NCBI GenBank assembly: GCA_023375675.1 | Contig: JALQBC010000025.1 | Location: 248,001 to 312,000 of the forward strand | Reading direction: 5' to 3' | DNA length: 64,000 nt | DNA from: Cytospora piceicola | Lineage: Eukaryota; Ascomycota; Sordariomycetes; Diaporthales; Cytosporaceae | Shown here: piece by piece, positions 1 through 64,000 of the stretch | Layout of the letters: every line of letters starts with the position of its first letter | Position numbering within the stretch: the stretch's first letter is position 1 | Program-made: the position numbers and the translations under genes | Notes under the pieces: generated by a model | Seen by the model: only the letters and a program-made list of their open reading frames with translations | Told to the model about the DNA's origin: nothing | The model's database searches: none

Positions 1-168
1 TTGGACTCAACGTACCAGTGCTTCCAGGGCGATCATGGTACCCGCTAAACCTAGATTGTTTGTATAGATGTAATAGAGAAGCCACCCGTTCATCGCACCG
101 GGAATGAATGAGCCCAGTAGCTGGAAAAGGCGCACCAGGAAAAGCCATGATGAGAGCCTCCAGCCCAT
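1..168 (-). CDS. Partial multi-pass membrane protein, MARVEL-like (first exon only)
   Basis: The first exon reads from an ATG at 168 down to 16 and encodes 51 residues; a GTACGT donor follows at 15-10 and the rest lies outside the window. The peptide is strongly hydrophobic with Trp/Arg near the start (MGWRLSSWLFLVRLFQLLG), then a short loop and a second hydrophobic stretch (NGWLLYYIYT, GLAGTMIALEAL). This resembles the first membrane segments of fungal MARVEL-like four-helix proteins, but one exon cannot settle the family. The start is the only Met that gives an exon ending exactly at a good donor in phase 0. It is divergent from another multi-pass membrane protein gene at 2801. Confidence 0.55.
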
Positions 169-2800
169 ATTGAAGAAGTGACGGCACTGCCGACGAACAT
201 GGAGTGAGACTTGAGAGAACTACGAGCGACCAAGCAATACAGAGGAGGAAGTAGACCGAGTCAAGGAACGGGAAGAAGGGGAGAAACAGAGGAAAGGCAA
301 GGAAAGTTGATCAAGAGCCGAGGAACCCAAGCCGTTTTTGTTCTTCGGCCACGGCAGAAGATGGAAAGGGTGGTGTTACCTCGCAGCTGGAAGAGCTGGA
401 GAGTGAGAGTGTGGGAATGTGGGACTGAGTAGTTGCAGATGTATGTACTGTTATGTAAATATGTATGTATGTAAGAAAACAAACCGGGGGGCTGTGTACT
501 GTTGTGTTCCTATCAACAGCTCCATCCAACCAACCAACAATACCGGTCCGCGGGACGAATGATGGATGTACACAGTAGAGGGTATCGTGAGCAAAGCCGA
601 GGCCAGCCTGTGAAGGATAGATCATCACACAGCTTTGTATGCCCCTGGTAGCGAGCGCATTGAGCCGGGCCACTCAGTACTACTATAGAGAAAGGTTCGT
701 TTGGGGGGGGGGGGCAGAGGGTATGTACATCCAACGATCGGAGAACGGAGCCGCACATTCGGGGGCCGTACGATGCAGCTGCATGTATGCCTCTCGACCG
801 TGGTTGGACAGGACCAACAAGTGCACACTCATCATCTGAGGTCATTCCGGGGGCCGGGCTCTGGCTGTTTTGGCCCAAACTTTCCAGCTCGTGAATATTG
901 ACGGCTCGATGGTGGTTTTTCTGAGGTGCTGAACTTGGCGCATGTCACCCGGATGTGTGAGGCTGTCCAAACGTCTCATGGTGTCGATGGGACGGGACTA
1001 CTTTTCCTCATGCTTGCTTTCCCCAGGAGATCATGGCTCAAAATCGAAGGAGACAGACCAAGTTGCATAAGCTAGCTTGCTTGGACCTGGGAGTGTGATC
1101 GGAAATTATTGGGCCAATCCTGCCCAGAACCGTTAAGAGAGCGAAAGACTCGAGGGGCGCTCTGGGTCCGGTACTGCGAGAAGACCTTCCGTGAGTAGCA
1201 AGCCATGGAGAGACGGCTCCTAGATCTGGAACCATGGTGGTCTCATTGGCTTCTCAAGGCTAACGGTGTTGAGAAGCAAGCACAAGCAAGACAGGTCGAA
1301 GATAGATGCAAATCCACTCTCTGCTGTGCCGGCAGAACAGCGGGCCTCTTCATATACCTACAACTGTAGGTATTTCGGTTGCGTCGATGTCAAAGCGCAC
1401 AAGGGGGGGTCTATGTTCTCGCTCCAAACTTAGACTATCCGTGTTGGTACACAGTAAGGGAACCCCAGTGACGGCTTCGGTTGTATGTCGAATGTCTGGT
1501 CGGCGTCCTTCAGGGTGGCTTAGACGACGTTAGCTCCACCACCTCATATCAACAGGGACGCGTAATCGGCAACGGCGGAACCAAAGACGGGCCCTCTCCT
1601 CTGGAAGAGCGAGGTTGGATGGTTGGCAGACATACTGACACCATATCGGGTATTTAAGCGATTAAGGTTATCGTCGAAGGCATCGGAGGCATCAGAGGCA
1701 TCAGATGCATCAGCGGAAGTGGATATTGAAGGTGGGTAAGTGGGTAAATGGGTAGGAGTAGTGACAGTGGTGATAGATGATGTGGTGTGCTTCAGGTCGA
1801 TAATGTTGCAAATCAAATGGTTCGGGAGTCGGGCATAGAACTCAACAGGGGGGGCCACCCCCCAATCTACGTATTTGATCGGGGTTGGGGGCGCTTTCAG
1901 AGGCCTGTATCCCGCAGCCAGCCCTGTACCAGTTGACCTACGGTACACAGTAGTGTACAATGCCTACCTAGGTACCTAGGTACCTAGGTGTGTCCAGTAT
2001 ATACCTAGGTATATAGGTATCTACCTAGGATACTCAAGTATCTAGATAGGTCGGATAGGTCACCCGCTGGACCCTGTGGATGGTGCGCTTCGTGATTGGT
2101 CCGTTTACTGAAAAGCCAATGGCTTGAGGGGCCAGGCAGCAGTTATCATACCGCAGTACTAACCGAATTGGGGGGTTTCCAGGTAGGTTCCTTCCTTGAA
2201 GCTGACATGCTAACATGATGACATGATATCTGGCTCGCAAGGCCAGACTGTTCTTCTTCCAGTATCCATCTACTGAGTACTTAGTAAGGTAGTCCAAGAG
2301 GTTACAGCCTCTCTCAAACAGACAGATAATACCTACTTACTTCCTCACTTGCTTTACTGTGTACTGCCTGGGATGGGAGAGTGTGTCTCTGGTGCATCCA
2401 TCCGGTAACTTACCTACCAAGTTATTATTTGCCCCCCCCCCCGCCTCGTCCTCCCTCTTTTCCAACACTGACCGGCATTCGGACCCATCTCACCTTCCTC
2501 ATTATCGAACGCGCCGGCTGAAACAGGGAAACACAAGTATTCCGCGCCGTCCGACAACACATCCCACTGCTCGACCCCCGGTTATTCTTCGTGGTCGTCC
2601 TGTGTGGTCGTCCTGTGCGGTCCAGTCTTACTCTTACGTACACACTTACTTGGCAGGCTGAACCAACTCAACTGCCTGTCTATAGTGCGTGCTACAGACC
2701 TCCAACCCCCGACTACCGCCCAAGGTGTATCTAGTCGACAGTTGGCTGGCCAGGACACTCGAGAGGGGGAGGGAATTAGATCGAGGTCGAGAGAGACACC
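169..2800. other. Intergenic region between two divergent membrane-protein genes
   Basis: No coding region is supportable. It holds a 12-G run at 703-714, a cluster of TACCTAGGTA-type palindromes at about 1955-2050, a GCATCAGAG-type short repeat near 1685-1715, an 11-C run at 2432-2442 and a pyrimidine-rich stretch before 2801. Promoters of both flanking genes must lie here. Open frames in it are short and biased by the repeats. Confidence 0.5.
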
Positions 2801-4526
2801 ATGGACGAGAAGACGCTGCCGCCACGGCCTACTAGGTTCAACGCGGTGGGCTTTTGCTTAACCCTAATCCGTACATGGCAGTGGTCGTCTTCCTTTTTCG
2901 TATATGCCTCCTTCACCCTGCTCTATGATCATATCCAGAGAAACCGACTAGGCGAGAATGAGCGGATGAAAGAAGTCCAAATACTGGTATATTTCCTCTC
3001 TCTTGTCCCCAGTGCTAACCTTGTTGCCGCTCATTGCCCCCCTCCCCCAGAGCTGGATTCGTGTCCCAATGGCACAGTGTAGGTGCCTGTTACTATCATC
3101 GTGAACTGACCCGTTGTGTCCATCACTCCAGGGCCTAGTCTCTCTTGTTTACTCCACAGCTGTTGTGTGCTGTGTCCACATCTTGAAGACACTGGATATC
3201 CGCATATGGCGCGTATTCGCCGTCGTGTCCCTGCCTGGGGACTTGACCATCATGGGAATCTGCCTGGCCAAGATTACCATCCTGAGCTTTTCGGGTCTTC
3301 CGGCCGACGTGAGTATTATCCGAAAGCAAATCATCTTCCCCCTCTGGAAATTTCCTGAGTCCAAGAGACATGCTTAATCCGGGAGCAACAAGGGCTGTAC
3401 TCTTGGATCATGTCTCGTGATTCCCATTTCTTTCCCCTCCCGGAAAATACTGACTCTCGTTCTCGTAGTGTCACGGTCTCACAAGAGACAACTGTGAGTA
3501 ACCATCCCGCTTGGTGTCCTGGCCATGTACCGTAGACCTGCATAAGGCCCCGTCAAGCAACCCACTCTTCCCCAGCCATGGTAAAAGACTGATAGCTGAT
3601 GGACTTCCCAGATGATGGCAACGACCTAATGCGTCAGCCGGATGATGGCTATACCACCATCCGCTTTGGGTCAAGGGCTCATGATATATCCGGCGAGCTG
3701 GACGACCTCTGTACATTTCCTCGAACCGTCTACGGCCTCTCCGTAGCTGCCATGTAAGGAGGCTCCCACGGCAATGGCCTTTCAATCTGCAAGGGTCCCC
3801 TTGGCGCTGACACTTCATATTAGCTTCTCTTATACCTTTTCTATCCTACTCTCGGTCTTGTATCTCCAGTCCCAGTGGCGAGGACTGGAAGCCTTCGACA
3901 GCGAGAAAGCTATTCAGAGCCTGGCTGCTCATGACGAAGAGACGACACCGTATATGCATCCCGCATCGATCAGATATGCATCATCTCGCCCTCCTTCCCT
4001 AGTCAGCAGCAGCCGCCACAGCCCTTCAAGACCTCCATCGCCACCCCAAAGGTCCATCCGTAGTGCCACACCTTCCTACCGCAGCAGGATCTCAGATCGG
4101 TTATCCGAATGGGCAGAAGCGGGCCTCCGAGGTGACAGCCCAGGCGACGACAACAGCCGCACTCCCGCTCTCAGCTCGCGGACCCAGTCTGTCAGCTCCC
4201 AGTCCTGCTCCACATGGGTTGCCACCACACTGGTCAGCGACGCCGATTCCATACGTTCTGGAATTTCCCTCCCAGATTCGGCGTCCATCATCTCGGGGGG
4301 TTCACTTCCCCCAGCTCCCGTTCCTGGTTCCTCGGCCCACGCGCCCCAGAGGAGGTGGTCAAGCTCGACAAGCTCGTCGTATAACGCGAACGCCGCCTTA
4401 GTGACGGATGGTTTCCGTCCCGGGTTGGACCTGCCTTCGTATTCGAGCCGGCCTGGGAGTCTGTACCATGAGACAATGAAGTATGAGGCCGGCTTGAAGT
4501 TTCAAAACTGTGGCCCGTTTCCATGA
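2801..4526 (+). CDS. Multi-pass membrane protein with long Ser-rich cytosolic tail; carries an introner-like intron
   Basis: Six exons join in frame to 410 residues: 2801-2986, 3051-3078, 3160-3308, 3469-3493, 3612-3753 and 3824-4526. The N-terminal half has about four hydrophobic segments (starting FNAVGFCLTLIRTW and VVCCVHILKTL; then AVVSLPGDLTIMGICLAKI; and last GLSVAAIFSYTFSILLSVLYL) separated by a polar loop rich in Asp. The last 230 residues are a disordered Ser/Pro/Arg-rich tail, a plausible phosphorylation target. The layout suggests a fungal tetraspan or MARVEL-like protein of unknown function. Exons 2 and 4 are only 28 and 25 nt. The acceptor of exon 3 is ambiguous: 3160 keeps the frame, whereas the nearer AG does not join in the hydrophobic frame. 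Intron 3 (3309-3468) is a near-copy of the intron in the GH31 gene at 59260. Confidence 0.7.
3309..3468 (+). repeat. Introner-like intron, copy A
   Basis: This 160-bp phase-0 intron begins GTGAGTATTATCCGA and ends TCGTAG with a CTGAC branch site. It shares blocks with the 163-bp intron at 59260-59422 in an unrelated gene: the 5' 20 bases, TTAATCCGGG, CTTGGATCATGTCTC and AAATACTGA. GAGACATG (3365-3372) can pair with CATGTCTC (3409-3416), with ATCC/GGAT pairing just inside. Its size, hairpin and copy in another gene match the definition of fungal introner-like elements; the family assignment is inference. Confidence 0.75.
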
Positions 4527-5869
4527 AGCATGGCGGCCGATAAAGAGGGGACAGAAATGAGTTTTGAATGCTTCAAGTACCACCCTTCGAGAAGCTGCTC
4601 ATAGCCGACAACTAGACGCACCTATGCCAGTATTCGGGTTTCCGGCTACATCTCTCACTGAGTAAGCCACCAAGGGAGATACGGCAGCTTCAGTAGAACC
4701 ACAATGTTTAAGCAACTTCAATTACTTTGGTAATGATCATTGGATATGCCAGGGTATGGGTGAGCTGTTACGATCACGAGATATGAGATATACATAATGG
4801 TGCGCAGCAAGACGGAGAGGGGCGGATGTCCCCGTGGAATTGTAATGTGTAATACGAGATAAACCTTGAGCTACTCAAGGCATCCAGAGGATGGGTTTGG
4901 TTCGGCTCATCAATGAATATATAATCATCAACTATAAGGCGGTCTCGTGCGGAGGTATCAATAGGTTTTGTTCATCCATCCATCCATCCATCCATCCATC
5001 CATCCATCCATCCATCCATCCGTCCGTCCGTCCATTCCATGGGTCGTATCAAGACGCCCCGGTCTTGAGACCACTCGTCGGCTGCTCTTCCATATGTGCC
5101 GCAGCACATTCAAAGCTATCATCAATTGAAACAGTCGGGACGCTGCGGATGAACCAAGAAAGGTGCTGGAGATGCGACTCGGCGACAGACGGGTCCGAGT
5201 GGTGTTTGTATGGTTGAGAACGATACTATCTACCCACACCCCTAGCTACGCCCCCCGCAACACCGACAGGCGTCGGGGCCTGCCTACTCCTTTGTGGCCA
5301 TAACGAATGGCTCCCTGTTGAACCCTTCCTTGGGTGAGCTGTGCCTTGGGTTCTCCCACATTGGCCACCCGCTCCCCACAGTCATCCGCTCTGAAGGACC
5401 ACCCACTGCTACGCTCCGCTGCACGTTCGTGTGCATGTAGCTGCGGGCAAGGGAGGTGATCTGTGCCCGCTCGGGCAGTGGCTATCAAAGGGAATGCCCG
5501 CGTCGCGACATACGTCGGGTCTTATGGTGTGACTGACAGCGATGGACTCGCCCAGGGCGTGCGTACAAGCGAACGTGGAGCCGCAGAGTTGTGACCGGAT
5601 CTGGCGCTGCTTTCGTTCCAGCAGTGGTAGCGGTTGTCGTCCAGGGCGCGTTCCAGTTTGGTTCGGAGCTGGTCGGGGCAATCTGGTGTGTATAGGTCTG
5701 CGAGACGATCTTTGGGGCGATCCCGAGACACAGGATATATGGCCTGGTCGTGAGGCATCAAGACGCTCTCGGTGAGCGGTATGTCGCCTGATTGACGAGC
5801 CCGATGAGGGTGGCCTCATTCCCCGTCCTTCAAAACCGTAGCCGGTTGCGCGCCTGACCGTCCCCTCCC
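4527..5869. other. Intergenic region between convergent genes
   Basis: This stretch lies between the 3' ends of the membrane-protein gene and the EFM7-type gene. It contains the CATC microsatellite at 4973-5036. Long open frames on the minus strand here are continuations or shadows of the EFM7-type region. No gene is supportable. Confidence 0.5.
4973..5036. repeat. CATC microsatellite
   Basis: About twelve tandem CATC units are followed by three CGTC units, a single-base variant of the same tetranucleotide. It lies in the 3' intergenic region and is not in a gene. Confidence 0.95.
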
Positions 5870-6712
5870 TCAGTGCTCCTCCCTCAGCTCCGACTCGGGC
5901 CACCTCACCACCCAGCCGGTGCAGGTCTTGAGGATCTCCCTGTCGCCCGGGTCGTCCTCGAAGAGCGGCCTGTCCATCTTCCTGTCCAGGATCTGGTCCA
6001 CGACGTAGCCCCTCTCCCTGGCCAGGTCGAAGAAGGCCAGGTCCTTGTGCTGCAGCCACGGCCGGTAGCTGGTGAAGAAGACAAAGGCCTTGCTGCCCCG
6101 CGCCCTCCTCATCGTGTCCCGGATCGTGTCCAGCAGCTTCCCGTGCTCGGCGTGCCGGAACAGCAGGTCCGCCAGGACGAGCACGTCGAACCTCTCGTCC
6201 GGGGCGCCGGGGAGCTCCGCGAGGAGGGGCACCGGGTCGAAGCCCCAGACGAAGCCCTTGGCCACGATGACGTCCTGTTCCCTCCTCCCCACCAGCCCCT
6301 CGCCGCCGCCGGCCGGCGTGGGAGAGGACGGGATCAGCCGGCACCCGTCGATGTTCTTCCACATGTTGGCGACGATGTCGGCGTCCGGGAAGTCGGTCAT
6401 GACGACCCTGGTGGCGCCCAGCACGGCCGCGACGATGGACGGCAGGCCGGCGCCGGCGCCGAGCTCGAGGACGGTCCGGCCCCGGACCTCGGCGGGGTTG
6501 GCCTCGAAGTAGTCCGAGGCCACGCGGGAGCCGTTCCAGAGGTGGTGCGCCTCGGTGGGGCTGTAGCCGACCAGGTGCAGGTCGATGGTCTGGCCGCCCC
6601 GGGTGGTGTAGGTCTGCATGGTGGGCTTGGGCGAGGGCGGGTAGTAGTCCTCGGGCTCGTCGAACCAGTCCCCGCCGGCGGTCTCCGTCTCGTCTACTTC
6701 TGAGGGTGCCAT
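5870..6712 (-). CDS. EFM7: EFM7/NNT1-type protein N-terminal and lysine methyltransferase
   Basis: A single exon encodes 280 residues, about the usual length for this family. After an acidic N-terminus, the TYTTRGGQTIDLHLVGYSPT segment and LWNGS lead into the SAM-binding motif I TVLELGAGAGLPS (about residues 80-92), an acidic motif II VVMTDFPD, and the post-motif LVLADLLFRHAEHGKLL. This arrangement is that of the Rossmann-fold family that includes yeast Efm7, which methylates the N-terminus and an adjacent lysine of elongation factor eEF1A in the cytosol; the substrate is inferred from the family. Third-codon positions are almost all G or C, which creates long antisense open frames that are not genes. 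The start follows an AT-richer leader. Confidence 0.85.
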   Translation of the reverse strand: MAPSEVDETETAGGDWFDEPEDYYPPSPKPTMQTYTTRGGQTIDLHLVGYSPTEAHHLWNGSRVASDYFEANPAEVRGRTVLELGAGAGLPSIVAAVLGATRVVMTDFPDADIVANMWKNIDGCRLIPSSPTPAGGGEGLVGRREQDVIVAKGFVWGFDPVPLLAELPGAPDERFDVLVLADLLFRHAEHGKLLDTIRDTMRRARGSKAFVFFTSYRPWLQHKDLAFFDLARERGYVVDQILDRKMDRPLFEDDPGDREILKTCTGWVVRWPESELREEH

Positions 6713-7530
6713 TTTTGTTTTGTGATATCTTTGTGAGGCTGACTATGAGTGACGGACTGATAAACTGTCGATGATTGGTGGACTTGAGCACGCTGGTGTC
6801 TGTGTTCTGTTTTCGCGGTGCCTCGTAAGGTGCCGGTCTGCCCGAATGTGACAAACAAGAAAATGAGGGTATCGACGACGATAAATTTGTTTTTTTTGCT
6901 CTATGAACTCTGAGAATGGTCCACATCCGTCTATAAGTTGAGGAGTCCTTCCGGTGCCGCGAGGTCAAAATCCGGGGCAGATTTTTCGTGTCGCGCCCGG
7001 AGCGGCAGAATCCACCGTCATGTGACCCCCAGCCGGTCCAACGCTCCGGATCCCAACGACCAGTCTTGGCAAGGCTCAGCTTGAGGCTATATCAACACTT
7101 TCGAATTCCCCAATTGGGTAAAATCGAAGCAGTGTCTATGGTTTCGAATATGGCTGGAGCTTTCGCCTTGTAACGGCGACAATCCTGACCTCGATGCCTT
7201 GTCCCAAAACACCCTCAGGACCATGACCTACTGTACGCCCAGGAAAGATTTACCCATAGGTGAACTGGGTGACTAGGTAACTCGGTGACAGGTGACTGAG
7301 TGACTGAGTAGCTGGGCACCCGTGGGTGGATAGGTCATCCGGTCGGTTCATTACCCACCCGCCCAGAGACTGCGATATTGGAATGCCATTACGAAAGGTT
7401 CAAGTGAGAAGATGGGAATGTGAGGAGGGCAGCAGACCACAGTCTCGTCGTACTTTCCTCCAACCTGAAGAGACTACGATTTGCATTGCTCTGAATCCAT
7501 GATCTCAAACACCCAGCCGCAGCCAGTTCA
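6713..7530. other. Intergenic region upstream of the EFM7-type gene
   Basis: It holds the upstream region of the minus-strand methyltransferase gene. A short (G)GTGACT(A/G)GTGA-type repeat occurs at about 7260-7310. No open frame with protein-like composition was found. Confidence 0.4.
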
Positions 7531-8500
7531 TCCGGGTGGCTACCCAAAATGCCCTACAGGGACTTCGCCAGCAGGCGAACCAAGAAGGCTCCAGCCATGC
7601 TGGCGTCCTCCCACAGGCACCCAGATCACACTCGGAGAGGTTGCCCCCTCCGAGTGGCTATCTGAAGGCACATGTCAGGGACTCCTCTAGCCGGCGAACC
7701 AAGACGGCTCCAGCCTGGCTAGGCTCCTCCCCACATGCACCCTGGGTCACACCCGGATGAGTGCTCGGCTTCTTTGTTTGCCATCTACTTCAATTCCTCC
7801 GGGCGGCTACCTGAAAACGCCCTACAGAGACTTCCCCGGAGGCGAACCCAGAAGGGCTCTAGCTCTGACCGGGGTCCTCTCACAGGCGCCTAGATCACAC
7901 TCGGAGGAGCTGCCCCCTCCGAGCGGCTATCTATAGACGTCCTACAAGGATCCCGCCAGCCGGCGAGCCCAGATGGGCTCCAGCCAGTCCGGCGTCGTCC
8001 CCCAGACGCCCTCAGAACACACCCGGTAGAAACCCTGGCTTTATTCTTCTTGCTATCCGCTCTACTTCCTCCGGGTGGCTGCCCGAGGACGCATGTAAGG
8101 GATTCCTCTAGCCGACGAACCTAGAAGGCTCCAGCCAGACTAAGCTCCTCCCCACAGGCACCCTCGAGCTCCCGAGGACACATGTAAGGGATTCCTCTAG
8201 CCGGCGAACCTAAAAGGCTCCAGCCAGACTAAGCTCCTCCCCACAGGCACCCTCGGGCTCCCGAGGACACATGTAAGGGATTCCTCTAGCCGGCGAACCT
8301 CAAAGGCTCCAGCCAGACTAAGCTCCTCCCCACAGGCACCCTCGGGTCACACCCGGAGGACTCTCTTTTTCCTTGCTATCTATTCCACCTCCTCCGAGCG
8401 GCTACCTAGGACACATGTGAAGGATTCCTCTACCGGTGAACCAAGAAGGCTCCAACCAGGCTAGGCTCCTCCCCACAGGCACCCTAGGTCACACCCGCGA
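7531..8500. repeat. GC-rich minisatellite with ~270-bp higher-order repeat
   Basis: Related blocks recur through about 970 bp. A block that opens TCCGGGYGGCTACC starts at 7531, 7798 and 8070 (spacings 267 and 272). Each higher-order copy contains two ~110-bp subunits, each opening with CCTCCGRGYGGCTAYCT and closing with CACACYCGG(AGG), so the subunit ends are inverted repeats of each other. A T-rich spacer of ~40 bp separates copies. The third copy is interrupted by an 89-bp direct tandem repeat. No reading frame is maintained through it, so it is probably non-coding. Confidence 0.8.
8080..8350. repeat. 89-bp tandem repeat, about three copies
   Basis: GATTCCTCTAGCC starts at 8101, 8190 and 8279, an exact 89-bp period, and the units differ at only a few positions. 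It includes ACATGTAAGG and CTCCTCCCCACAGGCACCC in each copy. It is a recent amplification inside the older minisatellite array. Confidence 0.9.
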
Positions 8501-8621
8501 GGGCATTGTGACTTCTATCTCCACTGCTGTCTCCCTTTCGCTGGCCCTCCCCCTCCCCCTCCATAGCCTTTCGCTCTGATCCAAACCTCGACTGCCACTT
8601 GTGTCGTTATTAGCTTCATCT

Positions 8622-9809
8622 TCAAAGTGTGGGGAAAGGTGCACTTACTCTCTCACCGACTGGCTCAAAGCTGGGACTCTCCTCCATCAGCTTCTGTCTC
8701 TTCTCGGGTCTGCTGTCCGCAGGAGTCGCGGAGGATGTTGCGTCGGCTGTCTCGCTCAGGCTATCCCACTGACTTCTTCTGCGTCTCTTGCGCCTCTCAA
8801 CCGCGGAGGCCGGTCTGGGAGGAAGATCCGGTCTGGGAGGAAGATCCGGTGTGGGAGGTCGCCCCAGCGTGGGGGGTCGAACTGGTCTCGGAGGGAGACC
8901 CGGTATGGGAGTGAGACTCGGTCTGGGAGGGAGAATCGGTGCGTGATTTGGGGGATTGATGTCGAATGGAAACGATAGTATGGCTGCCACCTCCACGGCT
9001 CCATCTGAGTGTTTGATGACGGGCAATATGGGTGGTGTTTTCGTTGGCACCAACCAATCGATTGTGCCTTTGCCGTTGAATTCTCCAAGCTGCCGCAAAG
9101 CTTGCTCCGCCTTACGGAACAGGAGCTCCAGGGCATACCAGGCATCGTTCACCGCATTGTGAAAAGGTGCATTGCAGTTTTGTGCGAACCCAAAGATTGC
9201 TAGAGCAGCCGCTTGTGTTGGGTGTCTCTTCCCAGAGAATTTCCTGAAAATGCTCGCAGCATCCAAGATTGTGACAAAGGGGGGCGGCCTCCAGCCGCAG
9301 TCCCTGTCAAGTTTGACCAGGTCTCTCTTCATGTCGAAGCCTGTTAGGACCACGCGATAATTCTCACGTCGCTGATGATCGAAGAAGTCGTCCAGGATGG
9401 TGTACAGTTCTTCTGGCCTGTCAACTTTCTCGGACGAGAACCCAAACCCACAAGGTTTAGGGCAATTCTTCTTCGTGTGCTGTGTGCTTTTGACGACGAT
9501 GTGACGGCCAGAGCGTTGGGGGTCATTTTTTCTCTGGAACGCGAAGCCAAGTTCGGTGATGGCGACATCTGGGCCTTCCAAATCAATGGAGACGAAGCAG
9601 ATTTTCTTGTGATCCGCGAGCTCCCAAAGCGCGAGAAGAAGCTCTCGCTCGTGTTCAAGATTGCGCCTGTCGTAGATATCATCCGACAGGTCGGTCGCGC
9701 GTTGCATGATTGTTGGTTGAAGTGTGCTCGATTGAAAGCGAGCAGCGTCTCTCGAATGGAGTGTTGAGGTGGTCCTGGAAACCATTGTTAGCAAATGTAC
9801 GTCAGTCAA
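8622..9809 (-). CDS. Gfd2/YDR514C-like DEDDh exonuclease-fold protein with Pro-rich tail
   Basis: One open frame encodes up to 395 residues. About residues 70-250 form a ribonuclease-H-like 3'-5' exonuclease domain: the DxE motif sits in FVSIDLEGPD, a second Asp in LTGFDMKRDLVKL, and the third motif in FHNAVNDAWYALELL gives the His-x4-Asp pattern of DEDDh nucleases. All catalytic residues therefore look present. The overall sequence matches fungal proteins with the Gfd2/YDR514C C-terminal domain. The C-terminus is a proline/arginine-rich repeat (PPRP, PPTP) followed by a basic patch ERRKRRRRS that could be a nuclear signal. The N-terminus is uncertain: Met at 9809 and Met at 9782 are both possible, and a GCTAAC plus TTCCAG pair near 9780 could be an intron end. 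Minisatellites flank both sides. Confidence 0.7.
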   Translation of the reverse strand: MTDVHLLTMVSRTTSTLHSRDAARFQSSTLQPTIMQRATDLSDDIYDRRNLEHERELLLALWELADHKKICFVSIDLEGPDVAITELGFAFQRKNDPQRSGRHIVVKSTQHTKKNCPKPCGFGFSSEKVDRPEELYTILDDFFDHQRRENYRVVLTGFDMKRDLVKLDRDCGWRPPPFVTILDAASIFRKFSGKRHPTQAAALAIFGFAQNCNAPFHNAVNDAWYALELLFRKAEQALRQLGEFNGKGTIDWLVPTKTPPILPVIKHSDGAVEVAAILSFPFDINPPNHAPILPPRPSLTPIPGLPPRPVRPPTLGRPPTPDLPPRPDLPPRPASAVERRKRRRRSQWDSLSETADATSSATPADSRPEKRQKLMEESPSFEPVGERVSAPFPTL

Positions 9810-9984
9810 GGTGATGCCACTTCCGAAGTACAGAATGGGCGATGCCAGGAAGTTGTTTTGACTTCAGCAAATGAACTTGATTGCTGAAGCGGTCAGTCAT
9901 GCTGTCTAGGGGCATTACGCAGGTGGGGGGGGGGGGTTGAAGGTGAAAAGGAAATAGGAGGTTGAGACATTGGGCTGGGGGATT

Positions 9985-10175
9985 GGAAGGTCGAAGGAGG
10001 GAAGTATGGGAGGTTGGTTGATTGAAGGGATGAAAGGTCTGAGTGTTGAAGGTTGGAGGGTTGAAGGTTGGAGAGTTGGAAGGTTGGAGGGTTGGAGGGT
10101 TGGAAGGTTGGAAGGGAGGTTGGAGGTTGGAAAGATATGAAGGATAGCAGGTTGGAAGGGAGATTGGAAGGTTTA
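9985..10175. repeat. GGTTGGA-type minisatellite
   Basis: Imperfect direct repeats of 8-9 bases built on GGTTGGAGG/GGTTGGAAGG run through this stretch upstream of the exonuclease-like gene. Confidence 0.85.
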
Positions 10176-10188
10176 GAAGGAAAGTAAA

Positions 10189-10246
10189 ATGGGAAGATGC
10201 GAGATGGGAAGATGCGAGATGGGAAGATGCGAGATGGAGGATGCCA
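10189..10246. repeat. 15-bp tandem repeat
   Basis: ATGGGAAGATGCGAG is repeated three times in direct tandem followed by diverged partial copies. Confidence 0.9.
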
Positions 10247-10516
10247 GATGGGGAGATGGGTGATGGAAAATACCTATTAGAAGCTCTCCCAGGACCTTTC
10301 AGGGCCAGGTGACAAAGATGTTGAGGAGTGACACCTGGTGGGTTGACGGAAGGTTGAAGGAGGAGGATCGGGCGCCGCCACACCAAGCGGCTGGCGGGCG
10401 CGAGGTGGAAACCAAAACGGTTGAATATTATTGATTGATGGCTGCTGTGATCTTTGATGAAGAAAGATCGTGATGATGAATGGGTGGTGAGAAGTTGAGA
10501 CTGGTGGTGGAAGAAG

Positions 10517-10546
10517 TTTGATGGTGATGGTGATGGTGATGGTGTG
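10517..10546. repeat. GATGGT microsatellite
   Basis: Four to five tandem GATGGT units occur here. Confidence 0.85.
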
Positions 10547-11587
10547 ATGTGGATGTTGGCAGGTTTGGGCGGGAGATTTCGTGGGTTTATATACTTGGAG
10601 ATGTGTGCACTTTCCGCGCAAACGTGCCGATTTACTCCCAGGCAACCAGGCGTAAGCTCCGTGCGCGAAGGTACACACCGGAGAGTGCGTTATTCCGTCA
10701 GCGACGTGGCCGGAGGGGGTGACGGCAGTGGAAGCTTGACCCCCTCCCCCAGGGCTACCCCCTTTCGCCAGTGCGGTGGATGAGCTTCGCCTGCCTTCCT
10801 CCTAGAGAAGCTATGTTCGTAGGATAGAAGACACTGCCAGGAATCGGCCAGCTTACTACTTGGAAGTCTTCAGCCTTCAATATCACCAGCCTCGTCCCCA
10901 GAACCTCCACTGCATATATCTTCCTTATCGTGACACTCCTCCAGACCAGTGTCCGTGGCACCGTTTCTAGTCACTTGCGAGGACAAGCTCTCAGAGCGCA
11001 GCCACTCGCAGAGGTGTACCTTAGCTACTAAATCAAATATGCCTCCTCGTTTCTGTTTCCCGTGACCAACTGTTTCATGTCCCATTACTCTGTGTCATCT
11101 TCTCCATGCCTTCGGCGGCTGTCTTGGAATACCTCTCTGACGATAGCTCTGACGCGGCTTTCCCCAGCGGATCAAGACAGGTACAAGCAGCTGATCACTG
11201 GAAGACCTACGCCAGCGAACAATTGAGAGGAACCACACTACATTTGGATCACCTGCTTGAGAGAACACGATGTACACTTCACCGAGACGCTCGAGGGTTG
11301 TAGCATTGTAACAAGATGCCTTGATATATAACACGCTCTATCAGATGTGGTGACTCCAGTCCCAGTGGGTCCAAACGTTTGAACAAGACCCAACGTCTTT
11401 GCAACGCCCTATTCTTTCTCCTCTTACGCCGAAGATGGACCATTATGGAAAGTGTGCGTGTCTAATACTCCAACAAAAATGCAATGCATATGCGCGTTGT
11501 GCGATTGGAACATGTCGAAGATGCGCCTATCTTTCCACAGAAGATCGTCCATGACCGTCTCAAACAAAATGGACGACGCGTCACATC

Positions 11588-13105
11588 TTACGCCTTCCCC
11601 GTGACAATAAACTGACCCGTCTCGGTCCTGACCCTCCACCCCGCCCTCTTCAACGCAGCGCCGACGTCCTGTCTCATGCGCGACACGCCCTTGGAGCTGT
11701 GGATCCCCAGGCCCGTGACGACGGTGAAGCCCTCGGCCCTGGCCTTCCTCGCCCTGTCCTCGCCCAGGCCGCTCCACCACTCCTGTGTCCTCTCCAGGGC
11801 GATGCGCACCCCGTCCGCGACGGGGACGCCGTGCAGGTCTACGAGGGTGGGCGAGGACTGCTCGTGGACGAGGGCCTCGTAGGTCTCGCTCTGGACGGCC
11901 TTGGACCGCTCGAGCTGCTCCCGCGCGCGCTCGGACAGGACGCCGGCGACAGGCCGGAAGAGGGCGTCCGACTTGCCGCGGCGGAAGGCCTGGCTGGCGG
12001 CGGCGAAGGACTGCGCGGTCGAGTCGCGGGCGGCCACGGCGTCGAGGGCGAGTTCGCTGTATGTTTTGCGCTGCTTCGGCTGGACGGTTTCCCACTGGGT
12101 AGTGCGCTTGTTGACGGGGGATTCGGTCGCTGGCGACGTGGATACGTAGGTACTTGACGACTGCATGGATCGTGGGATGGAGCTTGTAGGGGAGAAGGGA
12201 CTGAGTGCGGTCGAAGCCGGCGACACGGGACTGCTCGCAGCCCTCTCCTCAGCCTCCAAATCGAGAGGCTTGAGGCGGTACCCGATGTCGATTTTGGCTT
12301 TGCCAGGTTTCTCCTTGGGAGTGTCGGCGCTGGAGCGACCTGTGTGGAATTAGCCAATGGTCTCACTCGGGTCTCAAGAGATGAAAGCGACAAAGAGAGG
12401 CGAGCCCTGGGGAAACGAAGAGGAAAGCAAGCCAAGCCCAAGTGAGCGGTAAGGGGGAGGTATGTTCTAACCTTTCTTGTGACCCACGTAGTCGTCTTCA
12501 CGGAACGCTCCCTCAATTCCTTTCGGCCGGAGCCCATTCTCCTCGAGGTACTGGGTGCTGAGTAGCTCCTCGCAGGCCTTGGTGAAGTCTCCAGCAGCCT
12601 TCTTCAGGGTGAATCGGAGGTCAAGCTCCCTGAGAAGCGGAAACATGGCCTTCAGTTCGGCAACCTTGCCGTCTTCGTCCAGCGTGGAGACGTTGACATC
12701 GTCTGGCACCTCTAACGATTCGAACCGCTCGGATAGTATATCGCTGTAGTCGGTCTGCTCCGAGAAGTCTGTGAATAGCTTGGAGCCAGATGCAGAGTTG
12801 GAGGAGTCGGCCTGGCCATCTAGTCCAACAGGATTGAAGCCAAATGTATCCTCTGCGACTGCATCCTTGGAGAGAGCCTCGAGAATGCCTCGAGCCTCAT
12901 CAAACTGGTGTGCCAAGTCATAGTCGCCAACAATGGCTATGATGACTGTCTCATCGAGTACGGAGCGGAACTCATCCTGGCAATATGTCAGAGTCAAGGC
13001 TCAGAGGACCAGGGAACTTGCTCGAGGCAGGACAGTACGATCTTACAAACTTACAGTGAGTTTATCCAGCAGTAGGCCCGTTTCATCGGTTCCCTGGTCC
13101 CCCAT
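11588..13105 (-). CDS. CUE and Smr domain protein, Cue2-like
   Basis: Three exons, 13105-13055, 12976-12472 and 12339-11588, join in frame to 435 residues. The N-terminus (DKLTDEFRSVLDETVIIAIV) and a second segment (AELKAMFPLLRELDL...CEELLS) look like two CUE-type ubiquitin-binding helices, the second with the MFP signature. A Ser/Pro-rich linker follows, then a helical region rich in Arg/Glu as in DUF1771 (LSERAREQLERSKAVQSE), and a C-terminal Smr domain with TLVDLHGVPVADGV and the loop TGLGIHSSKG. Yeast Cue2 combines CUE domains with an Smr nuclease that cleaves mRNA at collided ribosomes; a similar role is inferred. Intron 1 has donor GTAAGT; intron 2 has donor GTTAGA and acceptor CACAG. 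Confidence 0.8.
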
Positions 13106-14837
13106 CCTCCCCCAGAGTTCTGTTCAAGGTCAAAATAACGTGAGGAATTAAGTATGATATAGACAGTCCACGGGTGAGTTAAACAGCTAACTACAAAGTG
13201 CAATTCATCTACAAGTGCTGACGGGGAGGTGTATCTGATGATAGTGTGCCGCCTGAACATTGATCATCATTGTCTTTGTCGTTTTGTCTCAAACGTGTTT
13301 CGGTGATGATCTCTAGCTGTGGCTGACATGCTCAAACTCATCTCAACTCGTGCACGTCAGTTGAGTTGTTGTCGGCTGCTAGACTGTGCACGGGCCACTC
13401 GATTAAGCCGCCAACACCAATCTGTCCTCATAAGGCTTAGCGCAGAATGTTCTAGTGCGGGGCATCCCGAGCATACGCAGGTACTTAAGTACTTAAGTAG
13501 GCTAGGTTCGTCTACTGTGTACTGTGTACTATGTACCTATGTACCTAGGTATATACCGCTTGTCTGCTGATGTCGGGAAAACCCTTGTGACGAGACAATA
13601 GTCCCTTGTGGCTTCGACGTTATGAAACTGCCTCCCCGTTGCACTTCCGTTAAAATGATATCACATGGCTTTAAGATCCAAGTGTTGGAAACCGTTCCGT
13701 ACTTGCAAGTTACGTTGGAGTCACCGACGATATGGGCTGCTAATCAAGATGCCTTGTAGCCTTTTACCCCTTTCGTCGCCCACGCGATGCAGTGGATATG
13801 TATGGCCATCAAGTGCTGAATACCATTCGAGGATCCAATTATCTGGGTTGTGAACCATACTCTACAACCACATCTAGCAGGGTGACTAGCTCGAAGCTGC
13901 CGGGAATTTCCAGGCCACATCGCGTGTTTTATCATGGTTTAAGGCCTTCAACCGGACAACACCAACGTCGGTTGATGTCGACTACAACCCACTAGCCTGA
14001 CAGCCTGACCGACCTGAGATCCACCCGAGGCCGCGGGCGTACGATGTGGCATAGGAAGGCCGATGTACGGGGCCCCGCGGACTTTTTATGCGTCAGTAAG
14101 TGAAGCGGGTGATCTGCAGTCGACACCTCCCGGAAAACCCGGTCCGTCCATAGCTACTGGTATCTATATGTAGTCTATGTATGTAGTAGATATATGTTAT
14201 CCGGGCCTGATTTTTCAAGTTTAATATATGGGACCCTTGTGAGACATATGATTGGTTTATTTTCTATATATACATATATAAGAGACTTGTCACAGGCCTG
14301 CCAAGTTGCAGAAGCCACAGCAAAGGTGTCATTCTTTATCTACTTAAGTACATACTGCAGAGACCTGGCGCCATCATATCGGAGCTGAACAGCCCTGTCA
14401 CTATCTTTGCAACAAGTGGAGCTGTACTTTAGTCTGTCAGAAATACCTCCGGGGTTCGTTTGCTACTTTCTCGGACCTGCAGCAGCCATCTCGGCATATT
14501 ACCTGGACAGTCTCATGAACGCCATTCCCGCCTTGATCCCGCCTCTGTCTCAAAAAAACACCTAGCTAACAAAAACGGCCCTCGATTCGCCAGTGACCTA
14601 CCTCTTCGATATTCGTTGATTTAACTTAATTCTCATGGGCAGCACCTGAAGGCTGGCATAAAGCTTACTCTGTCATAGCCGTTAAGAACCTTGGATTTCT
14701 CCTATCAGCATTCAACTGCTTCAGCATCCACATTACACCGCCTGCCCTTGCTCAGGCTACTCACTCGCGTGTGTGGAGATCACCACGGCTTAAGTATAAG
14801 GATACCCAGCTGGCAACCTAGCTTATTACCGGAAACA
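13106..14837. other. Divergent intergenic region
   Basis: This region separates the minus-strand Smr gene from the plus-strand amidase gene and must hold both promoters. It has a cluster of GTACTTAAGTA and TACCTAGGTA palindromes at 13480-13555 and an AT-rich patch at 14160-14290. No gene is supportable. Confidence 0.45.
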
Positions 14838-16955
14838 ATGGCGACCGACATCAAGCACTCATTCTGGGGCTACCCACAACCGGTCAAGGGGTGAGTGAGA
14901 TATCATCTGGTGGGAAACCAGACTTCTAACATAGCGAGCCCACCACCCCATCTATCACCCGATCGATAAAGAACCCCCAAACTAACATATCTACCAGGCC
15001 AAAGAATGAGTACAAACCTGAGCGCAAGTCGAATCCTGCTATGCGAGGATGGACCCTGATTCCAGCAGTATATTTGTTGGAGCAAATCCGGCCGCTCCGG
15101 GAGATGATATGGGCGAATGCTGGGTTCGCTTCACTCCGGACGATTCGACATGATATCGAGGACTACGAGCCGCTTCACGACCCCACCGTCGTCCCTGTGG
15201 ATCACAGTCTTCTGTTTTCGGGCAACGGCAACGGTAACAGTCATGGTCCTGCCAACGGGGACGGCAATGGAGTTGCAGGTCCAGTGCCAGCTTCAACACC
15301 CTCCTCTCATGCTATCTCCCTTACCGGCTATTACTCTGCATCGACCTACCGCAACCTCTACCTCAGTGGCGAGCTCACACCCACAGACGTCGCAAAGGCG
15401 ATATTACCCTTGATCAGGCGGGACATCGAGCCCAAGGGATCTCACTACCTCTTGTTCTTCGATTCCAAGGCCGAGATCGTCCTCAAGTCTGCCGAGGAGT
15501 CAACCCGGCGCTACCGTGAGAACCGCTCCCTTGGCCCTCTCGATGGCGTTCCCTGCGCCGTCAAGGATGAGTACGATATGGACGGATACAAGTGCACCCT
15601 CGGCTCAGTAAACGACTACACAGCCCCACCCAGCGAAGAAGACGGCAGCATAACCTCATGGTGCGTCAAGAAGGTCCAAGAGGCCGGCGCTATCATCGTC
15701 GGCAAGACGAGCATGGTCGAGTTCGGCCTCGACACGCCAGGAAACAACCCCAACTACGGCACCCCAAGGAACCCCTTCAACGACGACTACTACACGGGCG
15801 GTTCTTCTTCTGGAACAGGTGCGGCCGTTGGCGTGGGGCTGATCCCCATCGGCCTGGGCAGCGACGGTGGCGGTAGCATCCGCATCCCGTCAAGCTTCTG
15901 CAACATCTTCGGGCTCAAGCCCACGCACTCGCGCGTCTCCTTCTGGCCCAGCGCGAACCACTCCAGCACGTGCGCGGTCCTGGGGCCCATGGCCGCGGAC
16001 ATGGAGTCCCTCGCCACGCTGTTCGGGGTCATGGCCGAGCCGCACCCCGCGTCGCCGTTCGCCTTCCCCGGCGTGCCGAGGGTCCCGCCCGCCGCGAGGC
16101 TGCTCGGGCAGACGGCGGGCCGGCCCAGGGTCCTGGGCGTCTGCAGGGCCTGGTTCGAGGACTGCGCGCCCGCGGTCAGGGACCTGTGCCAGGGCGTGGT
16201 CGACACGATGGAGGCCAAGTACGGGTACGAGGTCGTCGACATCGAGATCCCCTTCCTCACCGAGGGCCAGTTTGCTCACGCCCTGACGGTGCTGACTGAT
16301 GCGGCTACGTTGTTGCCCAAGTATGACAACCTCACTTGGGCGAACCGGTAAGGCTTCTCCACCAAACAGACGAACCGACTAGATTGTGGCAGTTATCGAT
16401 CCAGCACATGCTAACCAAACCTCCCCGCAAAACAGCATTCTCCTAGCACTGGGCCGCACAAACCCGGCAACGGACTACCTCCTCGCGCAGAAGCTCCGCC
16501 GCTGCCTGGGCATGCACCTCTCGCACCTCTGGAAGCTCCACCCGGGCATGCTGATCGTCACGCCGACCACGGCCTGTGCCGGGTGGCGCATCAAGGACAA
16601 GGGCGGCGAGCTCGCGAGGGGCATCTCGGACGGCGACAAGACCCTCGAGACGATGCGGTACGTGTGGATGGGCAACTTCCTCGGGCTGCCGAGCATCACC
16701 GTGCCCGCCGGGTATGCGAGCCCCGACCTGGCCGGGGAGGGGGCCACGGTCGCGGGGAAGGGGACTGCGGGGAAGATCCCCGTCGGGTTCATGGCGACGG
16801 GGGAGTGGGCTAGCGAGGAGAGCTTGATCGAGTTTGGTGTTGAGGCGGAGCGGGCGGGGGCGGAGTGGAGGGAGAGGCCCGAGGGGTGGGTTGATGTTGT
16901 CGGTCTGGCGAGGTTGGAGAGGGCGCGGGAAACGAGAGAGCAAGTGACAGTTTGA
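14838..16955 (+). CDS. Amidase signature family hydrolase
   Basis: Three exons, 14838-14890, 14998-16347 and 16436-16955, join in frame to 640 residues. The amidase signature is complete: the catalytic Lys sits in PCAVKDEYD, and the Gly/Ser-rich block GGSSSGTGAAVGVGLIP is followed by GSDGGGSIRIPSSFCNIFGL with the cis-Ser and nucleophile Ser, then LKPTHSRVS. These enzymes hydrolyse amide bonds; the substrate cannot be told from sequence. A His/Asn/Gly-rich insert lies around residues 105-130. There is no signal peptide, so it is probably cytosolic. The start exon encodes MATDIKHSFWGYPQP and ends at a GTGAGT donor. It converges on the GH78-like gene with 258 bp between stop codons. Confidence 0.85.
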
Positions 16956-17213
16956 GATGGAGTGTTCATTTTCTGTCAAGGCATAGTTACTTGTATGTTA
17001 TCTGTGTATACCCACGGTTTAGACAAGACGGGGGTGTGGAATTCGGAGCAGCGAGCGAGCGGTATATATTTTGGGCACAGAGCGACATACATAGACCGCA
17101 GCCCTTTTTCTAGGACTAGACAGAATACAAAATGCGAAGCAATTGTATACAACTGAAGTTTATTTCCCGTTTCCTATACGAAGATGCCGAACTTAGTTGC
17201 ACCAGGTAGGTTC

Positions 17214-19304
17214 TCAGCTGACCGCTATTGAATGCTCACCCCCCTTTACGCCCTCAACAACCACCGTATCAAACACAACACCAATCCTCCTATACCATCG
17301 CGCCTCGACCTTATTCCCATTCACAATAACATTCGGCACACTTCCTTGCTCCACGACAGGGAGCACCAAAGTCCCCACCGTCCCCTCGGGCGTCTTTAAA
17401 CTCGCCTTATACCCACCGCCACCGCCCTTCCCCGTCGACCACCCAGCCTGGAACTTCCCCAGACTCGTGGTAAACCCCCCCTCCGCAAACGCCAAGTCCC
17501 CAAACTGCGGCGCAAACCTCCACGTGCTCCCCACCCTCCCCGTGACGCTCAGCCCGAGCACAAACTCCGTCAGCGCGCTCGTCGGGCCGGAGCTCCACCC
17601 GTGCGCGTGCGAGACGTAGCTGAAGTCGTCGCCGTACCCCCTCGACCAGCGGTACCCAAACGTCCCGTTGGTGAGGTACCCCTCGACGGCGGTGCTCTCG
17701 GTCCCGTTGGGGTTGCCCAGGTACCAGCCCCAGCTCGTGCGCACGAGGTCGAGGGCGCGGCGCGTGCGGCCCGCCGCGAGGTGCGCCTGCACCTCGAAGG
17801 ACGAGACGAAGGGGCTGACATTGCCGGGCAGCTCGGGCGCCTCGGCGCCGAGGGGCGTCCAGTTGTCCGTCAGGCGGGCCGAGATGGACTGCGCCGCGGG
17901 CGAGTCCGCGGCCACCACGCCGAAGAGGACCGACATGCTGTTGGCGTCCTGCGGGTGCAGGGTCGTCGCCGTGGCGTTGTCCCGGAAGGCGCCGTACGCT
18001 GCGTCGTAGCAGTGCGCCAGGGTGGCGTTCTGGAGGCTCGCGGCGCGCTGGGTCCATAACGCAGAGAGGTCCGTGGCGGCGGCGGCGGCGGCGGTGTTGT
18101 TGTTGTTGGTGTCATCGCCGTGCCAGATCGCCAGTTCGGCGCCGGTCGTGAGCGTCCGGTAGAGGATCATCTGCGCCTCGGACATGTTGAAGCCCGTCTG
18201 CCAGCGGGCCCAGTCGCGCGTGCCCGTCACGTTGAGGAGGCCCGAGGAGGGCTGGACCTTGGCGTAGATGTGGTCCATGGCGGCGAGGTAGCCGGCCCAG
18301 TTCCGCGCGAGGAAGGCCGTGTCGTTGGTGTACAGGAGGTAGTTGTACGTCCCGATCATGGACCACATGTGGTACGTGTCGCTGCCCTGCTGCAGGAGCG
18401 GCGGGCCGGCCTCGGGGAAGGACCCGTCGGCGTTCTGGTTGTCGTACATGGCCTGCAGGGCGTTCCTGACGCTGTCGAGGTCGCCCACGCTGACGAACGT
18501 CGAGGGCACGGCGACGCCCATGTCGCCGGGCCACACCGCGCGGTCTCGCTTCGCCCCGTCGACGATGATGGTGTCGCCGGGCCCGAGGGTGCCGTTGTTG
18601 GCCCAGCCGCTGTGGAGGAAGGGCACAGATCTCCCAGAGTTGACGGGCACGGCGTTTGTCTGTAGTGTGTACGCACCACTGTACCAGATAGAATTGAGGA
18701 GCGCGTCTGAGCTGTGGAAATAGCCCTGGTACGCACGGAGGTTCGACCAGGTAGGCTGGAAGCCGATCTCGAGCTCGATGGATGAGATGTCCACCGAGGC
18801 GGACTCGGAGACGAGGAACAGGGTCAGGTAACGGAAGCCGCCGCGCAGCTTCTCGTCGGGCATGGTATAGCTGACACTGCCCGGGCCGGTGAAGTTGGAG
18901 TATATGGCCCCATCTGGGCCGACAAACTTGCCGTTCGAGGAGTCGGACCACTCTCCTATCCAGTTCTTCGCTTCGGTGAAGGCGAGCCCTACCGCACCGC
19001 TGCTATTCCCTGACGCGCTGTACCCCAGGTGGACGATGCCGCCGACCTCCTTGCCGAAGTCGAAGACCAGCTGTGAGCCGTTGCCTGCGAGTTTGGCATG
19101 GCTACCCCAAGAGGAGATCTTTTCGCCCGTGCTGACCGAGAGGATGGACCTGGGCGCCACGGTCCGTGATTCAGGGGCAAAGATGTTCGCTTCCCATTTT
19201 CCCGGGAAGGCAGATTCGGTTATTGTGCTGCAGGTGGTATTCCGCCAGCACGATCCGCCGAGGACGGGCGCGGCGAGGAGGCCGAGAAGGACCATGGCCA
19301 TCAT
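17214..19304 (-). CDS. Secreted GH78-like alpha-L-rhamnosidase
   Basis: A single exon encodes 696 residues from the Met at 19304; an upstream in-frame Met at 19352 would add 16 residues. The later start gives a clean signal peptide (MMAMVLLGLLAAPVLGG) followed by a Cys pair, so it is preferred. The catalytic region has IIVDGAKRDRAVWPGDMG, matching the conserved acidic motif of GH78 six-hairpin enzymes, with Trp-rich segments (WSSGPTSALTEFVLG) typical of the alpha/alpha barrel and a C-terminal beta domain. It probably removes terminal rhamnose from plant polysaccharides or glycosides outside the cell. Many Asn-X-Thr/Ser sites fit secretion. Nine Asn/Ala codons form short trinucleotide runs near 18070-18110. 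Confidence 0.82.
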   Translation of the reverse strand: MMAMVLLGLLAAPVLGGSCWRNTTCSTITESAFPGKWEANIFAPESRTVAPRSILSVSTGEKISSWGSHAKLAGNGSQLVFDFGKEVGGIVHLGYSASGNSSGAVGLAFTEAKNWIGEWSDSSNGKFVGPDGAIYSNFTGPGSVSYTMPDEKLRGGFRYLTLFLVSESASVDISSIELEIGFQPTWSNLRAYQGYFHSSDALLNSIWYSGAYTLQTNAVPVNSGRSVPFLHSGWANNGTLGPGDTIIVDGAKRDRAVWPGDMGVAVPSTFVSVGDLDSVRNALQAMYDNQNADGSFPEAGPPLLQQGSDTYHMWSMIGTYNYLLYTNDTAFLARNWAGYLAAMDHIYAKVQPSSGLLNVTGTRDWARWQTGFNMSEAQMILYRTLTTGAELAIWHGDDTNNNNTAAAAAATDLSALWTQRAASLQNATLAHCYDAAYGAFRDNATATTLHPQDANSMSVLFGVVAADSPAAQSISARLTDNWTPLGAEAPELPGNVSPFVSSFEVQAHLAAGRTRRALDLVRTSWGWYLGNPNGTESTAVEGYLTNGTFGYRWSRGYGDDFSYVSHAHGWSSGPTSALTEFVLGLSVTGRVGSTWRFAPQFGDLAFAEGGFTTSLGKFQAGWSTGKGGGGGYKASLKTPEGTVGTLVLPVVEQGSVPNVIVNGNKVEARWYRRIGVVFDTVVVEGVKGGEHSIAVS

Positions 19305-22300
19305 CTCGACGGGGTGGGACGTCGTCCAGAGACGCTGTAAATAGCGTCTCAAATGGACTGTGAAATATTCTAGGTATAGCAGACGGCTTGGTGGAATCCA
19401 AGGTAGGATTGTTCCGGTCCGTTATATAAAGAAATACCGGTGTATCCTTATAGAGCACCCACGTGATACGTCCCGGGGGAACCTCCCCTTCCCATCACTG
19501 TGGCCTCCATTTCGAGGGGTATTGGAGGAGTGTTGATTTTATATAGAAAAACATCAGCCTCCAGCACTGTAACATCGGGGTCATTGCGGGAGCCATTGGC
19601 CAATGGGCGAGTATCCAACCCAATGAGAGGGAGTTACCCGTGTCGTTCGGTGCATTGTGCGGACCGAGGCGATGTTAATTATCCCGGAATTGACCTGGCC
19701 AGCAGATATGCAGGCGAGCAGACATCAAATCCATCAGTGATGGAAGTAGTTGGAAATGGAGACAGAGAATCCGGTGAGGATGAAGAGAGCCGTCGTTGCC
19801 CCCTATTTTCTCATGACATAATGCGGGGGTGGATCCAGTGAGGGCCTCGCTCCATTTATACCGAGGGGCGCCATGGGTAGATCGTCACACCGAGTGCAAC
19901 TTCGGAATCATAGCCGAGATGCCTGTGATCTTTATCCTGGTCTTGGTGCAAGCACTGAGTGCGGTCACTTGTGCCTCACGCAGAAACGGCGAGTGAGAGT
20001 TAGCCCTTCTTGTTCCTGGATGGCGTTCGACGGGACTCTTGAATATTCCCTCTAGAAGATTTTTTACTGCCTACTTACCTAGCCCGAGTAGGTATACACA
20101 GTACAAAGCTCTGCAACGTTTCTGAGTACCTTATCCATGTATGACTGACTATCATTCCACGTGGTGATCTATCCGGTGTATGTAAGGATGTGTGCTGTTG
20201 TCCTCTTGCTTAACTATGGTGTTGACCTAATTCGACTAGACATATGTAGAATTGATCCTGCCATGGCGTCTTGGATTCGCAATGGACCTGCTGATACTGA
20301 CCTGACCTGACCTGACCTGACTACTTCATACAAATTTTGAAGTAATGGTAGAGGGTTGGGATATGGTCTACACTGGGAGGAAGTCCTAGGTCGAGTCAGC
20401 AGTCATGACGAGCATTCATGCAAGCAAGCCATGGGTACATTCGCAGAGTCACAGGAACGATACGCCTCGCCTCATGCATGTGGTCTGCCCGTGGAGATGA
20501 CGACTCCAGCTCCCAGAGATGCTTCTTCCTCGGCTGTGTGTGCCTCAGTCTGGTTCGCCCTCCCTCCACTTGCATTTCAGCTCCCAGGGTATCCGTGATA
20601 TGTGTCCGTGATGTGTCTCCGAGTGGTCAGATGTTTTAGACAGGACAACCTTCAACCCCCCAAAAGGTATTGGTGGGTTTGGGGACAAGCCAAAAGGTGG
20701 TGGGAACCTACCACAAGGACGAAATCGAATCGCTCTGGACTTGCTGCTTAGGACCAATCGCTAAGTGCCCATAAAAATAATTTGGACCAGTACCAAATAG
20801 GTGGTGTGGATGTGTTTCGACCGCCGTCCACACGACAAAAGCAGAATCCTTCGCAGCGAAAGAATCATTGCCCCAGGACTTGTATGTCGACGCAGGCCGG
20901 CTACTTGGACGTGGTGAGATCTGACCACTAATTGATCTTCACACCCTCAACACTATGATTGTGAATATCACCAAGCGTGAGGGCGGTTGTCCTATAAAAG
21001 TGCGTCAAGTGTTTGGGCCGAGGAAAACCGACGGCGACGATGGTATGGCCATATGGCTGGCTGTATGGCTCGGTCATAAGTTTGGGAGTGTCTGATGTCT
21101 TGCTCTCTTCACGCCTCATGTAGTGGAAATGCTGTCTCTAGGACGCTCTTCGCCAGGTGTGCGTCGACACACTCTGTCCGTAAACTCGAGCATTGCCTCC
21201 GTCTCCCTCTTTAGCTTTGGCTTTGGCTTGACTCCTAGTGGAGAGAATGAATAACAGGCAGGACAATCAAGGACAGGCTCAGAACGGTCTCCTTCTCTCG
21301 ATTATCCGCATCTCCATCGCCCCAATGAAGTGACATGAAGGAAGTAGACGAGTACTGGGATGTCCCATACATACATAGCCTTCACGAAGCGTCATATGCT
21401 GTCGACACCTGCAGTCCTTCCAGGCCATAGACCCAAGTTAGTAGCAGTAATCTCTCGCAATTGGTGCTTGGATCCTAATGATGTCTAGCCGTACCTAGTG
21501 GCAGCGGGGTTAGGTTGCCAATTGTTGTGCCTAAGTAGGTAGTGCTAAGTGGTCTCGATATCGACTTTGACGCGTAGACAGGCATATCCATGCAACTCAT
21601 TACCACACCTGGGCAGGTATCTCGACAGCCGGAGAACGCCAGTCCCGGGACTGCACCCACCACCAACAAAGCAACAACAAGAACAACGTTGTCCAGCTCC
21701 GTTGTTTGATTTGGGTTCCTGTAATGGTGGTGTACACGTATATACCCACCTACTAAGGTAAAGTACCTAGGCATGGCAATGGCAGGCAGTGAAGTAAAGT
21801 ACGTACCGAAGGGCACTTAAAACGGGGGTGGGGGGGGTTTGGTTCATGGGTGCTCGGTTCAAGAGGGGAAGTCTTGAGAATCACACGTGATCCTCTTCAA
21901 AGCGCCGGATGCAACGTTCTAGGGGCCTCCATGAAGCTCCAGCGTGCTCCATCCTCCAACCTCCAGGGGTGCCCGGGGGGGGCGCGTCGGCGCCTATCCA
22001 GTCTGACAGCGTCAACATCCATCCCCCTTTGGCCCCCCCCCCCTTTGACAGAAAGCGGATGGAACAAGAACACGGCTTCCAGACCAAACGGAGCCAACTA
22101 AGGTGACCTTACTTCCTGCACGAGGCAACTTTGACAACAATCAAAGACAACGACAACGACAGACTACAACGACATCCGCAACAATAACGACAGCAACAGT
22201 GACTATTATTACACACGCCCATGAATGACCAACGATCTCTTTTTTCACTACTAGACTACTCGAAGCCACAATATCCGAACGCCGGGTCTCGTTTTTGACG

Positions 22301-22783
22301 TAACCGGCATTATCACTCATTTGTCACATACCAGAGCTACCACCAGCACGTCTGTTCGCGCAATTGCATCTCTTGCGTTCTGCTGTTCATAAAGGAAGAA
22401 ACATATCCACTCAGAATCCGCGGCCTTACGATAAACTGCCACTACTCGCTGTTACAGGTTACAGTACCAGGACCCCCCTAACGCCCGATGCGACGAGGCA
22501 AGCCGAGCGCCCGGACAGGTCACTACGGGCCCACTCAATTGTTCGTCTCCTGAATCGTATCGCTTCAGCCCATCCGAGACGAATTGCTGGGCACTGCCTC
22601 CTCGACACCTCTGACCGACACCGACTCCTTCCTCTTTGAGAAGTCGCCCAACTTGCCCATGATAGTTACGCGACAGACTTCCAGCCCATTTCGAGTCCAT
22701 CCGAGTACACCACGGGGACCAGTAGAAGGGGGGGATCTGCTGCCTTAGGAACGGGCCTGATCGAGGCTGCTCCTCGACCCCAG
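19305..22783. other. Long intergenic region
   Basis: About 3.4 kb separates the rhamnosidase start from the Zds1-type gene. It has a CCTGA tandem at 20299-20323, TACCTA-type motifs near 21490-21780, an 11-C run at 22033-22043 and a CAA/ACGACA-rich stretch at 22130-22210 that looks like a fungal 5' leader. Open frames are short and not protein-like. Confidence 0.45.
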
Positions 22784-25678
22784 ATGATGGTGTGTATATT
22801 CCAACGTCCCACACGATCAAAGGGGAGAGCCAACAGCTTTGGCTCAGGAGAACCCCTAGCTGGATAGGACTACGGACGGCTCCTCCTTGGCCCTCTGGGA
22901 GAACCGCCCATAAAAGAAATCTTTGTTCAGACCTAGTTTACTGACACTTTGTCAACTGCTATAGACATCATCCAGGCTCCGCGAACCAAGCGCCAGCTTC
23001 GCGCAGCGACGCGGCCATCTCTCCATATCCGATCCGAACCACCATGTCACCGAAGCAATAGGCACCCTGTACGGATCCGATGACGACTTCTCTGACGACG
23101 AGCGAGAAAACCCCAAGAGTCGGCCCCTAAGCTTTGTGTCGTTTGGGGATGAAGCACTACAGAGCAGACCGAAGGATCCGGAAGACCCCGAGGACCCTCG
23201 ACGATCACTGCGACGTTCGACTTCGGAAAACTCACCCTTAGCATCCAACGATGGTAGCCCTACTGCAGGTGTGAGGAAGTCTTATCTGGTCCCAGGCGGC
23301 TTGTCGACACAGCGAAACTCATCCCGTGACGATGGCCCCCCGTCACCGAGCGGAAGCATGGCTCCGTTATCGCCAACGCCCTCCTTGCGAGAGATGCATG
23401 CAGCCGAGTCTTCAATGGCCATGACGAACATCGACAATCCGAGCGATATCGCCCAAGAGCTCAGCAATTTACAGGCCCTTCGCCGCATGTCCATGGACGT
23501 TGGAAACAGCAGCGACCCCGATCTGATGCCCTTCCAGGGAATAGTTCCGATCCCGTCAATAGCGCCCACTGGCGACGACGATGAGACAGACCCCTCGAGG
23601 CTACTTTGGGTTCCGGCCAACGTGCACCCCGAGCTAGCGCCGGAGCAGTTCAAGAGCTTTTTGGAAAGACGGGTGAACTCCGTGAAGAGAAGGTCTGGAG
23701 ATTCTATGCTTTCGGCCGATGGACTCCAGCGAAGTGATTCGGGTGGCATGGGAAGCCTGAGGCGGACCAAGTCAAAACTATCGAGGCAGATCGACCATTC
23801 TAGCGGACATGGGGCCAATGGCTTTGTGGATGGCGCGGATATGCTTAAACGGCAGGAGTCACTTAGTGGCTACAGCACTCCGGAACTGAGTCTGGAGGAG
23901 CTTGTCAATGACCCCACCAAGGCCGTGCAGAAACTGTCACAGGAGGCATCTGACGGAGCCTCAGGACCGGGTGATATGCCTATCCTGCCAGTGGCGCCTG
24001 GAATGGGATTGCGACGTTCGACGCGGACACAGTACCGCAAGAGCGGAAGCTTGCGTGGTGAACGCACGCCGTTCTCCAAACGGATTGCGAGAACATCAGA
24101 CAACCAGGAGGAAGCTTTGCCACACATGCCCGCTGCTGATGCGCCTCCTGGACATGGACTGGTTCGAGTACAGTCCGAACCTCCTAGGACGGACGACCTC
24201 TCAAAGCCACAAAGATCCATCGAAAAACAGCATGGATTCACACGAGAAGCAGAGGCCGAGCCCCAACCGGAACAGCCGTCGGACGACGGTCCGCAAGAGT
24301 TGGCTCAGGGCACAAGTACGCCTGATTCGACAGATGTGCCACCAGTTGTCGAGCCTACAGCCGAGCAAGCTGACTCTTCGAGGCAATACCCTGAAAGGTC
24401 ATCCTCGCAGCCCCAGTCTCCTCAAGAACAGGCGCCACCGGTACCGCAGCACCAAGATCCTCCTGTCCGCGCAAAGCAAATACCTCCTGGCCGGCAGGCA
24501 ACAACGCCAGTCTCCCTGGACAATGTACCTGCCGGCCCGACACAGACCATGAATGACATCGCCAATCATCCATCGGCAATACCCGGAAACAGTGGCACTC
24601 GAACCGATAACCTCACATTCATACCCACATTCCCCGACTCAGATAAGAAGAGTAAGAAGGACAGCGACGGTGAGTCGACGAAATCAAGTAAAGGCTGGAA
24701 ATGGTTCAAGAGCGAGGATAAGAAGAAGGAAAAGGAAAGAGAAGAGCAAGCAAGGAAGGCGAAAACAAAATCGACGGACAAGTCACATGAAAATGCCCGA
24801 TTGGATGTCCTTCAGAGCTCGATCGAAAACGTGGTTACTAAAGGACGCGAAAGTCTGCTTCTGGACAGAGACACCATCGACACCAAGCTCCAGGAGGAGC
24901 GCAAAAAGGAGAGCAACCGGAAATCAGGGGAGGGGAAGGAGGGGAAGGAGGGGAAGAAGGAAAAGGACGGCTTCTTCGGATCCTTTTTCGGGAGCAAGAA
25001 GAAGGCAGACAAGGACGCGCCCAGCAAAAAGCAACAGCAGCGTGCTGCCTCACCCGAACGACCACCACCAAGGGTTCTCAAACCCGACGTCGACTACCAC
25101 TACACGCGATTCCCCATACTTGAGGAGCGAGCCATCTACCGCATGGCACACATCAAGCTGGCCAATCCCAAGCGAAACCTACTTTCCCAGGTCCTGCTCA
25201 GCAACTTCATGTACTCGTACCTCGCCAAGATCCAGGCCGCGCATCCGCAGATCCAAGTGCCCATTTCACCACAACAGAAACGGCAGGAGGAGGAAAGGCG
25301 ACGAAAGGAGCAGGAGGCCCAGCAACAGGCATACATGGAGCAACAGATGTCGCAGCAGCAGGCCCAGAACAGCATCGACCAGTACAACTTTGAGTATCAC
25401 CGGGTAAGCGAATATCAGTGAGTGTTTCCAGTGAGTGCTAGCACCATTGCTGACATGGAAACAAATAGTCGGGCAATCAGTACGGTGACTCAGAGGGCGA
25501 TTATGTCGATGACAATCAGGAGCCGTACGACTACGAGCAAGGAAGGGGACATGGCGGGTATAATGAACATGGCCATGATGGTGGCTATGGGTACGGCCAG
25601 GATGCATATGGGCAGCAGCAATATTATGACGGCCACGATCCACAACGAGAAGACGATGACGAAAATAGCATGTGGTGA
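22784..25678 (+). CDS. Zds1/Zds2-type PP2A regulator
   Basis: The certain part is exon 22965-25403 joined to 25469-25678. Coding must begin upstream because a stop lies just before 22965; a tiny first exon ATGATG (22784-22789) with donor GTGTGT and acceptor CTATAG joins in frame and gives 884 residues, but this exon is a guess. Near the N-terminus is the conserved HHVTEAIGTLYGSDDDFSDD and PLSFVSFGDE. A long disordered middle with Lys/Glu-rich coiled segments leads to the Zds_C domain: DVDYHYTRFPILEERAIYRM, then HIKLANPKRNLLSQVLLSNF and MYSYL. The end is Gly/Tyr/Gln-rich and finishes SMW. Yeast Zds1 and Zds2 bind Cdc55 of PP2A and control mitotic entry, exit and polarity; a similar role is inferred. 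Confidence 0.82.
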
Positions 25679-27296
25679 TCTGACGCATCGCATAACAAAA
25701 GCATGGGCGGTGGTACGATTCACACATGGTCAGGGGCTGATGGAGGTTCAAAGGAGAAGGGGGAAAGTTTTGCTATCTCAACATAATATCTGCCAATGGA
25801 GTTGCGGGGTGTGGCTCGCTGCTGGGAAGGACAGGAGGCCGTTTCATATTGACAACTTTCCTCTTTTCCAGATTTATATACCATACACACACTCACACAC
25901 ACAGTCACACACACAGGCGATCGAAAGTCGAAGCAGATCCCAATGGAACAACGAACACATCGGCAGGGTGGGGAACTGCGGGTTTCCCCCCGAAGGCAAC
26001 ACAACAATGGTCGTCAGCTTCCCTGTCTTTGCTGTTCATGACTTGTATTATACATAGATTTGGGAAGACACGGTACTATGTTGGTATGTTGGTAGTGGGT
26101 GGACGGCTGGATGGGATACGATCTGCAACCCGCGAGGGTCCGCCCTACTCAAAATGTATAATAGGAATGAATACATCAGCGAAACTATTTCTCCATGAGT
26201 CTCACTTGGACAAATACTCAAGGTATGAAGAGGTGTTAACAGCTAGATACAAGTAGTCTTATATGCTATACTGGATGTGTAATTGCATCGCCTAAACGGT
26301 CAAATGTCCATGGTTGAGGTTGCCGGATGTGGCTCGTGCGCTTTGTTGACAGATAAAATGGCAACAAGGCTGAATCAAGACTAAACCATAATAGGTAAGA
26401 CCTGATTAAAAGGGGGGGGGGAGAGCTGCCTAGCTGGCAGGAAAGTTCAGAAGGAGAAGGAGCAGGAGCAGGAGCTCTGCTGGCTGGAGTCCCAATGTTG
26501 GCGGTCGCGACACACGACACAGCACAGCACAGCGTGTTACCCCCCGTACAGATATCCTGCTCTACCTTAGCAGACAAGCGTCAAAAACGTCAAAAACGCC
26601 AACCTCCAAATCTGTTCTCTTGCTAAACATAGCAAAAGTCGCGGCGCATCGTCATCAGCAGATTTGTGTCAAACGCTCATCTTTCTGGCGTTTCTTTTTG
26701 ATACCCCACGTCCACTTTTCTTCCCCCCCCCCCGTCAACAACAACCTTTGAACAAGATCGATCTATCAAGCAGTCGGTTCGATTGATTGACGACTTGACC
26801 TCTCTTCCTCTTCTCTGCAGTCAGCCTCCGGCCTCAGTCAGCAGCTCTTTTGCCCGCCTGCCGCCCGTCTCCACACTTTTCCACCTCGAGCTGTCTTCGC
26901 GACCCACGAACGTCAACAAGCACCACACAGCACAGCACGTCCACACCTCTGCTGAAGGCCCAAGATCCCAAAGGTCCAAGCTTGAGAGTGACGGCCACCT
27001 TTACACCGAGCCTGCCTCACCTTCGATTCACTTCCACACACAACCCATTCAACCTCTACCCCCAGTCTGCATAGAATGGCCAACGTGAGCTCGCCCCTGC
27101 AATTCTTCTGACTTGTTTGTCCCTTTCGCGACACCTACTACCTTTGAATCTGTTCTGCCTTTGCTGTCGTCACTTTCGGATCTCTCCATCCTGACACAGC
27201 CCCCCCCTCCACCCTCAATAGCCTTCCAACGTCCAACTTTGACCTACTCCTCCCTCCCCTTATCTATTCTGCGCGCTCCCTGTGCCTGTGGTCGAA
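25679..27296. other. Intergenic region and 5' leader of the DUF2433 gene
   Basis: It contains a CACACA-type repeat at about 25885-25915, a 10-G run at 26412-26421, an 11-C run at 26723-26733 and a long C/T-rich leader from 26780 onward. A short upstream frame beginning at 27076 (ATGGCCAAC) ends in a few codons and may be a uORF. Confidence 0.45.
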
Positions 27297-29557
27297 ATGT
27301 CCGCCACCGTTGCCCCAGCTATTCCCCCTGGCGCCTGGCGGAAGCCTCTTGCTACCAAACCCAACAGCTCACAACCTGACCAGCAACCCCCTCGTCACCC
27401 CTACAACAACCCCGGTGGCTACATGGCCAACGGCGCTGCTGGCGTTCAGCCTCAGCACATGCCAGCTCCTGGTGCTACCCCCCTCCTGCCCAACCAGGGC
27501 CGTGTCATCCAGTCTGGTCCTCTCCGTGTTCTCTGCATCGCCGATGTTCGAGGTAAGCTTGTCCATGCCATCCTGCCCTTACAGCCCGTCGCATACAAGC
27601 TGACTGGTCTCTCACAGGTCACCTGCGATCCCTGAACGACCTCGCGAAGAAGGCACGTGCCGACTACATCATTCACACCGGTGACTTTGGTTTCTACGAT
27701 GACTCCTCGCTGGAGCGTATTGCGGAGAAGTGAGTGGACGATGGGACAAGCAAGAGAGAGCTTTGCAACACATGGGCGCATGACTGATGCTGATTGATAC
27801 TGGACAGGACCCTCAAGCACGTCGCCCAATACTCGCCCCTCATAAGGGAGGATGTGAAGAAGCAGATTGCCCATGGCGGCCCCGGCTCTGTCAAGACGCG
27901 ATTTCCTCCACAAGACCTGCCGCTTTCCGAGCTCCCCCAGTTCATCACACCGCAGAATGGAGGCAACGCGACTTACGAGCTGGAAGTGCCTGTCTACACT
28001 GTCTGGGGTGCCTGTGAGGATGTTCGGGTTCTGGAGAAGTTCCGATCCAGGGAGTACAAGGTCAAGAACCTGCACATCATCGACGAGGCCCAGTCCATGC
28101 TGCTCGAGGTAGGAGGCGTCAAGCTGCGACTGCTTGGTCTTGGTGGAGCGGTTGTTATGCACAAGCTGTTCGACAACGGAGAGGGCAGGACTACTATCGC
28201 CGGTGGACAGGGCACGATGTGGACGACGCTTCTACAGATGGGCGAGTTGGTCGACACGGCAAACCGAGTCTACGATCCCACCGAGACGCGCATCTTCGTC
28301 ACCCATGCTTCCCCCGCGCGTGAGGGTATTCTGAACCAGCTGTCGGTTACCCTGAAGGCGGATTTCTCTATATCTGCTGGATTGCACTTTCGGTATGGCA
28401 GTTCGTACAACGAATTCAGCGTCAACCCCACCCTGGACCACTACCGCGGAAAGCTGGCAGCCAGCAAGGCATCCTTCAACGACGTGTGGGAGACGGTCAA
28501 AAATGAGGTCGAGCCTGCGATCCAGCAGAACGAGGCTCAGCAGAACCTGCTGAAGAACGCTCTGGGAGTGGTCGAGAAGATGCCTACCCAGGCTGCGGGC
28601 GGCAACCCCTTCGGCAACGCTGGAGGTCCTGCCACCCTGGGCCAGGTCGATGAGAGCGCTTTCAAGAACATGTGGAACTTCAACCTTGCAGATGCTGCCT
28701 TTGGCTGGCTCGTGTTGGAGATACAGGATGGTCGGATTGGCACAGAGATGAAGGCTCAAGGCTTCAACTTTAGTCACCGCGGAGCCAAGCAACAACCTAC
28801 TGTCCCTTCGGCCGCACCATCTGTCGTTGGTGCGGCACCACCTTCTGGTCCCGCTCAGGCAACAGCACCGGTTCCTCAGAGACAGCCATCCCAGCCACAA
28901 GCCAAGCCCTCGCCTGTCCCTGCTCAAGCAAAACCTGCGACGCCTGCCCCTGATGCTGCTCCCACGAAGGAGAATGAGAAGCCCACGGGTGCCAATGGCC
29001 ACGTCCCCGAGGCTGCGCCGTCCCCAGCACCCAAGAAGGAGGAGATTGTTGGTTTGTTTGTCATGAACGCAACCTCTGACGAAGAGGTCCGGAAGCTTTT
29101 CACAGAGGAGGACCAGACCAAGATCGTCGAGGTCCAGAAATGGGGACAGATGAACAAGGTTGTGCAGTTCAAGACAACGGAGGACCGCGACGGAGCCCTG
29201 GAGCGCCTGGCGGATGAGTTCAAGACGCGATCTCATGAGGACCGGTCTAAGCCTCTTGTCAAGGTGTTCGAGCGACGCGAGGGAGCAGGCCGGAACTTCA
29301 CCAACCGGGGTGCGGGCACCTGGGGCAGCAGCCGGGGTGCCTCTAGCACGGCCGGACCTCGAAGCGGTTACCAGAGCAGCGGCGCCGGTGGTACGGCCTC
29401 TGATAGTGAAGGAGGCGCCGGCCGTCGAGGCGGACGCGGTGGTGGACGTGGACGGGGAGACCGTGGACGGGGAGGAAGGGGTCGGGGAGGCTTGAAGAAC
29501 GAGGGTGGTGGTAATGGCTCACCTGCGCCGGCGGCTGCCACGCCCGCTGAGTCGTAG
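27297..29557 (+). CDS. DUF2433 calcineurin-like phosphoesterase-fold protein with C-terminal RGG repeats
   Basis: Three exons, 27297-27552, 27618-27729 and 27808-29557, join in frame to 705 residues. After a Pro/Asn-rich N-terminus, the metallophosphoesterase-like core has VLCIADVRGHLRSL, YIIHTGDFGFYDD, then VYTVWGACEDV where the usual GNHE block has become GACE, and IFVTHASPAREGIL. The family is DUF2433, known in fungi without an assigned reaction. A Pro/Ala-rich linker precedes a small alpha/beta segment (IVGLFVMNATSDEEVRKLF ... MNKVVQFKTTEDRDGALERL) that looks RRM-like, and the protein ends in RGG/GRGRG repeats. This suggests an RNA-associated role. The start at 27297 is the first Met in frame after a pyrimidine-rich leader. 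Confidence 0.8.
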
Positions 29558-30802
29558 AAGAGGTCTATGATGGTGGACCCGCGCGCGGAGGCCAATGCCG
29601 TGGCGACGGGGAGGAACTCACTGGTTGCGATACCAACCGGATGAAGCCAAAAACCTCGATCTGGTTCTCAGATATCACATGAGGCCGTACGGGGGAACAT
29701 TTTAGGCTAATGGCTCCCAGAGGCGCCATTGGTACCATGTATGAAGATGGGGGGGAATGACTAATTCTCGGGAGGGGTTTTTGATGGACTCGGCCAGCAA
29801 TACCTACCTTCCTCTTGTCACATTATTTTGCGACTTGGAACTTTCCATAAATTTACAGATTTGCTGCCTGCTATCAATCAAATAGTCCATAAGTTGGGAC
29901 AAGTCCCATGATTTGATTGCTGAGTGTCGTTGATGTGAGCCCGTGAGTTCAGGAAGAGTGGAACACGAGAACTTGACGAAAGCTGAGTCTCGTATTGAGC
30001 ATTTGGTTTCGATTGTCTGGCCTGTTTGCGTTGAGTACCAGCCTCGTCCGCCAGCTTCGAAGTTTAGAATGCAAGACATTTGGTATGTATGGTACGCTGT
30101 CGATTTCTTTCGTTGCTTAGATGCTATGCTAGTTGACAAGAGTCGCGGTCATAATGCCGATCATAACGGCGTAGATCGTCAAGCCTGAAGGACTCCGTAC
30201 CGGATGGTTTGGCCAGTTGGCAACCGGCGGTGATGTATGTTTGCCCTCATGTTATGGGCCATACTGTCTCTAATGTTCGACGGTGGGTGGGTAGTCGATC
30301 ATTGGTCCACTATAGACGCTGGAAAGCAGATATTCTTCGACTACAAAGCGTTCGGCTGTATTTTCGTCATCGCCTCGATACTATGCGTAGACACGCCCCG
30401 ATCCGTCCGAGGCAGTGTTCGTATCAACAGTTTCTATGTTACCCTGTCCATCGCTGCGTGTGTATATAATCATTCGCCTTCTCGCAACCGCTCGCTTCGG
30501 CTGTAAGTTGCATAGTTTTCTGGTATCTTGGGCGTTGACTTGGGGGTTCTACCACACACAGTCTTGTGGGCAGATAGTCTCGACGGTATTTCAATGTATT
30601 ATAGTGTTTCCGTCTATCAAATGAACCAACCCTCCCTCATGAATGCTCTCATGCAATGCAAATTTTGCCCTTCCCACCACCGCGGTTAATGTTACAACAT
30701 GCAAGTTGATATCATACACGACACAATCCTCCCCGTCATCCAAAACATCATTGAGATGAGTGCCAGGCCCGTGAGGCCAACATTGCGACCCGCCAGACGC
30801 AT
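29558..30802. other. Intergenic region between convergent genes
   Basis: It holds the 3' ends of the DUF2433 gene and COQ5. Open frames here on both strands are short and lack protein-like composition. No repeat or RNA gene was recognised. Confidence 0.4.
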
Positions 30803-31979
30803 CTACGCCTTCGGCTTCAGGCCCCTGTGGATGGCGGCGACGCCGCCCGTGAGGTTCTCGTAGCCCTCGCCGCCGACGACGAAGCCGGCGTCGACGATCA
30901 TGTCCCTGAACTCGTCCTGCGAGGGGAAGCGCTCGATGCTCTCGACCAGGTACTGGTACGAGTCCCTGTCGCCGGCGACGAGCTGGCCGATGAGGGGGAT
31001 GGCGCCGAAGCTCCACCGCTTGTAGAGGGCGTTGAAGAGGGGGAAGCGGTCGGCCTTGCTGAACTCGAGGACGGCCAGGACGCCGCCGGGCTTGAGGACG
31101 CGGTGGGCCTCGCGCAGGGCCTGGGGGATGTTGCTGAAGTTGCGGATGCCGAAGGCGACCGTGTACAGGTCGACCGAGGCGTCGGCGACCTTGCCCGACA
31201 GGTCCTCGGCGTTGGCCTCGAGGAAGGACAGGGCGGCCTGCTGGGAGGCGGGGAGGGCCGCCGACCGCTGCTTGCCGACGGCGAGCATGTTGGGGTTGAT
31301 GTCGGAGATGGTCACGCGCACGTCCGGGTTGCGGTTCAGCACGTGCGCCTGGTGCAGGTGCCGGAAGGCGATGTCGCCCGTGCCGCCGGCGATGTCGAGG
31401 ATGTGCTGCGGCTGGGGGTTGAGGGGGTCGGCGGAGAAGCCCGGGTTGAGGGAGGAGACGTAGTGGTCTCTGTTGGCAGGGTGGGTTAGCTCATGGAGGG
31501 ACAGACCAGACCACGGCGTGTGCTTGCTTGCTTGCTTGCTTGCTTCGCCTTTGGTGGTGGGGCGTGGAAGGGGAGCCAAGGGGGGGGGGAAGAAGGGGGT
31601 GAGGGAAGAAGAGGGAAGAGGAGTTGGGGCGGCAAACGTACTTCCACACGCGATGCCATCCGATGGACATCAGGTCGTTCATCTTGTCATAGGTCTCTGC
31701 GACGCTGCTGAAGACCTCGGCCACGCGCTGTGTCTTTTCCGCCTCGGTGACCGTCTTGAAGCCGAAATGGGTCTCGCGGTCGGAGGTGGCCTTTGCGCTG
31801 GCGCTGTTCGCCGCAGCATCGCGGGCCGCATTGCTCGTCGAGAAGGGTCGTGGTGTTGATATTATGGCGGCGGCGGCATATCTCGGTGCCGCTGCTGCTG
31901 CAGCAGCAGAGGGCCGCAGGACACCTGATCGCAAACATGATTGTACAGCAGACCTCATTATGGGTCTTGGGGCGGCCAT
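30803..31979 (-). CDS. COQ5: COQ5-type ubiquinone biosynthesis C-methyltransferase, mitochondrial
   Basis: Two exons, 31979-31642 and 31469-30803, join in frame to 334 residues, normal for fungal Coq5. The N-terminus is Arg/Ser/Ala-rich without acids, as in a mitochondrial presequence, and has a run of eight Ala. The UbiE/COQ5 signatures are present: [20 protein letters not shown] spans the splice junction, SAM motif I is [15 protein letters not shown], and [20 protein letters not shown] followed by [17 protein letters not shown] is the family hallmark. The enzyme methylates the quinone ring C-2 in coenzyme Q synthesis on the matrix side of the inner membrane. The intron has a GCTT microsatellite. 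It lies in a run of three minus-strand genes, two of them mitochondrial. Confidence 0.9.
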
Positions 31980-32400
31980 TATGATGTGAATTGGCTGCCA
32001 ATGGGGGTGTTCTGTACGAGGAATGATCTGCAGGGGGGGGGAACAGTATGGGTAGAGTTAGCTGACGTCTTACGACTACTAAGACTTGGGACTGGCGAGA
32101 AGGCTGAAGGGAGATTTTCGGGAGGGCCCCCTTGTTGTTGTGGCTGTGCTCCTTAGCTCTCCCTGGTTCCCCGTTCGGCTCGTCTGCCGAGCTCAGCCTT
32201 GCGGATATGGAGCTCATCATGCACGTCATCGCGGGGAGAAGCGGACGACGCGTGCCGAACTCGGTACCGACAAGACTTGTGTAAATGTATGCATGTACTT
32301 AAGTATGTATATATGTGTGTTCGACCATCGTCGATGAGGCCAACGGGGAATCGAGTCTTCTCGAATGTCATGATATGATTTTACTTTTCACTAACCTTTG
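31980..32400. other. Intergenic region upstream of COQ5
   Basis: This is the COQ5 upstream region and the 3' end of the small membrane-protein gene. An 8-G run lies near 32033-32040. No gene is seen. Confidence 0.4.
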
Positions 32401-32550
32401 CTAGACTGCACTCTCGCGTTCGGCCTGTTTGGCCTGAACCATGGCAATGGTGAACGACCGGATCCACTTGCGGCCAAAGTAGGCTCCCGTGCCGATGACA
32501 GTAAACACCAGGAAGAGGATGAGGACGATGGCTGCGTTGTTGTCGGGCAT
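32401..32550 (-). CDS. 49-residue single-pass membrane microprotein
   Basis: The Met at 32550 opens a 49-residue frame beginning MPDNNAAIVLILFLVF. Residues 7-25 are a continuous hydrophobic segment with Gly near its end (VIGTGAYFGRKWIRSF), followed by a short basic/amphipathic tail ending RESAV. An open frame continues upstream of the Met but turns Thr/Ser/Tyr-rich and is typical of untranslated leader. The clean membrane segment with positive charges directly after it argues for a real bitopic protein, N-terminus out or luminal. I do not recognise the family. It sits between COQ5 and the BCKDH E1-alpha gene on the same strand. Confidence 0.6.
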   Translation of the reverse strand: MPDNNAAIVLILFLVFTVIGTGAYFGRKWIRSFTIAMVQAKQAERESAV

Positions 32551-32915
32551 GGTTGTTTCTGACGGTGTAGTGTAGCGGATCGATGGATTGACGTGTTTAG
32601 GTAGTTGCTTTGTTGTAAATCGAGAAAAGGCAAAGCGATAGCAGTTGATTGATGTGGTCGTTGTTGTTGTGTTGCTTCGCGCATAGAAGTTGCTGCTAAA
32701 GTGAATACCTACTAAAGTAGGTACATAGGTGGTTGCCTGGGTACTTAGGTACCTACATAGGTAGATAGGCTCGTTATTTTGGTCCCTATAAGGTGAGAAG
32801 GGGTACCTATATAGGTACCTAGATAGGCAGTAGTCGGACAGGCTTTGTAGAAGGCCTCTACCTGAACTTGGACGAAGTCTCAACTGTTGGATATGGCTGG
32901 GGCGATTGGATCACC
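32551..32915. other. Intergenic stretch rich in TACCTA/TAGGTA palindromes
   Basis: Between 32700 and 32830 there are many interleaved TACCTA and TAGGTA hexamers, including GGTACCTA-type palindromes. It lies just upstream of the microprotein gene and downstream of the BCKDH E1-alpha stop codon. Confidence 0.7.
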
Positions 32916-34393
32916 CTATGGGTTTAAACTATCCTTACCCCCTTCGAACTCGCCCACATCATACTCACTCGGGTACTTCTCAATATGCTCCCTCAACTCC
33001 CTCATCTGATTCTTCAGATCCGGCGTCAGTTCCTCATACACGTCCTCAAACAACGCCCGGATTGGCGGCTTCTTCTCCCTCTCGGCCTCCTGGAACGCCT
33101 TCATCAAATCCCTCCGGATGCTATCCCGCGCCTCCTTCTCCTTCTTGTCGTCCCATATACCATTCAACTCCATCCACTTGCGCAGCCTCGAGATCGGGTT
33201 GTCCCTCCTCTTCCAATCCTCCACCTCCACCCGCGCCCGATACGCAAACGAGTCGTCCGACGTGCTGTGGTGGCCCACCCTGTACGTCAGCGCCTCGATG
33301 AGCACGGGCTTCCCGCCGTCCTGCAGGGCCATGGCCCTCGCCCTCTTGGTGGCCTCGCGGATAGCCCACAGGTCATTCCCATCCACACGGATCGTCTCGA
33401 TGCCGTAGCCTACCCCGCGGCTGGCGATGCCGTCGCCGCGGTACTGTTCCAGGACCGGCGTGGAGATGGAGTATCCATTGTTCCTGCAGATGAATATCAC
33501 GGGGCACGAGCGGGTGGCGGCGATGTTGAGGGCAGCGTGGAAGTCACCCTCGGAGGCGGCGCCCTCACCGAAGTAGACGGCAACCACGCGCGGTGGGGTG
33601 GAGGGGTCCTGGAGGTGCTGCATCTTCAGCGCGTACGCAGCGCCCGAGGCGTGTGGGATCTGTGTCCCGAGCGGTGAGGATATGGTGTGCTGCACGGCGA
33701 GATCAAAATGTCAATCCAGGCCCATCAATTGGACTTGGGGGCATCGAGACGGCAAGATAAGGAAGATATCATCACCGCACAGGTGGCACCTACAATGTTC
33801 AGCTCCGCACTACCGTAATGGACTGGCATGTTCCTCCCCCTGCCGGGGTCCTTCCTGTTGGAGAACAACTGGCTCATAAAGTCCCTGGGCGTGAACCCTC
33901 TCTGGGCAAATACGCCCTGCTCCCGATACTGGCAGAAGATGACATCCTCCTTGGCCAAGGCCGACGCCGAGCCCACGCAGACGGCCTCCTCGCCAGACGA
34001 TACCATGTAAAAGCTGATGCGGCCCTGGCGCTGGGAGTCGAACATGATGATGTCCATGATGGACACGAGGAGCATGTGCCTGTACAGCTCGATCACCTCG
34101 TCACCGCCCAGGTCGGGCCTGAAGGACTCGTCGACGACGTTCCCGTTCTGGTCGACCGCCCGGTAGGTGGGCATGGCCTCGTGGGAGGAGGGCTGCTCGA
34201 ACTGGAGGGTGGAGGTGAAGGCCGACTTGACGGCGCCGGGGAACTGGACATACTTCGAGTCTGGGCGCTGGGACAGCGAGCTCACGGCACGGCACGACGG
34301 TGGGACGAGGGTCTTGGGGATGCCGGCCCTGACTGGGAGGAGAGGGCGGCCGCCCTGGAGGTGTCGGGCAAGATTGGGCAGGCGTAACCTCAT
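32916..34393 (-). CDS. Branched-chain 2-oxoacid dehydrogenase E1 alpha subunit, mitochondrial
   Basis: Two exons, 34393-33794 and 33689-32916, join in frame to 457 residues. An Arg-rich presequence precedes the catalytic domain. Family marks are MFDSQRQGRISFYMVSSGEE, SALAKEDVIFCQYREQGV, the thiamine-diphosphate site GEGAASEGDFHAALN with CRNNGYSIST, and the phosphorylation loop YRVGHHSTSDDSFAY, the site regulated by BCKDH kinase in animals. The enzyme decarboxylates keto acids from Leu, Ile and Val in the mitochondrial matrix, with E1 beta as partner. The intron (33690-33793) separates AELNI from HTISSPLGTQIPHA. The gene name in animals is BCKDHA. Confidence 0.92.
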
Positions 34394-35284
34394 TCTCTGC
34401 TGCCAATTCCTCCTGGAGTGATGATACGAACGGTACTGGAGTCAGGTCTGAAGTGCCTCATTGTTTGGAAACAAACCCCAGCAAAAAAGGGGAAATGCGG
34501 TTCAAGTTGGCTTATACTCGCATGCAGGTCGTGGTGCCTCGGTGACCCCTCAGCCGGAGTTGGACGTCCATCTTAAGCCCGACACAAACCGCGCCCTAAC
34601 CCTGAGCGGCGAGAGGATGCCGGTTGTGAGAGACATTCTCGATGTTTTGGACTTCCTGAAGGATGGCAACCAACAGAGCCTTGTTGCATCTTTTGAGCTC
34701 AAAGAATGGATCGTCCAAGGGAACCGAAAGGGGAGCAGGCAAGACACCTGGATGGACAGTGGAAAATGGGTTCCTCGGGATGTCTCCGATCTCGGATTGA
34801 CCACGAGACGAGAGGGCCAGGAACTTGAGGCTCCCAAGTACCTACCGTCAATGGCTAGATTTTATATCGGAAGTAATTCCCTAGTTCTTGAGAGGCTGCT
34901 CCCGGTCTATAGACATTGGAGAGGCTTGAGACACATCTCTCTCTGTGTTTATGGCAGCCAGTACACGGTACCTAGACTAAGTGACAGTATCTAGCAGTCC
35001 TATGTAAGGTCAGTACTTATAGATGTGTCGGTCATTATGCAGGGACTACCCAACTAATCTACTTACTGACTTAGTTTCCCAACTAATTGACAACCGATCC
35101 GTGTCTCCACTATGGTGTGGACGGGAGCTTGACGGCAGAGCAGCGATTACCAGCTGAGCTGACGCCCCACATGAAGTGGCCCTGACGTGACAGGGATTAA
35201 GTTGCACACAAAATTTACCACCGGGGACCTTGTAATCGGTCAGATCAGCACAGGGCAACTATAGAGTACTTCTGTAGTACATTT
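34394..35284. other. Intergenic region bordering the AT-rich satellite
   Basis: Base composition is normal until about 35285, where it becomes almost pure A/T. A plus-strand open frame at 34461-34994 lacks an ATG near its start and has no recognisable domain, so it is not called. Confidence 0.5.
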
Positions 35285-38200
35285 TCAAAACCGGCTTTAA
35301 ATCTGTTCGAACTACTATATATTTTACTATTAAAATAAAAATAAAGAAAATTAAAATAAAATACTATTATATTTAATACTAATTATAATTATTAAATATA
35401 TTATTTAATTAAATATTAAGCTTAATAAAAAGCTTAGTACTTAATATAATATATAAAATAAATATATATTAATTTTAAAAGTAATTATATAGTTACTTTC
35501 TTTTAAATAACTATAATTTAATATATTATATATATTAATATATATATATATATATATATATAATAATAATTATATAATTACTTATTAATAAATAACTTAA
35601 GTTTTATATATTTAATATATATATTAAAATATTATATTATTTAATATTAAGCTTAAAAATATTTATATAATTACTTTTTATTAAATAATTATATTATATA
35701 TTATATATAAAGTATATATATTAAGCTTATAAATAGTTTATATAACTACTTTATAATAAATAATATATATTTTATATATTTTAATATATATATATTAAAG
35801 TATTATAATATTTAATATTAAGCTTAAAAGTAATTATATAACTACTTTTTATTATATAACTATAGTTTATTTTATTAAATATATATATTTAAATGTTAAA
35901 ACTTTTAATATTAAGCTTAAAAGTAATTATATAACTGCTTTCTATTAAGTAACTATAGTTTATTTAAATAAAAGTATATATAATAAGCTTAAAAACGGTT
36001 TTAAAACTGCTTTCTATTAAGTAACTAAGGTTTATTATATTTAATATATATATTAAAATATTAAAACCTTTAATATTACACTTAAAAGCGGTTTTAAAAC
36101 CGCTTTCTCTTAAGTAATTAAGGTTTATTATATTTAATATATATATATATAGCTTAAAAGCGGTTTTAAAACTGCTTTCTGTTAAGTAACTTAGGTTTTT
36201 ATTATTTTATATATATATTAAAATATTAAAACCTTGAATATTATATTTAAAAGCGGTTTTAAAACCGCTTTCTGTTAGGTAACTATAGTTTTTATTATTT
36301 AATATATATATTTAAATATTAAAACGTTTAATACTAAGCTTAAAAGCGGTTTTAAAACCGCTTTCTATTAAGTAACTATAGTTTATTTAATTTTAAGTAT
36401 ATATATTAAGTTTAAAAGCAGTTATATAACCGCTTTATATTAAGTAACTATAGTTTATTTAAGTAAAAGTATATATATTAAGCTTAAAAGCAGTTTTAAA
36501 AGCGCTTTTTATTAGTAACTTAAGTTTTTATTATTTAATATATATATTAATATATTAAAACCTTTTATAATAAGCTTAAAAGCGGTTTTAAAACCGCTTT
36601 CTATTAAATAATTATAGTTTATTTAAATATAAGTATATATATTAAGCCTAAAAGCGGTTTTAAAACCGCTTTCTATTAAATAACTATAGTGTATTTAAAT
36701 ATAAGTATATATATTAAGCTTAAAAGCGGTTTTAAAACCGCTTTTTCTTAAGTAACTTAGGTTTTTATTATTTAATATATTTATTAAAATATTAAAACCT
36801 TTAATATTAAGCTTAAAAGCGGTTATATAACCGCTTTCTATTAAGTAACTATAGTTTATTTATTATAATATATATATATAAAGCTTAAAGGCGGTTTTAA
36901 AACCGCTTTTTACTAAGTAACTAACGTTTATTATATTTAATATATTTATTAAAATATTAAAACCTTTAATATTAAGCTTAAAAGCGGTTATATAACCGCT
37001 TTCTATTAAGTAACTATAGTTTATTTATTATAATATATATATATAAAGCTTAAAGGCAGTTTTAAAACCGCTTTTTACTAAGTAACTAACGTTTATTATA
37101 TTTAATATATATATTAAAATATTAATATTATTAATAGTACGTTAAAAAGCGATTTTATAACCGCTTTCTATTAAGTAACTATAGTTTATTTATTATAATA
37201 TATATATATAAAGCTTAAAACCGGTTTTAAAACTGTCTTTTACCAAGTAACTTAAATATATTCTATTTATTATATATATTAAAATATTAAACCTTTTAAT
37301 ATTAAGCTTAAACGTAGTTATATAACTGCTTTCTATTAAGTTACTATAGTTTATTTATTAATATATATATATATATAAAGCTTAAAAGCGGTTTTAAAAC
37401 TGTTTTTTACTAAGTAACTAACGTTTATTATATTTAATATATATATTAAAATATTAATATTATTAGTAGTACGTTAAAAAGCGATTTTATAACCGCTTTC
37501 TAATAAGTAACTAAAGTTTATTTTACTTAATATATATATACATAGCTTAAAAGCGGTTTTAAAACCGCTTTCTTTTAAGTAACTTAAGTTTATTTTATTT
37601 AATATATATATATATAACTTAAAAGCGGTTTTAAAACCGCTTTCTATTAAGTAACTAAGGTTTATTTTACTTATTATATATATATATAGCTTAAAAGCGG
37701 TTTTAAAACCGCTTTCTCTTAAGTAACTATAGTTTATTTTCTTTAATATATATATTAAAATATTAAATACTTTAATATATAGCTTAAAAGCGGTTTTAAA
37801 ACTGCTTTCTGTTAAATAACTAAGGTTTATTTTTCTTAATATATATATATACAGCTTAAAAGCGGTTTTAAAACCGCTTTCTATTAAGTAACTAAGGTTT
37901 ATTATATTTAATATATATATTAAAATATTAAAACCTTTAATATTAAGTTTAAAAGCAGTTATATAACCGCTTTCTTTTAAGTAACTTAAGTTTATTATAT
38001 TTAATATATATATTAAAATATTAAAACCTTTAGTATTAAGCTTAAAAGCAGTTATATAACCGCTTTCTATTAAATAACTATAGTTTATTTAAGTAAAAGT
38101 ATATATATATAGCTTAAAAGCGGTTTTAAAACCGCTTTCTTTTAAGTAACTTAAGTTTATTTTATTTAATATATATATATATAGCTTAATAACGGTTTTA

Positions 38201-39065
38201 AAACCGCTTTCTATTAAATAAAGTAAGTTTATATTATTTTATATATATATTAAAATATTAGAACTTTTAATATTAAGCTTAAAAGTAGTTATATAACTGC
38301 TTTCTATTAAGTAACTAAAGTTTATTATATTTAATATATATATATATAGCTTAAAAGCGGTTTTAAAACCTCTTTCTATTAAGTAACTAAGGTTTATTAT
38401 ATTTACTATATATATTAAAATATTAAACCTTTTAATATTAAGCTTAAAAGCGGTTATATAACCGCTTTCTATTAAGTAACTATAGTTTTTTTTAAATAAA
38501 AGTATATATATTAAGCTTTAAAGCGGTTTTAAAACCGCTTTATATTAAGTAACTTAAGTTTTTATTATTTAATATATATATTAAAATATTAAAACTTTTA
38601 ATATTAAACTTAAAAATAGTTATTTAACCGCTTTTTATTAAATAACTATAGTTTATATAAGTAAAAGTATATATAATAATTTTAAAAGTAGTTATATAAT
38701 CTTTTTATATTAAATAACTATAGTTTTATATATTGTTTATTATTATATATATATTAAAATATTAAAAAGGTTTATATTAAGTTTAGTTATAATTATATAA
38801 TTAATTTTTATTAAATAAATTTAATTTATTTTATTATAAGTATATATATTATTATTTATATAAATAATTATATTATTAATTATATTATTAAATTTAAAAT
38901 ATATTTTAAAATATTATTTTAAAGTTTATATTCTATATATTTAATTACTTTTACTATATATATACTTAATATAATTATATTAAATTATATTATATTTTAA
39001 TATATTTTAAATAAATTTTAGTTATATTTATTTATTTAAGTTAATATAATACTATTTCTTTTCGG
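35285..39065. repeat. AT-rich satellite built on a 16-bp palindrome
   Basis: The block is nearly all A/T with abrupt edges. From about 35990 to 38650 it is a tandem array of units carrying a dyad GCGGTTTTAAAACCGC or GCGGTTATATAACCGC, usually inside AAAA...CTTT and followed by TATTAAGTAACTATAGTTTA. I count roughly thirty copies including single-base variants. Dyads alternate at spacings near 72 and 93 bp, so the dimer period in the centre is 165 bp (36819, 36984, 37149, 37314). Outside this core, dyads are recognisable but have lost their G/C (GTAATTATATAACTAC type). TpA is very common and CpA rare, as expected for RIP. No protein is encoded. Confidence 0.9.
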
Positions 39066-42000
39066 TACTTTTACTTTAGTTTTGCCTTTGTCAATTGTGT
39101 GTACCTCGATTTGTGCGTGCGCCCCGCTAAAAGCATCGGGATCTCTGTCGGGTCAGCCGAGCGCACAGTGGTGCGTCAGCTCAACTTCCATTTGGCTGAC
39201 AACCCAACCTGTCAACGACTCAAATGCGGCAAGCCGCGATCCTCCCGTCCACACCAGAAGGCCGGACTGGCTCTAGGGGTGGCTTCTGAATGCACCTGGA
39301 CAAACAGGTGCAGTTGCATGTCGTATTCTGGAAAGGGCGCCACCGCCGCCGGCGTTTCTCCACCGATACAAGGTAGACATAGACACGGGCTCCAGATGTC
39401 CTCAATCAGACGGCGGAACACCGTATTGTTGCTTTGGAGTGTTACCCGATTGTCTCTTTTCACAAATGAAGGGGAACAGTTTCATTCATTATTTACAGAC
39501 CAAGGTCTGTTTGTTCGCCTCCCAGCTCCCAGCTCCCGTAATGAGCACAAGCCATCTGTCTCATGTCTCGGCTGGCGGCAAAATAAGCTTCATCTCGCAG
39601 GATTGGAGTGGTTAGACCCGTACATATACTTGGTCGGAAGGGCAAATATAACACCCCGGGCTGGTATCATGGTTCAGATGCACGAATCCCACCGGTACTT
39701 CTTGCAGCAAAAGGACGATACGGTCCACAACAAGCACGAGCCAGTGATACCTGACAGGCAGACAGGATTACAAAAACCGGCCTCCCACCCAGGAGCACCC
39801 TCCACTTTTCATTTACGACCTCAGACTCGGAATTCGAATTGCGGGGTCGACGAGGCCTGTGTGGTGAAACGGTAGAACACGATGAGAGACATGTCAGGCA
39901 TGTGTAATGACCAGTGCTCAAGCGCATCGTGGCCTCTGAATCAAATCAACAATACATACATACATAACCCAAAGGATGGCCCACAACAGATATGTACATC
40001 GTATACTAGTAAAAGGCTATGCCACGAGGGGTTAGCACCCGATAGACGGATGCATATCTAAGGGTCCGGTGCACCATCACCCAATGGTGAAGGCCTCTCT
40101 TGCCACATAATTTCCTGGAATGGAAGGACTCCAGCCGCGTTGTCGTAAGAAGGAAAGCAAGCTGAAAGATAAGCCATCATGGTAGCATGGCTGCGAATCT
40201 GTGGCGAGCTTGCGGTACAGACATACTGACGTATAGCTAACAACAACGAGTGCTCCTTGCCGTATCGCGCTTGTGTTGTCTTGCAGGCCGCGGCTGGGTG
40301 ATCATAAATCTTGTCTTTTCTGAGCGCAGGAGGCGCAGTGCATATACCATTTGCCTCCCTTGGCTGCGCCATCACGACCAACGACATCTGCTCTATCCCT
40401 CCCAGCCCTCACAAACAACTCCCTCACAAGCAACATGTGATTCCTTCCGGGAGTCGGGTTCCTTTACTGACGCCTTACTGGTGGACAGCACTCGGACACA
40501 CTAATCGGTATCCCTATGATATCGAGCGGCAAGGCAGGGGCTGCAGCCAGCCAGCAGCACACCACATCGGTAAACCAAGCCTTCATGTCATGCGGTGTTG
40601 AAGGGGAAAATATCGGTTGGCTGTTTCAGATTTTGATTGTATCACGCGAATGTTGGGGAAGAAGGAAGTAAAGGCTCCGTTCCTGTCCAACCACCGGGGC
40701 CATAACCAAAAAGGTCAACCCCGTGTTTGGATGTTCTGGAAGGCGTTATACATATGCAGTATGAAGCAAGCGAGAACAGCGTCCAATCAACCCGTCGCGG
40801 CCCGTCAGGAGTGCCTCACGACAGGCGGCCATTGATGGTCGACGAAAGGAGCACTTGAAGCACGAGTCTCAAATCAGCTTTGACGACAACCTCGAACTCC
40901 AGGAGGGTCAGACCTGTCGTCTTGGGCTTCAATGAGCTTACTCACATTCTGCCAAAATGCCCAGGCCTCAAAGGTCCTGTTGGCTTACCCTCCCTGGCCC
41001 CCAACGCACATCCAGTCGTGGATGAGCAGTAAGCTGGTGAGCAAGCACGAGTGCAATCCTCCGATCCATTCTTTCATGAATATTCCATCCTCCTGGCTGG
41101 GCGGCGCGAGAGACGATCTGCCGGCAGTGATCCCCGTGATCTCCTACAACCAGGTACCCTAGGCTACGTACAATATATGGACTACTGTCATGATTTGCCG
41201 CCAGACCAACGATCGCCATGTACGCAAAACTCGTTCGAGATTGCAAATCGCATTTTAGAAGGTCTCTTTGGTTTTGAGATTTTCGGGGTTCTCGGATTGA
41301 TGGCTTCTCAAGGGCAGGTGGTTTGGCCCGCGAACAATCTTGAAACAGCCCACCATCAGGTATCTTACTGTGTTGTGGTGTAGTGTGCACTCCCGCGTGC
41401 AACCCGACTGCAGATCTGCGAACGTTTCATATATTTGACACCCTGCTGCTGCTGCTGCGTCCAGGAGCCTGGCCCTGGCGCCACTAGGGCGCACGCTCAT
41501 CTCTGTCTGGTGGAACCCCTGGGGGCCGGGCCCGCTAAAGGAGGAAGCTGGGTACTGGTTTTTAAGTTTGATCCAACGGTGGTCCACCTTCCACCCCAAA
41601 CGGCCCCAGGGGTTGGTTTTCCTGGACTTCCAGACCGCCGGGGAAGGCTGGGGCGTAGACGAGAGGGAGGTTTAGGTTGTTGAATTTGTGTTTTGTAACG
41701 CCGTACGGAACACGGCAAGACAAGTGTGCTGACGAGACACAGTAAGACTACACGAGACTCTGGCACTCCCGCGGACAAGATCTGTGTTTTATTCCCGTCT
41801 GGGATACATAGCCCTGTGGTTGGCGGGAGACGTGTGTTTCGTCCAACCATTCCCACGTGATGGCTGTGCAGCACACCACCTTGTGCATGACGCAGCACGT
41901 CCTGTGGCGCGGAAGCCTTACGACCTGTCGCTGTTTCACACATACGCCCGACGCGTTGCTCGATGACGACGTTGTCAGATGTTTCTGGAACCTCAATTCG

Positions 42001-43356
42001 CCGTTTTGTTATATGGGCTTTGGCGGTCGCTGTCTCTGAGGCCATCTTTGTGTGCGGCTCGGCTCAAGTGTGCTGTCTGCGTCTGTCCACGGGAGCTGTG
42101 AACTTCATCATGGCGATGTGGTGTACTCAGCAACGCTTACAAGGCAGGAGGTGTCCCTTGAAGTCAAGGGACTGCTCCGCCAGCCATGCGCCTCTGTGAT
42201 CTGGCGGTATTTGAATTTCACGGTGGGGTGCCAGGAAACACTCCAGCGGCTGGTACATTGTCGGCTCGTGTTTGACGCATAAAGGCTCGGCAGCCTCATG
42301 TCCTACGCCGGTGAGATCGGGCGTTGGCCCTTGCTCTCTGTCTAGTCATGGCTGAAGGCATTGCAGACGCTTTCAGCTGTTGACCCACTACAGATGAAGG
42401 ACTGCCCTAGGGTATATTGGTAGCGATGACGGATTTGCGATGCCCGGCAAATCACTTGTTTCTGATTGCCCCATCAGCACCATTTCCAGATGACCTGTGG
42501 ATGAGCAGGACCGAGCGGATGCCAACTCACAACCAGACAAACCCCATCATTCGCAAAAGTCTCCTGGTGGTTTTTTTATTTTGGAACCCAGCTGGGCTTG
42601 GTGGCTTTGGCAAGCAGGCATTGCTGCCTCGTGACATCTTGTTTCTATTCGTGTGCATATGATCGTCCGGATCGTGTCGATCGCAGGGATCTCACCTGTT
42701 TGTCCCAATATTGATCTCCCAAGGATGAATGAACGAGAGTGGCATTCAGTCGATCCAGGAGCCACACATGTCCACCTGGATCTGGATTAGAGAGTACAAG
42801 TGTGTTATTGCCAGGAAGTATGATCACTGCATTCGCACTGGAGTCTCATCTACTTTGCGCACTGGACCATAGCAGTGAGCGACTTGTGCTTACAATCCGT
42901 TGACTTCATGGTCATTGAAAGAGTTGAGGTAATTCGCTGAGTCGTCGGAGAACCCGAGAACGCCGCTACTGTATGTAATCGCTGTGCTTTCGAGCCCACG
43001 TACCTACCTTGGGTGTGCAGGTAGAAATGCCTGTATGACATACGATGGGGTCGGGGAGACGGAACGAAGTTGATTGCCGAGAGTGGAGGAGATACCTTTA
43101 GTCCACTCATGGTGATATGCAACCTTGAGCCAAATAGATCACAGGTGCAATTGTCCAGGGGCTTACTCTCCTTCATGGACACTGGAGGGCGATGCAGACT
43201 GGAGGCGGTTTTCTGGGCAACAATCTCGTGTTGTAATAAGGGATTGTGTACAATGTTCGCCACGACTCAAACCAGGAAGTATTCCAATCTCGCCTTTCAT
43301 CGTTGTCATGTCATCATGTTCTGCCGAATTGATCCCGAAGCTGAGGCCAACCCAAC
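39066..43356. other. Gene-poor flank of the satellite
   Basis: About 4.3 kb of normal base composition has no supportable gene on either strand. The longest frames (39099-39875 plus, 41497-42045 minus) have no recognisable domains, no exon partners and low-complexity or Arg/Ser/Cys-rich translations. A CATA microsatellite lies at 39953-39966. I see no transposon ends. Confidence 0.5.
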
Positions 43357-45183
43357 TCAAGCCTTGGTTTCTGCCACCTGTGAATGGAACACCATACCCT
43401 TCGGGACTTCCGTCCACTGTTCTTCATCGTCAAGCAAAGCCCGGCAGTCCTCCCACTCCTTCCTGATGACTTCGGCATGGCGCTTGCTTCTCGGAGTGAT
43501 CCTAGCAGGAAAATCCTTTGGATGTACCAAGAACCCCTGTGAGAGCTCATCCGGATCAGGCACAATCTCATGCCCTTGTGCATCAATGGCCTTCTCAAGG
43601 TTGAAAGCCCACAACAACCTCGCGATGCCGAGGAAGAGAGACCTATCCGCTATATGCATACCCTGGCACAGCCTCCTTCCGGCGCCGAACACGAAATGGT
43701 CTCTCTTGCTGGCATCGCCATTCATCGCCGCCTCTGAAGAGGTCTGGTTGTCACCCAGATACCGTGAAGGATCAAACGCCCGGGGGTTGGTAAACCTCTT
43801 GGGGTCCATATTTATCGCCCACACGTTCCACATGACCCCGGCACCTTTGGGGATCTTATAGCCCATGTACCAGTCGTCCTGGATGACGGCGTGCGGAATC
43901 CCGACTATTGCTGTCGGCATCCAACGGAGACTCTCCTTCACACTGGCGCGGATGTAGGGCAGATCGTCCCAGTCCTCCATAGTGGGAAGCCTGTCTCCGC
44001 AGACGCGGTCGATCTCATCTTGGGCATGTTTCTGTGCCGATGGGTAGAGCAGCATAGCTTGGACAAATCCTACGAGCGTAGCTGCCGTGGTATCGGACCC
44101 AGCCTCGAGGAGAGATCCGCAAATGTATCCCGCAAGGTCGTCCGAGAACCGGTAGGAATTCTGGCCCTCGACGACACCGACGCAGAAACACGGCTATATG
44201 ATTGTCAGTACCAGTTGACAGAACCGTCACCCTATATCATCAAAACTCACCTTCGAGGTGCCCTGGAGGATGCGGGTTTTTGCGTCCATCCAGTGACCAA
44301 CGTACAACTGTTTCTCCTTCCTATGTAGCCCCTGCGCATATCTACGCATAGGCAACATCAAATCCGGCAACCGCCTCAGAATAGGATACACGTTCAAGAC
44401 AGCGGCCGTAGACGATCCTGTAACCTCACTCCACTTCTCCACGCCATGGTAAAGCTGCTTCAGCTTTTCATCGTGGATACTTGTGGTGCGGAAACCAAAC
44501 ACCATCTGCGTTGTAACAGAAGTGGTGAATCGGCGTATATGAGAGATGAAGTGTTGCGGCTGCTCGAGGATGCCGAATAGCATTTGCTTGTTCTCCAGGT
44601 CCTGGTAGGGGACGTAACCCTTTGCCGCATTTATGTTGAGGATAGAGTGCATCATTTTGCGAATCATACGCCATTGCTCTCCATATTTCTATTGTGCATT
44701 AGTCTTTTGCGACAGGACAAAGACAGGTGTGTCCATGACTGGGCTTTTTTGCAAGACACTCACCATGAGAACCGCGCGAAGGTATCCGCTGGCGATGTTG
44801 CCGAGGTATATATCTGTTCGGGACGAGTAAATGCTACTCCTCTTATCCAAGAGGTCCTTGATGGCTTGGTCGGAGGACAATACGACCAAGACCGTGGTGC
44901 CCAGGATCAAAGAATACACTGGGCTTATCATTCGCGAAATTGTCAGTCTTTCGTTCTTGCTGGGCCGCCTGGGCAAGCCAAGAGCTTAACCAGCTTACCC
45001 ATATTCCTCCGCCCATTTCTTAAACTGGTGATGCTGGTTCTCTGACGGTATCTGGTGCAGATTACCGATCAACGGCAAAGTTGGAGGGCCAGGAGGATAA
45101 TCCTTTGGCCGACGGCCAACGTTCCGCAGTTGAAAGAGCACAACGGCAAGAATGGTGAACGGGAGGATGAAGATATAATTCAT
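43357..45183 (-). CDS. Cytochrome P450 monooxygenase
   Basis: Four exons, 45183-44999, 44923-44764, 44688-44251 and 44193-43357, join in frame to 539 residues. An N-terminal membrane anchor (MNYIFILPFTILAVVLFQL) is followed by the hinge PPGPPTLPLIGN. The I-helix oxygen-binding motif is AGSDTTAATL, the ExxR motif is KESLRW, the PERF-type motif is FDPSRYL, and the heme loop FGAGRRLCQG contains the ligand Cys. All signature residues are therefore intact. It is an endoplasmic-reticulum monooxygenase needing a P450 reductase; the substrate cannot be predicted. No other biosynthetic genes are adjacent. The second acceptor is an unusual ATAAG but gives the expected EEYGPVYSLILG junction. Confidence 0.88.
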
Positions 45184-46390
45184 GGTCTATATTGGTTGCT
45201 TCTTGAAAAGTGTTTTGGGTAGTTCAGCGATGAGAGGAGAAGAGAACGAAGGAAGAAAGCACTTTCAAGAGAAATGCATGTGCTGCATCTGGGCTCTCTA
45301 CTGTTCAAGATATCAGGATGCTTAAGTATTCCGCCCTCGTTTGGACATTCATGGGTGGACTAGAGTTCCATCAGTTATACGCATAATCACAAGTGCTCAG
45401 ATCCGTTATCGTAAGTATTCCCCGCCTCCTCCATGCAACTTCTTGTGATTAGAGCGGCAGAGGTTTGGCCAGATTACAAACGTGGTCGGGCTATGTCGCA
45501 ATCAAATGCATGCAAGTTAGCAGCACATGATAGTAGGTCACGCCGGTGATTACTCAGAGAAGCTGCACGTAATACCACTGTCACACTTTTACAAGTTTGG
45601 TTGGTTAACAACACGAGGTGATGATCGTAGGGTGCTAAGCGACAGAATACTTGCTCAATTACATATCATATCGCTCATTGAGCTCATTGGGAAGTTGTCA
45701 GTGCAACTCTGGTATGCAAGACCGTTGATAACGTTCACAACCATCGTTTTCTGCATTGTCCATTCGACTTGTCATAGTGTCTTCCACACACACACACAAG
45801 AAGCGAGCAGGAGGCGAAACGAATATAATAATACGCAGCCACTTCGAAACCCAGTAGGCTATATATAAGCTCATGTTGCGCCAACGCTAAGCAATACCGC
45901 CCCTCATATATCATTTACGCCGAAGTGAAATCACTTACATTATTGGCAGAGCGTCTGCTGGGGCTAACGGGACCATTGGCACGAGGGAATACTGAGGGTT
46001 GAGGAGGTGACATGAGATGTCGTTGGGAAGAGCGGGGATGCTTACCTCAGCAGACAATGAGATGAGGTGGATATGTGAAGCGCCTGCTGATTTACGTAGC
46101 TTAAGAGTTGATTGGATTTGCTCAAGATGTTGTTCAACTGTGCGTTCTTCTGCTGACGTGCCAGAGTAGTTTGCTGTTACCATAGTATCCATGATGGTTG
46201 CTGGACCCAATGAGCGGCGATAGCCGAGAGTTTGACAGCTCAATCGATGCGCGATGGACTCATGTCCATTGCCGATCCCCCACTCTTTTTGCCGCTGCTT
46301 TGGATTGATAATGGATGTTGACTCGATGTCCCCGGCCCCTTCCTGTTCCTGTTCTCAGCATCGAACAACAACCATACAGCACTTGGGTTT
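45184..46390. other. Divergent promoter region between the P450 and carboxypeptidase genes
   Basis: This 1.2-kb stretch separates the two diverging genes. A CA repeat lies at 45785-45799. A possible small spliced gene on the minus strand is listed separately with low confidence. Confidence 0.4.
45735..46192 (-). CDS. Possible small spliced gene, 107 residues, unrecognised
   Basis: Three exons can be joined in frame: 46192-46046, 45991-45939 and 45858-45735, with donors GTAAGC and GTAAGT and acceptors CTCAG and TATAG. The product begins MDTMVTANYSGTSAEERTVE, with a helical Glu/Gln-rich first exon and a more hydrophobic Tyr/Cys-rich end. The first intron (54 bp) is a multiple of three and open, so the frame alone does not prove splicing. 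I do not recognise the protein, and the stretch could equally be part of the promoter of the P450 or carboxypeptidase gene. Confidence 0.2.
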
Positions 46391-48151
46391 ATGAAAATGG
46401 CACCAAGTGAGAAGCTACCACTGATGCAAGACGGCATGCCTGCAGGCACAGGCTACCCAACGCCACCACCCGTCAGGACATCGCGGTCGAAATGGATGGC
46501 CATACCTGCAGTTGCTTTCTTTGCATTATGCTTGACGAACACAATCCCTATCTCGCGCCACCATCACCACTCTGGACACAATAACTTCGCTTCTCAATGC
46601 CGTCAGGTCGACCCCCTCTTCCCGAGCCAGTCGTCACTGGGCTCCATGGACGAGTACCTCGCCTCGGCCGCGTTTCTCAATGCCAGCGTCGGCCGCATGG
46701 CCGGCGCTATCCAGGTCGCGACCCAATCTTATGACAATATGGGACCCATCGACGAAGACGAGCGGTGGGACGTCATGTATCCTTTCGCCGAGTACCTGGA
46801 GAAGACCTTCCCACTTGTGCACAGCACCCTGGCGCTGGAGAAGGTCAACACCCATGGCTTGTTGTTCACCTGGCAGGGTGCAAACGCTAGTTTGAAGCCG
46901 ACTGTTCTCATGGGCCATCAGGACGTCGTCCCTGTGGAGAAATCTACGATTGGCCAGTGGACACACCCTCCCTTTGACGGGTACTTTGACGGCAAGTTCG
47001 TGTGGGGACGTGGTGCTGCGGATGATAAGAGCAGCCTCATTGGGATCATGGGGGCCGTTGAGGCCCTCATAGAAGCCGGCTTTGAACCTCAAAGGACGCT
47101 TGTCCTGTCTTTTGGCTTCGACGAGGAGATCTCAGGCCATGCTGGAGCCGGCCACCTCGCAGAAATCCTGCTGGACCGGTACGGTAAGGATGGCGCCGCA
47201 GTCATCGTCGACGAGGGCTCAGCAATCCAGGAGCAATGGGGCACCATATTCGCACTCCCTGGCGTCGCCGAGAAGGGCTATATCGACGTCGAAATTGTCG
47301 TGCGAATGCCCGGGGGTCACTCCTCCGTACCGCCTAAGCACAACGGCATCGGTGTTATGGCTGAGCTTATCCGACACATTGAGGCCAACCTGTATGAGCC
47401 GCACTTCCACGATGAGAACCCATTCTTGGCCGCCCTCCAGTGCGGTGCCCGGTTCGCGCCCGAGTTCCCGCACAAGTTGAAGAAGGAGCTGCGCAGACGC
47501 GACGGGAAAGGCTTCGAGACCTGCAAAAAGAAGGACAGGCTTGCTCTGGAAGCGGCAACGCTTGGTGATCCCATCAAGTACCTGTTCACCACCTCGGTTG
47601 CCGCGGACCTGATCAGTGGCGGCGCAAAAGTGAACGCCCTGCCCGAGCGCACGGTCCTGACCGTCAACCACCGCGTCAACGTCGGCGACCATCCCTCCGA
47701 CATACAGGAGCACATCACTGGCGTCGCGGCCATAGTCGCCGAGAAGTACGACCTGACCCTCCACGCCTTCACGGAAGAGGCCGAGACCCCGCTCTCCATC
47801 ACGCTGAAGGTTGCCGGGGGCGGCAGCAAGATGCTGGAGCCCGCGCCCGTGACCCCGACCGAGATCCTGGACGACGCCGCGACGGCGTACTCGATCCTGT
47901 CGGGGACCACGCGCGCCCTGTACGGCGAGGACACGATCGTGGCCCCGGCGCTGATGACGGGCAACACCGACACGAGGTACTACTGGGACCTGACGAAGCA
48001 CATCTTCCGGTTCAACCCGGGCTTCGACGTGGAGCAGAACTTCATGGAGGGCGTACATACTGTCAATGAGAAGATCAGTATCTTGGCTCACGTCAGGGGA
48101 GTCCAGTGGTATAGCTTGTTTGTGAGGAATATGGATGAGGCTGATTTGTGA
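46391..48151 (+). CDS. M20-family carboxypeptidase S-like vacuolar peptidase
   Basis: A single exon encodes 586 residues; a second Met two codons on is an alternative start. A short cytosolic N-terminus is followed by one membrane segment (WMAIPAVAFFALCLTNTIPI), the type II topology of yeast Cps1, which reaches the vacuole lumen. The M20 metal-binding and catalytic motifs are in order: VLMGHQDVVPV, FVWGRGAADDKSS, SFGFDEEISGHAGAGH, IVDEGSAI, and the lid-domain VRMPGGHSSVPPKHNGIGVM. The length and motifs match Gly-X carboxypeptidases, which release C-terminal residues from short peptides for nitrogen supply. It is divergent from the P450 gene. Confidence 0.88.
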   Translation: MKMAPSEKLPLMQDGMPAGTGYPTPPPVRTSRSKWMAIPAVAFFALCLTNTIPISRHHHHSGHNNFASQCRQVDPLFPSQSSLGSMDEYLASAAFLNASVGRMAGAIQVATQSYDNMGPIDEDERWDVMYPFAEYLEKTFPLVHSTLALEKVNTHGLLFTWQGANASLKPTVLMGHQDVVPVEKSTIGQWTHPPFDGYFDGKFVWGRGAADDKSSLIGIMGAVEALIEAGFEPQRTLVLSFGFDEEISGHAGAGHLAEILLDRYGKDGAAVIVDEGSAIQEQWGTIFALPGVAEKGYIDVEIVVRMPGGHSSVPPKHNGIGVMAELIRHIEANLYEPHFHDENPFLAALQCGARFAPEFPHKLKKELRRRDGKGFETCKKKDRLALEAATLGDPIKYLFTTSVAADLISGGAKVNALPERTVLTVNHRVNVGDHPSDIQEHITGVAAIVAEKYDLTLHAFTEEAETPLSITLKVAGGGSKMLEPAPVTPTEILDDAATAYSILSGTTRALYGEDTIVAPALMTGNTDTRYYWDLTKHIFRFNPGFDVEQNFMEGVHTVNEKISILAHVRGVQWYSLFVRNMDEADL

Positions 48152-49218
48152 GGGGGGTTCCTCTGGAGGGTCTTGGGACTGACCGACGCTCGATGTCCCG
48201 ACCTCATCTGTCGACTTGTTCTACCTCCAGCTTTGTACTTAGGTACGTAACAACTAAATAGGTACCAAAGCATCAAATGAGACTGAGTCGTCTTGAAATA
48301 ACGTGCCATCTTGGCCTGAGCTACTTCCTGGTGTTGCTAGGGACAGCCGTGAAGACATGAAGAGGGCTGCAGAAGACGAACACCGATCCTGGTCCGAGAG
48401 CGATATAGCTTCTGGTCAGCGTGTCCCAGAACATGTCACCAACCTCCAAAGAGAAAACGAATTTTTATTACACACGGTATGAACGTACTCTGCCAGGCAG
48501 CCATTTGGGTATGAGATGTACTTAAGTACTTAATCTATAGAAGGGGTCGCCTGGTCAAGCACCTGCGGTGAGGCTAGAAAAGTTAGCTAACTTGTCAAGC
48601 TCCTAAAGGTCCAAAGGTCTGATCGTATGCGTTAGTCTACATTTTGAGGACTTGATTGCCTCCACGGTGTGCCTCGAGCTTGACCACCCTAAAGGTTACT
48701 CAGTTTAGCACCTTTCAAATCGTCACCAAACTATTTTGGTTTCAATCCACCCTCCACCATCTACCCTCCACCATTCACCCTCCATCCCAGACAACTGAGA
48801 CGAACTCTTTCTTAATAGAACTTTCAACTCCAGTTTCTCCTTCGCCCCTTCATAAGTGCGGAGAAGCTCGACGTAAAAGCACCTCTAGCAACCTTCTGTC
48901 TTTCGTCTCAACAACCTGAAGAAACCGCCCGTTTCCGACACAACACAGGCAGTCCAAAATCTCGAGACCCGCTGGCACTTTCATCATAATCACGGACATC
49001 CCATCATTCCCAATCCATCTTCATCCGATACTCCAACTTACAGCTTAAATATTCATCGATTCAGTCTGCATGCGGAGGCGTGAACCGCGACAGTCACAGC
49101 GACTTAAGCATTACGCACCTTTGTTTCTGAGCCGAAAAACGCAAGTAAGTACCTAGGTATCTCTGATCTTCGCTTGGTAAGGTATTCAATATTCATGAAA
49201 CTAATAGATACCCACAGG
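48152..49218. other. Intergenic region with probable 5' UTR intron of the F-box-like gene
   Basis: A CCACCCTCCACCAT-type short repeat occurs at 48745-48785. A probable intron in the leader of the next gene runs from GTAAGT at 49145 to CCCACAG at 49217, ending one base before the ATG. No other coding region is seen. Confidence 0.45.
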
Positions 49219-50805
49219 ATGGCGACTCGAGTCAAGTCGGCTACCAAACCATGCTGCGACGCTTCTCGCTGCGTCGCAGCCATGAACAAGATGCAGCAAA
49301 CGAAGCCTACTGCTAGTGATCAGGACGGGAGCAGACATCTGCACAAACTCCCAAGCGAGCTTCTTATCAAGATCTGCGTTTATCTCTGTTGGCACTGCCA
49401 GTCAGCAAAGCCGACCACACAAGTATGGCAAGACTCGATTGATCAGATCCATTGCCTCATTCACTCGCCGACCGCGGCGCTTGCCTCGCTCTCCAGAACC
49501 TGCCACCGCCTCAATGCAATTGCAACTCCAATCCTGTATCATGGATTCTCAGCAGCCAAGGTCGCCGACATGTACAAATTTATACGCACGATCCGCCTTC
49601 GCCCTGAGCTCGCCCACTTGGTCAAGGCCGTCTTCCTCGAGCATGTCGACGTCAACGATGACTCTTATGACTCTGACCATTACTATGGGCTCATATGTGA
49701 AAGCTTGGGGTCACTTGGAATGGGCTATATGGACATTGTCCGTGCCTGGCGTATGGTCTTGAGCCGTGATAATAACGGGCAATATAAGATATTGGCCCAG
49801 ACCCTCATCGCCCACCTCAAGAACATCGACACACTGCACCTTGAGTTTTCTATGGGTCCTCTAGCCTTTTACGTCTTCAATTGCCTCGCTCTGATTGGAA
49901 AACGTCGACTACTCAAATACCAACACAAGCCTGCAGAGGGCCTATGGCCGCATCTACAAGCTTGTACTCTGTTGGTGGGCGGCGCTCCAGAGGAAATCGA
50001 CTTCTTCGAACGTGACGTCGCTAGCTACTACCCTTCCACTACCCTCGGAAGCTGCAAAGGGCTCTTGTCGCTTGCACCCCATATCTCCAGCCTCCACCTC
50101 CGATCATTCATCGGTACCAGCTACGACGCGACGTTCCTGAAGAACCTCACACAGCTTCACCTCCAGTGCGGAGACTTCAGGGGCGCCGAATCCCTTCACC
50201 AGGCACTTCGTTCTATCTGTAATCTGCAGGTGTTCTCATTCGAGTGGGCGTATAACGAGATGGCTGACGAGGGCGGCACTGGATTCGGCGGCATCACCTT
50301 GGCGGAGGTGGTTGAAACTCTGCGGACTCTCCACAAGGACACGCTCAAGCGTCTCCAGCTTGGATACCCGGCCGCACACTACAATATAGATGACTGGGCC
50401 ACATTGCCCTGGCTGAACGACTTCGCTGTCCTGGAGGAGCTGAAGATCCATGGGACAAGCATCCCCGAACTGCGAGACGGCGCCGAAGAGACCTTCCTCA
50501 TCAACCTCTTGCCGGTCTCCATTCGACGTCTCCATATCATGTACGCCGGGCAGTCACAAGTGGACCAACTCGTGGAACTCGCAAAAGATTCCCAACAGCC
50601 GTCTACGGCCCGAAAACTTCCTCACCTATGCGAGGTCACTGTCATGACCTACTGCCCCGCCGAGGGCTCGGAGGATAACTATGGGATTGACAGTATCCTT
50701 GACAGCCCCGGCTGGCAAGGGCTGCAATCCGATTTTGAGAAAATTGACATCGCCTTCTCGGCCAGAACATCAAGTCAGATTGAGTGGGACATCTGCGAGT
50801 TCTGA
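49219..50805 (+). CDS. F-box-like / leucine-rich-repeat-type protein
   Basis: A single coding exon gives 528 residues from the Met at 49219 (MATRVKSATKP). An earlier in-frame Met at 49195 falls inside the probable leader intron. Residues about 40-60 contain LHKLPSELLIKICVYL, a typical F-box start, followed by SLSRTCHRLNAIATPILYHGF, which fungal F-box proteins share. The rest has repeated Leu-rich segments (IDTLHLEFS, ISSLHLRSF, LTQLHLQCGDF, LKRLQLGYP, LEELKIHGTS) consistent with an irregular leucine-rich repeat. Such proteins usually recruit targets to SCF ubiquitin ligases via Skp1; target unknown. It converges on the GH76 gene. Confidence 0.75.
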   Translation: MATRVKSATKPCCDASRCVAAMNKMQQTKPTASDQDGSRHLHKLPSELLIKICVYLCWHCQSAKPTTQVWQDSIDQIHCLIHSPTAALASLSRTCHRLNAIATPILYHGFSAAKVADMYKFIRTIRLRPELAHLVKAVFLEHVDVNDDSYDSDHYYGLICESLGSLGMGYMDIVRAWRMVLSRDNNGQYKILAQTLIAHLKNIDTLHLEFSMGPLAFYVFNCLALIGKRRLLKYQHKPAEGLWPHLQACTLLVGGAPEEIDFFERDVASYYPSTTLGSCKGLLSLAPHISSLHLRSFIGTSYDATFLKNLTQLHLQCGDFRGAESLHQALRSICNLQVFSFEWAYNEMADEGGTGFGGITLAEVVETLRTLHKDTLKRLQLGYPAAHYNIDDWATLPWLNDFAVLEELKIHGTSIPELRDGAEETFLINLLPVSIRRLHIMYAGQSQVDQLVELAKDSQQPSTARKLPHLCEVTVMTYCPAEGSEDNYGIDSILDSPGWQGLQSDFEKIDIAFSARTSSQIEWDICEF

Positions 50806-51585
50806 GAGGCACTCCAGCAGTCTCCCCAGAAAAATGTCAGCGACAGCTGGTATGAACTCGCGTGCGCAGGGAGAGACATCGTTTTTCTGGCTACGAAGGG
50901 TCCCGGACGAGGGACCTTACCACCGGAGAACAGGAAAGACAATATGATTTTGCGGTTGGAAGAAAATGGAAGAATTGACCTTGGTAGTGGTCAGTTGAAT
51001 TTGTCGGTCTGTGTACGAAGTCAAAAAATGTTGTAGAGGACTCGTCAGCCGGGTTCAGGGCTCAGCAAGATACAGCAAGCCCCCAAAAGTTCGATGGTGT
51101 GGAAAGCGGTTTGAGTCACTGAGGAGAAAGACAGGGAGCATATGGAGAGCCAGTCGAGCTTGTGGAGGGCTACGCTATGGTCGTCGCGACACTTTGTGAG
51201 ATTACAGTCTCGTTAGAAGCTCAGCTTCATAGAACTGCCTTAGTATTGAATTTACGTTACTTCTCACGCTCTCGTTGGGAGAAGAAAGCAGCGGTGATCA
51301 TGTCGATATCAGTCACTTCACCGACAGTGTTGCAAGTATATTCGTGCCCTGAGAGTCCGCTTCGCAACCAAATGGAATTATGCAGTTCTAGTGGTATAGG
51401 AGCGCACCGTGTACCAATGCTCAATACAGCAAAATTTTGAAGTTACTCCAGACACCATGCCAGGACACCAACTGTCCAAGTAATACAACCCTCCTTCAAA
51501 GCAACCGCAAGTATGCAGGCCCGACACAAATCGAAAATGCAATGATGATAAACCGAGTCTCCTCCCAACGCATGCGGCCCCCCCC
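50806..51585. other. Intergenic region between convergent genes
   Basis: It contains the 3' ends of the F-box-like gene and the GH76 gene. No further gene or repeat is seen. Confidence 0.4.
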
Positions 51586-53266
51586 TCAGTCCTTCACCAT
51601 CCAGAAACAAGCGCCCAGCAGGCCTGCCGTGAACAGCGTCGTCAGGAACCCCGCACCGACCCTGTCGCTGATGGTGATGGCCTTCAGGGTACTCAGCGAC
51701 GAGTCGTCCTTGTCCTGGCCGGCCGACGCGTCGCCGACCGAGGTGCCGCCGGTGTCGGACGTGTAGGGCGCCGGGACGTTCCAGTTCTTGACCTGGGAGT
51801 AGATGACGGCCGAGAGGGCGGCCATCTGCTGGCCGACGCCGTTGCTCCCGTCCCACGTGTCGCCGTCGACCCAGTGCATGCCGCACGAGGTGCCGACGGG
51901 CCCCTTGTAGCCGTCGGCGAGGGTGGCGGTGCCGCTGCACTGCTTGGCGGCGCCGGCGGCCGAGCCGGCCATGAGGGGCTGGATGGTCGAGTAGGTCCAG
52001 TCGGCCATCTGGACGGTGCCGGCGAGCCAGCGGGAGAGGTAGGCCTTGAAGGACTTGGAGTCGGTGGTGCAGCTGGACTCGGGCTCGCAGGCGGGCTCGT
52101 ACATGACGTCGTTCTGGAAGAAGTAGTTGGCCGTGTGGTTGAGGATGCCGCTGACCCGCGTCTCCCACGTCGTCGAGGCGTTGGTGTAGTTGTACATGAC
52201 GGCGCTGCCGTGCAGCCAGATGCCGGCGTTGTACGTCCACTGGACCTGGTCGATGCCCGTGCAGTTGGCGTCGCTGCTGTAGCCCGCGCCGTCGAAGACG
52301 TCCCACGTGTCGCTGATAAAGCCCACGCCCTCCATCCAGTCGTAGATCTTGTTGGCCCAGTCCGCGTACGTCTGGTTGCCCGTGTAGCGCGCCAGCCGCG
52401 CGCCGATGTTGAAGAAGCAGCCGTTGGAGATGGAGTTCTTGTACGTGTAGCCGTTGTTGAAGGTGAAGACCTGCCACCGGAGGCCGCCCCCGCAGTTCAC
52501 CTCGTCCCACCGCGCCGCGTACTCGTTGAAGACGGCCTGCGCCAGGGCGAGCCACTGGACGCCGGCGGTGCCGGTGTCGTTGGGGTTGAGGAAGTTCATC
52601 TCGGCGGCGGTCATGGCCGATAGTGCCCAGAATCCTTGACTGTGGCCCGGTGGTTAGTAACCTTGGGATATGACAGGACATGGGGCCTGTTGGATGCAGG
52701 GTGGGTATGTATATACTCGTCGTTTCCTATGGATTTGGTCTGGTTGGCAGGCATGAAATCGTTGTCATCCCCGACTTGGTGTTGCAGCGCTTGGTATGTC
52801 TCGTTGACGTATGTCTCGTCGCCGGTGTATGCCCAGTAGTCTACCATGGTTCCGAACATGGCTCCAGCCTCCCACCCTGTGTTGCGTCCATTGTCAGTGT
52901 CCAGCCGATTGTTGGCGCTGTCGGGGAGGTTGATATACAGTAGTATGGATCTGGCAAGTTGCCTGCTACATCACCGGTCCTGTTTCCGGTGTAGTACTTC
53001 ATCAAGCCGTATGCTATCGTCGCTGCACCATCCTTGATCGAGGCTGCCCGCATTCGATTAGTTCACGATGTCCATGGTCCGCCCTTTACCCCGGGAGAAG
53101 AGGGGCTGAATGGTTTCCGAGGAGGATAGACACTATGAGAGACAATGACCTGGGGCAGTGCCATGTAAGTTGACGCACCGTCATCAGTCCAGTCAATATC
53201 GACAGCCAGTGCCAGTGGTGACATGGCTGCTGCCAGCCATATCGAGGTCACCGACGAGAGCTTCAT
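51586..53266 (-). CDS. GH76 mannan endo-1,6-alpha-mannosidase, DFG5/DCW1 type
   Basis: Four exons, 53266-53179, 53043-52939, 52876-52717 and 52639-51586, join in frame to 468 residues. The signal peptide is MKLSSVTSIWLAAAMSPLAL. Family marks are DGAATIAYGLMKYYTGN, GNLPDPYYWWEAGAMFGTMV, the catalytic Asp pair in GNDDQGFWALSAM, and CGGGLRWQVFTFNNGYTYKN. The C-terminus is hydrophobic (GFLTTLFTAGLLGACFWM), compatible with GPI attachment, as in yeast Dfg5 and Dcw1, which cross-link GPI-anchored mannoproteins into the cell wall. Intron 3 splits the codon of the second catalytic Asp (GA|T). Many N-glycosylation sites are present. The splice frame is unique at each junction. Confidence 0.9.
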
Positions 53267-54981
53267 TATCTTGATAAGTCACCCTCGACTCGCGTATCAC
53301 CGGTGGCTTTGGGTACCCGAAGTCTCAGATGCAAGTTAAACGGGGTGGAATATAAAGGAATATAGTATTCAAATAAGGGCGAGTAAGGAACGTCGTGAAT
53401 GTCTAAAGGCGCAGAAAGGGAAGGCAAGAGAGGGGGGCCGCCAGGAGGTTCAGCAGCGCGGGTAGAAATGCATGTTTTGACAGCAGTTCATGATCATGAC
53501 TTCTCGAAGTAGAAAGGAGCCCTCTGCCATTCCGACACAGGAAAGAAAGGGGTCTGGAGAGGCGCAAGCTGCCCCTGCGGGTCCAATTCCAACCCCGTCG
53601 CTGTAGACCGTGGTCGAGGGGAACCCCAGCCTGGACCATGAATTGGCCCATGATAGTGGGGACATAATGAGATCGGTTGCTTCCAAGACCTTCGTGTTAA
53701 TCTTCATGGGCTGCCGTTGGCGCCCGAGACGACCCCCTGTCCATTTGCAGACGCTATGACAAAAGGTATGAGCTGATACATTCACTGTTGATGGTTCAGT
53801 ATCGCCCTCCAGTCCAGTCATCAGCCGACCGGAACATGACATCTGGAGAAGTAGCAGACAAAGTAGCATTGCATTTTGATGAGAGATGAAAAGGCCGATT
53901 GGTCGGAAAGTCCCTGGAAATGCCAAGGCGTCGATCTAATTGGTATCCAATTTTACTTGTTCTCGAATCTCGACCCTGGAGGTGCCCCACCGGTTTGGTT
54001 GGCTCCTCTTTGACTTGACCATCTTGTGGTGGCGGCGGCCCCGTTCTTGAGTCGCTTCGACTCGTCAGTTTCGGCTGATAATTACGAAACAGCACGGCGC
54101 ATACGATTTCACGACGATTACTGTTTCGCCATACTGGTGCACCGCCGTCTCAAGTTCGCGGTGCCTGGAGATGTAAGTCTTGCCGGTTTGATTCACGATC
54201 GATTTCGGACGTCCGGGTCAGAGATTCGGCACCGTTGCCAATCACTGGGTCTCCAGATGCACCGTTGCCGATCTTGCGGAGAGAACCCAGTTGTTTTTTA
54301 AACTTAAGGCACAACCTTCCTGTCCCTGACACCAGGGATGCTGTGAATTTTCTCTTCCTGGTCGATAGTGGTGAGTGATCCACGTGCATATTTAGAACTC
54401 AAAACAACACACATTCAATGTTTGATCTGTGTGCTGGAACCAATACTCCTGGGCAGGGGACATTCCTGCGTTGTGCATCTCGTAGATTCAGGGCCGGGTT
54501 TTGGTCTGGTCATATTTAGACCTGAAGCGATTTCTGGAGACATAAGGTCGGCAATGAGTAAAGTAAGTATATCACTTGGTGATAAACAAAACGTTGTGAT
54601 GCTCATATTGCCTGCCGCTGAGAGACCGAAACATGTCTCCGTACCGTAACTATTATGCTGCAACAGACTTTCGCTATTCCTAAAATGGGGAGAGGGTAGT
54701 AGAATAAGCCAGTTATATAGTCTCCCCACAAAGAGCCCCATGTATAAGTAGATGGTCCGGCCAATAGGACTACGATTGTATCACTAGAAGCAATACTGTC
54801 GGTACATCAATAGTTACGGAATATCTTTATCTTCACAAACATAAACAACAAAAACAAGATTGTACATATGGTTGAATCAGATCACCACATATAGTAGTTG
54901 AGACTTGTCGACTGGCACACACAGATAAGCTAGCACGTATGGACAACAAGCAAAGAGAAAAACAATCAGCGACAAAAAGAC
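53267..54981. other. Intergenic region upstream of the GH76 gene
   Basis: No gene is supportable. A minus-strand frame at 53450-53869 begins with a signal-like segment (MLLCLLLLQMSCSG) and has several Cys, but it has no other support. The rest is unique sequence leading to the tRNA remnant. Confidence 0.4.
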
Positions 54982-55079
54982 TGCCTCCTGACGGAATCGA
55001 ACCGTCGATCTTCGCATGACTCGTATGAACTGATTAATTTAATAATTCAGTCCAACTACCTGTAAACAGCATAGAAGGC
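54982..55079 (-). pseudogene. Decayed tRNA-Thr (intact 3' half)
   Basis: The minus strand carries TGCGAAGATC, a perfect T arm (GACGG, TTCGATT, CCGTC) and the acceptor strand AGGAGGCA, followed by a T5 run that could terminate Pol III. This 3' half differs from that of the tRNA-Thr at 55323 at only three bases. At the expected 5' end (55079) GCCTTCT can pair with the acceptor strand, but between them no D arm or anticodon stem can be folded. It is most likely a tRNA-Thr gene whose 5' half has been lost or replaced. Confidence 0.5.
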
Positions 55080-55322
55080 AGAACACCTGCTTCGTGGCAA
55101 AGGTCTAATTCGCATGGCTGCCATGAGACGGTATGCAAGTATGCTACTGAGGACTCTAGAGGCTGGCTGGCTGGTGCCAAGACTGCCGAGACACGGAGCC
55201 TGAAATGGTGGAAACGTTGGCCAGCAGATTCCCAGTGCTCCTGCAAGCAAGTGGAGACGGGTTGGGGACTGCTGTCCCTACTCAACCTCGAGTCATAAAT
55301 TCTTGAATGTACAATTTTTCAA

Positions 55323-55427
55323 GCCTTCTTGGCCAAGCGGTAAGGCATCGCACTCGTACTCATTCAATTTTCGAATTGGAATATTACGATAATGCGGGGA
55401 TCGACGGTTCGATTCCGTCAGAAGGCA
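55323..55427 (+). tRNA. tRNA-Thr (anticodon CGT) with 33-nt intron
   Basis: The acceptor stem GCCTTCT pairs with AGAAGGC, with discriminator A. The D arm is GCC...GGC, the anticodon stem TCGCA pairs with TGCGG (one G-U), the loop is CTCGTAA once the intron is removed, and the T arm is GACGG-TTCGATT-CCGTC. The anticodon CGT (55355-55357) reads ACG Thr codons. The intron occupies 55359-55391, one base after the anticodon, the canonical nuclear position. A T-rich stretch downstream from about 55454 can terminate Pol III. Confidence 0.92.
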
Positions 55428-56264
55428 CATCCCCACGACCAGTCAACTGGTCTTTTCATTTTTTCCCCTCCTTTTATTTTTGTTCTTCTTTTTTTAAGCA
55501 TCATTTTGCGCATTCGCAGCACGCTGCTACCTGTTCTGATTGGTTCTTGGCTCGCTTACACAGACAGGCCTGGATCAACCACCATGCTGAACTTACCCAT
55601 TTTACAGCCAGAATCCATACCCAACAAATACATAGGTTTAGAAGATCTTCCCCTGATCAATTCAAAGTGGCTTACTGGTCGAGCTCTGCGGAGTGTATGG
55701 AGACACTGGCGCAACGGGGAGTAAGGAGGGTACAGTGTCAAGGCTACCTAGGTACCTAGGTATTTACTTTATATAGGAATCCTCGTTATCAATGCTTGAT
55801 CTGTGATCCCGTAAAGGCAAGCCATCAATTGTATACGCTGGTGGTTGTTTTGGTGGGGGGGTGGGGGCTTTGTTGACATAAATCGGGAGTTTACGTTCGT
55901 CCACAGCTCTTCATGTGCTGAGTTGGAAGCGGCATGTGTAAATCACCACCGCCGCCATCATGATCGTAGTCATGGTCGTCGATAGCATCACCAGCAGCAT
56001 AGCAGGTCCGCACAAAGACCCAGCGCCTCAACCTTGGAACATCAGTATATCCATCGCCGCCAATTTTGCCGATCGCAGTTGAGTGTAGCCGCCGTGACCG
56101 ATACCCCCGACCCCCGTGTTCCTGCTGTAGGGTGATTGATGCAGGTCAAGCTTCTGGGTAAATAGATATACGAGTCACAGACTCCCTTTACGATATAAAT
56201 GCCAGATCATTGCACCAATCATGGCCTTTCCATGCCTGTGTACAACCCGGAACGAACACCTACC
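55428..56264. other. Intergenic region downstream of the tRNA
   Basis: It contains a T-rich terminator region, a TACCTAGGTACCTAGG palindrome cluster at 55744-55763 and a G/T-rich patch at 55845-55870. No gene is supportable. Confidence 0.4.
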
Positions 56265-57015
56265 ATACCGCGCAACTGGCTATTTTGAAAACGCTCGGAG
56301 GCATGATAAACTGGCCAGAAACTATGGCTGATTGAACTTGAAACGGAAAGACCGTTTTGAATTACGTAGGACCGTTTCAAAATCCGTAGGGCCGTCTTCA
56401 AATCTGAATATATCTTAGGTCATCAAAACCATTTCAAGATCTAAACTGTTTCTAGGTACCTAAATCATTTCGTATTCAGATCGTTTCGTACCTAGATCAC
56501 TTCGTGCCTAGATCGTTTTCAGGTACTTAGAAGTAAAGATCTCGGCTAGGGATGAAGTTTCACCGTTCGAGAGTAACTTACTTAGTCTACCTACGTAGCT
56601 ACTTTAAGGTCTAAGGGTCTTAAAGGTCTTGTTCTTAAAGATCTGTCTTGAATGTCTTGATAGTCTTGATGGTCTTGATGATCTTAGATACCTAGTCTTG
56701 ATGATCTTAAAGGGAAGGTCTTAAAGGTTGTTGCCTTGAAGGTTGTTGCCTTAAGATTTTGAAGGGAAGGCATCTGGTGGGAAGGCACCGTAGTAACCTT
56801 CCCGATGTTGCTTGGAAGGCACCTGGTACCTAGGTACTTAAGGATCGAAAAACCATTTTAGAACGAAGGGACCATTTCAAAGTAAGTGACCATTTCAGAG
56901 CAAAGTAACTATTTCAGAATAGTGAATAATGCCTGACTGAACTTGAGGCCAAAACCGTTTTAGAGCACGTAAACGGTACCTCTGAGCGTTTTCAAAATAG
57001 CCAGTTGCGCGGTAT
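56265..57015. mobile_element. 751-bp non-autonomous DNA element with 37-bp terminal inverted repeats
   Basis: The left end (56265-56301, starting ATACCGCGCAACTGG) and the reverse complement of the right end (56979-57015) match at 36 of 37 bases. No open frame is inside, so it would depend on a transposase elsewhere. The interior has direct 18-20-bp repeats with core ACCRTTTCA on both sides and GGTCTT/GTCTTGA-rich low-complexity sequence in the middle. A block near 56324-56357 recurs directly at 56929-56960. Target-site duplication is unclear; a TA is adjacent to both ends. Flanks CCTACC and GGTAGG also form an inverted pair. Confidence 0.75.
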
Positions 57016-58368
57016 TAGGTAGGTAGACAAGTGCCGGCCTTGGGCCAGGATGCCTCTTGGGTGAACATGTCGCTCCTTCCTCAAGTGCTCATGCTGGACC
57101 AGACAGTCATGGAAGGAAGGCGCGGCTGCCTCCACAAGTGCCAACATGATTGCCATGATTTTGGGCACGGAATCCTGCGGTGTTCGATCACCAAGGACAT
57201 GCAAGCAGCGTGAAGCGACCATACTTTACAGTACCATCTTTCGAGCTTGAACTCTTGAAATCCCGTTACAATGTCTTCTTCTTTGCGTCTTGGAAATTTC
57301 CAAGTTTCCTTCCCGGAGTCCTTTGAGGAGATGAACGAGAATGAACGGGGCGGCAATTCTCATCCTCCAAGAGGCAAGCACCACCAGTTGCTGCAAAATT
57401 ACATGTTCCGAGGCAGATAACTGACTACCTAGTATGTATTGTCCGTTGAAGCTGCTCCAGGGGCTTGACGCAGAAGACCGTGCTGCTGAAATTCCAGGTA
57501 ATTTGGACGATGCGTGGAACGACTTCCGACCTGTCGAATGGCGTTCAGTATCCATTCAACTACGAACTTAGGAACGGGTAGTGGAGGGACCAAAACTTCA
57601 CGGAGAAAGCATTATGTGCAGAAGTACCATCAAGAACCTGGAAGACTCAGAGAAGGGAATACGAAACGAGAAACATCAATATCGAGAGACAAGACTCTAA
57701 CAGTCAGCGAGCCGTTGTGGCGACCGCGGAAGCTCAAGCAGTAGATCAGCACAAGACAGAGTTAACTGTATCTGAGGAACATTTTATCTACAAGTGACCG
57801 TGGTGCCACAATACCAGCTCATATCCGGGCTTCTAAAAGCTCGGGGTTACTGCATCTTCTTGAGGACAAAAAAAGGCAGAGTATGTACCAAGTGTGGCGT
57901 ATATTAACTAGGATCTGGACAGCGCCAAGGAAAGAAACAAATATTACCGCCCAGAAGAGCTACTCAGTGGCTTCGAACTACCATATGATAGCACTGAACA
58001 CCGCCTCCCGTTCCGGAGCCGGAAGGAAGCCCGGTTGGACGGGCCGGCCGCCGAAACTTCGGGGCTAATCAACTTCGAATTCGGGGTAGCCACTCCACTA
58101 TGCCAGCCGATCGACCCTCACAGCAAGTGCCGGATCAAACACGATATCACTTGCAGGTTCGTTCTCGTGAATTTACGAGAGTGTCATACACCGAGATCGG
58201 TGGCTCGTCATGATGATGTCCCGAGCATACCATCCGACCGCTCAAATCTAGCTCCTCCTTCCCGTATATCATCGTGATGGGTCCAGACTCAACCCTTTCC
58301 TCGTTTCCTCCCTGAGTCCCAAGAACAGATTCCCTGACGTAACACTCTCTCCCTACAAAGAAGCCAAT
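57016..58368. other. Intergenic region upstream of the GH31 gene
   Basis: No coding region is supportable. The GH31 promoter must lie in the right part. CCGAAACTTCGGGG at 58050-58063 is a CCG/CGG inverted pair of the kind zinc-cluster regulators bind, but this is only suggestive. Confidence 0.35.
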
Positions 58369-60541
58369 ATGTTCACTCACTGCGAGAACCGCCTCACTTA
58401 CACCTACGACCACGAGCTCCTCCAACTCGAAGCATGGGGGCCCAATGCACTTCGCGTCCGGTCGACCAAAAGCGCTGCCATGCCCACGGAGAACTGGGCC
58501 CTCGACGAGCCCGTCCCTGGCACCACTCCAGATGTATCCATCACGCAGGATCAGGCAACTATCACCAATGGACTTGTCCGCGCCACAGTCTCCCGCCGGG
58601 GCAAGATCACCATCCACAACACCTCCACAGGAGAGCTCATACTAGAAGAGTACGCCCGCACGCGCATCGATGTGCGGGACCCGAAGACGTCGGCGCTGGA
58701 GGTGCAGGCACGGGAGTTCAAGCCCATAGTCGGCGGGGACTATGCCCTCACCCTTCGCCTGGAGTCCGTGTCTAAGAAGGAGAAACTGTATGGTATGGGA
58801 CAGTACCAGCAGCCATACCTTGACCTGAAGGGAGCAGACTTGGAATTGGCGCAGCGGAACTCCCAGGCCAGTGTTCCGTTCCTGCTGAGCAGCCTTGGCT
58901 ATGGTCTCCTGTGGAATAACCCCAGCGTCGGGCGGGCTGTGCTGGGAACAAATATCATGAGTTTCTCCGCGTCGAGCACCAACAAGCTCGACTACTGGGT
59001 CGTCGTAGACGATTCACCAAAGAAGATCGTCGAGGCATACTGCGCGGTGACGGGCAAGCCACCCATGATGCCAGAGTACGGCCTAGGCTTCTGGCAGAGC
59101 AAACTGCGCTATCAGACACAAGATGAGGTGTTAGAGGTGGCGAGGGGGTACAAGAGGCGGAACCTGCCCCTGGACGTGCTTGTGATCGACTTCTTCCACT
59201 GGCGCGCGCAGGGTGAGTGGTCTTTCGACAAGCAGTATTGGCCGGACCCGCAGGCCATGGTGAGTACTATCCGAGAGCGGTTATACTCCCTGTTTGTATT
59301 TTTCTCTTTTAAGTCCTGAGGCATGTTAATCCGGGGGCAAACATTGCAGTACCCTTGGATCATGTCTCACAACTCCCTTTCCTTACCCTTTCACCAGGCA
59401 AATACTGAATCCATTTTTGTAGTGCGATGAGCTCCGGTCGCTGGGCGTCGAGCCCATGGTGTCCATCTGGCCGACGGTGGAGCCCGACAGCGAGAACTGG
59501 GACGAGATGACGGAGAGAGGGTTGCTGATCCGTAGCGAGAGGGGCTTCCGCGCGGCCATGGACTTCCAGGCCAACACCGTGCACTTTGACGCGACGAACC
59601 CTGCCGCGAGGCAGTATGTCTGGGAGAAGGCGGCTAGGAACTACGGCCAGTATGGAATCCGTCTCTTCTGGCTCGACGAGGCGGAGCCAGAGTATGGCGT
59701 TTACGATTTTGATAACTGGCGGTACCATCTCGGCCCCAGCCTGGCTATCGGGAATATCTACCCGCGGAACTACTCGCAGGCCTTCTACGAAGGTGCCACG
59801 GCGGAAGGAGGCGGCGGCGGCAGGTTCCAAGGCCGCGAGGCGAATACGGTCAACCTCGTCCGCTGTGCGTGGGCGGGCAGCCAGAAGTTCGGCGCACTGG
59901 TCTGGTCGGGAGACATAGCGAGTAGCTGGGGGAGTCTGCGGAACCAACTCGCCGCGGGGCTGAATATGGGAGTCGCAGGGATATCGCACTGGACGACTGA
60001 TATTGGCGGATTCCACGGTGGGGACCCCAGTGATCCCGCGTTCAGGGAGCTGTTGGTGCGGTGGTTCCAGTGGGGTGCGTTCTTGCCGGTGTTCCGGCTG
60101 CATGGTGACAGGTATCCGAACAAGAAGCGCCTTGGAGACAGTGGTGGTGGGAAGTGCCCATCGGGCGTGGATAACGAAGTCTGGTCGTATGGCGAGGAGG
60201 TTGGGGCGATACTGGAGCGATATCTGAAGCTCAGGGAGGAACTGAGGGATTATGTGCGGAGTCTGATGAAGGAGGCTAGTGAGAAGGGGACACCCTTGAT
60301 CAGGACGCTGTTCCTGGAGTTTCCGGGGGATGAACACGCGTGGGAGGTGGAGGACGAGTACATGTTCGGCTCGAAGTATCTGGTTGCCCCAGTGCTGTAT
60401 CCGGGGTTGACCAAAAGGCAGGTATACTTCCCCACTGGAGCAGAGTGGAAGGAGATGGAAGGCAAGAAGTCCTACGAGGGCGGGGAAATAGCGGAGGTGG
60501 ATGCGCCGATAGAGAGAATGCCGGTGTTTGAGAGAATCTAG
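58369..60541 (+). CDS. GH31 alpha-glycosidase, alpha-xylosidase-like
   Basis: Two exons, 58369-59259 and 59423-60541, join in frame to 669 residues. An N-terminal beta domain leads to the (beta/alpha)8 barrel: PEYGLGFWQSKLRYQTQDEV, PLDVLVIDFFHW, then after the intron VEPMVSIWPTVEPDS. The nucleophile Asp is in LFWLDEAEPEYG and the acid/base Asp in ALVWSGDIASSW. Next come HWTTDIGGFHGGD and RWFQWGAFLPVFRLHG. These match GH31 enzymes of the YicI-like alpha-xylosidase branch; no signal peptide is seen, so it probably acts inside the cell on imported xyloglucan fragments or alpha-glucosides (inference). Its only intron is introner-like copy B. Confidence 0.87.
59260..59422 (+). repeat. Introner-like intron, copy B
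   Basis: This 163-bp phase-0 intron begins GTGAGTACTATCCGAGAGC and ends TTTTTGTAG. It aligns along its length with the intron at 3309-3468; most differences in the conserved blocks are transitions. GAGGCATG (59318-59325) pairs with CATGTCTC (59361-59368) with one G-U, and ATCC/GGAT pairs inside it. Downstream, both copies share AAATACTGA as the branch region. Confidence 0.75.
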
Positions 60542-61060
60542 GCAGTCAGCCTAATCGATGCAGTCGATAAATCATAGAATTGATACATCTTTTTTGTCTG
60601 GGGGCATCGCTGCACATAGGTACTAGACGCTGTTCTCACATTAGATCACGTCCAAGGTGACTTGGTGCAACAACTGTCATGACAAGATTATTCGTATGTC
60701 TCATAACTCAAAAATGAACAAGACGAAACCCAGCAGACCAACCGTAAGGACAGTTCCACTAGTGTAATACTCGAAGAAGACATGCAGAGATGGCCCTTCA
60801 GCCTCCGTGAACGCCCGCTTGGTATCATAGCTCATACTCCCATTTCCATGCGGTTACTAAATGCCATTGTTCCCTATTATTACTTCCCAGTATATGATCC
60901 TGGTCAAGTCTTGGAAACCAGGAAACTATTCCGCACAGATAGCCGGTAAGACACCACTCACACCCGTCCCCGGTAGTCTCGTCTCGTCAATTGTCTCTGT
61001 TGCGTGCTCGTCGTACCGGTTCGTTCTGAGCTAGGCAACAAAACCTGTCCGAGTTGTCCC
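60542..61060. other. Intergenic region between convergent genes
   Basis: It contains the 3' ends of the GH31 gene and the cysteine-rich membrane-protein gene. Nothing else is recognised. Confidence 0.4.
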
Positions 61061-63050
61061 CTAATTCCGTTGCTTCTCATCATCCCAATGGTCAGTTGGC
61101 ATCTGATCGCCTGGGTTCCCGACTGGAACAAACCCCGGGACAGCCGACGAGCCAACATCCATCCTGTTCCTCAGCCCAGTCGCAGTGTAGCCCACGGCCG
61201 TAGTCGGCGACCCAAAGAATCCGTGCATGGAGTCTGGCGTTGGTACAGCACCAGCACCAGCAGCCGACTCGTCGATACTGTCCAGTCGTGGTTCCGACAG
61301 CATGGAGCTGTCGTTCCTGGGCCGGGTCCCACTGACACTCTGTGCATCAACAGGGCTGGCACCGCTGTTCCCCCTCCGCCGCCCAGCGCTCGCATGCGCC
61401 ACAGTCGGCCTGTTGACTGTCGTCGTGGACATGGGCGAGACAATATTACTCATACTCAGGCCGGTGGATCGCCTCCTCGGTCGTCGTGGTGACTGACGGC
61501 TGTTCGCTCCGTGGGGCCCGATGCTCTCCGTCTCTGTGTCCGAGCCCGGCAGCTCCGGTACGAACCCGCCTTCGACGCCCAACTCTATGGCAGCCTGCGG
61601 AAGAAGCGGGGATCCCACACCATGTTGCGACCTGACGTCGGAGTCGCTGCCCGCCGACAGCTCACTGGCGTTGCTGTACTGGCGGCCGTGGTTTTGGTAG
61701 GCGTGTCGGTAGCTGTACGGGGAGGATTCCTGGCTGGATCGCATAGGAGGGCGGCCACCGGGGTAGTTGTGTACCCGACGAGGAAGCTCAAAGTACCCTG
61801 GGGCGGCGCTATCACTGCCGTCGGAATCGACGCTCGGTGTGTTCCATCTCGCCGCGGCGGTAGAACTGCTGTAACCACTCGGGTGGCTTGGCGCGTCGGA
61901 CCCACTTCGTGATCTCCCGTTGACAATTTGAGCCTGTTGGTCGGGTCTCCTGGGCGACGCAAGACTTGGGGTCATCAACAAGGGGTCGTAGCCCATGCCA
62001 TCCAAGAAAGATGGAGTAGGTTGGACGCGCACTTTGACTTCTGTTGCTGACTCCTTGTCGGTGGTTCGCCGAGTACCACTGCCGGAAGTGGTTTCCCGAT
62101 GTGATTGGACGACACGTTCGGTTCGCTTGAGTCTCTTCACAATAAAGAAGGAGGCGGCGAGGACAACAAGGAGGAGGGCTACCGCCCCGCCGATGATGCC
62201 ACCAATCTCACCTTTCGTGAGTCCGCCTTTGCCATCGTTGCTAGACGAGTCGCTATCATTGCCTCCTGTGGCAGCTGCTTTCGCGTAAGTCGATGGGAAG
62301 ACCTTGGCGGCGGCACCGGCATCTATGGCAGTGGAGTCGGATGGTTCTTCGGTAGGAGTCACGACCGTTGTGCTAGTGATGGTCGTAGCTGAGCCGTCAG
62401 CGATCGTTGCAATGACGATGACGCTCGTCGAGGGCGAAGTGTTGTAGCAGACATTTGCGCCGCATCCCATGCCACTTGTGCAACATCCATAGTTGACTGA
62501 CGCGGGGCAGAGGTAATAACCCGTTGGACAAGTCTGTGAGTAAGTGTTGCCGGCAGGTTGGTTGCACCCTGCAGTTCCACATACAAAACCTGGAAGAACG
62601 ACCGGAAGGTTAGTCGAAGAATCATTGTGGGCAACGGCCAGCCTGAACTACTGTCAAAGTGTGGTGCGGGGCATCTCACGAACCTTGCTGACAACAGCCT
62701 CCTCCTAGGGAGAAGGGACAAGCATAATACCCCGTGCTTCCCGCACATGTCGAGACCGCAGCGGTAGTGGCATAGCATGATTCTTTGGCGCACGCGTAGC
62801 CGTCCGGGCAGCAGTCACCACCGAGCGAGTTTGGGCACAGAGAATAACTTGTCGGGCATTGGTCTTTGGCACGCTTCTTGAGCTGGGTGTCTTCCGTCAA
62901 GAAGCTTTCGGTGACCTTGACCTTATAGACCTTATGGACAAAGTCGCGCCTCCCATCGCCCTGAAACATGGCTGCGGCGTCCCGGGGGAAGACCGTGGAT
63001 AATAGCAGGAATGCGCACGGGGCGCACGACCAGATACTTAGACCACCCAT
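61061..63050 (-). CDS. Cysteine-rich single-pass membrane protein, wall-sensor-like topology
   Basis: Two exons, 63050-62680 and 62591-61061, join in frame to 633 residues. A signal peptide (SIWSCAPCAFLLLSTVF) is followed by three Cys-rich repeats built on C-P-x-SLGG-x-CC (LCPNSLGGDCCPDGYAC, ACPFSLGGGCCQQG, LCPASVNYGCCTSGMGC). A Ser/Thr/Asp-rich stalk leads to one membrane segment (GEIGGIIGGAVALLLVVLAA) and a basic stop-transfer KRLKR, then a ~390-residue Ser/Pro/Arg-rich cytosolic tail. This topology resembles fungal wall-stress sensors and other cell-surface receptors, but the Cys repeats are not WSC domains and I do not know their ligand. Only the GTGAGA donor at 62679 keeps the frame. Confidence 0.78.
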
Positions 63051-64000
63051 ACTGCCGCCTCCCGTGCGCAGCCCGGAAAAGTCTAGCGAGGATGTCGTCC
63101 GATCCGATCAGTTGCTGCTTTCTTCGGGCCGTCCGGGCAGAGTCGGCAGAATCATGGGCCGACGTTCAGGCATCAGAAAATGTCCTAAACTTGAGAATAG
63201 TGGGTGGTTTGAGTGAATTAGAGAGCAATGTAAGGAAGTAAAGAAAAACGGAAGAAGGGGGGCCAAAGAAGTACAGGGTGTACCACGGTGTTGTCAGATG
63301 GGCAAAAACAGAAAGGAGCAAAAGGGCAAGCAAATCGTTCCCGAATCTGGTGCGACGGGCAGCAGCTAAATCCCTTCTCGGTCTTTTCAATGGACGGGCG
63401 TGGCAGCCTGTCTGCCAGTCAGCATATGGTGGCATGCCTTCCTACAGTTGGGGCTGAGGATTCCACGCCGCATTGTTGCAGCTAACAGATTTCCCGTACA
63501 GCCATAAGCACGATGAACCACGATCATGATCCACCTGTGTCAGTACCGGCATAGATAAAAGCTGGTACATACCAGACTAGACTGAAGGTGTGCTGCCCTG
63601 GGTCTCGATGGGGGCCAAAGACACTGTCTCTGAAGAGCTGGGTTGACGGAACCCACCCTTCGACGTCCTAAACTGTCGGGCGAATTCGCAGAGGAGGGAT
63701 GGACGGCAAAGGACATCTTCGATAACGATAGATAAGTGAGATTCCCGAAGTCCCAGCCATATGATATTCAGGGCCATTGTCACACGTCTTTTGCCCGTGA
63801 AAGATTCCGATATCGACAATGCGTAAGCAAGCACCGATATGCGGTACCTAAGTATCTCGCTGCCTTACCAGGCTCCCGCCCATGCCTGTCTCGCTGAGGC
63901 GTGCGGTGTACATCGTGAATGCTCGCCGACTGCAAAAATCAATGTAACGTTGGAGGGTGAGATTTGAGAATCCTGCCCAATGGGAAGTCCGTGAAAGGGA
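63051..64000. other. Intergenic end of the window
   Basis: It contains the upstream region of the cysteine-rich membrane-protein gene. A small minus-strand frame at 63577-63834 (85 codons) has no recognisable feature. No gene is called. Confidence 0.4.

Follow-up and report, generated by a model that had tools for sequence, protein, structure and literature searches.

The systems closest to the introns analysed here are known from three bodies of work, each of which is cited for part of its content. The introner-like elements (ILEs) of the Dothideomycetes Fulvia fulva, Dothistroma septosporum and Zymoseptoria tritici are canonical introns that occupy unrelated genes and have common ends and a common sequence; their copies degenerate, those of D. 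septosporum show low identity to each other, and some insertions lie near regular intron sites, three of them within 15 nt of a regular intron of another species (PMC4457414). A stable RNA structure has been predicted for them (PMC3443670), and all these traits recur in the family described below. The stwintrons of the Xylariales resemble it in occurring in Sordariomycetes, in inserting seamlessly and without duplication, and in having near-terminal complementary repeats, of which the 3' one lies between the branch point and the acceptor; their insertion sites are reported to be random, without target bias (PMC12403724). Finally, a eukaryote-wide survey describes introns that, as here, have multiplied in genes, including ascomycete families that lack target-site duplications (TSDs) and terminal inverted repeats (TIRs) (PMC9860276).

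The stretch of DNA analysed in this work (64,000 nucleotides, hereafter the window) contains two introns, in a membrane-protein gene and in a GH31 gene (Table 1), which the initial annotation had interpreted as an introner-like element present in two otherwise dissimilar genes. Their positions, lengths of 160 and 163 nt, GT...TAG ends and phase 0 were verified, all strings claimed to be common to both are present, and both introns do sit between GCC-NNN and TG. The 19-nt 5' motif GTGAGTAYTATCCGARAGC, with three mismatches allowed, matches the window twice, both times exactly, against a mean of 0.02 matches in shuffled sequence. We propose that the two introns belong to one family of introner-like elements, which increased in number in this fungal lineage as copies inserted seamlessly into coding exons; we put the probability of this reading at roughly 85%.

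Table 1. Introner copies in the window, their parts, and the position of a putative older intron relative to the second copy
Feature	Position in the window	Strand	Basis
Introner copy 1, 160 nt, phase 0, in membrane-protein gene	3309..3468	+	sequence, genome search
Copy 1, 5' splice site GTGAGT	3309..3314	+	sequence letters
Copy 1, 5' near-terminal repeat CGAAAGC (consensus CGAGAGC)	3321..3327	+	consensus fold, letters
Copy 1, central hairpin, 5' arm	3357..3385	+	consensus fold, letters
Copy 1, central hairpin, 3' arm	3400..3423	+	consensus fold, letters
Copy 1, likely branch-point element TACTGAC	3448..3454	+	nearly invariant in alignment; role inferred
Copy 1, 3' near-terminal repeat GTTCTCG, in the interval between branch point and acceptor	3459..3465	+	consensus fold, letters
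Copy 1, 3' splice site TAG, followed by exon TG	3466..3468	+	sequence letters
Introner copy 2, 163 nt, phase 0, in GH31 gene, followed by exon TG	59260..59422	+	sequence, genome search
Copy 2, 5' near-terminal repeat CGAGAGC	59272..59278	+	consensus fold, letters
Copy 2, likely branch-point element TACTGAA	59403..59409	+	alignment, letters
8 nt from inferred older GH31 intron site to introner; exon unbroken	59252..59259	+	homologue alignments

Size and anatomy of the family

A search of the genome (43.6 Mb in 99 contigs) with each window intron, as the initial annotation had suggested, returned 27 places for the first and 13 for the second, and the best non-self match of the first (E 2.4e-36) was 82% identical across positions 1-160. 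With a consensus built from 28 copies as the query, at least 41 places were found genome-wide (40 of 50 candidates were scored), and with its middle part 36. Patterns made from the 5' and 3' ends occur in the genome at 24 and 22 places, respectively, and their reversed controls at none; a central pattern occurs at 32 places and its control at two. A profile run on the retrieved loci and the window identified 53 distinct places, 51 of them at E<1e-6, so that the element reading is supported by at least 51 copies rather than two; all copy counts are lower bounds, the profile having covered the retrieved loci and the window. The other two places are L059, situated within a gene region homologous to L060, and L056, which spans 37 nt; L060 and L064 themselves were found by pattern and gave no profile match. 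Counted by coordinates, the family occupies 50 places on 32 contigs, 43 of them near full length, and the addition of L013, L018 and L020, which are outside the coordinate table, brings the figures to 53 and about 46. One phosphoesterase-like gene carries two copies separated by an 81-nt exon (L004 1501-1898; G000:C22:324349-324746), two decayed copies lie on the same strand inside 1.2 kb (L061; G000:C2:782300-783500), and the contig of the window carries another copy, located some 2.7 kb before the window begins (L047; G000:C20:245154-245301).

The border was modelled in 52 copies (all except L053), and 45 of these have a score of 66 or more. Six of the 45 (L035, L039, L045, L046, L048 and L051) would have required borders picked by hand and were left out, so that the statistics refer to 39 clean copies. 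The count of exact boundaries proposed by the initial annotation gave GT...AG ends in 39 of 39; the acceptors, picked as the AG closest to the profile end, are TAG in 32, CAG in 4 and AAG in 3. The copies measure 142 to 181 nt (median 159), compared with a median of 72 nt for predicted ordinary introns (n=37), which the initial annotation described as mostly shorter, and they lie in phases 0, 1 and 2 in 16, 17 and 6 cases. Similarity between copies extends over the whole intron to its exact ends, and the flanks share nothing apart from TG. Pairwise identity averages 65% and reaches 92% in the closest pair, one member of which is in an alcohol-dehydrogenase-like gene (C6) and the other in a phosphoesterase-like gene (C22), which indicates that most copies are old.

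A second introner family was sought by comparing L021-L064 and the window, i.e. less than 1% of the genome, all against all, and none of the five matches obtained looks like one: one genome overlap, two matches from one homologous gene pair, one TACCTAGG repeat and one A+T-rich similarity of 119 nt. The TACCTAGG-rich simple repeat occurs at unlinked places (window 1959-2011 and L021 861-908). The A+T-rich segment (L041 4000-4116 versus L046 907-1024; 73% identity) has stop codons in every frame, terminates in CACTGTACACTG in L046 and CTACTGTACACTG in L041, and is perhaps a decayed repeat. An exact 23-nt pattern of the family had no matches in viral contigs.

From 5' to 3', the consensus consists of the donor GTGAGTAC, CGAGAGC, a long central hairpin, a pyrimidine tract, TACTGAC, GTTCTCG and TAG; the donor, TACTGAC and acceptor are common to the 28 copies of the seed alignment. 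On the basis of the fungal branch-point consensus, we take TACTGAC (TACTGAA in the GH31 copy) to be the likely branch point. In the consensus, CGAGAGC and GTTCTCG form a near-terminal complementary pair of 7 nt, which starts at position 13. The consensus is predicted to fold into the long hairpin plus a near-terminal stem at -48 kcal/mol (z -2.8; 3 of 200 shuffles equally good), and the near-terminal stem is strong in the consensus, only 0.0055 of shuffled windows being equally good; in the average copy it reaches -6.7 kcal/mol, versus -6.6 in 15 ordinary introns. The z-score of single copies has a mean of -0.8, and copies fold better the more closely they match the consensus (correlation of z with identity, rho -0.43, p 0.006). 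Together with their length, the consensus fold and its decay are traits of the ILE type, although just 9 of the 39 copies fall below -2. Covariation is almost nil: RNAalifold applied to 28 copies returned six pairs at an energy of -1.73 with a covariation term of 0.02, two of the pairs show one both-sided change each, and pairing within copies is not better than between copies (p 0.75). The idea that the hairpin is conserved after insertion was therefore rejected, as the structure is hardly retained. The folding models are rather consistent with a structure that was present in the active source and decays after insertion, and that may serve the spread of the element.

Insertion sites

The coding genes that house the copies are unrelated to each other, in agreement with the dissimilarity noted for the two hosts in the window, and the copies have the sense orientation. 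The longest open frames on either side agree after removal of the intron in 32 of the 39 copies and fail to do so in 7 (one third would be expected to agree; p 5e-10); the copies are predicted to be spliced from transcripts. A Pfam match crosses the joint in 8 of 10 scanned host fragments, six above and two below the curated cut-off, and glutamate synthase, GAR transformylase, the phosphate transporter and polygalacturonase align at the joint without gaps to proteins of known structure. Altogether, the coding sequence is seamless at the joint in all six conserved genes examined, with no codons gained or lost.

On the downstream side the target is far from random. In 31 of the 39 clean copies the exon resumes with T, and its first two bases are TG in 22 and TA in 5; the background frequency of TG is 7.6% (p 4e-15). 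Ordinary introns from these loci are followed by TG in 1 of 37 cases (Fisher p 1e-7; motif- and frame-picked predictions, 37 kept of 84 candidates), and those of a stricter predicted set in 0 of 15. Thus, of the flanks shared by the two window introns, the TG represents a family-wide bias, whereas the preceding GCC does not. Base -1 is unbiased (A in 11 and G in 9 of 39); A at -3, present in 19 of 39 (p 2.5e-4, uncorrected for the number of positions), is suggestive as a target feature. In conserved proteins, the downstream T(G/A) forms part of an ancestral codon, namely Cys in glutamate synthase, Trp in homoaconitase and Tyr in the transporter, and the bias is therefore a property of the target and not of the element.

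Comparison with homologues, in lists that comprise top scorers and are thus biased toward unbroken frames, reveals no conservation of the introns in distant relatives: the exact sites are mostly intron-free. All 120 homoaconitase homologues listed cross the site without a gap, and the close relative P0238 (92% identity over 87%) is intron-free; for glutamate synthase, 104 of the 120 listed span the site, 101 of them gap-free, and the close intron-free relatives P0242 to P0245 are 94% identical. Of the 119 non-self GH31 homologues listed, 84 are interrupted 1 to 4 codons before the site, where an older intron seems to have been located, whereas 29 align across it, all but one without gaps; the 29th, P0013, has about 18 additional residues directly upstream of the site that look like a read-through older intron. 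Within the same genome, paralogue matches are uninterrupted at the site in polygalacturonase (9), a gene that from the look of its sequence we take to be GH92-like (6), chitinase, the phosphate transporter and GH31 (1 each) and MFS (2, both weak, with a further match that starts directly after the site); the cutinase, alcohol-dehydrogenase-like and phosphoesterase genes have no same-genome paralogue match across the site. With the exact place so often intron-free in homologues and paralogues, these alignments argue that the introner positions are newly gained. Among the named relatives listed for homoaconitase, the nearest come from Cytospora schulzeri (89%), C. paraplurivora (88%) and Coniella lustricola (87%); the first and third of these species are members of the Diaporthales, and judging from this one gene the fungus that harbours the family is probably a Diaporthales-like Sordariomycete and not a Dothideomycete.

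In three of seven informative genes, picked for good homologues rather than randomly and with MFS excluded, homologues or a paralogue have an ordinary intron no more than about 21 nt away from the place of the copy, and this intron is absent from the copy-bearing gene. In GH31, 69 of the 119 listed homologues begin at the Met of a DAM motif and 15 have non-homologous residues right before it, which suggests an older intron after position 59251, 8 nt upstream of the introner; its phase 1 is deduced from the residues, and the Met start could be the gene caller's choice. A paralogue of the phosphate transporter has an ordinary intron of 102 nt six codons (18 nt) upstream of the corresponding place, which the introner-bearing gene lacks, and another paralogue match has no break. 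The possibility that this 102-nt intron is a decayed copy was rejected, as it gave no profile match at E<10. In glutamate synthase, 16 of the 120 listed homologues have frames that start at most 12 codons from the place, and in the five with clear non-homologous leaders the break falls between about 21 nt upstream and 3 nt downstream. No nearby break was found in homoaconitase, polygalacturonase, chitinase or the GH92-like gene. It is tempting to speculate that introner RNA reverse-splices into freshly spliced mRNA near an exon-exon joint, at sites where the downstream side preferably starts with UG or UA, and that copying back adds the introner and deletes the resident intron nearby. We regard this as rather unlikely; if true, it would explain the GH31 (8 nt), phosphate transporter (18 nt) and glutamate synthase (at most about 21 nt) cases, as well as the parallel gains reported beside old introns in other fungi with ILEs.

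Origin of the copies

Each inserted copy would bring its own donor, branch point and acceptor. The presence of the copies in genes and in the sense orientation, their exact intron ends, the lack of duplication and the decaying hairpin favour an RNA intermediate, as argued previously for fungal ILEs (PMC3443670, PMC9860276, each cited for part of its content). The copied entity would then be the intron RNA released by splicing. It would enter transcribed genes in one of two ways: through reverse splicing, with reverse transcription and recombination as later steps, or when the RNA or its cDNA is used to repair a break; the hairpin and the near-terminal stem could shield this RNA or keep its two ends close to each other, and decay later. 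What speaks most against a random insertion of RNA is the one-sided TG preference.

A one-sided preference of this kind would suit an enzyme, and the DNA route therefore retains some weight. A non-autonomous DNA transposon that carries both splice sites, prefers T(G/A) and makes no duplication would account for the downstream bias by enzyme-driven insertion, and most introner families outside the ascomycetes look DNA-based, as far as the survey is cited here (PMC9860276). However, no TSD is detectable in the 39 copies, within-copy matches of the flanks being no more frequent than between-copy ones (p 0.94 and 0.98), and flanking direct repeats of 3 nt or more are likewise absent from them; TIRs are missing from the very ends of the consensus, where the only complementary pair is the 7-nt near-terminal one; and 0 of the 39 copies, all genic, are reversed within their own gene. 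We thus consider a DNA transposon an unlikely source. Helitrons are marked by 5' TC and 3' CTRR and insert between A and T; a Helitron origin was rejected, given the GT and (mostly T)AG ends and the unbiased base -1.

Derivation from a [D1,2] stwintron, in the manner of the "cropped" sister introns of Hypoxylon, is brought to mind by the common fungal class, by the similar arrangement of the near-terminal repeats, the 3' repeat being placed downstream of the branch point and upstream of the acceptor (PMC12403724, cited in part), and by the T-R after the acceptor, which resembles the TRAGT that follows the internal intron of a stwintron. In a [D1,2] stwintron the internal intron lies between G1 and T2 of the external donor and is followed by TRAGT, but here TR does not continue into AGT (A at +3 in 2 of 39), the base at -1 is G in just 9 of 39, the consensus inspected by eye contains no internal donor/acceptor pair of the stwintron type, and the repeat sequences differ from those published (PMC12403724, in the part cited); this derivation is not supported and strikes us as very improbable.

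Ordinary homology, i.e. duplicated genes or a conserved RNA of the sort that introns can host, deserves practically no credence, as the hosts are unrelated, the similarity runs end to end and stops at the exact intron ends, and the four weak Rfam hairpin matches, in four loci and overlapping two copies, reach 14 to 30 bits where 50 to 81 would be required. In the window, no Rfam family reaches its gathering score, except for tRNA elsewhere; the tRNA gene match in question (55323-55427, + strand) is 105 nt long, a length sufficient for an intron.

Comparison with described introner systems

We regard the family as a real introner-like one, of a kind already known. What appears to be new is its probable occurrence in the Diaporthales, for which no report of introners was found in the literature searched (most subscription papers being outside it), and the TG bias, of which no description was found for fungal introner families in the portion of the literature covered. 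The origin of new spliceosomal introns is an open question, for which the family represents an independent case. It offers three testable marks, namely the one-sided TG preference, the decay of the hairpin after insertion and the possible loss of an adjoining resident intron, which together could separate RNA-mediated from DNA-mediated intron gain.

In comparison with the Dothideomycete ILEs, as described in the part of PMC4457414 cited here, our family resides in another fungal class and shows a TG preference that was not found described for them. In contrast to it, most non-ascomycete families of the eukaryote-wide survey possess TSDs or TIRs (PMC9860276, in part). With respect to the Xylariales stwintrons (PMC12403724, in part), which share with it the class, the seamless joints and the placement of the repeats, it differs in consisting of single canonical introns of about 159 nt, in the sequences of the repeats, which here begin 12 nt inside the donor end, and in its TG-biased insertion sites, as opposed to sites for which no bias is reported.
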